Part shown: positions 1 through 64,000 of the stretch, piece by piece
How positions within the stretch are numbered: the first letter of the stretch is position 1
Layout of the letters: every line of letters starts with the position of its first letter
Origin: Pseudoxanthomonas sp. SE1
GTDB lineage: Bacteria > Pseudomonadota > Gammaproteobacteria > Xanthomonadales > Xanthomonadaceae
Reading direction: 5' to 3'
DNA length: 64,000 bases
NCBI RefSeq assembly: GCF_029542205.1
Contig: NZ_CP113783.1
Span: 1,913,001 to 1,977,000 of the forward strand
Program-made: the position numbers and the translations under genes
Notes under the pieces: generated by a model
Database searches by the model: none
What the model was told of the DNA's origin: nothing
Seen by the model: the letters and a program-made list of their open reading frames with translations, nothing else

Positions 1-912
1 CGGGATCAGGAAGGCGCCCTTCTGTTCGCCCAGCGTGGCACGCAGCGTCACGAACGTGCCCGGCAGGAGTGCGCGGTCCGGGTTGGGGACGGTGGCGCGC
101 AGCGAGACGCTGCCCGTGGCCGGATCGACGACCGTGTCGGAGAAATCAAGCGTACCGGTCTGGTCGATGGCCTGACCGTTCGGCAGGAGGACCTGCACGG
201 TGCGCTGCCCTTCGGCCGCCAGTTGCACCTGGCCTGCGCCCTGCGCCTGGCGCAGCGTCTGCAGCTCGCTCGAGCTCATCGAGAAGTTCGCATACAGCGG
301 ATCGATCTGGTCGATGGTGGTCAGCAGCGTGGCATCGCCCTGGCCGACCAGGGCGCCCTCGGTGACCTGCTGCTTGCCCGCGCGGCCGGAGATCGGCGCC
401 GTGACGCTGGCATAGCCCAGGTTGATGCGCGCGGTCTGCACGTTGGCACGGGCCTGCTGCACGGCAGCGGCGGCGCTGCGTTCGGCCGCTTCCGCGTTGT
501 CCAGGTCGGACCGGGAGACGAACTTCTGCGGCGCCAGCTGGCGCGCGCGATCGGCCGACGTCTTCGCATTCGCGTAGGTGGCTTGCGCCGACGCGAGATT
601 GGCCTGCGCGGCGCTCAGCGAGGCCTGCAGCGGGGCGGGATCGATCAGGAAGAGGGTCTGGCCTTCCTTCACGTCACTGCCTTCCTGGTATACGCGCTTC
701 TGCACCACGCCGGCCACGCGGGCGCGGACGTCGGAGCTGCGGAAGGGCGACAGGCGCCCCACCAGTTCGCGCTCCAGCGGCACGTCCTTGGGCGTCGCAC
801 TCATCACCACCACTTCGGGCGGGGGCATCTGCTGCTGTTCGGGCTTGCTGCAGGCAGCCAGGGCCGCCAACAGGGCGCTGACCAGTACCAGGTAACGGAT
901 GGGGGAGGTCAT
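1..912 (-). CDS. RND efflux periplasmic adaptor (AcrA/MexA family), C-terminus outside window
   Basis: This is the membrane-fusion (adaptor) subunit of a tripartite RND drug-efflux pump; it links the inner-membrane transporter to an outer-membrane channel. The first residues form a lipoprotein signal with lipobox LAAC, so the mature protein is probably lipid-anchored in the periplasm. A biotinyl-lipoyl-like hairpin and alpha-helical hairpin follow, with family-typical stretches such as GVVQKRVYQEGSDVKEGQTL and VTAPISGRAGKQQVTEGALV. About 304 codons are present and the frame is still open at base 1, against about 380-400 residues for the family. The ATG at 910-912 overlaps the stop of the TetR gene upstream (ATGA), so the two are co-transcribed and translationally coupled. 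The transporter gene should lie just to the left of the window. Confidence 0.93.
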   Translation of the reverse strand, partial: MTSPIRYLVLVSALLAALAACSKPEQQQMPPPEVVVMSATPKDVPLERELVGRLSPFRSSDVRARVAGVVQKRVYQEGSDVKEGQTLFLIDPAPLQASLSAAQANLASAQATYANAKTSADRARQLAPQKFVSRSDLDNAEAAERSAAAAVQQARANVQTARINLGYASVTAPISGRAGKQQVTEGALVGQGDATLLTTIDQIDPLYANFSMSSSELQTLRQAQGAGQVQLAAEGQRTVQVLLPNGQAIDQTGTLDFSDTVVDPATGSVSLRATVPNPDRALLPGTFVTLRATLGEQKGAFLIP

Positions 913-1619
913 GGGGAAGCTCCGTTTCTATTTCTTGATGTCGGGGAAGGGGAGTGCAGGGATCGCAGGCGCCGGCCGGGCACGGCAGGCGTGGGAGTCT
1001 CAGGGTCTGGCGTCATGGGGGCGAAGCCACGCAGGAAGGCATCGACCGCGAATCCGGCCCAGCGGCCGCGCGCCTTCGCGCTGGCGCGATGCGGTACGCC
1101 GAAATGCTGCCTGTCGAAATCGAGTCCCGTCATCATGCTGAGCAGCAACTCCGCGGCGTAGTGCGGGTCGTCATGCCTCAGCCTGCCCTGGTCCATCGCG
1201 TGCTGCAGCCAGGCGGCAAGGCGCTGCACGAGAGTATCGCAGGCGTCGCGGTAGAGCGCCTGCGCTTCCTGCGGAAATTGGTGCGCTTCTGCCATCAACA
1301 GCCGGCGCGTGGCGACAACGGAAGGATCGCACAGGTGCCGCAGGTGCTCTTCGGCGAAGGCCAGCAACGCCTGGCGCGGGTCCTCGTCCGTGGGCGAGAG
1401 GCGGGCCGTGGCGAGTTCCTGGTGCTCGGCGATCACGCTGCGCAGCAGTTCCTGCTTGCTGCCGAAATGCGCGTACAGCGTCTGCTTCGAGCAGCCCGCG
1501 CGTGCGGCCACGGCGTCCATGCTGATCCGGAAGCCCTGCTCGGCCATGAGCTCGCGCACAGCCTGATGGACACGGCTGCGACGCTGATCGAGCGCGATGG
1601 TGGGAGTGGCGGGCTGCAT
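909..1619 (-). CDS. TetR/AcrR-family transcriptional regulator of the adjacent efflux operon
   Basis: This is a TetR-type repressor of 236 residues. The N-terminal helix-turn-helix is clear (about residues 30-62, including MDAVAARAGCSKQTLYAHF), followed by an all-helical ligand-binding domain. The C-terminal tail of about 25 residues after the helical domain is rich in Pro, Arg and Ser and looks disordered. The gene is first in an operon with the RND adaptor: its TGA overlaps the adaptor ATG. A perfect inverted repeat just upstream of the start (1624-1643) is a likely operator, so it probably represses itself and the pump and is released by a pump substrate. The inducer cannot be read from the sequence. 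Confidence 0.92.
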   Translation of the reverse strand: MQPATPTIALDQRRSRVHQAVRELMAEQGFRISMDAVAARAGCSKQTLYAHFGSKQELLRSVIAEHQELATARLSPTDEDPRQALLAFAEEHLRHLCDPSVVATRRLLMAEAHQFPQEAQALYRDACDTLVQRLAAWLQHAMDQGRLRHDDPHYAAELLLSMMTGLDFDRQHFGVPHRASAKARGRWAGFAVDAFLRGFAPMTPDPETPTPAVPGRRLRSLHSPSPTSRNRNGASP

Positions 1620-1920
1620 GCGGACTGGACTATACCGTCCAGTTTAGAAATATGACAGCCTTGAAATCGGGCCATTTCCGTGCACAAAGAGACCGCCGGC
1701 CGGTAAAGGTCGCGTGACGACGCCTCGTTTCTTCCATGCGCTGCCGCACGGTGCAATTTCATGCCGGTGACGCGCGAGCAGGTCGGGCGGAGAAGCACGC
1801 GTGGCTAGTCAATCGCCGATGCGATTGCAAGCGTTGCTTATGACGCCTCGCAGCAAGTTTTGTCATGGCGCCGGGGGATACAATGACCATTCGACTACCA
1901 ATTGTTGAGCCACTCTCTGC
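1620..1920. other. Divergent intergenic region between tetR and the glutamate dehydrogenase gene
   Basis: This 301-base gap holds the TetR operator on its left. On the right, TACAAT at 1879-1884 is a plausible -10 for the plus-strand dehydrogenase gene, about 36 bases before its start; no good -35 is visible at the right distance. A perfect 7-bp dyad with a 4-bp centre lies at 1810-1827 (CAATCGC / GCGATTG) and could be a regulator site. No gene or RNA was recognised in between. Confidence 0.4.
1624..1643 (-). promoter_or_regulatory. TetR operator overlapping the -10 box of the tetR-efflux operon
   Basis: The arms ACTGGAC (1624-1630) and GTCCAGT (1637-1643) form a perfect 7-bp inverted repeat with a 6-bp centre, typical in size for a TetR-family site. 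On the minus strand the centre carries TATAGT (1629-1634), a good -10 hexamer, only 9 bases before the tetR start codon. Repressor binding would block the promoter. The short distance also implies a leaderless or nearly leaderless tetR mRNA. No convincing -35 was found. Confidence 0.75.
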
Positions 1921-4900
1921 ATGAACGCTGCACGCAGCCCGAAAAAAGCCTCGAAACAGAAGCCGAAACCGGCAGCCTCCAAGGCCACCAAGTCGGTGAC
2001 CCCGAAGGCGACCCCCACCAAGAAGGTGGCGGCCCGACCGGTGCAGGCGGCGAAGGCCGCGGGGGAAAAGGGCAAGGTGAAGACGGTGGCAGGCGCATTC
2101 TCGCTTGCGCCGATCCTGGCAGCGATCCGCAAGCGGGTGTCGGGCGCGTCGGCACAGGCCGAAACGCAGACCTTCGCGGAGGCGTTCTACAAGCGCATGG
2201 AGGAGGACGAGTATCCGCACCACAGCGCGGACGGGTGGGCTGCGATCGCCGCTGACACGCTGGCGTTCGCGCGCAACCGCAAGCCCGGCACCGCGAACGT
2301 GCGGATATTCAATGCCAGCCAGAAATCGCACGGCTGGGAATCGCCGCACACCGTGCTGCAGATCATCAACGACGACATGCCGTTCCTGGTGGACTCCGTC
2401 AGCATGGCGCTGGCCGAGATGGGCGTGGGCGTACACGTGCTGGGTCATCCGCTGGTGCGCTTTGCGCGCGACAAGGCGGGCAAGGTGCAGGCCGTGGGCG
2501 AGGGCAAGCCCGAGTCCCTGATGTTGCTGGAGATCGATCGCCTGCCACCCGACGAAATGGCGGCCATCGAGAAGCGCATCCGCGCTGTGCTGGAGGAAGT
2601 CCGGGCGATCGTCCGCGACTGGAGTGCCATGCGCGAGAAGATGTTGTCGCTGGCCGACGACATGGCCACCCGCCGCATGCCGGTGGACGACGACGGGCGT
2701 CGCGAGGCGCAGGAATTCCTGCGCTGGGCCGCCGCCGACCACTTCACCTTCTTCGGCTACCGCGAGTACCGCGTGGAGAAGTCCACCGGCATCCTCGGCG
2801 CTGTCGAGGACAGCGGCCTTGGCCTGCTGCGCGAGGGCGACACCACGCCGCCGCGCAACATCAAGACGCTGGCCGCGCACTACCTGCCGCAGGGCGGCTC
2901 GGTGGATGCGCTGATCCTCACCAAGACCAACCGCCGTTCCACCGTGCACCGCCCGGGCAACATGGACTACATCGGGGTGCTCGAGTTCGACGCGAAGGGA
3001 AACCCTATCGCCGAGCAGCGCTTCATCGGCCTGTACACCTCCAGTGCCTACAACCGCCGTCCGTGGGAAATCCCGCTGGTGCGCGAACGCCACGAGTACG
3101 TCATGCAGAAGTCCGGCCTGTCGCCCAGCGGCCACAGCGGCAAGGCGCTGCGCCACATCCTGGAGACGCTGCCGCGCGAGGAACTGTTCCAGTCCAGCGA
3201 CGAAGAACTGTTCCGCACCTCGATGGGCATCCTCGGCCTGCAGGAGCGCGTGCGCAGCAAGCTGTTCCTGCGCCGCGACCGCTATGGCCGCTTCTATTCG
3301 GCACTGGTCTACATCCCGCGCGAGCGTTTCAACACCGACGTGCGCCTGCGCATCGAGTCGCTGCTGAAGGACGCCATGCGTGGCGAGTACGTCGACAGCA
3401 GCGTGCTGTTGGGCGAATCCCCGCTGGCGCAGTTGCACATCACCATCCGTCCCAAGGCCGGCGAACAGGTCGAGGTGGACACCTCCGCGCTCGAGGCCGA
3501 CATCGCGCACCTGCTGCGCAACTGGCAGGACGATCTGCGCGAGACGCTGATCAGCCGTCACGGCGAGTCGAAGGGCCTGCTGCTGGCGGGCGGTTACGGC
3601 CGTGCGCTGCCCGCAGGTTACATCGAAGTGGTATCGCCGGAAGGCGCCGCGCGCGATGTCGAACACCTCGCCTCGCTGTCCGGTGCGGATGACCTGCGCC
3701 TGAGCCTGCACGAATCGCGCCGCAAGCGTCCCGGCCAGGGCCGCCTGCGCCTGAACCTGTATCGCCAGGAGTCGGACATTCCCTTGTCCGATGCGCTGCC
3801 GTTGATGGAGAACATGGGCCTGCGCGTGATCTCGGAGCATCCGTTCCGCCTGGAGACCGCGCGCGGCGCGCACTACATCCAGGAGTTCGAGGTCGAGCCG
3901 GTGGGCGGCGAGTTCGACATCGCGCGCCTTGCCCCAGCGTTCGAAGACGCCTTCGCCCGCGTATGGCATGGCGATGCCGAGAACGACGGGTTCAACAAGC
4001 TGGTACTGGGCGCCGGCCTGGCGTGGCGCCAGGTCGCGCTGCTGCGCGGCTACTGCAAGTACCTGCTGCAGACCGGCGTGCCGTTCTCGCAGAGCTATGT
4101 CGAAGAAACGCTCAACCGGTATCCGTTGCTCGCGCGCTTGTTGGTGGAACTGTTCGAGGCGCGTTTCGATCCCGCCACCGGTAGCGAGAGCAAGGCGCAG
4201 ATCAAGGAGGGCCAGGACCGTTTCGCCGCCGAACTCAAGGCGCTGGCCGGGAACGACGAAGCCGCGACGAAGACCCTGGCCACGCTGGTCGAAGCGCGCG
4301 GAGGCAAGCGGGAGCAGCAGGTCGACACGGCACACCGCGCGCTGCTCAAGTTGATGGACCGCGTCTCCAGCCTGGACGACGACCGGATCCTGCGCGGTTT
4401 CATGGGTGCGATCGAAGCCACGCTGCGCACCAGCTTCTACCAGCGCGGCAAGGACGGCCAGCCGGCCCACACGATCAGCTTCAAGTTCGATTCGGCGAAA
4501 GTGCCGGACCTGCCCAAGCCGCGTCCGTACCGCGAGATCTTCGTGTACGGCCCGCGCGTGGAAGGCGTGCACCTGCGCTTCGGTCCGGTGGCGCGTGGTG
4601 GCCTGCGCTGGTCCGACCGCCGCGAAGACTTCCGCACCGAAGTGCTGGGCCTGGTGAAGGCGCAGATGGTGAAGAACACCGTCATCGTGCCGGTCGGCGC
4701 GAAGGGCGGCTTCTTCGTCAAGCGCCCGCCGGTGGGCGGCGACCGCGATGCCGTGCTGGCCGAAGGCATTGCCTGCTACAAACTGTTCATCCAGGGCCTG
4801 CTGGACATCACCGACAACATCGTCGGCAACAGGATCGTGCCGCCGGTGGACGTGATGCGTCACGACCAGGACGATCCGTACCTCGTCGTCGCGGCCGACA

Positions 4901-6990
4901 AGGGCACGGCCACGTTCTCCGATATCGCTAACGGCCTGGCCATCGCGCACGGCTTCTGGATGGGCGATGCGTTCGCGTCCGGCGGTTCGGTGGGCTACGA
5001 CCACAAGGGCATGGGCATCACCGCGCGCGGCGCATGGGAGTCGGTCAAGCGCCATTTCCGCGCGATGAACCGCGACAGCCAGACCGAAGACTTCACCTGC
5101 GTCGGCATCGGCGACATGTCGGGCGACGTGTTCGGCAACGGCATGCTGCTGTCGGAACACATCCGCCTGCTGGCCGCCTTCGACCACCGCCACATCTTCC
5201 TGGACCCGAACCCGGATGCGGCGAAGTCGTTCAAGGAACGCGACCGCATGTTCAAGGTGCCGCGCTCCAGCTGGGCCGACTACGACGCCAGGCTGATTTC
5301 GAAGGGCGGCGGCATCCATCCGCGCAGCGCGAAGTCCATCGACATCACCCCGGAAGTGCGAACCGCGCTCGGCATCGCCGACGGCGTGAAGTCGATGACG
5401 CCGAACGAGCTGATGAGCGCGATCCTGAAGTCGCCGGTCGACCTGCTGTGGAACGGCGGCATCGGCACCTACGTCAAGGCTGCGAGCGAAACGCATGCCG
5501 ACGTCGGCGACCGCGCCAACAACGGCCTGCGCGTCGACGGCCGCGACCTGCGCTGCAAGGTGGTGGGCGAGGGCGGCAACCTGGGCCTGACCCAGCTTGG
5601 CCGCATCGAGGCGGCGCAGCATGGCGTGCTGCTCAACACCGACTTCATCGACAATTCCGCCGGCGTGGATACCTCGGACCACGAGGTGAACATCAAGATC
5701 CTGCTCAACGGTGTGGTGCAGGCCAAGAAACTGTCGATGGACGCCCGCAACAAGCTGCTGGCCGACATGACGGGCGAAGTGGCCGAGCTGGTGCTGTGGG
5801 ACAACTACCGCCAGAACCAGGCCATCAGCCTGATGGAGCGGATGAGCGTCTCGCGCCTGGGCTCCAAGCAGCACTTCATCCAGACCCTGGAATCGCAGGG
5901 CCTGCTGGACCGGCAGATCGAGTTCCTCCCGTCCGACGCGGAGCTTGCCGAGCGCAAGGCACGCGGACAGGGCCTGACCCGTCCGGAGCTGTCGGTATTG
6001 CTGTCGTACTCCAAGCTGGTCGCGTTCCAGCAATTGCTGGAATCCGACATCCCCGAGGACCCGTACCTGTCCAAGGAGCTGCAGCGCTACTTCCCGCAGC
6101 CGCTGCAGAAGAAGTACGCCTCGGAGATGGAGAAGCACCGCCTGAAGCGCGAAATCATCGCCACCGCGGTCACCAACACCACCATCAACCGGATGGGCGC
6201 CACCTTCCTGCTGCGCATGCAGGAAGACACCGGCCGCTCGCCGGCGGAAGTCGCCAAGGCCTTCACCATCACCCGCGAAACGCTGGACGCACGGGCGCTG
6301 TGGAACCAGATCGACGCGCTGGATGGCAAGGTGCCGGAATCGGTGCAGATCGACGCGTTGCAGGTCATCTGGCAGGTGCAGCGCAACTTCACCCGCTGGC
6401 TGCTGACCCGACAAGGCCCGATCCCGGCCATCGCCACGGCCGTGGAGCGTTACCACGATGGCTTCAACGAGATCCGGGCGGCCGACGGCGTGCTGCCGGA
6501 CTCGCTGCGTCCGGCGTACAACGCCAGCCTGCAGGAATGGAAGGACAAGGGTCTGCCGCCTGCGCTGGCCGGCCAGATCGCGGCGCTGCCGTACCTGGAG
6601 CCCTCCTGCGACATCATCGAACTCGCCCGGGCGCGCAAGCTCAAGCCGGTCGAGGTGTCGAAGGCGCACTACCGCTTGGGCGAGGCGCTGCACCTGCCGT
6701 GGCTGCAGGACCAGATCGAAGCGCTGAAGGTGGATGGCCGCTGGCATGCCGTCGCGCGTGGTGTGCTGCGTGATGAGTTGGCAGCGCACCAGCGCACGTT
6801 GACCAACCAGCTGCTGTCGCTGCCGGGCGCCAACGCCGACGCCAAGGTCAAGGCCTGGCTGGGCCGCGACGATGCCGGGCTGCGCTTCACGCTGAACATG
6901 CTCAACGAGCTGGCCGCGCAGAAGACGCTGGACTATCCCACCGCCTCGGTCGCGGTGCAGCGTTTGGGGCAGCTGGCCTCGCAGGGCTGA
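1921..6990 (+). CDS. gdhB: NAD-specific glutamate dehydrogenase, large (about 180 kDa) type
   Basis: This enzyme oxidatively deaminates L-glutamate to 2-oxoglutarate and ammonia with NAD+, a catabolic role in the cytoplasm. At 1689 residues it belongs to the large bacterial GDH family (GDH_180 class). The N-terminal half carries the regulatory ACT-like region of the family; the catalytic dehydrogenase domain lies in the second half, with the lysine-glycine signature [10 protein letters not shown] (Lys928) preceded by [18 protein letters not shown]. Residues 8 to about 55 are an unusual tail made almost only of Lys, Ala, Pro, Ser and Thr, before conserved sequence begins near residue 60. No strong ribosome site precedes the ATG, so an internal start is possible but the open frame supports 1921. 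A strong terminator follows. Confidence 0.95.
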
Positions 6991-7011
6991 GCATTGCCCA
7001 GGTGAGTCGAC

Positions 7012-7037
7012 AAGGCGGCCTTCGGGCCGCCTTTTTT
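7012..7037 (+). terminator. Rho-independent terminator after the glutamate dehydrogenase gene
   Basis: A GC-rich stem (GGCGGCC, TTCG tetraloop, GGCCGCC, extended by AA/TT pairs) is followed by a run of six T at 7032-7037. It lies 22 bases after the stop codon and ends the dehydrogenase transcript before nadK. Confidence 0.9.
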
Positions 7038-7072
7038 ATGTACGCTGTGCAGGCCCCACGACGGAGCCACGG

Positions 7073-7840
7073 ATGTCCACACCCCGCATCGCCTTCCTCG
7101 CCAGTCCCACGCCTGAGGCACAGGAGGCGCTGGCGACGCTGCAGCGCGAGCACGGCGCGCATGTACCCGACCAGGCGGACGTGCTGTGCGCGCTGGGCGG
7201 CGATGGTTTCATGCTGCAGACGCTGCATCGGCATGGGGCGCTCGGCAAGCCTGTATTCGGCATGAAGCTGGGCACCGTGGGCTTCCTGATGAACCACTAT
7301 CGCCCGGATGGCCTGTTCGAGCGGATTGCCGCGGCGGAACCGGCCAAGTTGCGACCGCTGGAAATGCAGGCATTGACTGAATCCGGCACGTCCACCTCAT
7401 CGCTGGCCTACAACGAAGTGTCGCTGCTGCGCCAGACACGGCAGGCGGCGCATATCCAGATCGACCTCAATGGCGAAACCCGCCTGGACGAGCTGATCTG
7501 CGATGGCGTGCTGACCGCGACGCCAGCAGGCAGCACCGCGTACAACTTCTCCGCGCACGGGCCGATCCTGCCCCTGGGTTCGCACACCATTGCGCTGACG
7601 CCGATCGCCCCGTTCCGTCCGCGCCGCTGGCGTGGCGCCATCCTCAAGGCCGATACGGAAATCCGGTTCCGCGTGCTCGACCCGTACAAGCGCCCGGTCA
7701 GCGCCACTGCCGATTCGCACGAGGTGCGGGACGTGGTGGAAGTGACCATCCGCGAGTCGCGTGACCGCACGGTCACGCTGCTGTTCGACCGCGAGCACAA
7801 CCTCGAGGAACGCATCCTCAGCGAGCAGTTCATGACCTGA
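7073..7840 (+). CDS. nadK: NAD kinase
   Basis: This enzyme phosphorylates NAD+ to NADP+ in the cytoplasm. The protein of 255 residues has the diagnostic GGDG motif (residues 42-45, in LGGDGFML), the NE motif within AYNEVSLL, and the glycine-rich [15 protein letters not shown] segment that binds NAD. The length is close to that of the shorter bacterial NAD kinases. It lies behind the terminator of the dehydrogenase gene and so needs its own promoter, which is not obvious in the 35-base gap. The start was chosen because [11 protein letters not shown] begins the first beta-strand of the fold. Confidence 0.95.
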
Positions 7841-7956
7841 GGATTGTCCCGGCGGACATCGTGGTTTCGCCGCATTGCGGCTTGCCGGGTCATCCCTTGC
7901 ATGGTATCCAGCGCCCCGTAGCGATTCGGTTCGCATCCACCCGGGGAGGGGTCACG

Positions 7957-8448
7957 ATGCAGTTGAAATGCGCATTGGCGCTGTGCGCCGTTCTTGCCGC
8001 GACCGATGCGGCGGCCTGCAATCTGTCCACCGGAACCACCGCGTTCTCGGCCGGTGGTGCATCGTCGGCGCTGGTCGAAGACGGTACCCTGAAGCCGCCC
8101 TTGCTGGAGGTGGTCAGCCTGACGCGCGGCGTGGACGGCCGCGCGTCGTGCGATGCCAGCGGTCTGCTGACGTTGGGCGTGGAATGGCCCCGCGGCACGG
8201 ACTACAAGCTGCGTGAACTCGGGTTCGAGTTCCGGGTGCTCGGCGAGGACGCCCTCGCCATCTTTCCCCGCGAGCCGGTGGCGGGGCGCGTCGAGGGTCG
8301 CCGCAGCGAGTTCGTGTTCCTGTGGCGCGATGGACCGCCTTCGGAACAGTCGCCGATCGATCTGCTCGTCGAAGTGCGCGCCGTGACGCCCGATAACCGC
8401 CGGGGGCCGCCGGCACAGGTACGTATTGCCGCTGCGCCGGGAGGATAG
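7957..8448 (+). CDS. Small exported protein of unknown function
   Basis: This protein of 163 residues is not recognised. The ATG at 7957 is preceded by a strong GGGGAGGG ribosome site (7943-7950), so it is preferred over earlier in-frame starts. The N-terminus MQLKCALALCAVLAATDAAA is a typical signal peptide, followed by an early cysteine, so the protein is probably periplasmic. A second cysteine lies mid-protein (RASCDASG) and could pair with it. The C-terminal part has alternating hydrophobic strands ending in a Pro/Gly-rich tail, suggesting a small beta domain. A small GC hairpin lies upstream at 7869-7881. No operon partner is evident. Confidence 0.8.
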   Translation: MQLKCALALCAVLAATDAAACNLSTGTTAFSAGGASSALVEDGTLKPPLLEVVSLTRGVDGRASCDASGLLTLGVEWPRGTDYKLRELGFEFRVLGEDALAIFPREPVAGRVEGRRSEFVFLWRDGPPSEQSPIDLLVEVRAVTPDNRRGPPAQVRIAAAPGG

Positions 8449-8496
8449 GGGCGCAGCGTCTCGCGTGGTGCGCCACAGATCGCCGATACTGTGCGC

Positions 8497-9405
8497 ATGG
8501 CCGACAATACCCCCCGCCTGCTGACCGTCGCCGTCACCTCGCGCGCGCTTTTCGATCTGGAAGAAAGCCACGCCCTGTATGAGCGGGAGGGCGTGCAGGC
8601 CTATTCCGATTATCAGCGCACGCACGAAGACGACGTGCTGGCGCCCGGCATCGCCTATCCCGTCGTGCGCAAGCTGCTGGCGCTCAACGTGGGTGCGCCT
8701 CCGGAAGCGCCGCGTGTCGAGGTGATCCTGATCTCGCGCAACTCGGCCGATACCGGCCTGCGCATCTTCAACTCCATCCAGCACTACGGCCTGGGGATCG
8801 TGCGCGCCACGTTCACGGCCGGCGAGCCTACCTGGCCGTACGTCAAGCCGTTCGGCACCGACCTGTTCCTGTCGGCCAACCCGGAATCGGTACGCCGCTC
8901 ACTTGAGCACGGCATCGCGGCGGCGACCATCCTGCCGGCAGGCGCACCGCAGCAGCGCCACGAGCACCAGCTGCGCATTGCGTTCGATGGCGACGCGGTC
9001 ATCTTCGGCGACGAAAGCGAGCGCATCTCGCGCGAGCAGGGTGTGGAGGCATTCGGCCGGCACGAACAGCAGCGCGCACGCGAACCGCTGTCAGGCGGCC
9101 CGTTCCGCAACTTCCTGTCGGCCTTGCACCAGTTGCAGCAGGCATTCCCGGCCGACGAGCGTTCCCCGATCCGCACCGCCCTGGTCACCGCGCGTTCCGC
9201 GCCCGCGCACGAGCGCGTGATCCGCACGTTGCGCGAGTGGGGCGTACGCCTGGACGAGGCGCTGTTCCTGGGGGGGCGGCACAAGGGGCCGTTCCTGGAG
9301 GCCTTCGGGGCCGACATCTTCTTCGATGATTCCCAGCACAACATCGACAGTGCCCGTCACCACGTCGCCGCAGGCCACGTGCCCCACGGCGTCGCCAACC
9401 CGTAG
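8497..9405 (+). CDS. 5'-nucleotidase (cytosolic NT5C1-like family)
   Basis: This protein of about 302 residues belongs to the 5'-nucleotidase family related to animal cytosolic 5'-nucleotidase I (Pfam 5-nucleotidase family), which dephosphorylates nucleoside monophosphates. Recognisable segments are VAVTSRALFDLEESH near the N-terminus (nucleophile region), EVILISRNSADTGLRIFNSI, the LFLGGRHKGPFLEAFG block, and the acidic metal-binding end FFDDSQHNID. The start could be ATG at 8497 or GTG at 8491; neither has a strong ribosome site and the ATG is preferred. It stands alone between an exported protein and a convergent minus-strand gene. Substrate preference cannot be read from the sequence. Confidence 0.85.
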   Translation: MADNTPRLLTVAVTSRALFDLEESHALYEREGVQAYSDYQRTHEDDVLAPGIAYPVVRKLLALNVGAPPEAPRVEVILISRNSADTGLRIFNSIQHYGLGIVRATFTAGEPTWPYVKPFGTDLFLSANPESVRRSLEHGIAAATILPAGAPQQRHEHQLRIAFDGDAVIFGDESERISREQGVEAFGRHEQQRAREPLSGGPFRNFLSALHQLQQAFPADERSPIRTALVTARSAPAHERVIRTLREWGVRLDEALFLGGRHKGPFLEAFGADIFFDDSQHNIDSARHHVAAGHVPHGVANP

Positions 9406-9430
9406 GGCGGGCCCTGGCCCGCCATCTTCG

Positions 9431-9988
9431 TCAAAGCGGCAGCCGGATATCGGTCAGCCGCCAACGCAGGCCCTGTCGGGTGAGCACGAACACGACAGGG
9501 CTGCCGTTTTCGTCATGCACCGTGGCGGTGAAGCGCGACAGCGATTCGTAGCGATGCTCGGCGTCCTTCAGCGGTTCGGCCGGCACCGGAGGTGCATAGG
9601 TATCGCCACCCACGGTTTCGCCGACCGCGCGCTTCCACGTTGCCCGGCCTTGCAGGAGGGCGGCAATGCCCATCGGCGTCACCAGCGTGTCGACACCGCG
9701 CCCGAGTACCTGATTGGCGATGGACAGGGCGGCCGCGCCAAACAGGTTGGAAGACACGTCCGGCCCCGCCTTGCGTGCAAGGTAGTCCTCGACCTGTGCG
9801 CGCAGGTTGACCCGCACGGCAGGGAAGTCCACGTGCTTTTGCAGCTTGGCCGTGTCCTGTTCGGCGAGTGCAGTGCGGATGCCGTGGATGGCCAGGTAAG
9901 GCCCGGCGATCACGTAGGTCGCCAGCCCCAGCAGCGCGGCCAGCAGCACGCCGCCGATGAGCCCCATCTTCACCCGCGAACCCGTCAT
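9431..9988 (-). CDS. DUF2939 protein, membrane-anchored
   Basis: This protein of 185 residues resembles the DUF2939 family, whose function is unknown. It has one N-terminal hydrophobic segment (about residues 8-28, MGLIGGVLLAALLGLATYVI) after a short basic start, so it is an inner-membrane or exported protein with the bulk in the periplasm. The region after the membrane segment (AIHGIRTALAEQDTAKLQKHVDFPAVRVNL) matches the family pattern of a helix followed by a DFP turn. The gene lies 16 bases downstream of the DUF2461 gene on the same strand, probably in one transcript. Confidence 0.75.
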   Translation of the reverse strand: MTGSRVKMGLIGGVLLAALLGLATYVIAGPYLAIHGIRTALAEQDTAKLQKHVDFPAVRVNLRAQVEDYLARKAGPDVSSNLFGAAALSIANQVLGRGVDTLVTPMGIAALLQGRATWKRAVGETVGGDTYAPPVPAEPLKDAEHRYESLSRFTATVHDENGSPVVFVLTRQGLRWRLTDIRLPL

Positions 9989-10004
9989 CGCTGCATCCTC
10001 CCGG

Positions 10005-10691
10005 TCAGAATTCCAGATCCAATGCAGCGCACAGGTAATCGACGAAGGGTCCGAGTGTCTTCAGATCGCCGGCCAGCGTCTGCCGCAGGCGCGGCCCGGT
10101 CATCGTGGCATCGTCCAGCGAGCGCCAGAATACGAAATTGCGGTGCTTCAGGTCTTCGATGAACTCGAAATCGGCGGGAAACCCCCGCGGCGGACGCACC
10201 AGCTTCTCGCTCTCTTCGAACTCGAAGCGTCGCCGGAAGGGCGCGTCGTGCGCCGCTTTCTTCCAACTGCCCGGGTTGTCGAGGATGAACTGCCGTACCC
10301 GCCGCTGCGTGTCCGGCTCGGGATGCCAGAGTCCGGCACCGACGAAACACTCGCCAGGCTGCAGGTGCACGTAGAACGAGGGTGCGGGCACCTGTTTGTG
10401 GCGCTCGTGGAACAGGCGCGCGCCCTGCCATGACTTGTACGGTGACTTGTCGTTGGAGAAACGCGCGTCTCGGTAGATGCGGAACAGCGACCCGCCCACG
10501 GTCTTCGGATCCGACCGGAAGTGCAGGCTTACCGCGGCGAGATCGGGCTGGAGATCGGTCAGCAGGCGCAGGAACGGCTGCCGGACATGATCCTCGTACT
10601 GCGCCTTGTGGTTGTTGAACCAGGTCTTGTCGTTGTGGCGGGCCAGCCCGCGCAGGAACTTGAAGCTGGCATCGGAGAAGTAGGTGGCCAT
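10005..10691 (-). CDS. DUF2461 (TIGR02453) family protein
   Basis: This protein of 228 residues starts MATYFSDASFKFLRGLARHN and belongs to the widespread DUF2461 family of unknown function. Conserved family segments are NDKTWFNNHKAQYEDHVRQP, FRIYRDARFSNDKSPYK, and FYVHLQPGECFVGAGLWHPE. The ATG at 10691 is chosen because this is where family similarity begins; the frame is open further upstream into the exonuclease I end. It follows sbcB by 65 bases on the same strand and may be its last co-transcribed neighbour together with the DUF2939 gene. No enzymatic role can be assigned. Confidence 0.85.
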   Translation of the reverse strand: MATYFSDASFKFLRGLARHNDKTWFNNHKAQYEDHVRQPFLRLLTDLQPDLAAVSLHFRSDPKTVGGSLFRIYRDARFSNDKSPYKSWQGARLFHERHKQVPAPSFYVHLQPGECFVGAGLWHPEPDTQRRVRQFILDNPGSWKKAAHDAPFRRRFEFEESEKLVRPPRGFPADFEFIEDLKHRNFVFWRSLDDATMTGPRLRQTLAGDLKTLGPFVDYLCAALDLEF

Positions 10692-10756
10692 GGCCCCCAT
10701 TCTAGACAAGCCAGTGTCATCAGGCCGACAAGGCTGCCCTCGATGTTGACCGCGTG

Positions 10757-12196
10757 CTAGAGACCGGCCTGCAGGTCCTCGCGCCACTGCTGGATCTTGT
10801 CCAGCAGGGCCAGCCGCTCCGCGTCGTCGGCGTGCGCCGCCCGCAGGCCCGCAAGTTCGGCGTCGAAGCTGGTGAAGCTGTATTCGGACATGCCGCTGTC
10901 GGTCGCCAGGCGCTGGCGCCGGTAGTCGTCCCAGCGCTGGTGTTCGCCTGCAGACAAGGTATCGGGCCAGTTGCGTGCGCGATAGCGGAACAACAGTTCA
11001 GGCAGGCGGGCATCGCGGAAGCCGAAATCACGCTGGCCCAGCAGCGCGGGCGGCGTGGTCCGCACCTCGGCGAAACGGCGTTTGTCCGCGTCCGCCAGGA
11101 AGCCATCGTAAAGCGAGGCATCCACGTCGCCGGGAGTGAACGCCCGCTCGCCGGCGAACACCTGGCGCACCTTCTCCGCAAGCGCCGGGCCGGCCCCGCG
11201 CAGGACCTCTGCGTGGCGCTCGCAGCGCACGGGATCGATGCCGAGCCGGTCCATGTCCGCGGGACGCAGGTGCGACCATGCGACCAGCGCCGGTGCGCGA
11301 TTCAGATGGACTTCCTTCAGCGGGATCCGCTGCTCGCCTTCCGGCAGGTCGGAGGCCGGCGTGTAGAGACGATCGGCGATCTCGTCGGGCGCCATGGACA
11401 GCAGCGCGCTCGGGTCGCTCTCCAGGTCGAATACCACCACGCGATTGTCGATGCGCGGATGCCGCGCCAATGGCAGCACGGGGGCGGCGCAGAGGCGGCT
11501 GGCGGGGTAGCGCTGCGAGACATGCAGTACCGGCTGCATGGCCGTCACGTCCAGCAGGCGCGCGGCGAAGCGCTTGTCGCGCAGTTGCAATGCGTAGTCC
11601 CACAGGCGGGGCTGGGCCTGCCGCATCAGCCGTGCCAGCCCGATGGTGGCGTAGACATCGGACAGGGCCTCGTGCGCATCGCCCTCGCGGACGCGGTTGG
11701 CCAGTGCCAGGTGCTCCAGCTTGAACGACGTTGCGCCGTCGTCCCGCTTCGGCCACACGATGCCGTCCGGCCGCAGCGCATGCATCAGCCGCATCACGTC
11801 CAGCAGGTCCCAGCGCGAATTGCCGCCACGCCACTCGCGCTCGTAGGGCTCATGGAAGTTGCGGAACAGGCCATGGCGCACGAACTCATCGTCGAAGCGC
11901 AGGCTGTTGTAGCCCAGCGTGCAGGTTTCCGGCCGCCCCATCTCGTCGGCGATGCGGGCGAAGGCTTCGGCTTCGTTGACGCCGTCGCGGAGCGCCTGTT
12001 GCGGCGTGATGCCGGTGATCAGCGTGGCGATGGGCGAGGGCAGCAGGTCATCCGCCGGCCGTACGAAGAAGCTGACCGGCTCCTCCATCAGCTCCAACGC
12101 GGGGGTGGTGCGCACGGCCGCGACCTGCGCGATCCGGCTGCGGCGCGGATCCGCGCCGAAGGTCTCCAGATCGTAGAACAGGAAGCTGGCGCTCAC
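10757..12196 (-). CDS. sbcB: Exodeoxyribonuclease I
   Basis: This enzyme degrades single-stranded DNA from 3' to 5' and acts in mismatch repair and recombination. The protein of 479 residues begins with a DnaQ-type exonuclease domain: FLFYDLETFGADP gives the first two acidic metal ligands, LGYNSLRFDDEFVRHGLFRN the second motif, and EGDAHEALSDVYATIGLARL the third (HxAxxD). The ExoI SH3-like and helical extensions follow. The start is GTG (12194-12196), overlapping the TGA of the kynurenine monooxygenase gene as GTGA, so sbcB is translationally coupled to a catabolic gene, an unexpected link for a repair nuclease. Confidence 0.95.
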   Translation of the reverse strand: MSASFLFYDLETFGADPRRSRIAQVAAVRTTPALELMEEPVSFFVRPADDLLPSPIATLITGITPQQALRDGVNEAEAFARIADEMGRPETCTLGYNSLRFDDEFVRHGLFRNFHEPYEREWRGGNSRWDLLDVMRLMHALRPDGIVWPKRDDGATSFKLEHLALANRVREGDAHEALSDVYATIGLARLMRQAQPRLWDYALQLRDKRFAARLLDVTAMQPVLHVSQRYPASRLCAAPVLPLARHPRIDNRVVVFDLESDPSALLSMAPDEIADRLYTPASDLPEGEQRIPLKEVHLNRAPALVAWSHLRPADMDRLGIDPVRCERHAEVLRGAGPALAEKVRQVFAGERAFTPGDVDASLYDGFLADADKRRFAEVRTTPPALLGQRDFGFRDARLPELLFRYRARNWPDTLSAGEHQRWDDYRRQRLATDSGMSEYSFTSFDAELAGLRAAHADDAERLALLDKIQQWREDLQAGL

Positions 12197-13563
12197 CCGG
12201 CCGTCTCCTCCAGCACCGGCAAGCGCGCCAGTACATCGGCGTCCACCGCTGCCCAGTCGATCCCGTCGAGGGCATCACGTCCGGCGGTATGCCGCACCAG
12301 CAGGTCGCGCTGCACGTGGCTGCGGTGCTGCGCGACCGCATACGGGATGCGCATGAAGCTGACCATCGTGTAGTGCGGTACGAAGCGGTCCGGGTGGCGT
12401 TGCTGCAGGGACAGCTCCAGTTCCCGCTGCAACAGATAGCCGGTGTCGTCCACCTTGTCGCGCATTTCCACGTAGTTCTCCAGCGCCATTTCCTGGATGG
12501 CGAGCGCGTTTGGCTTGCGCTCGGCTTCGAAGGCGGCGAAAGCCTTCGCGAGGTCTTGCGTGGATTGCAGGTGGTGGGCGAGGGCGACGCAATCCTCGAA
12601 AGCGCAGTTCATCCCCTGACCATGGAACGGCACCATGGCGTGGGCGGCGTCGCCCAGCAGCACGGCCTGGCCCCGCAGGTGCCAGCGTTCGAGATACAGC
12701 GTGGCGAGCAGGCCGGTGGGGTTGGCGTCCCAGTCCTGTTCCAGTCGCGGGATCAGCGGCACCGCATCGGCGAAGTCACGCAGGAACAGCGCCTTCGCTT
12801 CCGCGCCGCTGCGCACGCTGTCGAAGCCGGGATCGCCTTCGTTGGGCAGGAACAGCGTCACCGTGAACGTGCGCTCGTCGTTGGGCAATGCGATGCACAT
12901 GTAGTGGCCGCGTGGCCAGATATGCAGGGCATTCGGTTCCATGATGAAGCCGCCATCGGCGGCCGGGGGGATTTCCAGCTCCTTGTAGGAGTGGTCCAGG
13001 AACTCGGTGCGTTCGCCTAGATCCTCCCGGCGCTGCATGGCACCACGCAAGGATGAACCGGCGCCGTCGGCACCGACCAGGGCGGTGAACCCGACAGGAT
13101 GGACGCCACCGTCCCGCTCGTTGACGAAGCGGGCGATGCGCGCGTCGAAATCCACGGATTCCAACCGGCGGTTGAACTGGATGACGGCCCCTGCACGTTC
13201 CGCCAGGTCCAGCAGCGTGATGTTCAGGTCGCCGCGATGGATCGACCAGATGACCTCGGAGTCGTCGCGCCCGTAACGCTGCAACTGCAGCCGTCCGTCG
13301 AGGGCATGCACCATGCGCCCGCGCATCATCACCGCCTGCCGCATCACCGCATCGTCCGCATCCGCCATCCGCAGCGCATGGCGGCCACGTTCGGTCAGGG
13401 CCAGGTTGATCGAGCGTCCCCCGGCATAGCCCTGCACGCGCGGGTCGCCACGCTTCTCGAACACCTCCACGCGCCAGCCGGCGCGCGCCATCAGGGTGGC
13501 CAGCAGCGCGCCGGCGAGGCCGGCGCCGATGAGGGTGATGTGTCGTTGTGGCTCAATGCCCAA
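12193..13563 (-). CDS. kmo: Kynurenine 3-monooxygenase
   Basis: This flavoprotein hydroxylates L-kynurenine to 3-hydroxykynurenine with NADPH and O2. The protein of 456 residues has the FAD-binding GAGLAG motif at residues 13-18 (in ITLIGAGLAGALLATLMAR), the Arg/Ser signature GGRSINLALTERG, the VGADGAGSSLR motif, and the second FAD motif VLLGDAAHAMVPFHGQGMN. The start is a TTG at 13561-13563; it is supported by a GGAGAGA ribosome site at the right distance and by the fact that the nucleotide-binding strand begins eight residues later. It is 15 bases downstream of kynU and overlaps sbcB, so it sits in the same transcript. It commits kynurenine to the 3-hydroxyanthranilate branch. Confidence 0.94.
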   Translation of the reverse strand: MGIEPQRHITLIGAGLAGALLATLMARAGWRVEVFEKRGDPRVQGYAGGRSINLALTERGRHALRMADADDAVMRQAVMMRGRMVHALDGRLQLQRYGRDDSEVIWSIHRGDLNITLLDLAERAGAVIQFNRRLESVDFDARIARFVNERDGGVHPVGFTALVGADGAGSSLRGAMQRREDLGERTEFLDHSYKELEIPPAADGGFIMEPNALHIWPRGHYMCIALPNDERTFTVTLFLPNEGDPGFDSVRSGAEAKALFLRDFADAVPLIPRLEQDWDANPTGLLATLYLERWHLRGQAVLLGDAAHAMVPFHGQGMNCAFEDCVALAHHLQSTQDLAKAFAAFEAERKPNALAIQEMALENYVEMRDKVDDTGYLLQRELELSLQQRHPDRFVPHYTMVSFMRIPYAVAQHRSHVQRDLLVRHTAGRDALDGIDWAAVDADVLARLPVLEETAG

Positions 13564-13578
13564 GAGCGTCTCTCCGGA

Positions 13579-14853
13579 TCAGAACCCCCGCCACGTCTCG
13601 ACTTCCTCGACGAAGCGGTGGACATCCATGTAGCGGTTGTAGAGCGGGGCGGGCGAGATGCGGATCACGTCCGGTTCGCGCCAGTCGCCGATGGTACCGA
13701 CGGAAAGCAGGTATTCGAACAGTTCACGGCCGCGCTCGCGCCCGCCGATCACCCGCAATGACAATTGCGCACCGCGCTGGGCGGGGTCGGCTGGCGTGAT
13801 GATCTGCAGTGCGTCCGAGAGCCGTGCCTGGATCAGCGCTTCCAGCAGCCCGGTGATCTTCAGCGACTTGGTCCGGACAGCGTCCATGCCGCCGGCCTTC
13901 TCGAACAGTTCCAGCGATGCGCGCAGCGGCGCAAGCCCGAGGATCGGTGGGTTGCTGAGCTGCCAGCCCTCGGCGCCGGGCGTGGGGACGAACGCCGGCC
14001 CCATGCGGAAGCGTGTCTCCTTCTCGTGGCCCCACCAGCCGGCGAAGCGCGGACGGTCGGTATGCGCGTGGCGCGCGTGGACGAAGCAGCCGGCGACGGC
14101 ACCCGGTCCGGAGTTGAGGTATTTGTAGTGGCACCAGACGGCAAAATCGACACCGCTGTCGTGCAGCTGCAACGGCAGGTTGCCGACCGCGTGCGCCAGG
14201 TCGACGCCGACGACGGCGCCCTGCGCATGGCCAAGCCGCGCGATCCCGGCAAGGTCGAACGCTTGCCCGGTGCGGTACTGGATGCCCGGCCACAGCACCA
14301 GCGCCAGGCGCGGACCGTGTTCGGCGATGGCGCGCTCGATCGCCGCCATCGACAGCGTGCCATCGGGCAGGTCCGGCTCCACTTCGATCAGATCGGTTTC
14401 CGGGTCGAATCCGTGGAAGCGCACCTGCGATTCCATTGCATGCCGGTCGGACGGGAATGCGCCGGCCTCCATCAGGATCGCGGGGCGCTCCGCGGTGGGG
14501 CGGTAGAAGCTGACCATCATCAGGTGCAGGTTGGCGGTCAGGGTGTTCATCGCCACCACTTCCGCCGGTTCCGCGCCGACCAGGCGCGCCAGCGGTTCGC
14601 GTACCAGTTCGTGGTACGTCATCCACTGCGCATTGCCGGTGAAGTGGCCTTCGACCGCCTCGTTGGCCCACTTGTCCAGTACCTCGTTGATGTAGGTGCG
14701 CGCGGCCTTCGGTTGCAGGCCGAGCGAGTTGCCGCAGAAGTAGACCTGGTCGTTGTGCTTGTGGCGCGGGATCAGGAAGTCGTTGCGCAGCGCACGCAAC
14801 GGGTCGGCGGCGTCGAGGGCGATGATGTGGGTGCGGGACAGCGGGTCGGTCAT
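13579..14853 (-). CDS. kynU: Kynureninase
   Basis: This PLP enzyme cleaves kynurenine or 3-hydroxykynurenine to (3-hydroxy)anthranilate plus alanine. The protein of 424 residues has the usual kynureninase length. The PLP lysine is Lys244 in CHYKYLNSGPG, the PLP aspartate lies in GVDLAHAVGN, and YFCGNSLGLQPKA near residue 40 is the family's N-terminal signature. It is followed 15 bases later by kmo. A REP hairpin (14883-15012) separates it from the decarboxylase gene upstream, which may lower or end read-through from the rest of the pathway operon, so kynU-kmo-sbcB may have their own promoter. Confidence 0.96.
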   Translation of the reverse strand: MTDPLSRTHIIALDAADPLRALRNDFLIPRHKHNDQVYFCGNSLGLQPKAARTYINEVLDKWANEAVEGHFTGNAQWMTYHELVREPLARLVGAEPAEVVAMNTLTANLHLMMVSFYRPTAERPAILMEAGAFPSDRHAMESQVRFHGFDPETDLIEVEPDLPDGTLSMAAIERAIAEHGPRLALVLWPGIQYRTGQAFDLAGIARLGHAQGAVVGVDLAHAVGNLPLQLHDSGVDFAVWCHYKYLNSGPGAVAGCFVHARHAHTDRPRFAGWWGHEKETRFRMGPAFVPTPGAEGWQLSNPPILGLAPLRASLELFEKAGGMDAVRTKSLKITGLLEALIQARLSDALQIITPADPAQRGAQLSLRVIGGRERGRELFEYLLSVGTIGDWREPDVIRISPAPLYNRYMDVHRFVEEVETWRGF

Positions 14854-14882
14854 GGAATGTGGTTTGGAGATGATCTTTGGGT

Positions 14883-15012
14883 TGTAGGAGCGACGTCAGT
14901 CGCGACCGTGGAGTGTCGGTGGAGATGACGTCGAATGGGCTGGTCTCCCACGGAGATACTGAAGGTCCTGGCAAGATCGTGCCGTGCGGTCGCGACTGAC
15001 GTCGCTCCTACA
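14883..15012. repeat. REP-like (GTAG type) inverted repeat, copy 1
   Basis: Two 24-base arms (14883-14906 and 14989-15012) are perfect reverse complements. Each arm begins TGTAGGAGCGACGTCAGTCG and holds a small internal hairpin (GCGAC GTCA GTCGC). The central spacer is about 82 bases, longer than in the other four copies. It lies in the 169-base gap between kynU and the decarboxylase gene. The form matches the REP/SMAG-type elements of Stenotrophomonas and relatives, mobilised in trans by RAYT transposases; no such gene is in this window. Confidence 0.85.
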
Positions 15013-15022
15013 AGGAGCACTC

Positions 15023-16033
15023 TCATAGGAACCTCGAGGCGGGCAAGCCCAGCCATTCCAGCGCGGTGCCGTGGTACAGGCGCGCCTGCTGCGTCGTGTC
15101 CAGGCCAAGCGCGGCGATGCCGGCGCCGGGTTCCTGTTCGCCCAGCGGGAAGGGGTAGTCGGTGCCGAGCATCACGCGCTCGTGGCCGACGGTGTCCAGC
15201 AGGTAGCGCAGCGCGCGCGGATCGGCGACCCAGGAGTCGAAATAGACCCGGTCAAGGTATTCGCGCGGATTGCGATGGTTGTCGGTGGCCACCAGGTCCG
15301 GCCGCATGTTGAAGCCGTGCTCGATGCGACCGATGGTGTAGGGGAAGCTGCCGCCGCCGTGGGCGAAGCAGACCTTCAGCTGCGGCAGGCGCTCCAGCAC
15401 GCCACCGAAGATCAGGCTGCACGCGGCGCGCGACTGCTCGGCGGGCATGCCGACCAGCCAGGGCAGCCAGTACTTCTGCATCGACGCGGCGCCCATCATG
15501 TCCCAGGGATGCACCAGGATCGCGGCGCCCAACTCGCTGGCGGCCTGGAAGAACTCGAACAGTTCCGGCGCGTCGAGGTTCCAGTCGTTGACGTGGCTGC
15601 CGATCTGCACGCCCTGCAGGCCCAACTGGTCCATGCAGCGTTCCAGCTCCTGCACGGCCAGGCGTGGCGACTGCATCGGCACCGTGCCGATGCCGGCGTA
15701 GTGGCGCGGATAGTCGCGACAGGCGACGGCGGTGTGGTCGTTGAGCGCCTGGTGCAGCTCCAGCGCGTGGTGTGGCTTGGCCCAATAGCTGAACATCACC
15801 GGTACCGTGCTGATCACCTGCACCTGCACGCCGAATTGGGCGTAATCGGCGATGCGTTCTTCCGGGTCCCAGGTCTTGGGCCAGATCTCGCGGAAGAACT
15901 TGCCGTCCTTGTAGATGCGGTGGCGGCCGTCGTCGCCGTGGTGGATCACCGGGAAGCGCAGGTCGCCGTACTTGGCCGCCAGGTCGGGCCAGTCGCGGGG
16001 CAGGAAGTGCGCGTGGGTGTCGATTTTCAGCAT
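15023..16033 (-). CDS. 2-amino-3-carboxymuconate-6-semialdehyde decarboxylase (ACMSD)
   Basis: This amidohydrolase-superfamily enzyme removes CO2 from 2-amino-3-carboxymuconate semialdehyde and so diverts it from spontaneous closure to quinolinate (the NAD precursor) into catabolism. The protein of 336 residues has the usual ACMSD length. The zinc ligands begin with DTHAHFLP (His7, His9); HPWDMMGA and the late acidic ligand in MLGTDYPFPLGEQEPG complete the site. Family-typical segments include VQIGSHVNDWNLDAPELF and CFAHGGGSFPYTIGRIEHGF. It is downstream of the HEPN gene by 79 bases, within the kynurenine run. Confidence 0.94.
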   Translation of the reverse strand: MLKIDTHAHFLPRDWPDLAAKYGDLRFPVIHHGDDGRHRIYKDGKFFREIWPKTWDPEERIADYAQFGVQVQVISTVPVMFSYWAKPHHALELHQALNDHTAVACRDYPRHYAGIGTVPMQSPRLAVQELERCMDQLGLQGVQIGSHVNDWNLDAPELFEFFQAASELGAAILVHPWDMMGAASMQKYWLPWLVGMPAEQSRAACSLIFGGVLERLPQLKVCFAHGGGSFPYTIGRIEHGFNMRPDLVATDNHRNPREYLDRVYFDSWVADPRALRYLLDTVGHERVMLGTDYPFPLGEQEPGAGIAALGLDTTQQARLYHGTALEWLGLPASRFL

Positions 16034-16112
16034 CGTGGGATTGTAGGGGCTGCCTGCAGGGGATTCGCGCTGCAGTGCCGCGATGGAGGCGAAGCCAGCA
16101 AGGCATTCGACA

Positions 16113-16520
16113 TCATCGCTCCAGCGCGTCGGAGACGCGTTCGCACGCCGCGATCAGGTCGTTGACCAGGCGCCGGTCCACCTCCACGTGGCCTTCGTAC
16201 TCGGCGAGGTTGCGCAGGTCGTGCGCTTTGGCCAGCACGCGCCATACCTCGGGGCCGAGCCCCAGGGTGTGCGGCAGCACCTGGAACACGATGTACCGGT
16301 GGCGTGCGCGGAAGCCGGCGCGGCGCAGCGCCGCCAGGCTCAGCGCATGAGCGGCGTTGTAGGCCAGGTCGAAGCGGCTCTCCAGCGACAACGCATCGTT
16401 GTGGGCGTCGGCGAGCCGGGCAAGCCCGGAACGCAGCAGGCCGGTGGTTTCGTTCTTGTCCGCAGGCTCTGCGCTGAGCGGGCCGCTGTGGGTGGCGAGC
16501 TTCTCAAGCGGGGAGGTCAT
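16113..16520 (-). CDS. HEPN-like helical protein, partner of the nucleotidyltransferase
   Basis: This protein of 135 residues is all-helical by sequence and matches the HEPN type that is encoded next to minimal nucleotidyltransferases. Recognisable parts are FDLAYNAAHALSLAALRRAG (first conserved helix), a basic His-containing loop RARHRYIVFQVLPHTLGL, and HDLRNLAEYEG with Arg103-Asn104 and Tyr108. It lacks the R-x4-6-H RNase motif in exact form, so RNase activity is uncertain; a structural or substrate role for the nucleotidyltransferase is also possible. Its start lies inside the end of the nucleotidyltransferase gene (17-base overlap), so the two are coupled. It sits in the middle of the kynurenine operon. 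Confidence 0.7.
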   Translation of the reverse strand: MTSPLEKLATHSGPLSAEPADKNETTGLLRSGLARLADAHNDALSLESRFDLAYNAAHALSLAALRRAGFRARHRYIVFQVLPHTLGLGPEVWRVLAKAHDLRNLAEYEGHVEVDRRLVNDLIAACERVSDALER

Positions 16521-17145
16521 CGTCGTTCCCGATCAGCCATTGCCGCGGTTGCTGCAGCACGCGGGTGACGAAGCCGTTGCCGGCGTCGAGGCGGCTGCGC
16601 AGTTCGTCGCGCGCGTACACGGTGGGATTGATCTGTCGACCAAGCCGTTCGGCCACCGGATGCAGCGCCAGCATCACTTCGGCGTAGTCGACGTCGTCGG
16701 CGATCAGCATCAGGTCGATGTCGCTGCGGACGGTGTCGCTGCCCTTTGCGACCGAACCGTACAGGAAGGCGGCCTGGATACGGCCGGCCAGCGGCGCCAG
16801 CGCCGCGCGCAGCGGCTCGGCCAGGCCGAAGGTCTTGCGGACGATGGCGACCAGTTCGTCGTGGATCGGGGCATCTGGGTTGGCGCGATAACGCTTCTGG
16901 TTGCCGACATGCTCGACGCTCAGCAGTCCGCTGCCGGCCAGCCGGGCCAGTTCGCGCTGGACCGCGCCACTGCCGGCACCCGTGGCCTGGATCAGCTCGT
17001 TGACCGCGTAGCTGCGCCCGGACTCGCCGAACAGGCAGGCCAGCACGCGCTGCTGGGTGGTGGTGAACAGCGCGCTCGACAGGCTGGCCGTCGCGTAGCG
17101 CGCCGCCGCTTCACTGACTCTGGGAGGTTTGGAACCGTCATTCAT
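16504..17145 (-). CDS. Winged-helix nucleotidyltransferase (MNT family), probable toxin-antitoxin type module with HEPN protein
   Basis: This protein of 213 residues joins an N-terminal winged helix-turn-helix (about residues 25-88, with YAVNELIQATGAGSGAVQRE) to a minimal polymerase-beta-type nucleotidyltransferase. The catalytic pattern is GS-x10-DID: LYGSVAKGSDTVRSDIDLML, with Gly130-Ser131 and Asp142/Asp144. In MNT-HEPN modules such enzymes modify and silence the HEPN partner with AMP; here that is inference. The frame is open to an upstream ATG at 17187, but the start at 17145 is chosen because two identical palindromes lie at 17145-17180, which makes sense as an operator in front of the gene, and the N-terminal DNA-binding domain would read it. 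Confidence 0.8.
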   Translation of the reverse strand: MNDGSKPPRVSEAAARYATASLSSALFTTTQQRVLACLFGESGRSYAVNELIQATGAGSGAVQRELARLAGSGLLSVEHVGNQKRYRANPDAPIHDELVAIVRKTFGLAEPLRAALAPLAGRIQAAFLYGSVAKGSDTVRSDIDLMLIADDVDYAEVMLALHPVAERLGRQINPTVYARDELRSRLDAGNGFVTRVLQQPRQWLIGNDDDLPA

Positions 17146-17180
17146 GCCCATATCGGGCACGATAATGCCCGGATTGGGCA
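17145..17180 (-). promoter_or_regulatory. Tandem operator and promoter of the nucleotidyltransferase/HEPN pair
   Basis: Two 15-bp palindromes of form TGCCC-N5-GGGCA occur at 17145-17159 and 17166-17180. Their start-to-start distance is 21 bases, two turns of B-DNA, so two dimers would bind on the same face. On the minus strand a TTGCAC box and a TATCGT box with 17 bases between them overlap the sites and could be a weak promoter. The whole lies in the short gap after the 3-hydroxyanthranilate dioxygenase gene. It suggests autoregulation by the winged-helix domain of the protein encoded downstream. Confidence 0.65.
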
Positions 17181-17189
17181 AGTGCAAGC

Positions 17190-17738
17190 TCAGGTGATGT
17201 CGGCTTGTGAATCGGCCTGCATCTCGTAGCGGCTGGGGCGGGAATTCAGGTGTCCGCAGGCCTTGCAGGTGCGCAGGTCGTCGTTGCGGTAGAACGCCTC
17301 GAACACGCGGAAGAAATCCTGCTCGATGTCATTGAGGTGGAAATACTCCTCATAGACCTTTGTGTTGCAGCGCTCGCAGAACCACAACAGGCCGTCGTCC
17401 TCGTGCGGCAGGCGCTTGCGCTCGATCACCAGCCCGACCGAACCCGGCATGCGTTGCGGCGAATGGGGCACGCGTGGCGGCAGCAGGAAGATCTCGCCTG
17501 CCCGGATAGGGATGTCACGCGGCGCGCCGTCTTCCTGGATGCGCAGCACCATCTCGCCTTCCAACTGGTAGAACCATTCCGGACCTTCATCCCAGTGATA
17601 GTCGGTGCGCGCGTTCGGCCCACCGACCACCATGACGATGAAGTCGCCGTCGTAGACCACCTTGTTGCCCACCGGCGGCTTGAGCAGGTGGCGGTGCTCG
17701 TCGATCCAGGCCTGGAAATTGAGCGGGTTCGGCAGCAT
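17190..17738 (-). CDS. 3-hydroxyanthranilate 3,4-dioxygenase
   Basis: This non-haem iron enzyme opens the ring of 3-hydroxyanthranilate to 2-amino-3-carboxymuconate semialdehyde. The cupin of 182 residues has the expected iron ligands His48, Glu54 (in [12 protein letters not shown]) and His92 (VPHSPQR), with Arg44 and Arg96 in the substrate pocket. The C-terminal rubredoxin-like site, characteristic of the bacterial type, is complete: CERC (121-124) and CKAC (158-161). It directly follows the aminomuconate deaminase gene (1 base gap) and precedes the nucleotidyltransferase. It is often named nbaC, haaO or kynC. Confidence 0.96.
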
Positions 17739-17739
17739 C

Positions 17740-18171
17740 TCAGCGGCGCTCCGGCAGGTGCGCGACGCATTTCAGTTCGATGGCGATCGGGGTCGGCAGC
17801 GCGGTGATGCCGAGCGTGGTGCGGCAAGGTGCGGTTGCAGCGTCGGGGAAATACTCTGCCCACACCTGGTTGTAGGCCTTGAAGTCGTGCGCCATGTCGG
17901 TGAGATACACGGTCACGTCCACCAGGTCTTCCCAGCGCGCACCGCTGGCCTTCAGTACCGTCCGCACGTTGGCGAACACGGCGCGACACTGCGCGTCGAT
18001 GTCATAGCTGATGAGATGGCCAGCCGCATCGTGCACGTTGCCGACGATGGCGTTGCTGGCCGGGTCGCGCGGGCCGATGCCGGACAGGAACAGCAGGTCA
18101 CCCACGCGCCGCGCGTGGGGATACTGGCCGACGGGCTTCGGCGCGGCCTCGGTGTGGACGACGTCACTCAT
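17740..18171 (-). CDS. 2-aminomuconate deaminase, RidA family
   Basis: This protein of 143 residues belongs to the RidA/YjgF/UK114 family and, by its operon, is most likely the 2-aminomuconate deaminase (AmnD/NbaF type), which removes ammonia from 2-aminomuconate to give 4-oxalocrotonate. Family features are [40 protein letters not shown] and the conserved arginine in APCRTTLGI. The ATG at 18169-18171 is chosen because it overlaps the end of the carbonic anhydrase gene by 8 bases (ATGAGTGA), giving coupled translation; the frame runs further upstream only as a shadow of that gene. Confidence 0.9.
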
Positions 18172-18838
18172 CGCGCTTGCCCTTGGCCGGCACACCGGCA
18201 AGTGCGCGCTGGTAGGCAGGCTGCAGTTCATCCTGTGCGGCCACGTCCATGCCCAGTTCGCGCACGCGGCCGTCGAACAGGCTGTAGACCCAGCCGTGGA
18301 TAGCGAGTGGCTGGCCGCGAGCCCAGGCATCCTGCACCACGGTGGTCTGGCACACGTTGAACACCTGTTCGATCACGTTGAGTTCGCACAGGCGGGCATG
18401 GCGCAGGGATTCGGTATCCACCTGTTCCAGCAGATCGTTGTGCTTGAGCGCGACATCGGCGACATGGCGCAGCCAATTGTCGGCCAGGCCCACGCGCAGG
18501 CCGGTCATGGCGGCATGCACACCGCCGCAGCCGTAGTGGCCGACCAGCAGGATGTGCTCGACCTTCAGGATGTCGACGGCGAACTGGACGACCGACAGCG
18601 CATTGAGGTCGCCGTGCGACATCACGTTGGCGATGTTGCGGTGGACGAAGACCTCACCCGGGTCGAGGCCCAGGATCTGGTTGGCCGGCACGCGCGAATC
18701 GGAACAACCGATCCAGAGGTAACGCGGTGATTGCTGCTGCGACAGGCGCTTGAAGAAGCCGGGATCCTCCTGCTTGATGCGGGCGGCCCAGTCGCGGTTG
18801 TTCTGCAGCAGTTTCTCGAGTTCGGTCAGGTCGGACAT
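18164..18838 (-). CDS. can: Beta-carbonic anhydrase
   Basis: This zinc enzyme interconverts CO2 and bicarbonate. The protein of 224 residues has all zinc and catalytic residues: Cys45, Asp47 and Arg49 in IGCSDSRVP, and His101 and Cys104 in VGHYGCGGV. Its length and sequence match the E. coli Can group. It sits 15 bases behind the aminomuconate-semialdehyde dehydrogenase gene and overlaps the deaminase gene, so it is part of the kynurenine operon. The pathway's ACMS decarboxylase makes CO2, and hydration of that CO2 is a plausible reason for the placement (inference). Confidence 0.95.
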   Translation of the reverse strand: MSDLTELEKLLQNNRDWAARIKQEDPGFFKRLSQQQSPRYLWIGCSDSRVPANQILGLDPGEVFVHRNIANVMSHGDLNALSVVQFAVDILKVEHILLVGHYGCGGVHAAMTGLRVGLADNWLRHVADVALKHNDLLEQVDTESLRHARLCELNVIEQVFNVCQTTVVQDAWARGQPLAIHGWVYSLFDGRVRELGMDVAAQDELQPAYQRALAGVPAKGKRDE

Positions 18839-18853
18839 GGGGTTTGGTGGTCC

Positions 18854-20281
18854 TCAGCGCAACGCCACGCAGACGTTCTTGGGTTCGGTGAAAAAACGCA
18901 TGGCCTCGTGGCCGCCTTCGCGGCCGAGACCGGAAGCGCCCACGCCGCCGAAGGGCGTGCGCAGGTCGCGGGTCATCCAGGTGTTGATCCAGACGATGCC
19001 GGCACGCAGTTGCGATGCCAGCCGATGGGCACGGTCCAGGTCGCGCGTCCACAGCGTGGCCGCCAGGCCGTAGTCGCCGGCATTGGCCAGCGCCAGCGCA
19101 TGGGCCTCGTCCTCGAACGGCTGCAGGGTCACGACCGGGCCGAAGATCTCCTCGCGGTTGGTGGCCGCCTGGGGGCCCAGCCCGTCGATGACGGTGGGTG
19201 CGATGAACCAACCGGAACGCTCCAGCGCATGCCCTCCAAGCAGGACACGCCCGCCTTCGGTTCGCGCCCGCGCGATGCAGGCCAGCACCTTGTCGAAGTG
19301 CGCCTGCGACACCATCGCGCCGAGGCGGGTGTCGGGGTCGTCCAGCGGCCCCGCCGCCAGTCCCCGCGCGCGTTCGATCAAGGCATCGCGGAATTCGTCG
19401 TAGATCGCCTGCTGCACCAGCAGCCTCGACCCGCACAGGCAGATCTGCCCGGCATTCTGGAAAGCGGAGCGGAGCAGCGTGTCGAGGTGCGCGCGCCAGT
19501 CGCTGTTCGCGAACACCAGCGTGGCGTTCTTGCCGCCGAGTTCCAGCGAGACCTTTTTCAGCAGCGGTCCGGCCAGGCCGGCAATGCGACGGCCCACCAC
19601 CGTGCTGCCGGTGAAAGACACTGCCCTGATCGCGGGATGCAGTACCAATGGCTCGCCCACCGCCGGGCCCGTCCCGTGCACGATGTTCAGCACACCGGAC
19701 GGAAGGCCGATCTCTGCGGCCAACGCGCCCAACATGGACGCCGTGGCAGGGGTGATCTCCGAGGGCTTGGCCACCACCGTGTTGCCGGCGGCCAGTGCCG
19801 GGGCGATCTTCCAGGTGAAGAGATACAGCGGCAGGTTCCATGGCGAGATGGTGGCCACCACGCCCAAGGGTTGGCGCAGCGTGTAGTTCAGGCCGGCTTC
19901 GCCGTGGTGCGACTCGCTGGCGAACTGGGTTGCCGCATGGGCGAAAAAGCGCAGGTTGGCAATGGCGCGGGGAATCTCGATATCGCGCGCGAGCGCCAGC
20001 GGTTTGCCGGTATCGCGCGATTCGGCGAGGGCGAACTCCTCAAGGCGGCCCTCGAGCGCATCGGCGAGCTTTTCCAGCCAGCGCGCACGCCCCGTCGTGG
20101 TCAGCGCCGCCCACGCGGGAAATGCCGATTCCGCCGCATCGACCGCATGCAGTACATCGCTTTCGGTGCCATCCGCGACCTCGGCATAGACCTGGGCCGA
20201 GGCGGGTTCAAACACGGGGCGCCATGCGCCGGAGTGGCGCAGTTCGCCCGCGATGAAATGGCTGAAGCGGTCCATGCCCAT
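18854..20281 (-). CDS. 2-aminomuconic-6-semialdehyde dehydrogenase (aldehyde dehydrogenase family)
   Basis: This NAD-dependent aldehyde dehydrogenase of 475 residues has the family catalytic set: Asn149 (SPWNLP), Glu247 (LELGGKNA) and Cys281 (NAGQICLCGSR). In general it could oxidise several semialdehydes; its place between an SDR gene and the aminomuconate deaminase in a kynurenine operon makes 2-aminomuconic-6-semialdehyde the likely substrate (AmnC/NbaE type). It takes the product of the ACMS decarboxylase to 2-aminomuconate. The start may be ATG at 20281 or two codons later. It is 38 bases from the SDR gene, consistent with one transcript. Confidence 0.88.
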   Translation of the reverse strand: MGMDRFSHFIAGELRHSGAWRPVFEPASAQVYAEVADGTESDVLHAVDAAESAFPAWAALTTTGRARWLEKLADALEGRLEEFALAESRDTGKPLALARDIEIPRAIANLRFFAHAATQFASESHHGEAGLNYTLRQPLGVVATISPWNLPLYLFTWKIAPALAAGNTVVAKPSEITPATASMLGALAAEIGLPSGVLNIVHGTGPAVGEPLVLHPAIRAVSFTGSTVVGRRIAGLAGPLLKKVSLELGGKNATLVFANSDWRAHLDTLLRSAFQNAGQICLCGSRLLVQQAIYDEFRDALIERARGLAAGPLDDPDTRLGAMVSQAHFDKVLACIARARTEGGRVLLGGHALERSGWFIAPTVIDGLGPQAATNREEIFGPVVTLQPFEDEAHALALANAGDYGLAATLWTRDLDRAHRLASQLRAGIVWINTWMTRDLRTPFGGVGASGLGREGGHEAMRFFTEPKNVCVALR

Positions 20282-20319
20282 TAGCTTAACCCGGCTGGCA
20301 AGCCCCCTGTGCCGGCAGG

Positions 20320-21108
20320 TCAGATCGACTGCATGCGGCCGCCATCCACGGCCAGGCTGACGCCGTTGATGTAGCCCGCGGCAGGCGAGGCGAGGAAGGC
20401 GATGGCGGCGGCGACCTCGCGCGCGTCGGCGAAGCGACCTGCCGGCACGGTGGCCAGCATCGCGCTGCTGATGGCGGCCTCATCCTTGCCGGTGGCCTGC
20501 ATGCGGTCACGTAGGATCTGCTCCAGTCGCTGCGTGCGCGTGTAGCCGGGCAGCACGTTGTTGACCGTGATGCCATCCGGAGCCAGTTCCTTCGACAGCG
20601 TCTTGGCCCAGCTGGCGACCGCGCCGCGGATGGTGTTGGACACGCCGAGGTTGGCGATGGGTTCCTTCACCGATGTGGAGATGACGTTGACGATGCGCCC
20701 CCAGCCGGCTTCACGCATGCCGGGTACCGTCAGCTGCGCGAGCAACTGGTTGGCCAGCAGATGGCGCTGGAAGGCGGCCAGGTAGTCGTTGGCGCCGGCT
20801 TCGATGGCGCGTCCGCCCGGCGGACCGCCGGTGTTGTTGATGAGAATGTGGACGGGACGGGCGGCCACGAGTACGCCGACCTTTGCCTGCAATGCCGCGG
20901 CATCGGCGACGTCGATGGCGAGACTGCCGCGGTGCTGTTCGGCGGCCATGCGCGGCAGCGCAGCGGCGACGTCCGCCAACACCTCGGCACGACGGGCCAG
21001 CACGGTCACGTCCGCGCCCAGCAGGGCAAGCTCATGGGCGGCTGCGCGGCCGATGCCTTCGGAGGCACCGCAAACCAAAGCGTGCCGGCCGGCGAGGTTG
21101 AGGTCCAT
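20320..21108 (-). CDS. SDR-family protein lacking the usual catalytic Tyr-Lys pair
   Basis: This protein of 262 residues has the short-chain dehydrogenase fold: cofactor loop GASEGIGR (14-21), NNTGGP (91-96) in place of NNAG, and catalytic-region serine in NVISTSVKEP (around 144). The expected Tyr-x3-Lys is absent: the aligned stretch ANLGVSNTIRGAVASW (152-167) has no tyrosine and no suitably placed lysine. It may use other residues or may not be an oxidoreductase. It is the first gene of the kynurenine-catabolic run, so a role in the pathway or its downstream steps is possible. The ATG at 21108 is preferred over an upstream TTG. Confidence 0.8.
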   Translation of the reverse strand: MDLNLAGRHALVCGASEGIGRAAAHELALLGADVTVLARRAEVLADVAAALPRMAAEQHRGSLAIDVADAAALQAKVGVLVAARPVHILINNTGGPPGGRAIEAGANDYLAAFQRHLLANQLLAQLTVPGMREAGWGRIVNVISTSVKEPIANLGVSNTIRGAVASWAKTLSKELAPDGITVNNVLPGYTRTQRLEQILRDRMQATGKDEAAISSAMLATVPAGRFADAREVAAAIAFLASPAAGYINGVSLAVDGGRMQSI

Positions 21109-21145
21109 GCAAGGATCCAAGGCGGAAGTGGAGCGAGTTTAGCCT

Positions 21146-21228
21146 TGTGGGAGCGACGTGAGTCGCGATGCTCTACCGACCATCCTGAAGGTTAACGTGA
21201 TCGTGTCGCGACTTGCGTCGCTCCCACA
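21146..21228. repeat. REP-like (GTGG type) inverted repeat, copy 2
   Basis: Arms at 21146-21168 (begins TGTGGGAGCGACGTGAGTCG) and 21206-21228 (ends GCGTCGCTCCCACA) pair with a few mismatches (GTGAGTCGC against GCGACTTGC). It lies between the SDR start and the end of the PaiB-like gene, directly touching the latter's stop codon. It could act as the 3' hairpin of that transcript. Confidence 0.8.
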
Positions 21229-21858
21229 TCATTCTGCCCGGCGGGCCAGACGCTCGCGCATCAGCTCGGCCACCGCCAGATTGTCTTCGCCGCCCAGCCG
21301 CTGCAGCGCGGCAGTGGCGCCCTCGACATTGGCGACAGGATGGTTCTGGCTGAGCTTGAACTTCAGTTCGACCCGTTCGACGGCGAAACGGAACCCGACG
21401 ATCCCGCGCAGCTGGCGGACATGGTCGTCACGGTCGTGCTCGAAGCGCCAATCGTTGCCTACCCGGGCTTCGTTGACCTGGCTGAGCCGATCGACGATCG
21501 AGGCCAATCGGGCTGCGTCGTCGGTGGTCTCCAGCACGCCATGCAGGTGCGCAACCGCATAGTTCCAGGTCGGCACGCGGGCGGCTTCTTCCTTGTCTGC
21601 GTACCAGCCCGGCGACAGATAGGCATGCGGGCCGTGCACGATCAGCAGGGCAGGACCCGCATGGCGCGCCTGCGGGTTCGGTCGGGCCCAATGGCCTTCG
21701 ATGACGATGCGCTCGCCATCGCGCGCGTAAAGCACCGGCAAATGGCTGGCGAAGGGGAGCCCGTCTACGACCGTGACCAGCGTGATGAAGGCATCACGGG
21801 CGATCAGCCGGTCCAGTTCGGTGAGATCGGTTTCGGTGAACGCGCGCGGTGAGTACAT
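21229..21858 (-). CDS. PaiB-like FMN-binding protein
   Basis: This protein of 209 residues belongs to the PaiB family (FMN-binding split-barrel, annotated as negative transcriptional regulators in Bacillus). The N-terminus MYSPRAFTETDLTELDRLI, then PFASHLPVLY, GHWARPNPQ, HAYLSPGWYADKEEAARVPTWNY and GFRFAVERVELKFKLSQN are family hallmarks, including the PTWNY flavin-pocket segment. In spite of the family name there is no evident DNA-binding motif; a flavin-dependent redox or detoxification role is equally likely. It is 10 bases downstream of the small gene at 21869-22177, on the same strand. Confidence 0.88.
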   Translation of the reverse strand: MYSPRAFTETDLTELDRLIARDAFITLVTVVDGLPFASHLPVLYARDGERIVIEGHWARPNPQARHAGPALLIVHGPHAYLSPGWYADKEEAARVPTWNYAVAHLHGVLETTDDAARLASIVDRLSQVNEARVGNDWRFEHDRDDHVRQLRGIVGFRFAVERVELKFKLSQNHPVANVEGATAALQRLGGEDNLAVAELMRERLARRAE

Positions 21859-21868
21859 GGCGCGTGCC

Positions 21869-22177
21869 TCAGGCGCGGGCGCCCAGCGACTGCACCATCA
21901 TCGGTCGCAGCATGTCGTCGCTGTCCGCGTGCGGGGGCGATATGTCGTGCAGGGAGAAGCCGCGTGCAAGCGCGTCGTCTTCGTCCAGGCCGTCCCAGGC
22001 GACGAATTCCGCGTCGAACAAGGCGGCGCGGGCGGTGTCTTCGCTGTCGTAGGGCAGGGTGTGCCCGTCGCTGTCCAGCACCTCGGCCGTGCCCGCCTCC
22101 AGCACGCGCAGGCGCGCCCAGATCAGCGTGCGGCCCAATGACGCCAGATACCAGTGTTCGCTCAGGTGATCGTTCAT
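21869..22177 (-). CDS. Small soluble protein of unknown function
   Basis: This 102-residue protein is not recognised. It starts MNDHLSEHWYLASLGRTLIW and is acidic, with WARLRVLEAGTAEVLDSDG suggesting a beta-sheet core and a C-terminal tail DSDDMLRPMMVQSLGARA. There is no signal peptide or membrane segment. The ATG at 22175-22177 overlaps the stop of the membrane-protein gene upstream (ATGA), so the two are translationally coupled. The longer frame upstream is only the shadow of that gene. Confidence 0.7.
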   Translation of the reverse strand: MNDHLSEHWYLASLGRTLIWARLRVLEAGTAEVLDSDGHTLPYDSEDTARAALFDAEFVAWDGLDEDDALARGFSLHDISPPHADSDDMLRPMMVQSLGARA

Positions 22178-22479
22178 CCCAGGGCCTCCGCCCACAGCCA
22201 CAACAATCCCGCCATGCCCAGCCCGATGAAGATCACGCACAGCGAGATCCGTGCCGGGGTGGCCAGGCCCGACAGTGAGCTGTCGGTGATCCGGCGATAG
22301 CCGCCACCCAACAGCCAGCGCAGCGCGGCCGGTTTGAGGAAGGCGCCTTCGCCCCATTGCGCGCCCAGCGCGGCATGGCGGTCACGGATGTGCACCAGTG
22401 TCAGCGGCCAGAAGATCACGAACGCGCAGAACCCGGCGATGGCGATGCCGACGAAGCAGAGAGCGAAGAACAACAGCAT
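22174..22479 (-). CDS. Small inner-membrane protein of unknown function
   Basis: This 101-residue protein has two clear membrane helices, at about residues 3-30 (MLLFFALCFVGIAIAGFCAF and on) and about 77-98 (ISLCVIFIGLGMAGLLWLWA), joined by a basic, soluble loop with LGAQWGEGAFLKPAALRWLL. It starts 3 bases after the asnS stop and overlaps the next small gene, so it is in the asnS transcript. The family was not recognised. Confidence 0.7.
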   Translation of the reverse strand: MLLFFALCFVGIAIAGFCAFVIFWPLTLVHIRDRHAALGAQWGEGAFLKPAALRWLLGGGYRRITDSSLSGLATPARISLCVIFIGLGMAGLLWLWAEALG

Positions 22480-22482
22480 CGA

Positions 22483-23883
<1,401 letters not shown>

Positions 23884-23966
23884 GGCTTGAATCCTTCCGT
23901 AAACAGACACATTAATGGAACGCGGAGTTTACAAGAGCCGCGCGGCCCACGCTGCGTGGCCACCGC

Positions 23967-23972
23967 TATAAT
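23967..23972 (+). promoter_or_regulatory. -10 box for the IscA-type gene
   Basis: A perfect TATAAT preceded by C/G (CCGCTATAAT) lies 30 bases before the start codon at 24003. A CAGGAG ribosome site is at 23991-23996. No close match to TTGACA is seen 17 bases upstream, so the box may act as an extended -10 or under a regulator. Confidence 0.65.
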
Positions 23973-24002
23973 TCCTCCCCAGTTGTCCCGCAGGAGCACC
24001 GC

Positions 24003-24341
24003 ATGGCCATCACCCTCACCCCGGTTGCGCTCGAACGCGTACAGCGTTTCGTCGAACAGACCCCGGGTGCGCTGGGCCTGCGTTTCGGAGTGACCCGCAC
24101 CGGCTGTTCCGGCTGGGGCCATGTGGCCGACCTGGCCCGCGACCAGCGCGAGGGAGACACGGTGTTCGAGTTCCAGGGCGTGCGGATCTATGTGGACGCC
24201 GACAGCCTGGCGCTGGTGGATGGCACCGAGATCGATTTCGCGAAGCAGGGCCTGGGCGAGACCTTCCTGTTCAACAATCCCAATGCGGCGGCCGAATGCG
24301 GTTGCGGCGAGAGCTTCACCACCACGGCCGACGCGGCCTGA
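24003..24341 (+). CDS. Iron-sulfur cluster assembly protein, IscA/HesB family
   Basis: This A-type carrier protein of 112 residues takes part in delivery of iron-sulfur clusters. The three cluster-ligand cysteines are present: Cys35 in VTRTGCSGW, and Cys99 and Cys101 in ECGCGESF. NNPNA just before the C-terminal motif is also typical. The gene stands alone, with its own promoter, divergent from asnS and outside any isc or suf cluster, so whether it serves the Isc or Suf route cannot be decided. ErpA-like function is possible, though the closest pattern is IscA. Confidence 0.92.
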   Translation: MAITLTPVALERVQRFVEQTPGALGLRFGVTRTGCSGWGHVADLARDQREGDTVFEFQGVRIYVDADSLALVDGTEIDFAKQGLGETFLFNNPNAAAECGCGESFTTTADAA

Positions 24342-24389
24342 GCACGCAGGGCGGGGATGCAGCCCCGTCGCCGGCGTGAATCGCCCGGC

Positions 24390-24554
24390 TTGCCCCTAAG
24401 TCACTGACCTGACATAATTTCCGGCTCCCGATGGCCTGCTGGCCGCGGGTCCTTGCCCCACCGCACCCCGCCGGCATCCGCGCGGAGTGGTCGGGGGGCT
24501 GTCCCGCCCGGCGTGCATTCCGCGTGCCGGGCCCACATCCGAAAGGTAAAAACG
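24390..24554 (+). promoter_or_regulatory. Promoter and structured leader of the rpsF-rpsR-rplI operon
   Basis: TTGCCC (24390-24395) and CATAAT (24413-24418) are spaced by exactly 17 bases, a good sigma-70 promoter. A leader of about 130 GC-rich bases follows. Its last part holds a hairpin with arms CCCGGC and GCCGGG (about 24508-24532) with CCG in the loop, which recalls the S6:S18 autoregulatory motif known from rpsF leaders; the identity is a guess. AAAGG at 24543-24547 is the ribosome site. Confidence 0.5.
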
Positions 24555-24983
24555 ATGCGTCACTATGAAGTCGTGTTCCTGGTCCACCCGGACCAGAGCG
24601 AGCAGGTGCCGGCCATGATCGAGCGCTACAAGTCGCTGATCGAGACGGGCAACGGCAAGATCCACCGCCTGGAAGACTGGGGCCGCCGCCAGCTGGCCTA
24701 CCCGATCCAGAACCTGGTGAAGGCCCACTACGTGCTGCTCAACATCGAAGCCGACCAGGCCGTCCTGAACGAACTGGTCGAGAGCTTCCGTTTCAACGAT
24801 GCGGTGCTGCGCAACCTGGTCATCAAGCGCGATGGCCCGGATACCGAGCAGTCCCTGATCATGAAGAACAAGGACGAGAAGGGCGACAAGCCCGAGCGTG
24901 GCGAGCGTCGTCGCCGTGACGACGACGAAGGCGAGGCCAGCACCGAGGCTTCGACCGATTCCGACACCGCCGAAGCCGCCTGA
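24555..24983 (+). CDS. rpsF: 30S ribosomal protein S6
   Basis: This small-subunit protein binds 16S rRNA together with S18. The conserved core starts [19 protein letters not shown] and includes [20 protein letters not shown]. At 142 residues it is longer than the core because of a C-terminal tail (from about residue 103) of alternating Lys/Glu/Asp/Arg and a final Ser/Thr/Glu/Ala stretch. S6 tails of this kind can be modified by glutamate ligation in some bacteria; no ligase is in this window. It is 11 bases upstream of rpsR. The start at 24555 follows the ribosome site; an earlier in-frame ATG belongs to the leader. Confidence 0.97.
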
Positions 24984-24994
24984 GGATCACACCC

Positions 24995-25225
24995 ATGTCC
25001 AAGTTCTTCCGCCGCCGCAAGTTCTGCAAGTTCACCGCCGAAGGCGTGAAAGAGATCGACTACAAGGATCTCAACACCCTGCGCCAGTACCTGACCGAGA
25101 ACGGCAAGATCGTGCCGAGCCGCGTCACCGGTACCAAGTCCCGCTACCAGCGTCAGCTGTCCACCGCGGTCAAGCGCGCCCGTTTCCTGGCGCTGATCCC
25201 GTACACGGACAACCACGACGTGTAA
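24995..25225 (+). CDS. rpsR: 30S ribosomal protein S18
   Basis: This 76-residue protein pairs with S6 on the 30S platform. It has the family pattern [11 protein letters not shown] at the N-terminus and [39 protein letters not shown]. It keeps the cysteine in KFCKF but not a full zinc-binding set. It lies between rpsF and rplI in the usual order; a hairpin after the stop may reduce read-through into rplI. Confidence 0.97.
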
Positions 25226-25231
25226 TCCAGG

Positions 25232-25258
25232 ACCTCCCCGCGCGGGGAGGTTCTTCTT
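25232..25258 (+). terminator. Hairpin between rpsR and rplI (attenuator or terminator)
   Basis: The palindrome ACCTCCCCGCGCGGGGAGGT (25232-25251) gives an 8-bp stem with a 4-base loop, followed by the pyrimidine tract TTCTTCTTCC. The T run is interrupted, so it may only partly end transcription and set the rplI level. Confidence 0.65.
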
Positions 25259-25322
25259 CCTACTGTCATTCGGACAGCCAATCGCTGCAGGCCATGCCTG
25301 CTAACGAATACGGAGCAATACG

Positions 25323-25772
25323 ATGGAACTGATTCTTCTGCAGAAAGTGACCAACCTGGGTGTCCTGGGCGACAAGGTCAACGTGAAGCCGGGCTACGGC
25401 CGCAACTACCTGGTGCCGCAGGGCAAGGCCGTGCCGGCCACCGCCGCCAACGTCGCCGAGTTCGAAGCCAAGCGCGCCGAGTACGAGGCCAAGGCCAAGG
25501 CCGTGCACGACGACGCCGAAGCCCGCGCCGCCAAGCTGGAAGGTGCCAGCGTCACGATCACCGCCAATGCCGCGACCGAAGGCAAGCTGTTCGGTTCGGT
25601 GGGTCCGCGCGACATCGCCGATGCGTTCACCGCCGCCGGCCTGCCGCTCGAGAAGAGCGAAGTCATCATGGGCGAAGGCGCGCTGCGCAACATCGGCGAG
25701 TACGAAATCGCCGTGAAGCTGCACGCCGACGTGCAGACGACCGTCAAGGTCGTGGTGCAGGCGGAAGCCTGA
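25323..25772 (+). CDS. rplI: 50S ribosomal protein L9
   Basis: This 149-residue protein has the normal L9 length. The N-terminal RNA-binding domain reads [20 protein letters not shown] and [13 protein letters not shown], followed by the long connecting helix ([20 protein letters not shown]) and the C-terminal domain with [16 protein letters not shown]. Its transcript is probably continued from rpsF-rpsR through the hairpin at 25232. A strong terminator follows at 25805. Confidence 0.97.
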
Positions 25773-25804
25773 TCCAGCAAGCGCATCATCCGTGATGCCG
25801 ACAG

Positions 25805-25833
25805 ACGGGCGCCGAAAGGCGCCCGTTCTGTTT
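25805..25833 (+). terminator. Rho-independent terminator after rplI
   Basis: A 9-bp stem (ACGGGCGCC, GAAA tetraloop, GGCGCCCGT) at 25805-25826 is followed by TCTGTTT. It closes the rpsF-rpsR-rplI operon before the dnaB control region. Confidence 0.85.
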
Positions 25834-25840
25834 CGAGGCC

Positions 25841-25879
25841 GGGAATCTCAGGTCCTGAGATTCCCACCGGTTATCCACA
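25841..25879 (+). promoter_or_regulatory. dnaB upstream region: 11-bp hairpin and DnaA box
   Basis: A perfect 11-bp inverted repeat with a 3-base loop (25841-25851 and 25855-25865, GGGAATCTCAG / CTGAGATTCCC) is followed after 5 bases by TTATCCACA at 25871-25879, an exact match to the consensus DnaA box. The replicative helicase gene starts 93 bases downstream. This suggests control of dnaB by DnaA; the hairpin may be a further site. No clear -35/-10 pair was found. Confidence 0.6.
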
Positions 25880-25972
25880 CACTTATCTGCAACACAGTTG
25901 GGCATGGACGGCCTACCATGTCCGGCCGTGCTGGCGTTCGCCACGCATGTGCCGCAGGAGTCCGCCCCGCCC

Positions 25973-27373
25973 ATGTCAGCACGCACCAACTTCCGCACCG
26001 ACCCGCACGACGCGCGCATCGAACAGCTGCGCGTTCCGCCGAACTCCATCGAGGCGGAACAGGCGGTGCTGGGCGGCCTGATGCTGGCGCCGGAAGCGTA
26101 CGACCGCATCAACGACAAGCTGACGCCGAATGATTTCTACCGTCGCGACCATCAGCTGATCTATCGCGCCATCGGCGAACTCGCGGAACGGAACCGTCCG
26201 TTCGATGCGGTGACGCTGGGCGAGTGGTTCGAGTCGCAGGGACACATGGAACTGGTCGCCGGCGGCGCCTACCTGGTGGAACTGGCCAGCACCACGCCGT
26301 CGGCGGCGAACATCACGGCTTATGCGGAGATCGTGCGCGACAAGGCGGTGATGCGCCAGCTCATCGAGGTCGGTACCGAGATCGTCAACGACGCGTTCCA
26401 GCCGGAGGGCAAGGAAAGCGACGAGATGCTGGCGGTCGCCGAACAGAAGGTGTTCGCGATCGCGGAGCAGGGCGCACGCGGGCGCACCGACTTCGTGGCG
26501 ATGAACGATGCGTTGAAGGATGCGTTCGAAGTCCTGCGCGTGCGTTCGGAAAGCGGAGGCACCGTCACCGGCCTGCCGACCGGCTACACCGAGTTCGACA
26601 TGATGACCGCGGGCCTGCAGCCCACCGACCTGGTGATCCTGGCGGCGCGTCCGGCGATGGGCAAGACCACGTTCGCGCTGAACATCGCCGAGTACGCGGC
26701 CATCAAGTCGAAGAAGGCCGTCGCGGTGTTCTCGATGGAAATGTCGGCCGGGCAGCTGGCGATGCGACTGATCTCTTCGGTCGGCCGCATCAATGCCACA
26801 CGACTGCGCACCGGTTCGCTGGAGGATGAGGACTGGAGCCGCGTCACCAGCGCCATCCGCATCCTCAAGGACCAGGCCAAGGTGTTCATCGACGATACGC
26901 CCGGACTCTCGCCGGACGTGCTGCGCTCGAAGGCGCGCCGCCTGAAACGCGAACACGACCTGGGCCTGATCGTGATCGACTACCTGCAGTTGATGTCCGT
27001 GCCGGGCAACAGCGAGAACCGTGCTACCGAGATTTCCGAGATCTCGCGCTCCCTCAAAGGACTGGCGAAGGAACTCAACGTGCCGGTGCTCGCGCTGTCG
27101 CAGCTCAACCGTTCGCTGGAAACGCGTACCGACAAGCGTCCGGTGATGGCGGATCTGCGCGAATCGGGCGCCATCGAGCAGGACGCCGACATGATCGTCT
27201 TCATCTACCGCGACGATTACTACAACAAGGAAACGTCGCCGGACAAAGGCCTGGCCGAAATCATCATCGGCAAGCAGCGTTCGGGCCCGACCGGTTCGTG
27301 CAAGCTGCGCTTCTTCGGCGAATACACACGCTTCGACAACCTGAGCCACGACAGCATCGGCGCATTCGAGTGA
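25973..27373 (+). CDS. dnaB: Replicative DNA helicase DnaB
   Basis: This hexameric helicase unwinds DNA at the replication fork. The 466-residue protein has the N-terminal helical domain (PPNSIEAEQAVLGGLML, NDFYRRDHQLIYRAI) and a RecA-like C-terminal domain: Walker A ARPAMGKTT (Lys231), FSMEMSAGQLAMRLISS, Walker B LIVIDYLQLM and DLRESGAIEQDADMIVFIYR. There is no intein. The ATG at 25973 is chosen because a CAGGAG ribosome site precedes it and because it gives the usual length; the frame is open for 25 more codons, but that part overlaps the regulatory region. Confidence 0.96.
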   Translation: MSARTNFRTDPHDARIEQLRVPPNSIEAEQAVLGGLMLAPEAYDRINDKLTPNDFYRRDHQLIYRAIGELAERNRPFDAVTLGEWFESQGHMELVAGGAYLVELASTTPSAANITAYAEIVRDKAVMRQLIEVGTEIVNDAFQPEGKESDEMLAVAEQKVFAIAEQGARGRTDFVAMNDALKDAFEVLRVRSESGGTVTGLPTGYTEFDMMTAGLQPTDLVILAARPAMGKTTFALNIAEYAAIKSKKAVAVFSMEMSAGQLAMRLISSVGRINATRLRTGSLEDEDWSRVTSAIRILKDQAKVFIDDTPGLSPDVLRSKARRLKREHDLGLIVIDYLQLMSVPGNSENRATEISEISRSLKGLAKELNVPVLALSQLNRSLETRTDKRPVMADLRESGAIEQDADMIVFIYRDDYYNKETSPDKGLAEIIIGKQRSGPTGSCKLRFFGEYTRFDNLSHDSIGAFE

Positions 27374-27596
27374 TCGGATCGATGTTCACGGCGGTGCGTG
27401 CCGCGTAGTACGCTGCACCCGGCAGGACCGGTCCACGGGGGAGCCGGCATCAGGCATTGACGGGCGCTGCGGGGCGTCCGGACGAGATGCCCGGTACGGT
27501 GGAGGTCCGGATCACGAATGACCAGCAGTGATCCGCCGCAGCGGCGATGGCAGCGGCGGAAACAGATCTGCCAGCGAGTAAATCCAGGGGAATCCA

Positions 27597-30500
27597 GTGG
27601 CCAGTGCGTCGGGCGCGGGCACAAGCAGGCGATGGCGTGGCTGGCGGGCGGCATGGGCCGGCCTGGTGTTGCTCGTGCTCGTGCAGACCGCGTCCGCACT
27701 CGAGATCCACCGCCAGCTGTCGCAATTCCACCACACGGCCTGGAGCGTCAAGGACGGTGCACCGGGTCAGATCACCGCGCTGGCGCAGACGGCGGACGGT
27801 TACCTCTGGCTGGCTACCCAGATCGGCCTGTATCGCTTCGACGGCGTGCAGTTCGAGCGCTACGAGCCGCCGGTCGGCGAGGCGCTGCCCGCGACCAGTG
27901 TTTCGGCCCTGCATGCATCTCCAGAAGGCGGGCTCTGGGTGGGTTTCCGCTACGGCGCCGTCAGCCATATCCATGGCGGCACGCTGACGCATTACGGAGA
28001 GGCGCAAGGCCTGCCCAGTGGCACCGTGTTCGCCTTCGCGCGCGATGCCGATGGCCGGCTGTGGGCGGCCACCTTCACCGGACTGGTCTACCTGGAGCGG
28101 GGGCGATGGCATGCGCTGGGACCGGAATGGGAATTCCCCGGCCGGCAGGCGCGCACCGTGTTCGCCGATGCGGCCGGCACGTTGTGGGTGGCGAGCGAGC
28201 AAAGCGTTGCCTTCCTGCCACGCGGAGCCCGGGCGTTCCAGCGCGTGCCTGCCGCGGTTGGCCGGATCAGCCAGTTTTCGCAGGCGCCGGACGGCGGCAT
28301 CTGGATTGCCGAGGCGGATCGCGCGGTACGCGCCTTGCCCTTGCCGGGCGCTCCGGCGTCGACCGTTGCGCTGCCACTGCCATCGGCCGGCCTGCTGTTC
28401 GATCGCGACGGCGCGCTGTGGGCCACCACGCTGGGTGACGGCGTCTACCGGCTGGCCGGCGAAGGGCGCCCGCACTTCGAGAGCTATCGCCAGCGCGATG
28501 GCCTGAGTTCGGACTACGCATTGCCGCTGCTGGAGGACCGCGAAGGCACGATCTGGCTGGGCAGCAGTCGCGGGCTGGACCGCTTCCGCCATGCCAACGT
28601 GGTGCTTGCCCGCTTGCCGGATGGTGCGCACGACTTCGCCATCGTCGCCGGTGAGGGCGCGTCCGTGCTGGCGGGAAGTCGCAACCGGCCCCTGATGCGA
28701 CTGCGGGGCGGCGTGCTGGAGACGCTGCCGCTGCCTCCCCCACTGACCGCCGCGCACAGGGACGACAGTGGCGTGGTCTGGCTCGGCGGCCCCAAAGGAC
28801 TCTGGACATTGCGTGACGGTACGCTGGCGCCGGCGGCACCCCTGCCGGTCAGGGCGTACTCGGGTGTGCAGGCGATCGCGCGGACGACCGACGGCACGCT
28901 GTGGGTGTCGTTGAACACACCTGGCATCCATCGTCTGCGTGACGGTCGTTGGACCCATCTGCAGGAACTTCCGGGCACCCGCGATGGTTCGTCGCCGCTG
29001 AGCCTGCTTGCCGACCGGGAGGGGCAGTTGTGGATGGGCTTTGCGCACAATCGCATCGCGCGGATGCGGGACGGCAGCCTGCAGGTGTTCGGTCCCTCCA
29101 AGGGGCTGGATGTGGGCAACGTGAGCGCGCTGCATCAGGGACGTGCCGCCATCTGGATCGGGGGCGAGCAGGGGCTCGCGCGTCTGCGCGGTGACCGCAT
29201 CCAGAGCCTGCGTGCGCAAGCGGACAGCCCGTTCCGCGGAATTTCCGGCATCGTGGAGACGGCGGACGGCGATCTCTGGCTCAACGGGGCGCGCGGCATC
29301 GTGCGGGTGCCGGCCAGCGCCATCGAGGCGGTGCTCGGGGATGCGCCGCAGGCTGCGTACGATCTCTTCGACTTCCTCGATGGACTGCCCGGTATCCCCG
29401 CGCAGTTCCGGCCCATCCCGACCGCACTGCAGGCCGGCGATGGGAAACTCTGGTTCGCCACGACCAGCGGCGTGGTGTCGATCGATCCGAAGGCGATCCG
29501 GCGCAATCCGTTGCCGCCGCCGGTAGTGGTCCGCTCGCTGTCCGTCGACGGCCGGATCCATCGCCTGGAGGGCACGTCACTGTCGTTGCCAGCGGGCGCG
29601 CGCAACCTGCAGATCGGCTACACCGCGTTGAGCCTGGCCATCCCCGAACGGGTCCGGTTCCGCTATCGGCTCGAAGGCTATGAACAGGAATGGCAGGAAG
29701 CCGGCACGCGTCGCGTGGCCTACTACAACAATCCCGGGCCGGGGCACTATGTTTTCCGCGTGCTTGCCGCCAACAACGACGGCGTGTGGAACGAGGAGGG
29801 CGCCAGCATCGCGTTCTCGATCGCGCCGCGCTACTACCAGACGCCATGGTTCGCCCTGCTGTGCCTCGCGCTGGTCGCCGGTCTGCTGTGGGTCGCCTAC
29901 CTGATGCGTCTGCGGAGCGTATCCCGCCAGATCCATGACCGCCTGCAGGAGCGCCACCGCGAACGCGAGCGCATCGCCCGGGAGTTGCACGACACCCTGC
30001 TGCAGAGCGTGCAGGGGCTGATCCTGCGCTTCCATGCGGTGGCGGGATCGCTGGGGGCGAGTGCGCCGGGGCGCCAGGCCCTCGAGTCCGTGCTGGAGCG
30101 CGCCGACGACGTGCTGGTGGAGGCGCGCGACCGCGTGCTCGACCTGCGTGCGAGCCACCATGCGGGCGGCCTGTCCGACGTGTTTGTCCGGATGGCGGCC
30201 GACCTGGCCAGCGATACGGATGTTTCCTGCCGGGTGACGATGGAAGGACAAGCCGCGTCGCTGGATCCGATCGTGCAGGACGAACTGGTGCAGATCGGGC
30301 GCGAAGCGCTGCTCAATGCATTCCGCCATGCCCAGGCGGAGCGCATCGACGTCGTGATCGAACAGGGAACGGATGGCGTGCGCATCCGCTTCATCGATGA
30401 CGGCCGCGGCATCGCGCCCGATGTGCTGGCGAGCGGAGGCCGGCACGGACACTGGGGGCTGGCCGGCATGCGCGAACGCGCAGAGCGGCTGGGCGCGACG

Positions 30501-30635
30501 CTGGACGTGGCATCGCGACCGGGCGAGGGCACTTGCGTCGAAGTCCATGTGCCGGCGGCACTCGCGTACCGCGCGCGCGCGCGCGGGTGGCGACGCTGGC
30601 TGCGCGGGCGCCGCGATGGGAAGGACGGTCGCTGA
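27597..30635 (+). CDS. Sensor histidine kinase with beta-propeller sensor (two-component regulator propeller, Y_Y_Y, HisKA_3, HATPase)
   Basis: This 1012-residue protein is a membrane sensor kinase. An N-terminal signal/anchor (about 17-34) is followed by a long periplasmic region of propeller repeats (W-x-A/G-T/S patterns such as DGYLWLATQIGLYRFDG), a Y_Y_Y domain (RFRYRLEGYEQEWQEAG to about residue 740), one membrane helix near 747-767, the HisKA_3 dimerisation helix with the phospho-histidine in RERIARELHDTLLQSVQG (about residue 798) and an HATPase domain (NAFRHA, DDGRGI, GLAGMRERAERLG). The GTG start has an AGGGG ribosome site. No response-regulator gene is adjacent, so its partner is elsewhere. 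The last 20 residues are strongly basic and coded by a (CG)7 run at 30570-30583. Confidence 0.92.
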   Translation: MASASGAGTSRRWRGWRAAWAGLVLLVLVQTASALEIHRQLSQFHHTAWSVKDGAPGQITALAQTADGYLWLATQIGLYRFDGVQFERYEPPVGEALPATSVSALHASPEGGLWVGFRYGAVSHIHGGTLTHYGEAQGLPSGTVFAFARDADGRLWAATFTGLVYLERGRWHALGPEWEFPGRQARTVFADAAGTLWVASEQSVAFLPRGARAFQRVPAAVGRISQFSQAPDGGIWIAEADRAVRALPLPGAPASTVALPLPSAGLLFDRDGALWATTLGDGVYRLAGEGRPHFESYRQRDGLSSDYALPLLEDREGTIWLGSSRGLDRFRHANVVLARLPDGAHDFAIVAGEGASVLAGSRNRPLMRLRGGVLETLPLPPPLTAAHRDDSGVVWLGGPKGLWTLRDGTLAPAAPLPVRAYSGVQAIARTTDGTLWVSLNTPGIHRLRDGRWTHLQELPGTRDGSSPLSLLADREGQLWMGFAHNRIARMRDGSLQVFGPSKGLDVGNVSALHQGRAAIWIGGEQGLARLRGDRIQSLRAQADSPFRGISGIVETADGDLWLNGARGIVRVPASAIEAVLGDAPQAAYDLFDFLDGLPGIPAQFRPIPTALQAGDGKLWFATTSGVVSIDPKAIRRNPLPPPVVVRSLSVDGRIHRLEGTSLSLPAGARNLQIGYTALSLAIPERVRFRYRLEGYEQEWQEAGTRRVAYYNNPGPGHYVFRVLAANNDGVWNEEGASIAFSIAPRYYQTPWFALLCLALVAGLLWVAYLMRLRSVSRQIHDRLQERHRERERIARELHDTLLQSVQGLILRFHAVAGSLGASAPGRQALESVLERADDVLVEARDRVLDLRASHHAGGLSDVFVRMAADLASDTDVSCRVTMEGQAASLDPIVQDELVQIGREALLNAFRHAQAERIDVVIEQGTDGVRIRFIDDGRGIAPDVLASGGRHGHWGLAGMRERAERLGATLDVASRPGEGTCVEVHVPAALAYRARARGWRRWLRGRRDGKDGR

Positions 30636-30662
30636 AGCAGCGGGCATCCGCATTCGCACCGC

Positions 30663-30668
30663 TACAAT
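30663..30668 (+). promoter_or_regulatory. -10 box of alr, suggesting a leaderless mRNA
   Basis: TACAAT in an extended context (GCTACAAT) lies only 6 bases before the ATG at 30675, with no ribosome site in between. If used, transcription would begin at or next to the start codon. A -35 match is not evident. Confidence 0.5.
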
Positions 30669-30674
30669 CCCCCC

Positions 30675-31871
30675 ATGCCTGGACCTGACCACATCGAGGG
30701 AATGGACTTCGCGGCCTCGTTCCGGCCCGAGGCGAATGATCGTCCCACGCGCATCCGCGTGGACCTGGATGCGTTGAGCCACAACTTCCATGCGTTGCAG
30801 GCGCACGCGGGCGTGCCGGTGATGGGCATCGTCAAGGCCAATGCCTACGGGCACGGGCTGGTGCCCGTCGCGCGACACCTGCAGGCCCAGGGCATCGGAC
30901 AACTGGGCGTGGCGCTGGTGGAGGAGGGCATCGCCCTGCGGCGCGCGGGGGTGACGGTACCCATCCTGGCGCTGGGTGGGATCCATGCGCCGCAGGTCAG
31001 CCAGTTCCTGGCGTGCGACCTTGAAGTGACCGTGTCCTCGATCGCCAAGCTGCGGCAGGTCGAACTGGCGGCGGAATCGCTGGGACGCCACGCGGTGATC
31101 CATCTGAAAGTGGACACCGGCATGGAGCGCATCGGCGTGCACAGCGAGAATGCCGGGCCGCTGATCGAGGCGGCGACCGCTTCACGCTGGTGCACGGTGA
31201 AAGGTGTCTACTCGCATCTTGCGTGCTCGGACGACCCGGCCTCGCCGATGACGCTGGAACAACTGGGGCGCTTTCTCGACGCCTGCCGGCATTTCGAGCG
31301 CATCGGTGCGCCGATGCCGATCCGCCACCTGGCCAACTCGGGTGGCGTGCTGCATTTCCCGGAAACCTGCCTGGACATGGTGCGCCCCGGCATCGCGCTG
31401 TACGGCGTGATGCCTGATGCCGCCTCCCGCCCGACCGTGGCGTTGAAGCCCGCGCTGTCGCTGGTTTCGAAGGTGGTCTACTTCAAGGTGGTCAACGCCG
31501 GTCGCACGGTCAGTTACGGCGCCACCTGGACGGCGCCAACCGATACCCGCATCGTCACCGTGCCGATCGGCTACGGCGACGGCTATCCGCGTTCGCTGTC
31601 CTCGCGGGGGGAAGTGCTGGTGCGGGGTGCGCGCCATCCCATCGTCGGGCGCGTGTGCATGGACCAGTTCATGGTCGACCTCGGTCCGGGAGGCAGTGCC
31701 TACAACGAGGATGAAGTGGTGCTGATCGGCCGCCAGGGCGACGATGCCATTTCGTGCGAAGCGGTGGCATTGGCGGCCGGCACCATTCCGTACGAGATCC
31801 TGACCGGGCTCAATGCCCGCATCCCGCGCGAATACGTCGGTGCCGCATCCGGCTTGGCGTCCGCGACGTAA
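30675..31871 (+). CDS. alr: Alanine racemase
   Basis: This PLP enzyme makes D-alanine for peptidoglycan. The PLP lysine is Lys54 in GIVKANAYGHGL, and the catalytic tyrosine lies in the C-terminal domain in VSYGATWTAP. MVRPGIALYG and IGYGDGYPRS are also family marks. With the start at 30675 the protein has 398 residues, about 25-30 more at the N-terminus than usual; the ATG at 30702 would give a more typical length, but the -10 box just before 30675 favours the first start with a leaderless mRNA. It is the only cell-wall gene in this plus-strand stretch. Confidence 0.94.
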   Translation: MPGPDHIEGMDFAASFRPEANDRPTRIRVDLDALSHNFHALQAHAGVPVMGIVKANAYGHGLVPVARHLQAQGIGQLGVALVEEGIALRRAGVTVPILALGGIHAPQVSQFLACDLEVTVSSIAKLRQVELAAESLGRHAVIHLKVDTGMERIGVHSENAGPLIEAATASRWCTVKGVYSHLACSDDPASPMTLEQLGRFLDACRHFERIGAPMPIRHLANSGGVLHFPETCLDMVRPGIALYGVMPDAASRPTVALKPALSLVSKVVYFKVVNAGRTVSYGATWTAPTDTRIVTVPIGYGDGYPRSLSSRGEVLVRGARHPIVGRVCMDQFMVDLGPGGSAYNEDEVVLIGRQGDDAISCEAVALAAGTIPYEILTGLNARIPREYVGAASGLASAT

Positions 31872-31901
31872 GCCAGCACACCGTTCCCTCGGATTTTCCG
31901 C

Positions 31902-33320
31902 ATGCCGACCGCCCTCGTCTGGTTCCGCCATGATCTGCGCCTGGACGACAATCCTGCGCTGCGGGCCGCGCTGGAGCAGGGCTTCACGCCCGTTCCGGTG
32001 TACCTCCATGCGCCGGACGAGGAGGGCGAGTGGACGCCCGGGGCAGCGTCCAACGCCTGGCTCCATCGCTCGCTGGCCGCGCTGGATGCCGACCTCCAGC
32101 GCCGCGGATCGCGTCTGCTGCGGCGGCATGGCTCCAGCGCGGCATCGCTCGACGCGCTGCTCGACGAGACCGGCGCGCAGGCCGTGTTCTGGAACCGCAA
32201 GTACGAGCCGGCCACCCAGCCGCGCGATGCGGCGCTGAAGAAGACGCTGCGCGAACGCGGCGTGCAGGTCGAGAGCTTCAAGGGCGTGCTGCTGTTCGAG
32301 CCGTGGGACCTCGCCACGCAGCAGGGCACGCCCTACAAGGTCTTCACCCCGTTCTGGCGCGCGGCGCTGTCGCAGTGGCGGGTCCCCGAACCGTGGACCG
32401 CGCCGGCGCAATTGCCATCCGTCGACACCGCGCTCCGGAGCGAGCCGCTGGATGCGTGGAAACTGGCGCCTTCGCTTGGCTGGGATGCAGGCTTCTGGGG
32501 CGCGTGGACGCCGGGTGAGGCCGGCGCGCGCGAAGCACTCGAGGTCTTCATCGACGGTGCACTCAATGGCTACCGCAGCGACCGCGACCGCCCGGATCGC
32601 ACCGGCACCTCGCGCCTGTCCCCGCACCTGCACTTCGGGGAGATCGCACCGTGGCGCATCGTGGCCGGACTGGAGCGCGCGCGCACGGCCGCCAACAGCG
32701 CCGACATGGACGGTTACATCCGTGAGCTGGGCTGGCGTGAATTCGGCTACCACCTGCTGCATCACTTCCCGCAGACCACCACGCAGAACCTCAATCCGCG
32801 CTTCGAACACTTCGACTGGGCGAAGGTGGACCCCGCAGCCCTCGACGCCTGGCGACGCGGCCGCACGGGCGTGCCCATCATCGACGCGGGCCTGCGCGAA
32901 CTCTGGGCCACCGGCTACATGCACAACCGCGTGCGCATGATCGTGGCCAGCTACCTGACCAAGCACCTGCGCTACCACTGGCTGCACGGCGCACGCTGGT
33001 TCTGGGACACGCTGGTGGACGCCGACCTGGCCAGCAACACACTTGGCTGGCAATGGACCGCGGGCACCGGCGCCGATGCCGCGCCGTACTTCCGTGTATT
33101 CAATCCGGTCACGCAGGCGGAGAAGTTCGATCCCAACGGCACGTACATCGCCCGCTGGGTGCCTGACCTCGCCGCGCTGCCTGTACCGCTGCGCTTCGCG
33201 CCGTGGCAAAAGCCCGACCTGCTGGCACGCGTCGCGCCGGACTATCCGCGCCACCCCATCGCCGACCTGGCCGCAGGTCGCGACGGCGCATTGGCGGCGT
33301 ACCGCAAGACCGGCGACTGA
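31902..33320 (+). CDS. phrB: Deoxyribodipyrimidine photolyase
   Basis: This flavoenzyme repairs cyclobutane pyrimidine dimers using blue light. The 472-residue protein has the N-terminal photolyase domain (TALVWFRHDLRLDDNPALRA) for the antenna cofactor and the FAD-binding C-terminal domain with LSPHLHFGEIAPW, ELGWREFGYHLLHH, VPIIDAGLRELWATGYMHNR, NTLGWQWTAGTGADAAPYFR and RVFNP. The pattern is that of class I CPD photolyases. It begins 30 bases after the alr stop, so the two may share a transcript. Confidence 0.95.
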   Translation: MPTALVWFRHDLRLDDNPALRAALEQGFTPVPVYLHAPDEEGEWTPGAASNAWLHRSLAALDADLQRRGSRLLRRHGSSAASLDALLDETGAQAVFWNRKYEPATQPRDAALKKTLRERGVQVESFKGVLLFEPWDLATQQGTPYKVFTPFWRAALSQWRVPEPWTAPAQLPSVDTALRSEPLDAWKLAPSLGWDAGFWGAWTPGEAGAREALEVFIDGALNGYRSDRDRPDRTGTSRLSPHLHFGEIAPWRIVAGLERARTAANSADMDGYIRELGWREFGYHLLHHFPQTTTQNLNPRFEHFDWAKVDPAALDAWRRGRTGVPIIDAGLRELWATGYMHNRVRMIVASYLTKHLRYHWLHGARWFWDTLVDADLASNTLGWQWTAGTGADAAPYFRVFNPVTQAEKFDPNGTYIARWVPDLAALPVPLRFAPWQKPDLLARVAPDYPRHPIADLAAGRDGALAAYRKTGD

Positions 33321-33379
33321 GCTGCGTTGACGCCTTTCGGCGCCGCGTGCTTCACTCGGCGCGGGAGAGGAGGGCAAGC

Positions 33380-34840
33380 ATGGCCACGAAGAAGGCGCCG
33401 GCAAAGCCGCGTCGCGAGCCGATGTCGCGGGTGGATACCGCCTGGTTGCGGATGTGTCGTCCGACCAACCCGATGATGATCACCGGTGTGCTGATGTTCG
33501 ACGAGCCGATGACGCTCGACCGGCTGAAGCAGGTCATCAAGCGGCGGTTCCTCGCTTATCCGCGCTTCCTGCAGAAGGCGGTCGACACGCCGGCAGGGGC
33601 GTCGTGGGTAACCGATCCCGATTTCGACCTCGATTGGCATGTGCGCCTGTCAGCGCTGCCCGGCCGGCACGATCCGGCGTCAGAGAAGAAGGCTCTGGAA
33701 CGCTTCACCAGCCAGATGGCTTCCACGCCGCTGGACAAGACCAAGCCGCTCTGGCAATTCCACCTGATCGAGCGCTACGGCACGGGTTCGGCGCTCGTCG
33801 CGCGCATCCACCACAGTTACGCCGACGGCATCGCGCTGGTGCAGGTGCTGCTGTCGCTGACCGATACCAGTCGCAAGCCGGATGCCGGCAAGGACCTGCG
33901 CTCGGCCTGGCTGAAGAAGGATGGCGTGGAAGTCGTGCGCCGGGTCGGCGCCATCGATCGCTACATGCAGCTGGGCGGCAAGGTGCTGGGCAAGGGCATG
34001 GAGATGTACCGTGATCCCACGCTGGCCACGGTGCTGGCGAAGGAGGGAGGCGAGATCGGTCGCGAACTGCTGCATGCACTGTCGCTGTCGGACGACCCGC
34101 CGACGCTGCTGCGCGGCAAGCTGGGCGTCAGCAAGCGGGTGGCCTGGGCCGAGCCGCTGGACCTGGAGGAAGTCAAAGCCGTCGGCCGCGCCTGCGATTG
34201 CACCGTCAACGATGTACTGATGGCCGCGGCCTCCGGCGCGCTGCGCAGCTACATGCTGGAGCGTGGCGAGCAGATCGATGGGGTCACCCTGCGCGCCACC
34301 GTGCCCGTCAACCTGCGGCCGCTGGAGCATGCCCGCAAGCTGGGCAACCATTTCGGTCTCGTGTTCCTGGACCTGCCGGTGGGCGAGGACAATCCGATCC
34401 GTCGGCTGGAGCGCGTGGCGGAGTGCATGCGCGACTTGAAGAACTCGCGGCAAGCCATTGTTGCCTTTGGACTTCTGGCTGCGCTTGGCATGGCGCCTTC
34501 CGCCATCCAGAGCGTCGCGCTTGAGCTGTTCTCGCGCAAGGCCACGGCGGTGGCCACCAACGTGCCCGGTCCGCAGCAGCCGCTGTACATGGGCGGATCG
34601 CGGCTGCGCGAGATGATGTTCTGGGTGCCGCAGACCGGTTCCATCGGCATCGGTGTCTCGATCCTCAGCTACAACGGCCGCGTGCACTTCGGACTCATCG
34701 CGGACGCCAAGTTGATCCCGGACCCGGACGCGGTGATCCGGCGTTTCGGGCCGGAGTTCGACAAACTCCTGTACCTGTCGCTGATGGGCGACTGGGAGCG
34801 GACGCTGGACGCACCGGCGGCCACCGCCTTGCTTCCCTGA
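33380..34840 (+). CDS. Wax ester synthase/diacylglycerol acyltransferase (WS/DGAT)
   Basis: This acyltransferase family makes wax esters or triacylglycerols from acyl-CoA. The 486-residue protein has the catalytic HHxxxDG motif as HHSYADG (144-150) and the other family blocks PLWQFHLIERYG, NDVLMAAASGALR, VNLRPLEHARKLGN and NVPGPQQPLYMGG. The N-terminus has a short basic stretch (KKAPAKPRR) before the conserved MSRVDTAWLRM. The ATG at 33380 follows GGGAGAGGAGG, a strong ribosome site, and is preferred to upstream starts. It is 59 bases after the photolyase gene. The function in this organism (storage lipid or another ester) is not known. Confidence 0.93.
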   Translation: MATKKAPAKPRREPMSRVDTAWLRMCRPTNPMMITGVLMFDEPMTLDRLKQVIKRRFLAYPRFLQKAVDTPAGASWVTDPDFDLDWHVRLSALPGRHDPASEKKALERFTSQMASTPLDKTKPLWQFHLIERYGTGSALVARIHHSYADGIALVQVLLSLTDTSRKPDAGKDLRSAWLKKDGVEVVRRVGAIDRYMQLGGKVLGKGMEMYRDPTLATVLAKEGGEIGRELLHALSLSDDPPTLLRGKLGVSKRVAWAEPLDLEEVKAVGRACDCTVNDVLMAAASGALRSYMLERGEQIDGVTLRATVPVNLRPLEHARKLGNHFGLVFLDLPVGEDNPIRRLERVAECMRDLKNSRQAIVAFGLLAALGMAPSAIQSVALELFSRKATAVATNVPGPQQPLYMGGSRLREMMFWVPQTGSIGIGVSILSYNGRVHFGLIADAKLIPDPDAVIRRFGPEFDKLLYLSLMGDWERTLDAPAATALLP

Positions 34841-34949
34841 CCCTGCCCCCACCTGAATGAACAGGGCGGAAATCGCGCGCCATGAACACTTCGGTGGTTA
34901 GGCTGGCGGCCGTTCCGGGGATTACCCCGCACGCCACCAAGGAGGATCC

Positions 34950-35624
34950 ATGAATGCGATGCTGAAGACCGGCGCCCTGGCTGCGCTCACCGTCACTCTG
35001 CTGGGCGGCTGTGCCAGCTACACCGGCCAGACCAATGATCCGAATGATCCCAACCGCACCCGTACCGGTGCCCTGATCGGTGCCGGCATCGGTGCCGTGG
35101 CCGGCCTGCTGAGCGGCAGCGATGCCACCGAACGCCGCCAGCGCGCGCTGGTGGGTGCCGGTGTCGGCGGCCTGGCGGGCGGCTCCATCGGCGCCTACCA
35201 GGATCGCCAGGAAGCGGAGCTGCGCCGCCAGACCGCGGGCACGGGCATCGATGTCAGCCGCGATGGCGACGTCATCAAGCTCAACCTGCCCGACGGCGTG
35301 ACCTTCGACTTCGGCAAGGCCGACCTGAAGTCGCAGTTCTATCCCGCGCTCAACAACGTGGCGTCCACGCTGCGGGAGTACAACCAGACCATCGTGGAAG
35401 TCAGCGGCCACACCGACAGCATCGGTTCCGACGCGGTCAACCAGCGCCTGTCGGAACAGCGCGCGGCTGCGGTCGGCAACTACCTGATCGGCCAGGGCCT
35501 GCAGCGCGAGCGCTTCGAGATCGTCGGCATGGGCAAGCGGTATCCGGTCGCCAGCAACGATACCGACGCGGGTCGTGCGATGAATCGCCGCGTCGAAGTG
35601 CGCGTACTGCCGGTGCGCTCGTAA
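34950..35624 (+). CDS. OmpA-family outer-membrane lipoprotein with glycine-zipper
   Basis: This 224-residue lipoprotein has a signal peptide with lipobox LLGGC, a glycine-zipper region ([17 protein letters not shown] and [16 protein letters not shown], about residues 40-90), and a C-terminal OmpA/MotB peptidoglycan-binding domain ([55 protein letters not shown]). This is the YiaD/PAL-like arrangement that ties the outer membrane to peptidoglycan. The ATG has an AAGGAGG ribosome site 6 bases upstream. A strong terminator follows. Confidence 0.93.
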
Positions 35625-35644
35625 GCCATCGTTGCAGCGTGTGG

Positions 35645-35672
35645 AAAACGGGCCGCGCAAGCGGCCCGTTTT
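35645..35672 (+). terminator. Rho-independent terminator after the OmpA lipoprotein gene
   Basis: Arms AAAACGGGCCGC (35645-35656) and GCGGCCCGTTTT (35661-35672) with a GCAA tetraloop form a 12-bp stem, followed by CTTTG. The A-rich left side also lets it work from the other strand. Confidence 0.88.
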
Positions 35673-35775
35673 CTTTGTCGCTTCCGCCTCGCGCTGTCAA
35701 CCCTTTCCCAGCGCTGCCATCCGTTGCCACAATCGGCATCCCACCCGGTCCATCGGGTTTTCCAGTACGGACGCA

Positions 35776-38139
35776 ATGCAAGACCGCAATCCCCAGATCG
35801 CCCAGCACATCGCCGCCACCATCGCCGCCGAGATCGGCGCACAGACCGCGCAGGCCAAGGCCGCCATCGCGCTGCTGGACGAAGGCGCCACGGTTCCCTT
35901 CATCGCCCGCTACCGCAAGGAAGTCACCGGCGGGCTGGATGACATCCAACTGCGCGACCTCGAGACGCGCCTGACCTACCTGCGCGAACTGGAAGACCGT
36001 CGCGCCGCCGTACTGGCCAGCATCGACGAGCAGGGCAAGCTGACCGACGAGCTGCGCGCCGACATCGAAGCCGCCGACAGCAAGGCGCGCCTGGAAGACC
36101 TGTATCTGCCTTACAAGCCCAAGCGCCGCACGCGCGCGCAGATCGCGCGCGAGGCGGGACTGGAACCGCTGGCCGACGGCCTGCTCGCCGATCCTACCCA
36201 GGTGCCGGAGGTCGCGGCCGCCGCGTATGTCGATGCCGACAAGGGCGTGGCTGATGCCAAGGCCGCGCTGGACGGCGCGCGCGCCATCCTGATGGAGCGC
36301 TGGGGCGAGAACGCCGCACTGGTCGGCGAACTGCGCGCCTGGATGACCGACGTCGGCGTGATCCGCGCCAAGGTTGCGCAGGGCAAGGAGAACGAAGGCG
36401 CCAAGTATCGCGACTACTTCGACCACGCCGAATCGTTGGCGAAGATTCCCTCGCACCGCCTGCTGGCGCTGTTCCGCGCGCGCCGCGAAGAGATCCTGCT
36501 GCTCGACCTCGACCCGGGCATGGAGGCCGAGGCCGGCCACCAGCAGGCCGAGGGCCGTGTGGCGGTGCATGCGGGCGTCTCCTCGCAGGGACGCGCGGCC
36601 GACAAGTGGTTGCTGGATGCCTGCCGGCTGACCTGGCGCGCCAAGCTGCACATGCACCTGCTGCTGGACCTGTTCAACCAGGCGCGCGAGAAGGCCGAAG
36701 CCGAGGCCATCGCGGTGTTCGGCGACAACCTGAAGGACCTGCTGCTGGCGGCGCCTGCGGGGCCGAAGGCCGTGCTTGGCCTGGACCCGGGCCTGCGCAC
36801 CGGCGTGAAGGTCGCGGTGGTGGACCGCACCGGCAAGCTGGTCGACCACGCCACCATCTACCCGCATGAGCCCAAGCGCCAGTGGGATCAATCGCTGCAC
36901 GTGCTGCGTGCGCTGTGCGCGAAGCACCAGGTGGAGCTGATCGCCATCGGCAACGGCACCGCCAGCCGCGAGACCGACAAGCTGGCCGGCGACCTGATCA
37001 AACAGGCCGCGGAGCTGAAGCTGGAGAAGATCGTCGTCAGCGAAGCCGGCGCATCGGTCTACTCCGCCTCTGAATTCGCATCGAAGGAATTCCCGGACCT
37101 CGACGTCAGCATCCGTGGCGCGGTCTCCATCGCACGCCGACTGCAGGACCCGCTGGCCGAGCTGGTGAAGATCGAACCCAAGGCGATCGGCGTGGGCCAG
37201 TACCAGCACGACGTGGACCAGTTCCGCCTGGCGCGGGCGCTGGATGCGCGCGTGGAGGACTGCGTCAACGCCGTCGGCGTCGACGTCAACACCGCCTCGG
37301 CCGCGCTGCTGACGCGCGTGTCCGGCCTGTCGTCGACGGTGGCCGAGAACATCGTGCGTTTCCGCGACGAACACGGCGCCTTCCGCACACGCAAGGCGCT
37401 GCTGGGCGTGCCGCGGCTGGGCGAGAAGACCTTCGAGCAGTGCGCCGGCTTCCTGCGCATCGCCGACGGCGACGAACCGCTGGACGCCTCGTCCGTGCAT
37501 CCGGAAGCCTATCCGGTGGTGGAACGCATCCTGGCCGGCAGCGGCAGGCAGGTGAAGCAGATCGTCGGGGACATCGTGTTCCTGCGCGCGGTGAAGCCCG
37601 AGCAGTACACCGACGGGACGTTCGGCGTACCGACCATCCGCGACATCCTCAAGGAACTGGAAAAGCCCGGCCGCGATCCGCGCCCGGAATTCAAGGCCGC
37701 GCGCTTCGCCGACGGCGTGGAAGACATCAAGGACCTGCGCGAAGGCATGATCCTGGAGGGCGTGGTCAGCAACGTGGCCGCCTTCGGCGCGTTCGTCGAC
37801 ATCGGCGTGCACCAGGACGGCCTGATCCACATTTCCGCGCTGGCCGACCGCTACGTGAAAGACCCGCGTGAAGTGGTGAAGGCCGGCGACATCGTCAAGG
37901 TGAAGGTGCTGGAGGTCGACGTGGCCCGCAAGCGCATCGCGCTGACGCGCCGCCTCGACGATGCGCCTGCGCCGCAGGCACCGCGCGAAGCACGCGTGAA
38001 CGATCCGCGTCCGCCGCGCGGACAGGAACGTGGTCCTTCCCGCGACAACCGGCGTGGCCCGGCCCCGTCCAAGCCCGGCGCAGCGCCAGCCGACAATGCG
38101 CTGGCCGCGGCCTTCGCGCGCGCGAAGGGGCAGGGCTGA
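35776..38139 (+). CDS. tex: Transcription accessory protein Tex (S1-domain RNA-binding)
   Basis: Tex is a nucleic-acid-binding protein linked to transcription and stress tolerance. The 787-residue protein has the family order: helical Tex N-domain ([36 protein letters not shown]), a YqgF-like domain ([18 protein letters not shown]), helix-hairpin-helix repeats ([20 protein letters not shown]) and an S1 domain ([36 protein letters not shown]). After the S1 domain comes a basic, Pro/Arg-rich tail of about 60 residues. The ATG at 35776 begins the conserved part; the frame is open upstream through the terminator and is not used. Confidence 0.95.
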
Positions 38140-38162
38140 TCGGAGTCAGCCCTCGTTTCCAT

Positions 38163-38254
38163 GGGGGAGCGGCGTGAGTCGCGATGGCCGTTCCGATGCC
38201 CCTCCGTGCAGGAGGGGTGCTCCGGGTACGGTCGCGACTTGCGTCGCTCCCACA
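38163..38254. repeat. REP-like (GTGG type) inverted repeat, copy 3, with internal hairpin
   Basis: Left arm 38163-38184 (GGGGGAGCGGCGTGAGTCGC) and right arm 38231-38254 (ends GTCGCTCCCACA) pair imperfectly. Between them CCCCTCC GTGCA GGAGGGG makes a 7-bp hairpin at about 38199-38217. It lies between the convergent ends of tex and the double-SIS gene and probably serves as a two-way terminator. Confidence 0.8.
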
Positions 38255-38267
38255 AAGGCGTGCGTGA

Positions 38268-40361
38268 TCAGCGGGCGCGGTCGCGCACCGTCGTCGCATA
38301 GGGCGCGAGGTAGTGGCTCAGTCCGCCGGTCCGCAACCGCGTGGCGGCCGCGCTCCAGTCGACCGGCGCGCCGGCCTTCAGCGCCTCCAGCACGGCCACG
38401 ACCGACAGCTCCACCTCCGGCAGCCCGCTCGCGCCCGGTGCGTTGCGGCGCTGTTCGATGGCCTCGAACAGCACGGCATTGGCCTCGGGGTAGGACAGCG
38501 GTTCAGTCGCGCCGTGTGCGCTGCGCCACGCGGGCGTCTCCAGCACCGCATTGACGTGCGAGAGGATCAGCCAGGTCGCGCGGCCGATCAGTTTCAGGTT
38601 GCCGGGTTGCACGCTGGTCATGGTGTTGCCGACCACGCGGCCACGCTTGGCCATGACGCCGGTGGAATGCGCATTGAGCAGCATCTTCAGCGCGATGGTC
38701 TGGTCAAGCTCGAACGCATCGCGCTGCGGCACCGTCACCGCGATCACCGGCACGGGACGGGGCAGGGCGGCGGCATCGCGCACGACCTCGGAGGCCAGCG
38801 GACGTGCGGACACCGACACCAGCACCAGGTCTGCGCCTGCTGAAGCGAACGCCTGCAGCCACTGCCGGTTCGCCTCGTCATGTGCTTCATCGCCGAGCAG
38901 GATCAGCGCACCGGAATCGCCCGCCTGCGGTCCGCTGCGGCGCATGTTGGCATCGGAATACGACAGGTCGTACAGCGCCTGCTGTTCGTCGCCCGCGTTC
39001 GCCAGCCCGCGCAGCGCGGACTCGCGCAGGTACGGGTCCGGGATGCCGGTTTCGAACGGCGGCAGGTACAGCGCTTTGTCCAGTCCGTGGAAGGGACGGT
39101 GCAGCAGTGCCTGCCAGGCCTCTTGCGCATTGCCAGCGGGCGTCCAGACCTGGATCCACGAACGCCGTTCCGGTGCGTCCACAGGGTCCAGCGGGCCGAG
39201 CCGGAAGGTAGGTGCACGCTCGGTGACGTCCACGAACACCGGCATCAACGCGCGCGTGGCCAGGTAGGTGGCACGGTGTCCGGCGGCGTAGCTTGCGGCT
39301 TCGCGCTCGGTCCACGCTGCCAGTTTCGGCGCGGCCGCCGCGACAGTCCGCTGGATGCCGGCGAAGCCGCGCAGGCGATCGGCGATGCTGGCGTCGCTGA
39401 AGCCCAGCGCGACGAGTTCGTCTGCCGACAGCACCTCGCTCAACAGCGTGCGCGTTGCGTCCTCCAGCACCACGCCCAGCACGTACAGGCTGGTGGTGGT
39501 GGCCTGCATGCGGGTGGAGCCGGTGATCGCCTGCGGCCCGGTGGGCAACGGGATCTTGGTGATCCGCGGATCGTCCAGCACGCGACGGCTGCGCTCGAAC
39601 GGGCGCAGCACCTCATCGGGATTGTTGTAGACGAACCACGTACGCCGTGCGTCCACACCGGCCTGGTCGGCGGCCGCCAGCGCGGTGCCGATCACGGCCG
39701 AGGTTTCACCGCCCTCGGTGACCGCGAAGACCAGGTCATCGCGCTGGATACCGTTGTCCTGCAACTGCAGGCGGCCGATCTCGGGGATGTCCTCGAAGCC
39801 TTCCAGCGAGGCGATCAGCGCGCGGTCGCCGCCGGTGATCTCGCCACGCACGCGTTCGCCCAGGCCGGGAAAGCGCGCCTCGATCTTGGCCATTGCCGGT
39901 GATGCGGCAGTGCGCTGCCAGAACGGGCGCCACAATCCGCTTTCGATCGTTTCAGCGAGGCGTCCGGTCGAGCCCGTGCCATAGAAGTACAGGCGGTGCC
40001 CGTCGCGCAGCGCGCGGGTGATGTCGCGCGAGGCCGCCTCCAGCGCTGCCCGCCGTGCCGGATCGTCGGCCACGTCCTGCAGGGCCTTCGCGATGTCCTC
40101 GTCCACCGCCAGCAGCGCTGCCAGTCCGTCGGTGGTATCGGCCGCGATGCGCGTGCTCAGGTCGAAGCTGCGTGGGTGGCGCTGTTCGGTCAGCAGGCTG
40201 TGCAACTGGAACTGCTGCTTGTGCGCCACGAAGTCCTGCGACTGCGCCGAGGGGGTCACGCCCAGGCGGGACGGCGCAGGTTGCGCAGTGGCGGGGGCCA
40301 GGACACCGGCCATGGCAAGGAAGGACATGCTTCGCATGATGCAATTCGCCGTACGGGACAT
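38268..40361 (-). CDS. Exported double-SIS protein related to MurQ and glucokinase regulatory protein
   Basis: This 697-residue protein has two sugar-isomerase (SIS) domains in the plan of GKRP/MurQ. The first has LTEQRHPRSFDLSTRI (like the start of MurQ), YFYGTGSTGRLAE (127-137) and TEGGETSAVIGT (215-226). The second ends in KMLLNAHSTGVMAKRGRVVG and continues NTMTSVQPGNLKL, the MurQ/GKRP signature. MurQ is the cytoplasmic etherase for MurNAc 6-phosphate, but here the N-terminus (MRSMSFLAMAGVLAPATAQP, residues 9-28) looks like a signal peptide, which does not fit a phosphosugar substrate. The ATG at 40361 has a GAGGGA ribosome site. It is divergent from the NamZ gene, so a role in MurNAc or other amino-sugar recovery is inferred. 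Confidence 0.75.
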   Translation of the reverse strand: MSRTANCIMRSMSFLAMAGVLAPATAQPAPSRLGVTPSAQSQDFVAHKQQFQLHSLLTEQRHPRSFDLSTRIAADTTDGLAALLAVDEDIAKALQDVADDPARRAALEAASRDITRALRDGHRLYFYGTGSTGRLAETIESGLWRPFWQRTAASPAMAKIEARFPGLGERVRGEITGGDRALIASLEGFEDIPEIGRLQLQDNGIQRDDLVFAVTEGGETSAVIGTALAAADQAGVDARRTWFVYNNPDEVLRPFERSRRVLDDPRITKIPLPTGPQAITGSTRMQATTTSLYVLGVVLEDATRTLLSEVLSADELVALGFSDASIADRLRGFAGIQRTVAAAAPKLAAWTEREAASYAAGHRATYLATRALMPVFVDVTERAPTFRLGPLDPVDAPERRSWIQVWTPAGNAQEAWQALLHRPFHGLDKALYLPPFETGIPDPYLRESALRGLANAGDEQQALYDLSYSDANMRRSGPQAGDSGALILLGDEAHDEANRQWLQAFASAGADLVLVSVSARPLASEVVRDAAALPRPVPVIAVTVPQRDAFELDQTIALKMLLNAHSTGVMAKRGRVVGNTMTSVQPGNLKLIGRATWLILSHVNAVLETPAWRSAHGATEPLSYPEANAVLFEAIEQRRNAPGASGLPEVELSVVAVLEALKAGAPVDWSAAATRLRTGGLSHYLAPYATTVRDRAR

Positions 40362-40435
40362 CGGATCCCTCATCAGACAACGGAAGACGGTGTCGAGACC
40401 GGCGATGTTCCCCTTGCGCGGCGCCCGACGCGGGC

Positions 40436-40460
40436 TGCTATCGTCATGACAACGATAGCA
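40436..40460. promoter_or_regulatory. Palindromic operator candidate between the double-SIS gene and namZ
   Basis: TGCTATCGT (40436-40444) and ACGATAGCA (40452-40460) are perfect 9-bp arms around a 7-base centre. The site lies in the 114-base divergent region, 15 bases before the NamZ start, and could control both genes through one dimeric repressor (LacI, GntR or RpiR/MurR type; not in this window). Confidence 0.6.
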
Positions 40461-40475
40461 AACGAGAGCCACACT

Positions 40476-41786
40476 ATGCCCCGGAACCTGCGACCGTTGC
40501 ATGCCGCGCCGCGCCACCCGCGCCGGCACATCGCGCTGCTGGTGCTCGGCGTGGTGCTGGCCTGCGGCGCGAGCGGCGCATCCGCAGCGACATCGCCGCT
40601 GGATGCTGCGGCCTGTGATTGCACGAGCACGGCACCGCGGCTGGGTATCGATGTCCTGCTCTCATCGCGCCTGGACCTGCTGCGCGGCAAGCGCGTGGGC
40701 CTGGTGACGAATGCCACCGGCATGGACCGTGCATTGCGCAGCACCATGGACCGCTTCGCCGCACGCACCGACTTCACGCTCGTGGCGCTGTTCGGGCCGG
40801 AGCATGGCGTGCGGGGCGACGTGCAGGCCGGCGACACGGTCGCCTCATCGCGCGATGCCGCCACCGGGTTGCCGGTGCACAGCCTGTATGGCGAGCACCG
40901 CGAACCGACGCCGGCGATGCTGGCCGGCGTCGACGTGCTGGTGTTCGACATCCAGGACGTAGGTACGCGGTTCTATACGTATCCATACACGCTGGCGGGC
41001 GTGATGCGTGCGGCAAAGCGCGCCGGTATCCCGGTGATCGTGGCGGACCGGCCCGATCCGCTCGGTGGGATGCGGGTGGAGGGCCCGGTGCTGGATCCGG
41101 CGCTGGCGTCGTTCTTGGGCATGTTCCCCATTCCGATCCGCCATGGCATGACCATCGGCGAGCTGGCGACGCTGTTCAATACCCGATTCGGCATCGGCGC
41201 CGAGCTGCATGTGGTGACGATGCAGGGCTGGCGGCGCGGTGATGAACCGCTGCGTGGTGCGTTGCCGTGGGTGCCCCCGTCTCCCAACATGCCCACGCCG
41301 GACACCGCCCTGGTGTATCCGGGCATGGGCCTGCTGGAAGGCACCAACGTCTCGGAGGGCCGCGGCACCACGCGCCCGTTCGAGACCGTGGGCGCGCCGT
41401 GGGTGGATGCCCAGGCGCTGGCCGCGCGGCTCAACGCGCTGGGCCTGCCCGGGGTGCGCTTCCGCGCCACGTGGTTCACGCCCACGTTCTCGAAGCATGC
41501 AGGCCAGGTCTGCGGCGGCGTGCAGCTGCACGTGACCGATCGCGCGGCGTTCCTTCCCGTGCGTACCGGCATCGCTGTCCTGAAGGCCCTGCACGACCAG
41601 CACCCGAAGGACTTCGCCTTCCTGCCCGGCGAGCCGCCGTTCTTCGACCGGCTGGCCGGCGTGGATGATCTGCGTGCCGCCATCGCGCGCGGCGACACCC
41701 TGGACGTTATCGAAGCGCGCTGGCAGCCGGGGCTGGCGGCGTTCGAGGTGCTGCGCCGGCAGCATCTGCTGTATCCGATGCCCTGA
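40476..41786 (+). CDS. namZ: Exo-beta-N-acetylmuramidase NamZ (DUF1343)
   Basis: DUF1343 proteins such as NamZ of Bacillus remove MurNAc from the non-reducing end of peptidoglycan fragments. This 436-residue protein has a signal peptide (HIALLVLGVVLACGASGASA, residues about 18-37), then LGIDVLLSSRLDLLRGKRVG, the catalytic-site region VTNATG, FGPEHGVRGDVQAG, VLVFDIQDVGTRFYTYPYTL, IVADRPDPLGG and VYPGMGLLEGTNVSEGRGTT. All these are strongly conserved in the family. It is exported to the periplasm or beyond. The start at 40476 is one of two close in-frame ATGs (the other at 40446). It faces the MurQ-like gene, supporting a muropeptide-recycling module. Confidence 0.9.
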   Translation: MPRNLRPLHAAPRHPRRHIALLVLGVVLACGASGASAATSPLDAAACDCTSTAPRLGIDVLLSSRLDLLRGKRVGLVTNATGMDRALRSTMDRFAARTDFTLVALFGPEHGVRGDVQAGDTVASSRDAATGLPVHSLYGEHREPTPAMLAGVDVLVFDIQDVGTRFYTYPYTLAGVMRAAKRAGIPVIVADRPDPLGGMRVEGPVLDPALASFLGMFPIPIRHGMTIGELATLFNTRFGIGAELHVVTMQGWRRGDEPLRGALPWVPPSPNMPTPDTALVYPGMGLLEGTNVSEGRGTTRPFETVGAPWVDAQALAARLNALGLPGVRFRATWFTPTFSKHAGQVCGGVQLHVTDRAAFLPVRTGIAVLKALHDQHPKDFAFLPGEPPFFDRLAGVDDLRAAIARGDTLDVIEARWQPGLAAFEVLRRQHLLYPMP

Positions 41787-41799
41787 GCGCGCGGCCGTT

Positions 41800-42230
41800 T
41801 CAGCGTGAGAGCCCCCGCGACGGAGCTCGGAGCGTGAGCGATGGGGCTCCGGGCCCCAACGTTCGAGCGCTGAGGGCGATCTGTCTCACATTGAGAGCCA
41901 ACGATGGGGCTCGGAACGCCGTCGATGGCACGCCGAATGCGATGAAGATGGCACTGCGATTGCGATCCGCGAAGCTCCGCGCCTTGCGGGTGGGGCTCGG
42001 AATGCGATCTGTCTCACGTTGAAAGCCATCGATGGCATCCGGAAAGCCATCGATGGCTTTCCGAGATCGATGGGATGGCATTCCGAAAGCGATCCTCGGA
42101 GCTCCCAGCCTTGCGGAGGGAGCTCGGAGCCCGATCTTTCTCACATCCAGCCCGAACGATCGCGCTTGCAGTGGCATCGTTCTCACATTGAGAGCCACCC
42201 AAAGGGCTCGGAATGACGAGGACGCTTGCG
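41800..42230. repeat. Degenerate tandem repeat array with unit of about 128 bases; no gene seen
   Basis: The stretch 41787-42345 has no credible gene. Within it the block GATCTGTCTCAC recurs at 41878 and 42006, a variant GATCTTTCTCAC at 42133 and CATCGTTCTCAC near 42175, that is, spacings of 128, 127 and about 42 bases. The two long units share further blocks in the same order, such as GATCC, CCTTGCGG and GAGCTCGGA/GGGCTCGGAA. Small dyads recur: TCTCACATTGAGA at about 41883 and 42181, and AGCCATCGATGGC(T) twice near 42023-42058. Short open frames on both strands are low-complexity and repeat with the DNA, so they are not called. The function is unknown. Confidence 0.7.
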
Positions 42231-42242
42231 ACCGGGGGAGGC

Positions 42243-42307
42243 GTGGGAGCGACGTGCGTCGCGAGGGACTATCGGTAACGCTCCATCGCGACTGGCGTCG
42301 CTCCCAC
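42243..42307. repeat. REP-like (GTGG type) inverted repeat, copy 4
   Basis: Left arm 42243-42264 (GTGGGAGCGACGTGCGTCGC) and right arm 42286-42307 (ends GCGTCGCTCCCAC) enclose a 21-base spacer. It lies 38 bases beyond the stop of the DUF2894 gene and may end the transcript of the motor-like cassette. Confidence 0.82.
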
Positions 42308-42345
42308 ACCCACACGCCAGGCGACGCGCATGCGCGCTTCAGCCG

Positions 42346-42969
42346 CTACGTCCCCACTGCTTTCCGTTTGCGCGGGGCGCGTCGGGTCGTGCGCGGGGCT
42401 TCCGGTGCCGCGGTCAGCGGGGCCACCGCCTGCTGGAGCTGTTCCAGCGACGACAGCGTATCGGCGTAGGCGATGAAGTGCTGCAGATAACCCGGCGATG
42501 TGGCGCGCATCAGGTGCAGGGCGCGATGCACGAGCATGCCGGAGTTGAGCGGACCGGCGTCGGCGGGCAGGTCGTGCAGCGAGGCGCGCAGCTGGCTGTC
42601 GGTGCGGACCTGGGCCCAGGTCTCGCGCGCTTCGGTCAGCATGGCAGGCGCCATTAGCGGGGTGTCGTGATCCGGGAGCTGGCCGGCACGCGGCTGCAGC
42701 GCGGCGACCAGCTCGCGCAACCCGGAAGCGGCCACGGTCGCGTGTTTCGCCGCAGGGGCGGCAGGCGGTCGCTGTGCCAACGCTTCCGCATACGCCCGCA
42801 TCAACCCGGCCAGTCGCGCTTCCAGCAGGCGACGGGCTTCTCCCTCGTGCGCGCTGATCCGCGCGGCCAGCGCCTGCAGGATGTCGAAGCGTGCCGGGTC
42901 CGCGCGGTCCGCGCCCTGGGCGCGCCACGCCTGCAGCTGCGCCGTCAGCGGCAACGCGTCACCGTCCAT
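42346..42969 (-). CDS. DUF2894 protein, last gene of the motor-like cassette
   Basis: This 207-residue soluble protein matches the DUF2894 type, of unknown function. It starts MDGDALPLTAQLQAWRAQGA, continues with helices (FDILQALAARISAHEGEARR), a Pro/Ala linker, and a conserved C-terminal part (ELVAALQPRAG, NSGMLVHRALHLMRATSPGY, LQHFIAYADTLSSLEQLQQ). The final 20 residues are basic (RRAPRKRKAVGT). There is no membrane segment. Its start overlaps the end of the MotB-like gene by 11 bases, so it is coupled to it, and it forms one unit with the DUF802 and DUF3348 genes. Confidence 0.82.
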   Translation of the reverse strand: MDGDALPLTAQLQAWRAQGADRADPARFDILQALAARISAHEGEARRLLEARLAGLMRAYAEALAQRPPAAPAAKHATVAASGLRELVAALQPRAGQLPDHDTPLMAPAMLTEARETWAQVRTDSQLRASLHDLPADAGPLNSGMLVHRALHLMRATSPGYLQHFIAYADTLSSLEQLQQAVAPLTAAPEAPRTTRRAPRKRKAVGT

Positions 42970-43606
42970 CGTCACCGCTGCGTTTGGCGGGGCGGGGGAT
43001 GGGGGCGATCTCGACACGGCGGTTGCGCGCGCGGCCTTCCTCGTCGGTGTTCGCGCTGACCGGTTGCTCGGCGCCGAACGCGGCGGCGAACACCGACGAT
43101 GACGGCACGCCTTCTGCAATCAGCGTGCGCGTGACCGTCAGCGAACGCTGCGCCGAGAGTTCCCAGTTGTCGGCGAACCGGCGGTTGCTGTCGCGCACCT
43201 GGCGGTCGTCGGTGAAGCCGCTGACCATCAGGATCTCGTCGCGCGTGCGCAGGTAGCCCGCGAGCGGGGCGGCGAGACCCTTGAGCAGGTCACGGCCTTC
43301 GGGCTGCAACTGGTCGGAGTTCAGTGCGAACAGCACGTTGCCGCGGATGCCGATGCGGCCATCCACCAGCGTCACCCGCCCTTCGGCCAGCGGCACCGCG
43401 AGGGCCTTTTCGAGCGCATCGCGCTGCTGCGTTTCCAGCTCGCGCCTGCGCACTTCCTCGTCCAGCCGCTGAGACAGCTGCGCCTGCACGGCGATCACGC
43501 CGACCAGCACCAGCACGAACGCCCCCAGCAGCACCGACATCAGGTCGCCGAAGCTGGCCCAGACGGGCGCGCCGAGGTCGGTGTCGTCTCCGGTTTCCAC
43601 GCTCAT
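42959..43606 (-). CDS. MotB/OmpA-like stator protein of the motor-like cassette
   Basis: This 215-residue protein has one membrane helix near the N-terminus (about 22-43) led by WASFGDLMSVLLGAFVLVLV. Asp21 sits at the place of the proton-carrying aspartate of MotB (D in the ADFM motif) and of ZorB-like proteins. A short coiled coil (45-72) and a C-terminal OmpA-like peptidoglycan-binding domain follow (VLFALNSDQLQPEGRDLL, SGFTDDRQV, NWELSAQRSLTVTRTLIAEG, NRRVEIAP). The start overlaps the DUF802 stop (ATGA). With the ExbB/MotA-like neighbour it forms the two expected parts of an ion-driven stator. It is not the flagellar MotB: no flagellar gene is near. Confidence 0.85.
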   Translation of the reverse strand: MSVETGDDTDLGAPVWASFGDLMSVLLGAFVLVLVGVIAVQAQLSQRLDEEVRRRELETQQRDALEKALAVPLAEGRVTLVDGRIGIRGNVLFALNSDQLQPEGRDLLKGLAAPLAGYLRTRDEILMVSGFTDDRQVRDSNRRFADNWELSAQRSLTVTRTLIAEGVPSSSVFAAAFGAEQPVSANTDEEGRARNRRVEIAPIPRPAKRSGDDGR

Positions 43607-45681
43607 GCGGCTTCGGCCCCGGACAGGCGTTGCAGGTCGACGGTGATCTGGCGCTGCGCGGACAGGCTCAGGTCGACCACTTCACGTGCCTGCGCCACGT
43701 AGTAGGCCAGTTGCTCGTCGCTGCGCACGAGCGAGCGCTCCAGCGCGCCTTCGAGGCTTTCCAGGCGCGCCAGCAAGGCGTCGTTGGACTCGCCGAAGCG
43801 GGCGACCACGCTGCCCAGCGCATCGCCGAGGCCGGCGACCTCGGTGGCGCCGGCGGCGACCTGTGCGGCGACGTGTTCGAGCTTGCCGGTCTCGGCCTGA
43901 ACGTGGTCGGTGAAGCGGGTGCCGACGCGATCCAGCAGGTCGGCGGAAGTGGCGACCAGCGCATCGATGGCACCCCGCTGTTCGGTGGAAGCATGGTTCA
44001 CCGCGTCGAGCAGGGTCTGCAGCGTGCCCATCATCTGGGTGCGCTCCTCAAGCATGGCGGTATCGCGGACCATGCTGTCGGAAAGCTTCTGGCGGAGTTC
44101 CGCGATCACGTCGGCGGCGGCGCGCGGTGCTTCGGACGCCACCTGCACCAGTTGCGAGATCTCGGCGATGGTCTGCGCGGCGTGCGCCTGCGCCTGGGTG
44201 GTGATGTCCTCCGCACTGCGTGCGAGCGCATCGCAGATGTCCTGCTGCAGGCGTGCGGTCTGCGCGCCTGCATGTTCCCACTGCTCGCGCAGGGAGGCGC
44301 TCATCGCGGCCAGGCGTTCGGCCCACGCCGCCAGCCTCTCGTCGTCCTGTGCCGCCAGCGTCTGCTGAAGGCCGGCATGCGAGCGCTCCATCGCCTGCAG
44401 CAGCTCGGTGGCATGGCGTTCGATGCCGCCTGCCGCCGCCGCCAGCGCGTGTTCGTTGCGCGCGGCGATCCCGGCGCTGGTGGCCTCCTGTCGCGCAAGC
44501 GCCTGGTTCCAGTTGTTCGACAGTTCGGCGGCGTTGCGCTCCAGCCGCGTGGACACCCCGTCGAGAACGGCGGCACTGCGCTGCTCGAAACTGGCGGCCA
44601 GCCGCTCGGACAAGGCCTGCATCTGGCCGGTGAGCGTGTCGTTGGTCTGGCGCTGCTGCTCGATCGCCGTGGTCCAGCTGGCGGCTGCGGTGGTGGAGGC
44701 GGCGTCGAAACCGGCGGTCAGGCCATCGAGCTGGCGCTGCACCGCCTGCGTGACGGCGTCCTGCATCGCCGCGCTCTCGCGTGCGAGCCCTGCGAGCGTC
44801 GCCTCGGTCGCCGGCTGCAGCGCGGCGACCACGGCCCGGGCGCTGGCGTCGACACCCGACTTCAAGGCCTGCTCCAGTGAGGCCGCGAGCTGCACCTGCG
44901 CCGCTTCGGTGCGTTCGTGGAACGCCTGCTGGTTGACGACGAGGCGTTCGCCGGTGGCGTTGTTCTGGTGTTCGATCGACGCGACCATCGCCTGCAACCG
45001 GTCCACGAGGTCGGGCATCAGCGCGGCCTGCTGCTGCAGCAGGCGGAAGGATTCCTCGCGCTGGAACGATTGGGAGTGCACGCGCAGCGAGGTCGCGATT
45101 TCGCCATCGAGGTCCTGCACGGCCTGCACCCGTTCGCGACGGCAGAGCGCCGCCAGCAGGCCGAGCACCGCCGAGGTGGCGACGCCCGCGATCGAGGTGC
45201 CGAAGGCGAATGCGAGCCCCTTGACCGGCGCGCCCAGTGAACCGCGGATGGCGTCGAGATCGGTCGCGCTTTCCAGCGCCAGGCCGGTGCCCCGCAACGT
45301 GGCCATCATGCCGAGGAGGGTGCCCAGCATGCCCAGCAGTACCAGCAGGCCGACCAGGTACGGCGTCAGCGCCGGTGCGGGCAGGGCGACGCGCTCGCCT
45401 TCGATGCGCTGCCGCACCGACGGGCGCAGGCCCGGTGGCAGCAGCGCCAGCCACGCGTGCAGGCCACTGCCGGCGGCGGAGGTATCCGCGACGGCCCGCA
45501 CCAGTGTGGCGGTGGCCTGCCGGTAGCGGTGCAGTTCGACCGCGCCGGCCACATAGCAGGCGCAGATGACCAGCGTGACCACGACGCCCAGCGCATGCGT
45601 GCCGACGTAACCCACGCCGATCCAGGTGACGATGGCGAGACCCAGCAGGAACAGGGCGGCGAGGAGAGGGGTTCTGATCAT
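43603..45681 (-). CDS. DUF802 protein: ExbB/MotA-like channel core with a very long helical tail
   Basis: This 692-residue protein has four hydrophobic segments, near residues 5-26, 29-49, 106-127 and 154-179. The last two carry the MotA/TolQ/ExbB pattern: LLGMLGTLLGMMATLRGTGL and GLAFAFGTSIAGVATSAVLG. From about residue 195 to the end it is almost all Ala/Gln/Glu/Leu-rich helix, about 490 residues of coiled coil, projecting into the cytoplasm by topology. That plan (channel core plus long tail, next to a MotB-like protein) is the one of ZorA in Zorya defence, though the sequence group is DUF802. Its start overlaps the DUF3348 stop (ATGA). The coupled function (force on a cytoplasmic or envelope target) is unknown. 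Confidence 0.85.
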   Translation of the reverse strand: MIRTPLLAALFLLGLAIVTWIGVGYVGTHALGVVVTLVICACYVAGAVELHRYRQATATLVRAVADTSAAGSGLHAWLALLPPGLRPSVRQRIEGERVALPAPALTPYLVGLLVLLGMLGTLLGMMATLRGTGLALESATDLDAIRGSLGAPVKGLAFAFGTSIAGVATSAVLGLLAALCRRERVQAVQDLDGEIATSLRVHSQSFQREESFRLLQQQAALMPDLVDRLQAMVASIEHQNNATGERLVVNQQAFHERTEAAQVQLAASLEQALKSGVDASARAVVAALQPATEATLAGLARESAAMQDAVTQAVQRQLDGLTAGFDAASTTAAASWTTAIEQQRQTNDTLTGQMQALSERLAASFEQRSAAVLDGVSTRLERNAAELSNNWNQALARQEATSAGIAARNEHALAAAAGGIERHATELLQAMERSHAGLQQTLAAQDDERLAAWAERLAAMSASLREQWEHAGAQTARLQQDICDALARSAEDITTQAQAHAAQTIAEISQLVQVASEAPRAAADVIAELRQKLSDSMVRDTAMLEERTQMMGTLQTLLDAVNHASTEQRGAIDALVATSADLLDRVGTRFTDHVQAETGKLEHVAAQVAAGATEVAGLGDALGSVVARFGESNDALLARLESLEGALERSLVRSDEQLAYYVAQAREVVDLSLSAQRQITVDLQRLSGAEAA

Positions 45682-46346
45682 GGTGTTCCGGAAACGTGCG
45701 AAGTGCGAAGGGCGGCGAGCAGCGCTTCGATGGGGTGGAAGCGGACGTCCAGCTCGGCGAGCAGGACGTCCTGCAGGTCGCGGCGGAAAGTAGGGAGCCA
45801 GGCGTCGTCGGGCGCGTCGGCGTTGGCCCGCTTCAGCCGCTCGAAGTACTGGCCGAGCAGGGTGGGGGTCGTGGCCAGCAGGGCGTGTTCGCGCGGGCTC
45901 AGCGTCATCTCCATGACGGCGTCGACCTCCGCCAGCCTCGCCTGCTCGGGTGAGCCCGTGGCCAGTGCATCACGCAGGCGCCCGCGCAACGGGCCTGTGG
46001 ACGCCAGCAGGGACCGCTGGAGGTCCACGCAGTGGCGACGGAACGGCGCGAAATCCTCGCCGGTCAGTTTCTCGAGTTTGTCGGTGCGCATGATGGCGGT
46101 CCGCAAGCTGGCGCGCACGCGGGCGCAGGCGGCTGCTTCGCCTTCGGCCTGGGTCGGGAAGGAACCGGGCGTTGGCACCGCGTCGAGTGCGCGCGACAGT
46201 GCGATGGCGCGGTTCCAGTCGATCCACTGGCCCAGTCGCTCGGAAAGGGCGGGGCCGGCGGAAGGCGCGCCGACGTCGCCCAGTCGGGCAAGGAGTCGTA
46301 CGAAGGCCGGGGCCGACACCGGCGCCCGTTGTTGCACTGCTGCCAC
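45678..46346 (-). CDS. DUF3348 protein, first gene of the motor-like cassette
   Basis: This protein of about 222 residues matches the DUF3348 type, of unknown function. It is helical and soluble: SAPAFVRLLARLGDVGAPS, LGQWIDWNRAIALSRALDAV, LRTAIMRTDKLEKLTGEDFA, FRRHCVDLQRSLLASTGPLR and LATTPTLLGQYFERLKRANA are its main blocks. The frame is open far upstream, but that part is the antisense of the ssrA terminator and runs into ssrA, so a start close to the conserved part is needed: GTG at 46346 or TTG at 46358. A -10-like TAAAAT (minus strand, 46370-46375) lies just before. The gene is coupled to DUF802 by an ATGA overlap. Confidence 0.8.
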   Translation of the reverse strand: MAAVQQRAPVSAPAFVRLLARLGDVGAPSAGPALSERLGQWIDWNRAIALSRALDAVPTPGSFPTQAEGEAAACARVRASLRTAIMRTDKLEKLTGEDFAPFRRHCVDLQRSLLASTGPLRGRLRDALATGSPEQARLAEVDAVMEMTLSPREHALLATTPTLLGQYFERLKRANADAPDDAWLPTFRRDLQDVLLAELDVRFHPIEALLAALRTSHVSGTP

Positions 46347-46453
46347 GCTGACGCTCAAAAAAGACGGCGATTTTACAGGAAGCACCAAGTCGACTGATCG
46401 GCAAATGGTCCGTTCATTGGCAATCTGAGCTGACGGATGCGGGCGGGCAAAGA

Positions 46454-46483
46454 AAAAGCCGGAACCTTGCGGTTCCGGCTTTT
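46454..46483 (-). terminator. Rho-independent terminator of ssrA
   Basis: A 13-bp perfect stem (AAAAGCCGGAACC / GGTTCCGGCTTTT) with a 4-base loop lies 8 bases beyond the tmRNA 3' end. On the minus strand it ends in a run of T. The flanking A and T runs allow action in both directions. Confidence 0.9.
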
Positions 46484-46490
46484 CTTCAAA

Positions 46491-46844
46491 TGGTGGAGGT
46501 GGGCGGAATTGAACCGCCGTCCGAAGGCACTCCATCCCCGGTACTACATGCTTATCCCGCCGTTGAGTCTCGTCCTGCAGCAGCACGGTGGGCAAAGCGC
46601 ACCGCAGAACCAGCCTGTTTTAGGTTGACCGGGTGCTGACAGGCAGCCACTCCCGGCGATTCCGTGATGATGACCTTACGCTGCGAGCACGGACACAAGC
46701 AGTTTCAGGGCTTACGCCTTAAGCGGCGAGAGCGTAGTTGTCGTCGTTGGCAACTAGAGTTTTGCCGCTGGATTTACGAGGAAAGCTGCCCCCTCGGCAT
46801 GCACCAGGCAACTTCGCAACCCCCGTCGAAGCCAGTGCACCCCC
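46491..46844 (-). ncRNA. ssrA: Transfer-messenger RNA (tmRNA)
   Basis: tmRNA rescues stalled ribosomes with SmpB. On the minus strand the 5' end GGGGGTGCACTGGCTTCGAC (46844 down) pairs with the 3' end CACCTCCACCA (to 46491) as the seven-pair acceptor stem, and GGTTCAATTCC is the T-arm. The resume codon starts the tag reading frame at 46751 and it ends at a TAA at 46719: the tag is ANDDNYALAA. The end CCA is encoded. The length is 354 bases. It lies 210 bases from the end of the smpB gene on the same strand. Confidence 0.97.
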
Positions 46845-46872
46845 GGGAGTCAGAAACGTCCTGACAAGGGCA

Positions 46873-46901
46873 AGTGTAGGGGCGGGCACCTCGCTTCACA
46901 A
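46873..46901 (-). promoter_or_regulatory. Promoter of ssrA
   Basis: On the minus strand TTGTGA (46896-46901) and TACACT (46873-46878) are 17 bases apart. Transcription would start near 46866, about 20 bases before the mature 5' end, in keeping with RNase P removal of a 5' leader. Confidence 0.6.
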
Positions 46902-47054
46902 GGCGCAGCAAGGGCGATGTTCAGTCTCGTGAGGCCAAGCCCCCTTGGTAAGGGGGCGAATTCGCGCGTGAGCGCGAATGGGGGATCGGCAGCGCGCGTC
47001 GGGGCCCGAGATGTGCGAAGCAAATCTTGGGGGTTTCATCGCGAAGCGATGGAG
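46902..47054. other. Hairpin-rich spacer between smpB and ssrA
   Basis: Three perfect small inverted repeats follow one another: GCCCCCTT / AAGGGGGC (46939-46957), ATTCGCGC / GCGCGAAT (46960-46979) and CATCGC / GCGATG (about 47037-47051). The last is next to the smpB stop and may be part of its 3' end. No T run, gene or known repeat family was recognised. Confidence 0.5.
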
Positions 47055-47543
47055 CTACGCATCCTTGTTGTGCCGGCGCATGACGCGCGACTTCTCGCGT
47101 GCCCAGTCGCGGTCCTTCTCGGTGGCGCGCTTGTCGTGCGTCTGCTTGCCCTTGGCCAGCGCCAGTTCGGCCTTCACCTTGTTGCCCTTCCAGTACAGCG
47201 AGGTGGGCACCAGCGTATAGCCGTCGCGCTCGACCTTGCCGATCAGGCTGTCGATCTCGTTCCGGTGTAGCAGCAGCTTGCGCGTGCGGCGATCGTCCGC
47301 GACCACATGGCTCGAAGCCTGGATCAGCGGGGTGATCTGCGCGCCGAACAGGAAGATCTCGCCATTGCGGATGGTGGCGTAGGCCTCGGTGATGTTGGCG
47401 CGTCCGGCGCGGATGGCCTTCAGCTCCCACCCCTGCAGGGCGAGGCCCGCCTCGTGGCGTTGCTCGAGGTGGTACTCGTGACGGGCGCGCTTGTTCAGCG
47501 CGATCGTGCCCGTTGCTTTATTCTTGTCCGGTTTCTTTGCCAT
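47055..47543 (-). CDS. smpB: SsrA-binding protein SmpB
   Basis: SmpB binds tmRNA and brings it to stalled ribosomes. The 162-residue protein has the family sequence [40 protein letters not shown] and the basic C-terminal tail [20 protein letters not shown] that enters the empty mRNA channel. The ATG at 47541-47543 begins [12 protein letters not shown], the normal start. Its RNA partner ssrA lies downstream on the same strand; ratA lies divergently upstream, the usual arrangement in this bacterial group. Confidence 0.97.
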
Positions 47544-47584
47544 CCGTCCTATTGTCGCCGAAGGCGGAACCCTACGCGAGCCAC

Positions 47585-48013
47585 ATGCACACGATCCGCC
47601 GCAGCGCACTGGTCGAACACTCGGCCACCCGGATGTTCGACCTGGTCAATGACGTGGCGGCCTATCCCCGCCGGTTCGACTGGTGCAGCGCCGCCCGGCT
47701 CATCGAGCAGGATGAAAACCGCCTGGTGGCCCGTCTGGACCTGGGGCTGGGCTCGCTGAGCACGTGGTTCACCACCGAGAACACGCTGGACCGTCCGCAC
47801 CGCATCGACATGAACCTGGTCGATGGCCCATTCCGCAAGCTGCATGGCCGCTGGGATTTCCATGCGCTGGATGAGTCAGCCTGCAAGGTCACGCTGACGC
47901 TGGAGTTCGAACCGTCCAGCCGCCTGCTGGCGCCGGCGATGGCGATCGGCTTCCAGGCGCTCGCGGACCGCATGGTGGACGACTTCGTGCGTGCCGCCGA
48001 TCGCGGGGAATGA
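47585..48013 (+). CDS. ratA: RatA-family START-domain protein
   Basis: This 142-residue protein is of the RatA/coenzyme Q-binding (COQ10-like) START family. Typical segments are [33 protein letters not shown] and [17 protein letters not shown]. coli RatA was reported to block 70S ribosome assembly, while relatives act as ubiquinone chaperones; the sequence alone does not decide between the two. It is divergent from smpB and one base ahead of rnfH, the normal order. Confidence 0.9.
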
Positions 48014-48014
48014 G

Positions 48015-48263
48015 ATGCGCGTAGAGGTGATCCGGGCCTGGCCGCACCGGTTCGAGTCGGTGCAGCTGGATTTGCCAGCCGGCGCCACCGTGGCCGATGC
48101 GCTGGCTGCGAGCGGTTTCGACGGCGTGCAATCGGCCGCGATCGCGATTCACGGCGTGAATGCGACGGCAGGAACCGTGTTGAACGAGGACGACCGCGTG
48201 GAAGTGCTGCGGCCGCTGCTGATCGATCCGAAGGACGCGCGCCGTCGACGGGCGCGCAGATAG
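48015..48263 (+). CDS. rnfH: RnfH-family ubiquitin-like protein
   Basis: This 82-residue protein has the beta-grasp fold of the RnfH (RatB) family: MRVEVIRAWPHRFESVQLDL, GATVADALAASGF and the C-terminal DDRVEVLRPLLIDPKDARRR. Its function is not established. It starts one base after the ratA stop and is surely co-transcribed. The basic tail RRRRARR ends the protein. Confidence 0.92.
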   Translation: MRVEVIRAWPHRFESVQLDLPAGATVADALAASGFDGVQSAAIAIHGVNATAGTVLNEDDRVEVLRPLLIDPKDARRRRARR

Positions 48264-48278
48264 CAGGTCAGCCGCGCC

Positions 48279-48671
48279 TCAGCGGCGGCCGCCCTTCTTC
48301 TTTTCCTTGGCCAGGTTGGGGCCGAACTTGCGCACGTCGCGCGACAGCTGGAGGTCGGCTTCGGGGAAGTATTCGCCTTCCCAGCTGGCCAGCACGTCGC
48401 CGTTGAAGACCAGGGTGAGATTCTTGATCTCGGTCGTGCCACGGCGATTGGTGCGGTTGCTGGCGGTGTAGTCCCAGCGGTCGGCATGGAACGGATCGGC
48501 GATCGACGGGCTGCCCAGCAACGACTGCACCTGCTGCTTGGTCTGGCCTGCCTGCAACTGGTCGACGGCCGTCTTTTCGAGCAGGTTGCCCTGGTAGATC
48601 GGCTGCTTGTAGAGAATGCCGCAGCCGGCAGTGGCGGAAGCAAGGACGGCGACCAGCAGGAATTTGCGCAT
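48279..48671 (-). CDS. bamE: Outer-membrane assembly lipoprotein BamE (OmlA/SmpA)
   Basis: BamE is a lipoprotein of the BAM complex, which inserts beta-barrel proteins in the outer membrane. The 130-residue protein has a signal peptide with lipobox TAGC (Cys17), then IYQGNLLEKTAVDQLQAGQT and KQQVQSLLGSPSIADPFH, the family signature, and a C-terminal extension ending in KEKKKGGRR. On the minus strand TACAGT lies at 48681-48686, only 9 bases before the ATG, a possible -10 of a near-leaderless mRNA. It is divergent from fur, as described for omlA-fur in xanthomonads. Confidence 0.95.
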   Translation of the reverse strand: MRKFLLVAVLASATAGCGILYKQPIYQGNLLEKTAVDQLQAGQTKQQVQSLLGSPSIADPFHADRWDYTASNRTNRRGTTEIKNLTLVFNGDVLASWEGEYFPEADLQLSRDVRKFGPNLAKEKKKGGRR

Positions 48672-48773
48672 GGGGCAGGTACTGTAGGAAACCGGGCCGA
48701 TGATACACTCCCGCGCACCGCCGCAACCGAGCTTCAGGCAGCTGGCGCTAAACCGAGAGTGAACGGAGACGCC

Positions 48774-49178
48774 ATGGAATCGCAGGACCTTCGCAAAGTC
48801 GGCCTCAAGGTCACCCACCCGCGCATGCGCATCCTGGAGTTGTTGGAGCAGAAGAATTCCCAGCACCACCTGAGCGCGGAAGACATCTATCGCCAGTTGC
48901 TGGATCACGGTGACGAAATCGGCCTGGCAACGGTGTATCGCGTGCTGACCCAGTTCGAGGCCGCAGGCTTGGTGTTGAAGCACAACTTCGAGGGCGGCCA
49001 GGCCGTCTACGAACTGGACCGCGGCGGCCACCACGACCACATGGTGGATGTGGACACCGGCAAGATCATCGAGTTCGAGAGCGTCGAGATCGAGAAGCTG
49101 CAGCGCGAGATCGCCGCCAAGCACGGCTATGAGCTGGAAGAGCACTCGCTGGTGCTGTACGTGCGCAAGAAGCGCTGA
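48774..49178 (+). CDS. fur: Ferric uptake regulator Fur
   Basis: Fur represses iron-uptake genes when loaded with iron. The 134-residue protein has the winged-helix DNA-binding domain (VGLKVTHPRMRILELLEQKN, GLATVYRVLTQFEAAGLVLK) and the metal site HHDHMVDVDTGKIIEFES. The C-terminal CxxC pair of some Fur proteins is absent here. TACACT at 48704-48709 is a possible -10. It is divergent from bamE with 102 bases between the starts; no clear Fur box was seen in that gap. Confidence 0.96.
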   Translation: MESQDLRKVGLKVTHPRMRILELLEQKNSQHHLSAEDIYRQLLDHGDEIGLATVYRVLTQFEAAGLVLKHNFEGGQAVYELDRGGHHDHMVDVDTGKIIEFESVEIEKLQREIAAKHGYELEEHSLVLYVRKKR

Positions 49179-49196
49179 CGCTTCGAGAGTCCCGGC

Positions 49197-49262
49197 TGTG
49201 GGAGCGACGTCAGTCGCGATGAAGCACCGCGGCCGGTCATCGCGACTGACGTCGCTCCCACA
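49197..49262. repeat. REP-like (GTGG type) inverted repeat, copy 5
   Basis: Arms from 49197 (begins TGTGGGAGCGACGTCAGTCG) and to 49262 (ends GACGTCGCTCCCACA) are perfect reverse complements over 23 bases with a 20-base spacer. It lies between the convergent ends of fur and recN and probably ends both transcripts. Confidence 0.87.
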
Positions 49263-49280
49263 ATTGAAAAACTGACGCTG

Positions 49281-50948
49281 TCAGACCGCGTTGGCCAGCA
49301 GACGCTTGGCCGCGGCATGCGCCTCCTTGCTGACTTCCACGCCGCCCAGCATGCGGGCCAGCTCTTCCTCGCGCTGCTTGGCCGCCAGCTTCTCGACCGC
49401 GCTCTGGGTCATGCCATCGACCGGTGCCTTGCTGACGCGATAGTGCGCATGGCCCTGCGCGGCGACCTGGGGCAGGTGGGTGACGCACAGCACCTGTCGC
49501 TGGGCGCCGAGGGCGCGCAGTTTCTGGCCGACGATCTCGGCGACTGCGCCGCCGATGCCGGTATCCACTTCGTCGAAGATCATGGTGGGAACGGCATCCA
49601 GGCCGAGCGCAGCCACTTCGATCGCCAGTGAAATGCGTGCGAGTTCGCCGCCGGAGGCGACCTTGCGCAGCGGCCGCGGCGGCTGGCCGGCGTTGGCGGA
49701 TACCAGGAATTCCACGCGTTCCGCGCCTGTCGGGTCCGGGCGCTCGCCGTCCTGGGCCTCCAGCGCGATCTCGAAACGACCGCCGCCCATCCCCAGTTCG
49801 CCGATCAGAGCGGTCGTGGTGGCGCCGAGGGTCTTGGCCGCATGCTGGCGCGTGCGGGTCAGGGCCGAAGCAGCGTCACGCCAATGCGCCCGCGCGGTAT
49901 CGATCTCGCCGTTGAGCTGGAGCAGGCGTTCGCCGGCACCGCGCAGCGATTCCAGTTCGGCCGCCAGCCGGTCATGCTGCTCCTGCAGGCCGTCCAGCGG
50001 CACGCGGTGCTTGCGGGCAAGGTCGTGCACGCGGGCGAGCTTGCGCTCCAGCGCATCGAACTGCAGGGGTTCGCCATCGAGATCGTCGCGTACCTGGCCG
50101 AGCAGGGATAGGGCTTCCTCGACCTGGATCGCCGCGCCCTCCAGCAGCGCATCCACGTCGCGCAGCCGGGGCTCGTGCTCGACCTGGCGGGCGAGGTCGG
50201 CGCGCACCTGCTGCAGGTGGCGGGTCAGCGACGGGGCTTCCTCGCCGGCCAGCTGGCCCAGCGCCGCGTCGCAGGCCTGGATCAGGCCGGTGGCGTGGGC
50301 CTGGCGGCGATGGCTGGCCACCAGTGCGTCAAGCGCCGTCGGCGACAGGTCCTCGCGCTGCAGTTCGGCCAACTGGTGCTCCAGATAATTGATCCGGTCA
50401 GAGACATCGCCCTGGCCGGACAACTGTTCGCGTTCGCGCAGGAGGGTGCTCCACTTCTGCGCCGCGCCGCGCACCGCGCTGCGCTCGTCGCCGTTGCGGG
50501 CGAAGGCATCCAGCAGGTCCAGCTGGCTCTGGCGGGCGAGCAGGGCCTGGTGTTCATGCTGGCCGTGGATCTCCACCAGGCGGGCCGCGAGATCGGAAAG
50601 CTGCGACAGCGTCACGCTGCGGCCATTGATCCATGCACGCGAGCCGCCATCGGCGCGGATCACCCGGCGGAGCTGGCACTGGCCGTCATCATCCAGTTCG
50701 TTGTCCGCCAGCCACGCCTGTGCCGGCGACCCCGGTCCGGCCGAGAACTCGGCGGAGAGTTCCGCGCGTTCGGCGCCATGCCGGACCACGCCGCTGTCGG
50801 CCCGCAGGCCGGACAGGAAGCCGAGCGCGTCCACCAGCAGCGATTTGCCGGCGCCGGTTTCGCCTGAAATGACGGTCATGCCATCGCCGAACTCCAGCTC
50901 GGCGGCGCGGACGACGGCGAAATCCTTGATGGCGAGGTGTCTGAGCAT
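49281..50948 (-). CDS. recN: DNA repair protein RecN
   Basis: RecN is an SMC-like ATPase for double-strand-break repair. The 555-residue protein has Walker A at 29-36 (SGETGAGKS, after MLRHLAIKDFAVVRAAELEF), a central coiled coil, and the C-terminal half with the signature KVASGGELARISLAIE and Walker B VPTMIFDEVDTGIGG, then LCVTHLPQVAAQGHAHY. The ATG at 50948 starts the conserved part. It is divergent from hrcA with 89 bases between. No SOS box that I would recognise is present in that gap. Confidence 0.96.
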   Translation of the reverse strand: MLRHLAIKDFAVVRAAELEFGDGMTVISGETGAGKSLLVDALGFLSGLRADSGVVRHGAERAELSAEFSAGPGSPAQAWLADNELDDDGQCQLRRVIRADGGSRAWINGRSVTLSQLSDLAARLVEIHGQHEHQALLARQSQLDLLDAFARNGDERSAVRGAAQKWSTLLREREQLSGQGDVSDRINYLEHQLAELQREDLSPTALDALVASHRRQAHATGLIQACDAALGQLAGEEAPSLTRHLQQVRADLARQVEHEPRLRDVDALLEGAAIQVEEALSLLGQVRDDLDGEPLQFDALERKLARVHDLARKHRVPLDGLQEQHDRLAAELESLRGAGERLLQLNGEIDTARAHWRDAASALTRTRQHAAKTLGATTTALIGELGMGGGRFEIALEAQDGERPDPTGAERVEFLVSANAGQPPRPLRKVASGGELARISLAIEVAALGLDAVPTMIFDEVDTGIGGAVAEIVGQKLRALGAQRQVLCVTHLPQVAAQGHAHYRVSKAPVDGMTQSAVEKLAAKQREEELARMLGGVEVSKEAHAAAKRLLANAV

Positions 50949-51002
50949 GCGGCGGATTGTAAGCGGTGCCGGCTCAGGTTCTGAGACACCGGGGCGTTCG
51001 AC

Positions 51003-51031
51003 TTGCAATGCCGCGGGCGCAACGTTATCTA
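51003..51031 (+). promoter_or_regulatory. Promoter of hrcA with the start site at or near the ATG
   Basis: TTGCAA (51003-51008) and TATCTA (51026-51031) are spaced by 17 bases. The ATG of hrcA is at 51038, so transcription would start at about the start codon. No ribosome site is seen. No CIRCE element (TTAGCACTC inverted repeat) is found here or before grpE or dnaK. Confidence 0.5.
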
Positions 51032-51037
51032 ACGGAC

Positions 51038-52087
51038 ATGAATTCGCCGTCGCCCCCGCTGGATCCGCGCGCCCGCCAACTGCTGCGCACGCTGATCTCG
51101 CGCTATATCCGCGACGGCGAGCCGGTGGGGTCGCAGACCCTGGCCCGGCACGCCGGGCTGGAAGTCAGTTCGGCGACGATCCGCAACATCCTCTCGGAAC
51201 TCGAGGAGGTCGGATTGCTCAGTTCGCCGCATACCTCGGCCGGGCGCATCCCGACGGCGCAGGGCTACCGCGTGTTCGTGGACAGCCTGGTGCAGGTGAA
51301 GTCGCTGGGGGACGGCGAAGTGGCCCGGCTGCGCTCCGAGCTGCCGGCCGGCGCCGGCACCCAGGCGCTGCTGGGCAACGCCTCCGAGCTGCTGTCGGCC
51401 ATGACCCATTTCGTCGGCGTGGTCAGCGTGCCGCGGCGCGAGCAGTTCGCCTTCCGCTACATCGACTTCGTCCCGCTGGATGGCCAGCGGGTGATGGCCA
51501 TCCTGGTGTTCGCCGACAACGACGTGCAGAACCGGGTGATCGAAACACGGCGCGCCTATGAGCGCCCGGAACTGGAGCGCATCGCCAACTACCTGAACAC
51601 CCAGTTCGCCGGCCGGCCGCTGTCCGAGATTCGCGCGAACCTGCTGCACGACCTGCGCAGGGCGCAGACCGAAATGGAAGGGCTGCTGGCCGAATCCATC
51701 GAACTGGCGGAGCAGGCCCTGACGCCACCCAACGACGATGTGGTGCTGGCAGGACAGACCCGGTTGATGGGGGTGCAGGAACTGTCCGACCTGGAACGGC
51801 TGCGGGACCTGTTCGAGGCCTTCGCCCGCAAGCGCGAGATCCTGCAGCTGCTGGAGCGCACGATCCGCGCGCCCGGCGTACGCATCTTCATCGGCGAGGA
51901 CACCGGCCTGGCGCCGCATGATGGCGTCTCGGTGGTGACCGCTCCGTACATGGCGGGCGGGCAGGTGCTGGGCGTGCTGGGCGTCATCGGGCCTACCCGG
52001 ATGGCCTATGACCGGGTCATCCCGGTGGTGCAGGCGGCGGCGGATGTGCTCGGCGCGGCCTTGAATCCGGAAACGCCGGCCCCATAG
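51038..52087 (+). CDS. hrcA: Heat-inducible transcription repressor HrcA
   Basis: HrcA represses chaperone genes through the CIRCE operator. The 349-residue protein has the N-terminal winged helix (ARQLLRTLISRYIRDGEPVG, SSATIRNILSELEEVGLL, SPHTSAGRIPTAQGYRVFVD) and the dimerisation and inserted domains (FRYIDFVPLDGQRVMAILVF, FIGEDTGLAPHDGVSVVTAP, GVLGVIGPTRMAYDRVIPVV). It leads the operon hrcA-grpE-dnaK-dnaJ. As no CIRCE site is present in this operon, its target is probably elsewhere (groESL in relatives), and the operon here may depend on the heat-shock sigma factor. Confidence 0.96.
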   Translation: MNSPSPPLDPRARQLLRTLISRYIRDGEPVGSQTLARHAGLEVSSATIRNILSELEEVGLLSSPHTSAGRIPTAQGYRVFVDSLVQVKSLGDGEVARLRSELPAGAGTQALLGNASELLSAMTHFVGVVSVPRREQFAFRYIDFVPLDGQRVMAILVFADNDVQNRVIETRRAYERPELERIANYLNTQFAGRPLSEIRANLLHDLRRAQTEMEGLLAESIELAEQALTPPNDDVVLAGQTRLMGVQELSDLERLRDLFEAFARKREILQLLERTIRAPGVRIFIGEDTGLAPHDGVSVVTAPYMAGGQVLGVLGVIGPTRMAYDRVIPVVQAAADVLGAALNPETPAP

Positions 52088-52129
52088 GTTGGGGCTTGGG
52101 CGGCCGGACTTGCCGCGATGGGACCCGAA

Positions 52130-52648
52130 ATGAACCAACACGAACACGATTCCGACCTGGGCGGCGGCAACGAGCCGCAGGACGTCGAAGGCGCGCTGAT
52201 CGCCGAACTGGAAACCCTCCGCAACGAAGTGGACCAGCTGCGCGCGGCGTCGCTGCTCGAGCGCGCCGACCTGGACAACCAGCGCAAGCGCGTGGCGCGC
52301 GACATCGAGCAGGCCCGCAAGTTCGCCAACGAACGCCTGCTGGGCGATCTGCTGCCGGTGTTCGACAGTCTGGATGCCGGGCTCGCAGCGGCGGGCAATG
52401 AGCCCAGTCCACTGCGCGACGGGCTTGAGCTGACATACAAGCAACTGCTGAAGGTGGCTGGCGACAACGGTCTGACCCTGCTCGACCCGGCCGGTGAAGC
52501 CTTCAACCCCGAGCACCACCAGGCCATCAGCCAGGCGGACGCGCCCGGCGCCGATCCCGGCAGCGTGGTGCAGGTGTTCCAGAAGGGCTATGTACTCAAT
52601 GGCCGTCTGCTGCGTCCGGCCCTGGTCGTCGTGGCGAAACACGACTGA
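52130..52648 (+). CDS. grpE: Nucleotide exchange factor GrpE
   Basis: GrpE releases ADP from DnaK. The 172-residue protein starts [20 protein letters not shown], has the long dimerisation helix ([40 protein letters not shown]) and the beta domain ([40 protein letters not shown]). The ATG at 52130 agrees with the xanthomonad start; an in-frame ATG at 52118 is also possible. It is 42 bases after hrcA and 104 bases before dnaK. Confidence 0.95.
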
Positions 52649-52752
52649 ACGCACTCGCGGGGCGCTTGAACGGCGCCATCGCACCCCTATATCGAGACCA
52701 TCCACCCGGCCACCGGCCGGATCCAGACAGAATTTGCTAGGGAGCATCCACC

Positions 52753-54669
<1,917 letters not shown>

Positions 54670-54797
54670 CGAGTGATTCGGGATTCGTGATCCGGAAGGG
54701 TGGAGCGCAAGCTCCACTTCTTCCGTCGCGGATCCTGGGCATCGGGCAGACAGTTGCTTCTGCGAATCACCCATAACCCCTCACGAATCACGGCTCC
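54670..54797 (+). repeat. Nested inverted repeats between dnaK and dnaJ
   Basis: An inner hairpin GTGGAGC GCAA GCTCCAC (54700-54717) is followed by TTCTTCC and may attenuate transcription. Outer arms of GTGATTCG type (54673-54692, GTGATTCGGGATTCGTGA) and CGAATCAC type (about 54765-54793) face each other across the spacer. Such GTGATTCGT blocks look like a second, non-GTAG repeat family. Confidence 0.55.
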
Positions 54798-55916
54798 ATG
54801 AGCAAACGCGACTACTACGAAGTCCTGGGCGTGGCCCGCGACGCCAGTGACGAAGACCTGAAGAAGGCCTATCGCCGCTGCGCCATGAAGCACCACCCGG
54901 ACCGCAACCCGGGCGATGCCGCCGCCGAGGCCGCGTTCAAGGAGTGCAAGGAGGCCTACGAGGTCCTCTCGGACGGCGCCAAGCGCCGTACCTACGACGC
55001 GCATGGACACGCCGCGTTCGAGCACGGCATGGGCGGCGGTGGTCCCGGCGCCCCCGACATGGGCGATATTTTCGGCGACATCTTCGGCAACATCTTCGGC
55101 GGGGGCGGCGCCCGCGCGGCACGTCGTGGCGCGGATGTCGGCTACGTGATGGAGCTGGACCTGGAAGAGGCCGTCGCCGGGGTCGAGAAGCGCATCGAGA
55201 TCCCCACGCTGGTCGCCTGTGCGCCCTGCAAGGGGTCCGGTTCGGCCGACGGCAAGGTGGAGACCTGCGGCACCTGCGGCGGGCGCGGCAACGTGCGCAT
55301 GCAGCGGGGCATCTTCGCCATGCAGCAGGCGTGCCCCGCCTGCGGTGGCCGGGGCCAGACCATCAGGAATCCCTGCACCGAGTGCCACGGCGCGGGCCGC
55401 GTCGAGGAAGAGAAGGTCCTGTCGGTGAAGATCCCGGCGGGCGTGGACAACGGCGACCGCATCCGCCTGACCGGCGAAGGCGAGGCCGGCCCGCCCGGCA
55501 CGCCGCCGGGCGACCTGTACGTGGAAGTGCGCGTGCGCGAACACGACATCTTCCAGCGCGATGGCGACGACCTGCACTGCGAGGTGCCGATCCGCATTTC
55601 GCAGGCGGCGCTGGGCGATACCGTGCGCGTGCCCACGTTGCGTGGCGAGGCGGAGATCCGCATTCCCGCCGAAACGCAGACCGGCAAGCTGTTCCGCCTG
55701 CGCGGCAAGGGCGTCAAGTCCGTGCGCAGCCGCAGCGAAGGCGATCTGTACTGCCGCGTGGTGGTGGAGACGCCGGTCAACCTGACGCCCGAGCAGCGCG
55801 AACTGCTGGAGAAGTTCGAGGCCACGTTCAGCGGCGACGAAGCGCGCAAGCACTCGCCGAAGTCGGCCACGTTTCTGGATGGCGTCAAGGGCTTCTGGGA
55901 CCGGATGACGTCCTGA
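54798..55916 (+). CDS. dnaJ: Chaperone DnaJ (Hsp40)
   Basis: DnaJ delivers substrates to DnaK and stimulates its ATPase. The 372-residue protein has the J domain with HPD ([10 protein letters not shown]), the Gly/Phe-rich region ([20 protein letters not shown]), four zinc-finger repeats [27 protein letters not shown] and CTECHGAGR, and the C-terminal substrate domain ([20 protein letters not shown]). It closes the hrcA-grpE-dnaK-dnaJ operon and is followed by a strong terminator. Confidence 0.97.
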
Positions 55917-55968
55917 TTTCCTGCGCTACCCGCCGCCCGCGCGGGCGAGCAGCTTGTGGCATCCTGCG

Positions 55969-55996
55969 ACGGCCCCGGCGACCCCGGGGCCGTTTT
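55969..55996 (+). terminator. Rho-independent terminator after dnaJ
   Basis: The arms ACGGCCCCGG (55969-55978) and CCGGGGCCGT (55984-55993) are perfect complements with a 5-base loop and are followed by TTTTC. The terminator ends the heat-shock operon about 50 bases after the dnaJ stop. Confidence 0.9.
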
Positions 55997-56024
55997 CATT
56001 CAGTCCACGATGAAGGGAGGCCGT

Positions 56025-57911
56025 GTGCATACGAACAAGGGGAAGTGGTGGGGAGTATTGGCGCTGGTCGTGCTGGCGCCCGCATGGGCGGCCGATGACC
56101 GGCCGTTGCAGGTCGAGCGCGAGTCGACGCGATTCGTGCTCAATGCCGATGGCAGTTTCGTGCAGGAGCAGGAAACTGCGATCAAGGTGCTGAAGGACAG
56201 CGCCCTGGAAGCCGCTAAGGATGCGTCGGTCAGCTACAGCACCAGCATCCAGAAGGCCGAGGTGGTCGAAGCCTACACGTTGAAGCCGGATGGCCGCCGC
56301 GTCGATGTGCCCAAGGGCAACTACCAGGTCAGCAGCAGTTCGGGGCGGGAGGGCGATTCGCCCATCTACTCCGACCAGACGACGCTTACCGTCGTGTTCC
56401 CGGAACTCGCCGTCGGCGACATCACGGTGTTCACGTACCGGGTGACGGCCACCCAGCCGATGTTTCCGGGCCATTTCTCGGTGATCCGCAATTACAGCCC
56501 GGCCGCGTACTACGGCGACGTGCAGGTGACCATCGATGCGCCGGAGGCGATGCAGGCCACGTGGCGCAACTGGCAGATGACCCAGCCCGCGGTCCAAACG
56601 CGCGACGGCCGCCGGATCGTGCGCTGGCAATGGAGCAACCGCCAGCCAGTCGACCGCGAGAGCCTGCGCGATACGGTCTTCACCGCCGACCGCTACCCGG
56701 GCTACGCGTTCTCCACCTTCGCCAGTTACGCCGACATCGCGGCGGCCTACGGTGGCCCGGCCAACGCCAAGGCCGCACTGACGCCCCGGTTGCGCACGCT
56801 CGCCGCGGAGATCTCGGGCAAGAGCAAGGACCCGCGCGAGACGGCGAAGAAGCTCTACGAATGGGTCTCCACGAAGATCACCTATGCGGGTAACTGCATC
56901 GGCCTGGGCGCCGTGGTGCCGCGCGACCTGGACGTGGTCCTCGACAACCGCATGGGCGACTGCAAGGACCACGCGACCCTGCTGCAAGCGCTGCTGAAGG
57001 CGCGCGGCATCGACAGCACCCAGGCGCTGATCAATGCGGGAGGCACGTACACACTGCCGGACATCCCAGTCGCGTCGGTCGTCAACCACGTGATCAACTA
57101 CATCCCCAGCCTGGACCTGTACGTGGACTCCACCGCGGCCACGGCACCCTTCGGCAGCCTGCCGGACGGCGCTGCTGGAAAGCCGGTGCTGCTGGTGGAC
57201 GGCCATCGCGACGGCGCCACGACGCCGGCGACGCAGGTGGGCTCGGAATGGCAGAAGTTGCGCACGGCCATTCGCATCCAGCCCGACGGCTCGATCAAGG
57301 GCACGCAGCGGGTGGAACTGAGCGGGCGCATGGCCGTCGCGGCGCGGTCGCAGTTCCGCAACTTTGGCGCGGGCGACGCCGACAAGCTGGTCCGCAACTA
57401 CTTCCGGGGGAACGCCCTGACCGCGAACGGCAAGGTGACGTACGACGATCCGGTGCCGATGCTGGAGACCTTCAACATGGAGGCGGACTTCGAGGTCGAC
57501 CGGATGATTCCGACGACCGGCGGCTTCCAGGTGCAGCCCTGGTTCCTCAGTTTCACCCCGGTCTCCATGCTGGTGGCCTCGCAGCTCGGCGACCCGGACC
57601 AGCCGGAAGGCGAGAGCAGTTGCGGCGCTTACCACTCGGACGAGGAATACACGTTCGAGTTTCCTGCCTTGATGCGGATCATCGCCGTGCCGAAGGACGT
57701 CAGCCTGCACGAGGGTACGCTGAGCTACGCCTCGACGTTCCGCCAGGAAGGCACCCGCTTGTATGTCCGGCGCACACTGGATGACCGGACGCCGGGACCG
57801 GTGTGCTCGCCCGAGTACAACGAGGGTTTCTCCCAGGTCATGCGGAAGATCATGCCCGACCTGCGCGCGCAGGTGGTCTACCTGACAGAGGAAGGAGCGG
57901 TGAAGCAGTGA
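56025..57911 (+). CDS. Exported DUF3857 / transglutaminase-like protein
   Basis: This protein of 628 residues has a DUF3857 domain (LNADGSFVQEQETAIKVL, DQTTLTVVFPELAVGDITVF) followed by a transglutaminase-like core with the catalytic-cysteine motif MGDCKDHATLLQALLKARG. An N-terminal signal peptide (KWWGVLALVVLAPAWAADD) exports it. The GTG at 56025 is chosen because AAGGGAGG (56013-56020) lies just before it; an in-frame ATG at 56010 is the alternative. A C-terminal beta region follows. The substrate is unknown; related proteins are usually annotated as peptidase or transglutaminase. It is followed 10 bases later by the prephenate dehydrogenase gene. Confidence 0.88.
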   Translation: MHTNKGKWWGVLALVVLAPAWAADDRPLQVERESTRFVLNADGSFVQEQETAIKVLKDSALEAAKDASVSYSTSIQKAEVVEAYTLKPDGRRVDVPKGNYQVSSSSGREGDSPIYSDQTTLTVVFPELAVGDITVFTYRVTATQPMFPGHFSVIRNYSPAAYYGDVQVTIDAPEAMQATWRNWQMTQPAVQTRDGRRIVRWQWSNRQPVDRESLRDTVFTADRYPGYAFSTFASYADIAAAYGGPANAKAALTPRLRTLAAEISGKSKDPRETAKKLYEWVSTKITYAGNCIGLGAVVPRDLDVVLDNRMGDCKDHATLLQALLKARGIDSTQALINAGGTYTLPDIPVASVVNHVINYIPSLDLYVDSTAATAPFGSLPDGAAGKPVLLVDGHRDGATTPATQVGSEWQKLRTAIRIQPDGSIKGTQRVELSGRMAVAARSQFRNFGAGDADKLVRNYFRGNALTANGKVTYDDPVPMLETFNMEADFEVDRMIPTTGGFQVQPWFLSFTPVSMLVASQLGDPDQPEGESSCGAYHSDEEYTFEFPALMRIIAVPKDVSLHEGTLSYASTFRQEGTRLYVRRTLDDRTPGPVCSPEYNEGFSQVMRKIMPDLRAQVVYLTEEGAVKQ

Positions 57912-57921
57912 GCGCCGCTCG

Positions 57922-59046
57922 GTGCAGCGCGTGACGCCCAATCTCTCTCCGCTGATCGGCATCGTCGGCAGCGCAGGCGCCTATGGCCGCTGGCTGCAGC
58001 ATTTCTTCCGCGTGCGCATGGGTCTGGAGGTCATCGGCCACGACCCGGCCGATCCCGCCTCGGCAGACGAGGTCGAACTCGTGCGGCGGGCGGACGTCCT
58101 GGTTTTCTCGGCGCCGATCCGCCACACCGGGGCGCTGGTCGCCCGGTATGCGGCGCTTGCCGGGGGAAGCGAGGCTGGCCGGTTGTGGCTGGATGTCACC
58201 TCGATCAAGGCTGTGCCGGTAGCGGCGATGCTGGCCTCGCGCGCCGAGGTGGTCGGCCTGCATCCGATGACCGCGCCGCCCAAGGCCCCGACCCTGAAGG
58301 GCAGGGTGATGGTGGTCTGCGAGGCGCGCCTCGACACATGGCGGCCTTGGGTGGTGTCGCTCCTTGCTGCAATCGAGGCCGAGTGCGTGCAGGCGACGCC
58401 GGAGCAGCACGACCGGGTCATGGCACTCGTGCAGGCCATGGTGCATGCCTCGCATCTGGCCCAGGCGGGCGTATTGCGCGGGCAGGCGGCACGGGTCGGT
58501 GACCTGGCGGCGTTGATGCCGTTCCGCTCCGCCTCCTTCGAGATGGATGCGGCGATCATCGCGCGCATCCTGTCGTTGAACCCGGCCATCTACGAAGACA
58601 TCCAGTTCGGGAATCCTTATGCCGCCGAAACATTGCGGGCGCTGGGTGCGCAGATCACCCGGATGGCGTCCCTGGTCGGTGAGGGAACGGACAAGGCGCG
58701 CGCGGCGTTCCGCGAGGAATTCCTGCGCGAGAACCGCGACGCCTTCGGCGACACGACACTGGCCGAGGGCAACTACAGTTACGAACGCATCGGCTACCTG
58801 CTGGCCGATCTTGCCGGCGCGCAGGCGCTCAGCGTGCACCTGCCGGAAGACAGGCCGGGCTCCCTGCGTGCGCTGTTGCATGTGTTCGAGCGGCACGCCG
58901 TCAGCCTGTCATCGATCCATTCATCGCGCACGCCGGAGGGCGAGGTGCATTTCCGCATCGGATTCGACGCGGACGTGGACCCCATGGCGCTGGCACGCGT
59001 AGTGGGCGACATCAACGGCGCGGGCCTGGGGAAGGTGTTGGCGTGA
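57922..59046 (+). CDS. Prephenate dehydrogenase with C-terminal ACT domain
   Basis: This enzyme converts prephenate to 4-hydroxyphenylpyruvate in tyrosine synthesis. The protein of 374 residues has an N-terminal nucleotide-binding site written GIVGSAGAYGRWLQHFF, with AGAYGRW resembling TyrA proteins fused to or derived from chorismate mutase. VLVFSAPIRHTGALV, DVTSIKAVPVAAML and EVVGLHPMTAPPK follow, then a helical dimer domain and a C-terminal ACT domain (LSVHLPEDRPGSLRALLHVF) that probably binds tyrosine for feedback control. No chorismate mutase domain is present. The start is GTG at 57922 or 57931; the second gives MTPNLSPLIGIVGS. Confidence 0.88.
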   Translation: MQRVTPNLSPLIGIVGSAGAYGRWLQHFFRVRMGLEVIGHDPADPASADEVELVRRADVLVFSAPIRHTGALVARYAALAGGSEAGRLWLDVTSIKAVPVAAMLASRAEVVGLHPMTAPPKAPTLKGRVMVVCEARLDTWRPWVVSLLAAIEAECVQATPEQHDRVMALVQAMVHASHLAQAGVLRGQAARVGDLAALMPFRSASFEMDAAIIARILSLNPAIYEDIQFGNPYAAETLRALGAQITRMASLVGEGTDKARAAFREEFLRENRDAFGDTTLAEGNYSYERIGYLLADLAGAQALSVHLPEDRPGSLRALLHVFERHAVSLSSIHSSRTPEGEVHFRIGFDADVDPMALARVVGDINGAGLGKVLA

Positions 59047-59756
59047 GCGCGCCGACGGAGGCGGTGTCGTTGACCATCTGCGATGTACTCGCGGGCAAGG
59101 CGGTCGAATTCACCCGTTCCGGCAGCCGCAGCGCGATAGCGAAATCACCGCTGGAGGGCAGGCAGCGGATCACCACGCTCGGCATTGCGGGTGACGAGCA
59201 GGGCGACCTGCGCGTGCATGGCGGGCCGGACAAGGCCATCCATCACTACCCCGCGGACCACTACGACCGATGGCGCGACGATATCGGGGCGCATCCATTG
59301 CTCGATGCTCCCGGTGCATTCGGCGAGAACATCAGTACCCACGGCATGACCGAAGATGCGATCTGTCTTGGCGACCGCTTCCGGTTGGGGACGGCGCTGG
59401 TGGAGGTATCCCAGTCCCGGCAGCCATGCTGGAAACTGTCGGACCGTTTCGCCGTGCCCGACATGGCCCGTCGCGTGCAGGATGCGGGGCGGACCGGCTG
59501 GTACTACCGCGTGCTCGAAGAGGGCGACGTGCAGGCAGGTGACCGCATGACGCTGGAGGCGCGGCCACATCCCGCTTGGCCACTCGCGCGCCTGATCGAT
59601 CTGCTGTACCGGCGATCGCCAGAGCCCGCCCTGCTACGCGATGTTCTGGTGTTGCCGCTGGTGTCGTCATGGCGGACGTTGTTCGAGCGCCGCCTTGCGC
59701 AGGGCGCGGTCGAGGATTGGCGTAAACGGTTGACGGGCGCGTCTTCGCACGAATGA
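59043..59756 (+). CDS. MOSC-domain protein (YiiM-like)
   Basis: This protein of 237 residues has a MOSC domain, the sulfur-carrier/molybdenum-cofactor-binding fold, followed by a 3-alpha C-terminal domain as in YiiM. Key segments are HGGPDKAIHHYPADHYDRWR, GAFGENISTHGM, and SQSRQPCWKLSDRF with the conserved cysteine. YiiM relatives reduce N-hydroxylated compounds with molybdenum cofactor. The GTG start at 59043 overlaps the stop of the prephenate dehydrogenase gene (GTGA), so they are coupled, although no metabolic link is obvious. Confidence 0.9.
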   Translation: MSAPTEAVSLTICDVLAGKAVEFTRSGSRSAIAKSPLEGRQRITTLGIAGDEQGDLRVHGGPDKAIHHYPADHYDRWRDDIGAHPLLDAPGAFGENISTHGMTEDAICLGDRFRLGTALVEVSQSRQPCWKLSDRFAVPDMARRVQDAGRTGWYYRVLEEGDVQAGDRMTLEARPHPAWPLARLIDLLYRRSPEPALLRDVLVLPLVSSWRTLFERRLAQGAVEDWRKRLTGASSHE

Positions 59757-59836
59757 CGCAACGCACGGCGCTTGGGTCCCGGCCTTCATCGCGTCGCCGG
59801 GTCGCGCTGGCATCAAGCCCCCGCTACCATGCCTGC

Positions 59837-60556
59837 ATGGACACTTCCCCGATACGTCTCCTGATCCATGGTGCCTCCGGCCGGATGGGGCAGGCCCTGC
59901 TTCGCCTGGCGGCCGAGCAGCCAACGCTGTACCAGACCGTGGCGGCCGTGACACGGCGCGCACCCTCGCAGCGTGTGGTCGACGGCGTGCCGCACTTTGC
60001 GGCCAGCGAACTGGCGGGCGTGCCCGACTTCGATGCGGCGATCGACTTCAGCCTGCCCGACGGGTTCGACCCGGTGTTGGCGCTGTGTACCGCCCGTGGC
60101 CGGGCGCTGGTCTCCGGCACCACCGGCATATCCCCCGCGCAACAGGAAGCATTGGCCGCGGCCAGTGGGCGCATTCCCTTGGTGTGGGCGACGAATTTCA
60201 GCCTGGGTGTGGCGGTGCTGGCCGACGTGGTCGAACGCGTGGCGGCGGCGTTGCCTGGGTGGGACGTGGACATCGTGGAGTCTCACCATGTCCACAAGAA
60301 GGATGCCCCGTCCGGCACCGCATTGACGCTGGGACAGGCCGCCGGCAGCGCGGGCGCGCAGGTGCATTACGCCAGCCTGCGGGCCGGCGACATTGTCGGT
60401 GAACATACCGTGCAGTTCGCCGGGCTCGGCGAGCGCATCGAGCTGACCCACCGTGCCACGCATCGCGATGTCTTCGCGCGCGGTGCCCTGCACGTGGCGC
60501 GCGTGTTGGCGGGACGTCCGCCCGGCGCCTATCAGGTGCGGGATCTGCTGGATTGA
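59837..60556 (+). CDS. dapB: 4-hydroxy-tetrahydrodipicolinate reductase
   Basis: This enzyme acts in the lysine and diaminopimelate pathway. The protein of 239 residues has the NAD(P)-binding motif IHGASGRMGQALL, SGTTGISPAQQEAL, and the catalytic block ESHHVHKKDAPSGTAL with the histidine and lysine of the active site, then GEHTVQFAGLGERIELTH. The ATG at 59837 is 6 bases after TACCAT (59825-59830), a possible -10, suggesting a leaderless mRNA. An in-frame start is open upstream but overlaps the MOSC gene end. It is separate from the other diaminopimelate genes. Confidence 0.95.
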   Translation: MDTSPIRLLIHGASGRMGQALLRLAAEQPTLYQTVAAVTRRAPSQRVVDGVPHFAASELAGVPDFDAAIDFSLPDGFDPVLALCTARGRALVSGTTGISPAQQEALAAASGRIPLVWATNFSLGVAVLADVVERVAAALPGWDVDIVESHHVHKKDAPSGTALTLGQAAGSAGAQVHYASLRAGDIVGEHTVQFAGLGERIELTHRATHRDVFARGALHVARVLAGRPPGAYQVRDLLD

Positions 60557-60667
60557 AGGCGGGCCGGCCGCGCCGATACGGACGCCGGAATATGAACACG
60601 CCTCGCTGCAGCAGGCGCTGTCCGTCGGGCGGGCAAAAAAACGGTGGCGCTGAACAGGCCATCCCCG

Positions 60668-60781
60668 TACAATTCCCGCTCGCCTGTTACCCATCGCCAC
60701 GGACCGGATAAATGCCGCGTTCGCGGTTTCTTGCAGCCGCAAGTCGGTGGGGCAGGGTTCCTCCACCCCAAGGCGAACCCC
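60668..60781 (+). promoter_or_regulatory. Promoter and leader region of carAB
   Basis: TACAAT at 60668-60673 (in CCCGTACAATTCCCGC) is a good -10. The leader of about 100 bases before the GTG of carA can form CCGCG TT CGCGG (60713-60724), CTTGC / GCAAG (about 60731-60744) and TGGGG / CCCCA (about 60749-60771) hairpins. Its role (for instance pyrimidine or arginine control) is not known. Confidence 0.5.
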
Positions 60782-61906
60782 GTGACACGACCCGCAATTC
60801 TCGTACTCGAAGACGGCACCGTATTCGAGGGCGACTCCGTAGGCGCCGACGGCCTTTCGGTCGGCGAAGTGGTGTTCAACACCGCGATGACCGGCTATCA
60901 GGAAATCCTGACCGATCCGTCCTACGCCCGCCAACTGGTCACCCTGACCTATCCCCACATCGGCAATACAGGCTGCACCGACCAGGACGACGAAGCGTCC
61001 AAGGTCTGGTGCGCCGGTCTTATCGTGCGCGACGTGCCGCGCCGCCCCAGCAACTGGCGCAGCCAGCAGGCGCTGCCGGAGTGGCTGCAGTCGCGCGGCA
61101 TCGTGGCCATTGCCGGCATCGACACCCGCAAGCTGACGCGCATCCTGCGCGAGCGCGGCGCGCAGAATGGCGCGCTGATGGCGGGCGACGGCATCAACGC
61201 GGAGATGGCGCTGGAAGCGGCCCGCAAGTTCCCCGGCCTGAAGGGCATGGACCTGGCCAAGGTGGTCAGCACAGACAAACCGTATCCGTGGCGCGACGGC
61301 CAGCTGGACCTGGACCGCAACGCCTTCGTGCAGGCGCCGGCGAAGTTCAAGGTCGTGGCGTACGACTTCGGCGTGAAGCACAACATCCTGCGCATGCTGG
61401 CCGAACGCGGTTGCGACGTGACCGTGGTGCCCGCGCAGACCAGCGCCGCCGACGTGCTCGCGCTGCAGCCGGATGGCGTGTTCCTGTCCAACGGCCCGGG
61501 CGATCCGGCGCCGTGCGACTACGCCATCACGGCCATCCGCGAGTTCATCGCCAGGAAAATCCCGACCTTCGGCATCTGCCTGGGCCATCAGTTGCTGGCG
61601 CTCGCCGCAGGCGCGCAGACCATGAAGATGGGCCACGGCCACCACGGCGCCAACCACCCGGTGCAGGACATCGACACGGGCCGCGTGATGATCACCTCGC
61701 AGAACCACGGCTTCGCGGTGGATGAAGCGACGCTGCCGGCCAACGTGCGCGTGATCCATCGTTCGCTGTTCGACGGCACCAACCAGGGCATCGAACTGAC
61801 GGACGCACCCGCGTTCTCGTTCCAGGGGCATCCGGAGGCATCGCCGGGGCCGCATGACGTAGCGCCGCTGTTCGACCGGTTCGTGGCCTCGATGGAGGCG
61901 CGCTGA
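60782..61906 (+). CDS. carA: Carbamoyl phosphate synthetase, small (glutaminase) subunit
   Basis: CarA hydrolyses glutamine and passes ammonia to CarB for pyrimidine and arginine synthesis. The protein of 374 residues has the N-terminal CPSase domain ([54 protein letters not shown]) and a class I glutaminase domain with FLSNGPGDP, the cysteine nucleophile in [12 protein letters not shown], and [10 protein letters not shown] with the catalytic histidine and glutamate. The start is GTG at 60782 and matches the conserved beginning [11 protein letters not shown]. It overlaps the next gene by one base (TGATG). Confidence 0.96.
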
Positions 61907-62535
61907 TGCGCGTGCGCCTTGCCGCCGCCGCATTGATCGCGTTCGCCCTGCCATTGGCCATGCCGGCCCTGGCCGCCACGCCGGGCGAGAAGCAGATCGA
62001 CGAGATGACCGACGTGCTGGTCAGCATGCTACCGGTCGGCGCCATCATGGAAGAGGCGGCCGGCGAGAATCCCGCCTGGCCGGTGCAGGACAAGCCCGAT
62101 GCCGTCACGCCCGTGCAGTTGGCCTGCCTGCGCAGCGAACTTTCCCGCGACGGCTTCCGCCGAGTGAAGCGGGCTGAAGTGGCCGAGTACGCACAGGCAC
62201 ATCCGGGCCGGTTCGCCGAAGAACTGCAGCTGGCGCGTACGGCGGCGCCGGTGTTCGGCAGCATCGTGCAGGCGGGCATCGCCTCGGCGAAGACGGACAC
62301 CGACCTGGATCCCGCCGACCTGATGCGGACGGCCAGTGCCGACCAGTTGCTGGCGCTGCTCACCATCGCGCGCGATCCCCAGTACCGCGATTTCCGCGCG
62401 TTGAGTGGCTTCGGCGATGTGCTCGCTGGCGACGGCGGCAAGGCCGACGGCAAGTCGGTGGGCGAGATGGCGGCCATCAAGATGATGTTCCAGGGCATGA
62501 AGGCGTGCGATGTGTCGCCAGGCGCCCTGATGTGA
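61906..62535 (+). CDS. Small exported protein of unknown function inserted between carA and carB
   Basis: This protein of 209 residues has a signal peptide (LAAAALIAFALPLAMPALAA) and a helical mature part, among it GEKQIDEMTDVLVSMLPVGA, a loop with QLACLRSELSRDGFRRVKRA and the C-terminal FQGMKACDVSPGALM. Two cysteines (ACLR and ACDV) could pair in the periplasm. The family was not recognised. Its ATG overlaps the carA stop (TGATG), so it is translationally coupled to a cytoplasmic pyrimidine/arginine enzyme, which is odd for an exported protein. 131 bases separate it from carB. Confidence 0.82.
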   Translation: MRVRLAAAALIAFALPLAMPALAATPGEKQIDEMTDVLVSMLPVGAIMEEAAGENPAWPVQDKPDAVTPVQLACLRSELSRDGFRRVKRAEVAEYAQAHPGRFAEELQLARTAAPVFGSIVQAGIASAKTDTDLDPADLMRTASADQLLALLTIARDPQYRDFRALSGFGDVLAGDGGKADGKSVGEMAAIKMMFQGMKACDVSPGALM

Positions 62536-62666
62536 TGTGCACCCGTGCGCGCCCGTGCGCGCCGGGAAAAGAGGTGGAGCGTGGTCCGTCCATCGCCCCT
62601 GCCGGACGCGCCCCTGGAGCAGATGCCCAGGGTGGCGGCCCCACACAATCCGAGAAGTAGATTCCC

Positions 62667-64000
<1,334 letters not shown>

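Follow-up and report, generated by a model that had tools for sequence, protein, structure and literature searches.

Four genes lie close together on the minus strand at 42346-46346 of the window (the whole stretch of 64,000 nucleotides analysed here), in the order DUF3348-ZorA-ZorB-DUF2894. Successive genes overlap by 4, 4 and 11 bases. A preliminary description of this DNA had proposed four minus-strand genes joined by two 4-base overlaps and one 11-base overlap, and both the coordinates and the overlaps were confirmed. The features of the locus are:

45678..46346, minus strand: DUF3348 protein (ZorG3 in PADLOC-DB), 222 aa; predicted by Pfam and PADLOC
43603..45681, minus strand: predicted ZorA3, 692 aa; four hydrophobic segments, a helical tail and two DUF802 units
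42959..43606, minus strand: predicted ZorB3, 215 aa; Asp21, a single membrane helix and an OmpA/peptidoglycan-binding-type domain
42346..42969, minus strand: DUF2894 protein (ZorF3 in PADLOC-DB), 207 aa; basic C-terminal tail; predicted by Pfam and PADLOC
46491..46844, minus strand: tmRNA gene (ssrA), found by ARAGORN and Rfam (RF00023, 196.4 bits); the site of the cassette, not part of the system

The DUF3348 gene most likely starts at the GTG at 46346, since the resulting 222 aa is the length of several close homologues. Its longest open reading frame has a TTG start at 46595, which would fall within the tmRNA gene. Similarly, a length of 207 aa is adopted for the DUF2894 protein, in line with its closest homologues, while the longest open reading frame extends to 43119. 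Close homologues bear Pseudoxanthomonas names, which makes this the probable source genus.

Upstream of the cassette, some 145 bases before the start codon of its first gene (DUF3348), is the tmRNA gene, which is followed by SmpB. Downstream of the cassette are the peptidoglycan-recycling enzyme NamZ (40452-41786) and Tex. Beside NamZ, 38268-40373 (minus strand) encodes a 701-residue protein that looks sugar-isomerase-like by eye and had no Pfam match at E 1e-10. Several short imperfect GGAGCTCGGAGC-like repeats can be seen by eye in the intergenic stretch that follows the cassette (41790-42345).

Assignment to Zorya type III

The four-gene cassette is almost certainly a Zorya type III anti-phage system, because the type III PADLOC models were top-scoring for all four of its proteins. 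ZorA matched the ZorA3 models PDLC00650 and PDLC00649 (E 0; 1061.3 and 1039.2 bits, respectively) and ZorB the ZorB3 model PDLC00651 (E 1.3e-111). The DUF3348 protein, scored on the longer frame to 46595, matched ZorG3 (E 4.4e-78) and the DUF2894 protein matched ZorF3 (E 1.8e-62). The Pfam assignments were PF11828 for the DUF3348 protein (E 8.3e-68, again on the frame to 46595), DUF802 in two stretches of ZorA (E 4e-18), OmpA for ZorB (E 6e-18) and PF11445 for the DUF2894 protein (E 6.5e-48, longer frame). ZorA and ZorB also gave weaker PADLOC matches to the type I and II models.

Zorya type III was named in the PADLOC paper of 2021 (PMC8565338, cited here from the part of its text that was available), on the basis of 6,401 zorBC pairs (the name as printed) lying between DUF3348 and DUF2894 genes. 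In the same paper, a cloned system from Stenotrophomonas nitritireducens significantly reduced plaquing by at least one phage in E. coli, and the two accessory proteins were proposed to regulate ZorAB. In the available parts of the Zorya literature searched, we found no type III mechanism that goes beyond this proposal. The names of the accessory proteins are swapped between sources: DUF3348 is ZorF and DUF2894 is ZorG in the available text of PMC8565338, and the reverse holds in PADLOC-DB 2.0.0.

The preliminary description had called the cassette one of unknown function, a label that is wrong given the PADLOC matches and the 2021 publication, as far as its available text goes. Of the two roles it offered, the Zorya-like defence system was the right one and was already in print. 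It was also correct in seeing a stator of the MotAB/ZorAB type that has a long tail in the cytoplasm and is accompanied by two soluble proteins; its remark that no Zorya effector genes were near overlooked the DUF3348 and DUF2894 genes, which are themselves the type III accessory genes.

A PADLOC scan of 18 window genes (30675-61906) gave no match to ZorC, ZorD or ZorE at E 1e-5, and none of the matches among these genes was judged to be specific to defence. The window RecN matched mad3 (E 2e-30) and, less strongly, ATPase models, which we took as a generic cross-match. An OmpA-domain protein at 34950-35624 (plus strand) cross-matched the ZorB models (E 1e-12); we rejected it as a second ZorB, the match being most likely due to the common OmpA domain.

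Anatomy of the four proteins

ZorA has hydrophobic segments at about residues 6-24, 30-48, 109-127 and 162-180, and its residues T121, T162 and S163 are invariant in 34/34 ZorA proteins of the family. The long helical tail is present as previously described, with a length of about 510 residues instead of the 490 or so claimed. It is found in all 34 full-length family members, which range from 692 to 890 aa. Hydrophobicity along the tail has a period of 3.60-3.66 residues in 34/34 family ZorA proteins, measured in 77-residue windows that separate it from 3.5 and hardly from 3.6. The period of a classical coiled coil is 3.5, and any amphipathic helix also gives about 3.6. The tail period thus fits near-straight bundled helices, and plain amphipathic helices would look alike. 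The tails of three distant ZorA3 proteins match an apolipoprotein repeat model below its cut-off, which we read as a common helix pattern and not as kinship. A direct sequence search of ZorA against solved chains gave no match at E 0.01.

In ZorB, the proposed Asp21 ahead of a single membrane helix and the OmpA domain were both borne out, the best 19-residue hydrophobic window being 22-40. Asp21 is identical in 34/34 aligned family ZorB proteins. The C-terminal domain matches solved MotB/PomB-type chains, and ZorB weakly matches 8vvn_B (E 1e-5), the type I structure of PMC11890865, and 8qyd_F (E 0.003).

The predicted structure of the DUF3348 protein is all-helical (mean pLDDT 77.9). That of the DUF2894 protein is helical and is a poor model (mean pLDDT 66, pTM 0.33); its C-terminus is basic in 35/35 family loci, with a net charge of +3 to +8 across the last 28 residues. 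A PDB fold search with the two models gave no match at E 0.001. A Pfam scan of the four cassette proteins found no nuclease family, nor any helicase family in the accessory proteins.

Linkage, distribution and movement of the cassette

We compared 35 family loci, all of which have DUF3348, a ZorA-type gene and a DUF2894 sequence, with ZorB in 34/35. In the exception (G242, L127:1840-3504), a natural deletion joins the N-terminal part of ZorA in frame to part of DUF2894, and no ZorB was found. The 35 loci were chosen by a DUF3348 or DUF802 match, and a sample of the class (n=369) gives a fairer test of linkage. There, the 8/369 genomes with DUF3348 are precisely those with DUF2894, and the two genes are at most about 4.3 kb apart. 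DUF802 is present in 5/8 of these cassettes; the other three have no DUF802 at E 0.01 and yet carry ZorA3 and ZorB3 between DUF3348 and DUF2894. From the sequences compared, DUF802 is therefore a repeat found in the tails of some ZorA proteins and does not serve as a mark of Zorya III. The linkage of the MotB-like gene that the preliminary description had put forward as a check stood in that ZorB lies beside ZorA in 34/35 loci, and did not stand in that the constant partner is ZorA3, not DUF802. Zorya III may not be the only setting of the DUF2894 family, since it scored above cut-off in 1/14 control genomes, that of Corynebacterium glutamicum, where no Zorya III is expected and DUF3348 and DUF802 did not score.

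At the level of the family, DUF802 occurs in at least 127/297 genomes, with one genome per species. In a tally by genus that covers the larger genera, it was found in 17/17 sampled species each of g7, g16 and g17, at least 15/16 in g29, at least 13/17 in g11, at least 12/17 in g28, at least 14/18 in the window's own genus (g1), at least 6/10 in g4 and at least 4/8 in g26. Among the matches listed there were 0/16 in g42, 0/16 in g46 and 0/11 in g14, with at least 1/16 in g51 (E 4.5e-4) and at least 1/12 in g45. Type III ZorA proteins can be without DUF802, and all of these counts are thus lower bounds for Zorya III. DUF3348 was found in 20/20 g7 genomes and 28/38 own-genus genomes (so not in 10/38); the identical model gave 0/27 in g42 and 0/17 in g46.

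The near-fixation in g7 (by DUF3348) and in g16 and g17 (by DUF802) exceeds the expectation for a patchy defence gene, and would suit a housekeeping machine engaged in routine peptidoglycan or envelope work, the effect on plaquing in E. coli being a by-product of a foreign stator. The position of the window cassette next to NamZ, a peptidoglycan-recycling enzyme, points the same way, as does the single common site in g7 and in g17 (see below). A housekeeping role is harder to reconcile with the genomes of g42, g46 and g1 in which DUF3348 was not found, or with the reduced plaquing in print for a relative (PMC8565338, available part). NamZ itself was present only in the 8 ssrA-site regions among the 35 loci (tblastn with window queries).

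The location of the cassettes also argues against housekeeping. The 35 loci occupy 18 sites, a site being defined by at least three flanking genes in common on the same side. Loci of one genus can have a site in common (8/16 in g1, 5/5 inspected in g7, 4/4 in g17, 2/2 in g28, 2/4 in g16 and 2/3 in g29), and no site common to different genera was seen among the 35 loci. Two near misses involve G089 (g53), which has two flanking genes in common with a g28 locus, and which, like the window, has its cassette within a few kb of SmpB, but beyond fur. No family of open reading frames of at least 110 codons is present within 5 kb of the cassette at more than 4/18 sites, which makes a constant neighbouring nuclease gene unlikely.

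The trees tell against a machine inherited as part of the core. RecN was taken from all 35 genomes and the loci from 30; with G242 dropped for its truncated ZorA, 29 remained. In approximately unbiased tests on quick trees, the own genus as one clade was rejected by ZorA (p 2e-5 on the first 460 residues, p 5e-4 on the first 250) and by ZorB (p 1e-148), and not by RecN (p 0.16). On these trees, single descent of ZorA and ZorB within the genus is rejected. In every ZorA, ZorB and RecN tree, g7 forms one clade, as does g17. Pairwise identity correlates with that of RecN at a Spearman coefficient of 0.50 for ZorB and 0.34 for DUF3348, over 406 non-independent pairs. We read this history as prolonged residence, during which the cassette has passed from genus to genus now and then, and we consider the housekeeping explanation very improbable. 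We likewise found nothing in favour of the envelope-remodelling role that had been offered beside the defence role; the neighbours differ from site to site.

The ssrA site of the window is used by 8/16 own-genus cassettes inspected, out of 28 DUF3348-positive genomes. In one of the eight (G028), about 18.6 kb separate ssrA from the cassette and a phage-type integrase adjoins ssrA. This insert, lying between ssrA and the cassette, identifies the 3′ side of ssrA as an integration hotspot in the clade. The regions of relatives that show this are:

L073:5761-20000: region on the 3′ side of ssrA
L058:1-9400: region on the 3′ side of ssrA

The G028 insert also encodes an HNH protein matching PADLOC effector models. 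In G022, the stretch carried at this position is about 2 kb long. We rejected the idea of the cassette as an integrated element marked by a direct repeat of the tmRNA 3′ end, as no such repeat occurs in the window with up to 3 mismatches of 24. Nor was a second copy of the tmRNA end found in nine 20 kb same-site regions of relatives, using a 24-mer (up to 4 mismatches) or a 16-mer (1 mismatch). No clean empty site was found, since all 13 other own-genus genomes with a NamZ at least 77% identical also have DUF3348; in three own-genus regions without the cassette (G010, G004 and G037) the surroundings differ from those of the window.

The window DUF2894 is 76-78% identical to those of G012, G022 and G028 and 61-63% to those of G013, G018 and G019, while ZorA and DUF3348 show the reverse. 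The DUF2894 gene looks to have been exchanged by recombination at the ssrA site.

Proposed mechanism and comparison with known ion motors

The motors of Zorya types I and II have been solved as 5:2 ZorA:ZorB complexes, in which a collar blocks ion flow and for which peptidoglycan binding, ion flow and the ZorA tail are important (PMC11890865, cited from the part of its text that was available). By analogy, the stoichiometry and trigger of type III are probably those of types I and II. We consider it highly probable overall that the cassette encodes a Zorya type III system in which an ion motor senses a breach of the envelope and relays it to the accessory proteins. In the inner membrane, ZorA and ZorB would assemble 5:2 into a motor driven by ions and anchored to peptidoglycan by the OmpA domain of ZorB. 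A phage breaching the envelope would release the blocked channel, and ions passing Asp21 would rotate the ZorA pentamer together with its helical tail, which would be about 75 nm long if its 510 residues formed one continuous helix. Rotation of the tail would then be passed to the DUF3348 and DUF2894 proteins, which would act either on the entering DNA or at the tail itself. The anti-phage activity of the window cassette is itself putative, based on the cloned relative in E. coli.

The last step is a guess, given the lack of any nuclease or helicase family or PDB fold match in the accessory proteins, and the poor DUF2894 model. We tentatively suggest, as a possibility rather than an expectation, that the output resides in the two helical accessory proteins, with the basic tail of DUF2894 contacting DNA or another anionic surface. 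A bolder version, which we think doubtful, is that of a near-core sensor of envelope breach, long resident in several genera of the family yet still mobile between genera and sites, that disables incoming DNA without a nuclease; the ion-driven tail would pass its force to the two helical proteins as adaptors, with DUF2894 gripping the DNA by its basic tail.

The same shortage of nuclease families in the four proteins would fit a system with no separate effector, in which infection opens the ZorAB channel, membrane potential is lost and the cell aborts the infection, the accessory proteins merely gating the leak. Such a leak was an earlier proposal for Zorya, and the view of the accessory proteins as ZorAB regulators (PMC8565338, available text) agrees with it. 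The long tail, present in every full-length ZorA, would however be idle, and a voltage dye gave no sign of Zorya-mediated depolarisation, in experiments on types I and II and not type III (PMC11890865, available text). An ion leak thus appears quite unlikely.

The accessory proteins might instead recruit a host-encoded nuclease or repair enzyme to do the work, the system having no effector of its own. The lack of a nuclease family in the cassette and of a constant neighbour is consistent with this explanation. It has no direct support, and the Stenotrophomonas system works in E. coli, so that such an enzyme would need to be broadly conserved; we regard recruitment of a host enzyme as unlikely, if less so than the leak. 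With relay by the motor to the accessory proteins as the preferred reading, the question of how type III stops phages matters because no nuclease or helicase family is recognised among its proteins, in contrast to types I and II. This, together with the lack of a constant extra neighbour in the loci compared, reduces the candidates to the four proteins and to a host factor with its gene at some other locus. Fixation in some genera, in turn, illustrates a defence system behaving almost like a core gene.

The cassette shares its stator plan with the MotAB/PomAB flagellar stators, and the C-terminal domain of ZorB matches MotB and PomB chains. It differs from them in the long ZorA tail, and ZorA has no MotA-type Pfam match at E 0.001, only DUF802. 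With ExbBD and TolQR it has the channel plan of the A subunit in common, PADLOC describing ZorA as MotA/ExbB/TolQ, whereas its B subunit, ZorB, has OmpA only, with no ExbD/TolR Pfam match at E 0.001. Closer relatives are Zorya types I and II, which have in common with it a ZorA/ZorB motor with a channel Asp, a long tail and a peptidoglycan-binding domain. The channel Asp21 of ZorB corresponds to D24 in type I and D21 in type II, according to the available text on these types. They differ in carrying either ZorC and ZorD, the latter a predicted helicase, or ZorE, a nickase, where type III has DUF3348 and DUF2894 instead.

The finding itself is a published system, and our additions to it are modest. 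The copy tested was that of Stenotrophomonas nitritireducens, whereas activity of the Pseudoxanthomonas copy is predicted. Compared with Zorya type III as described in the available part of PMC8565338, the same four families are present, the accessory genes flank zorA-zorB in both and there is no essential difference; judged by its genes, the window cassette is an ordinary copy of an already described system.
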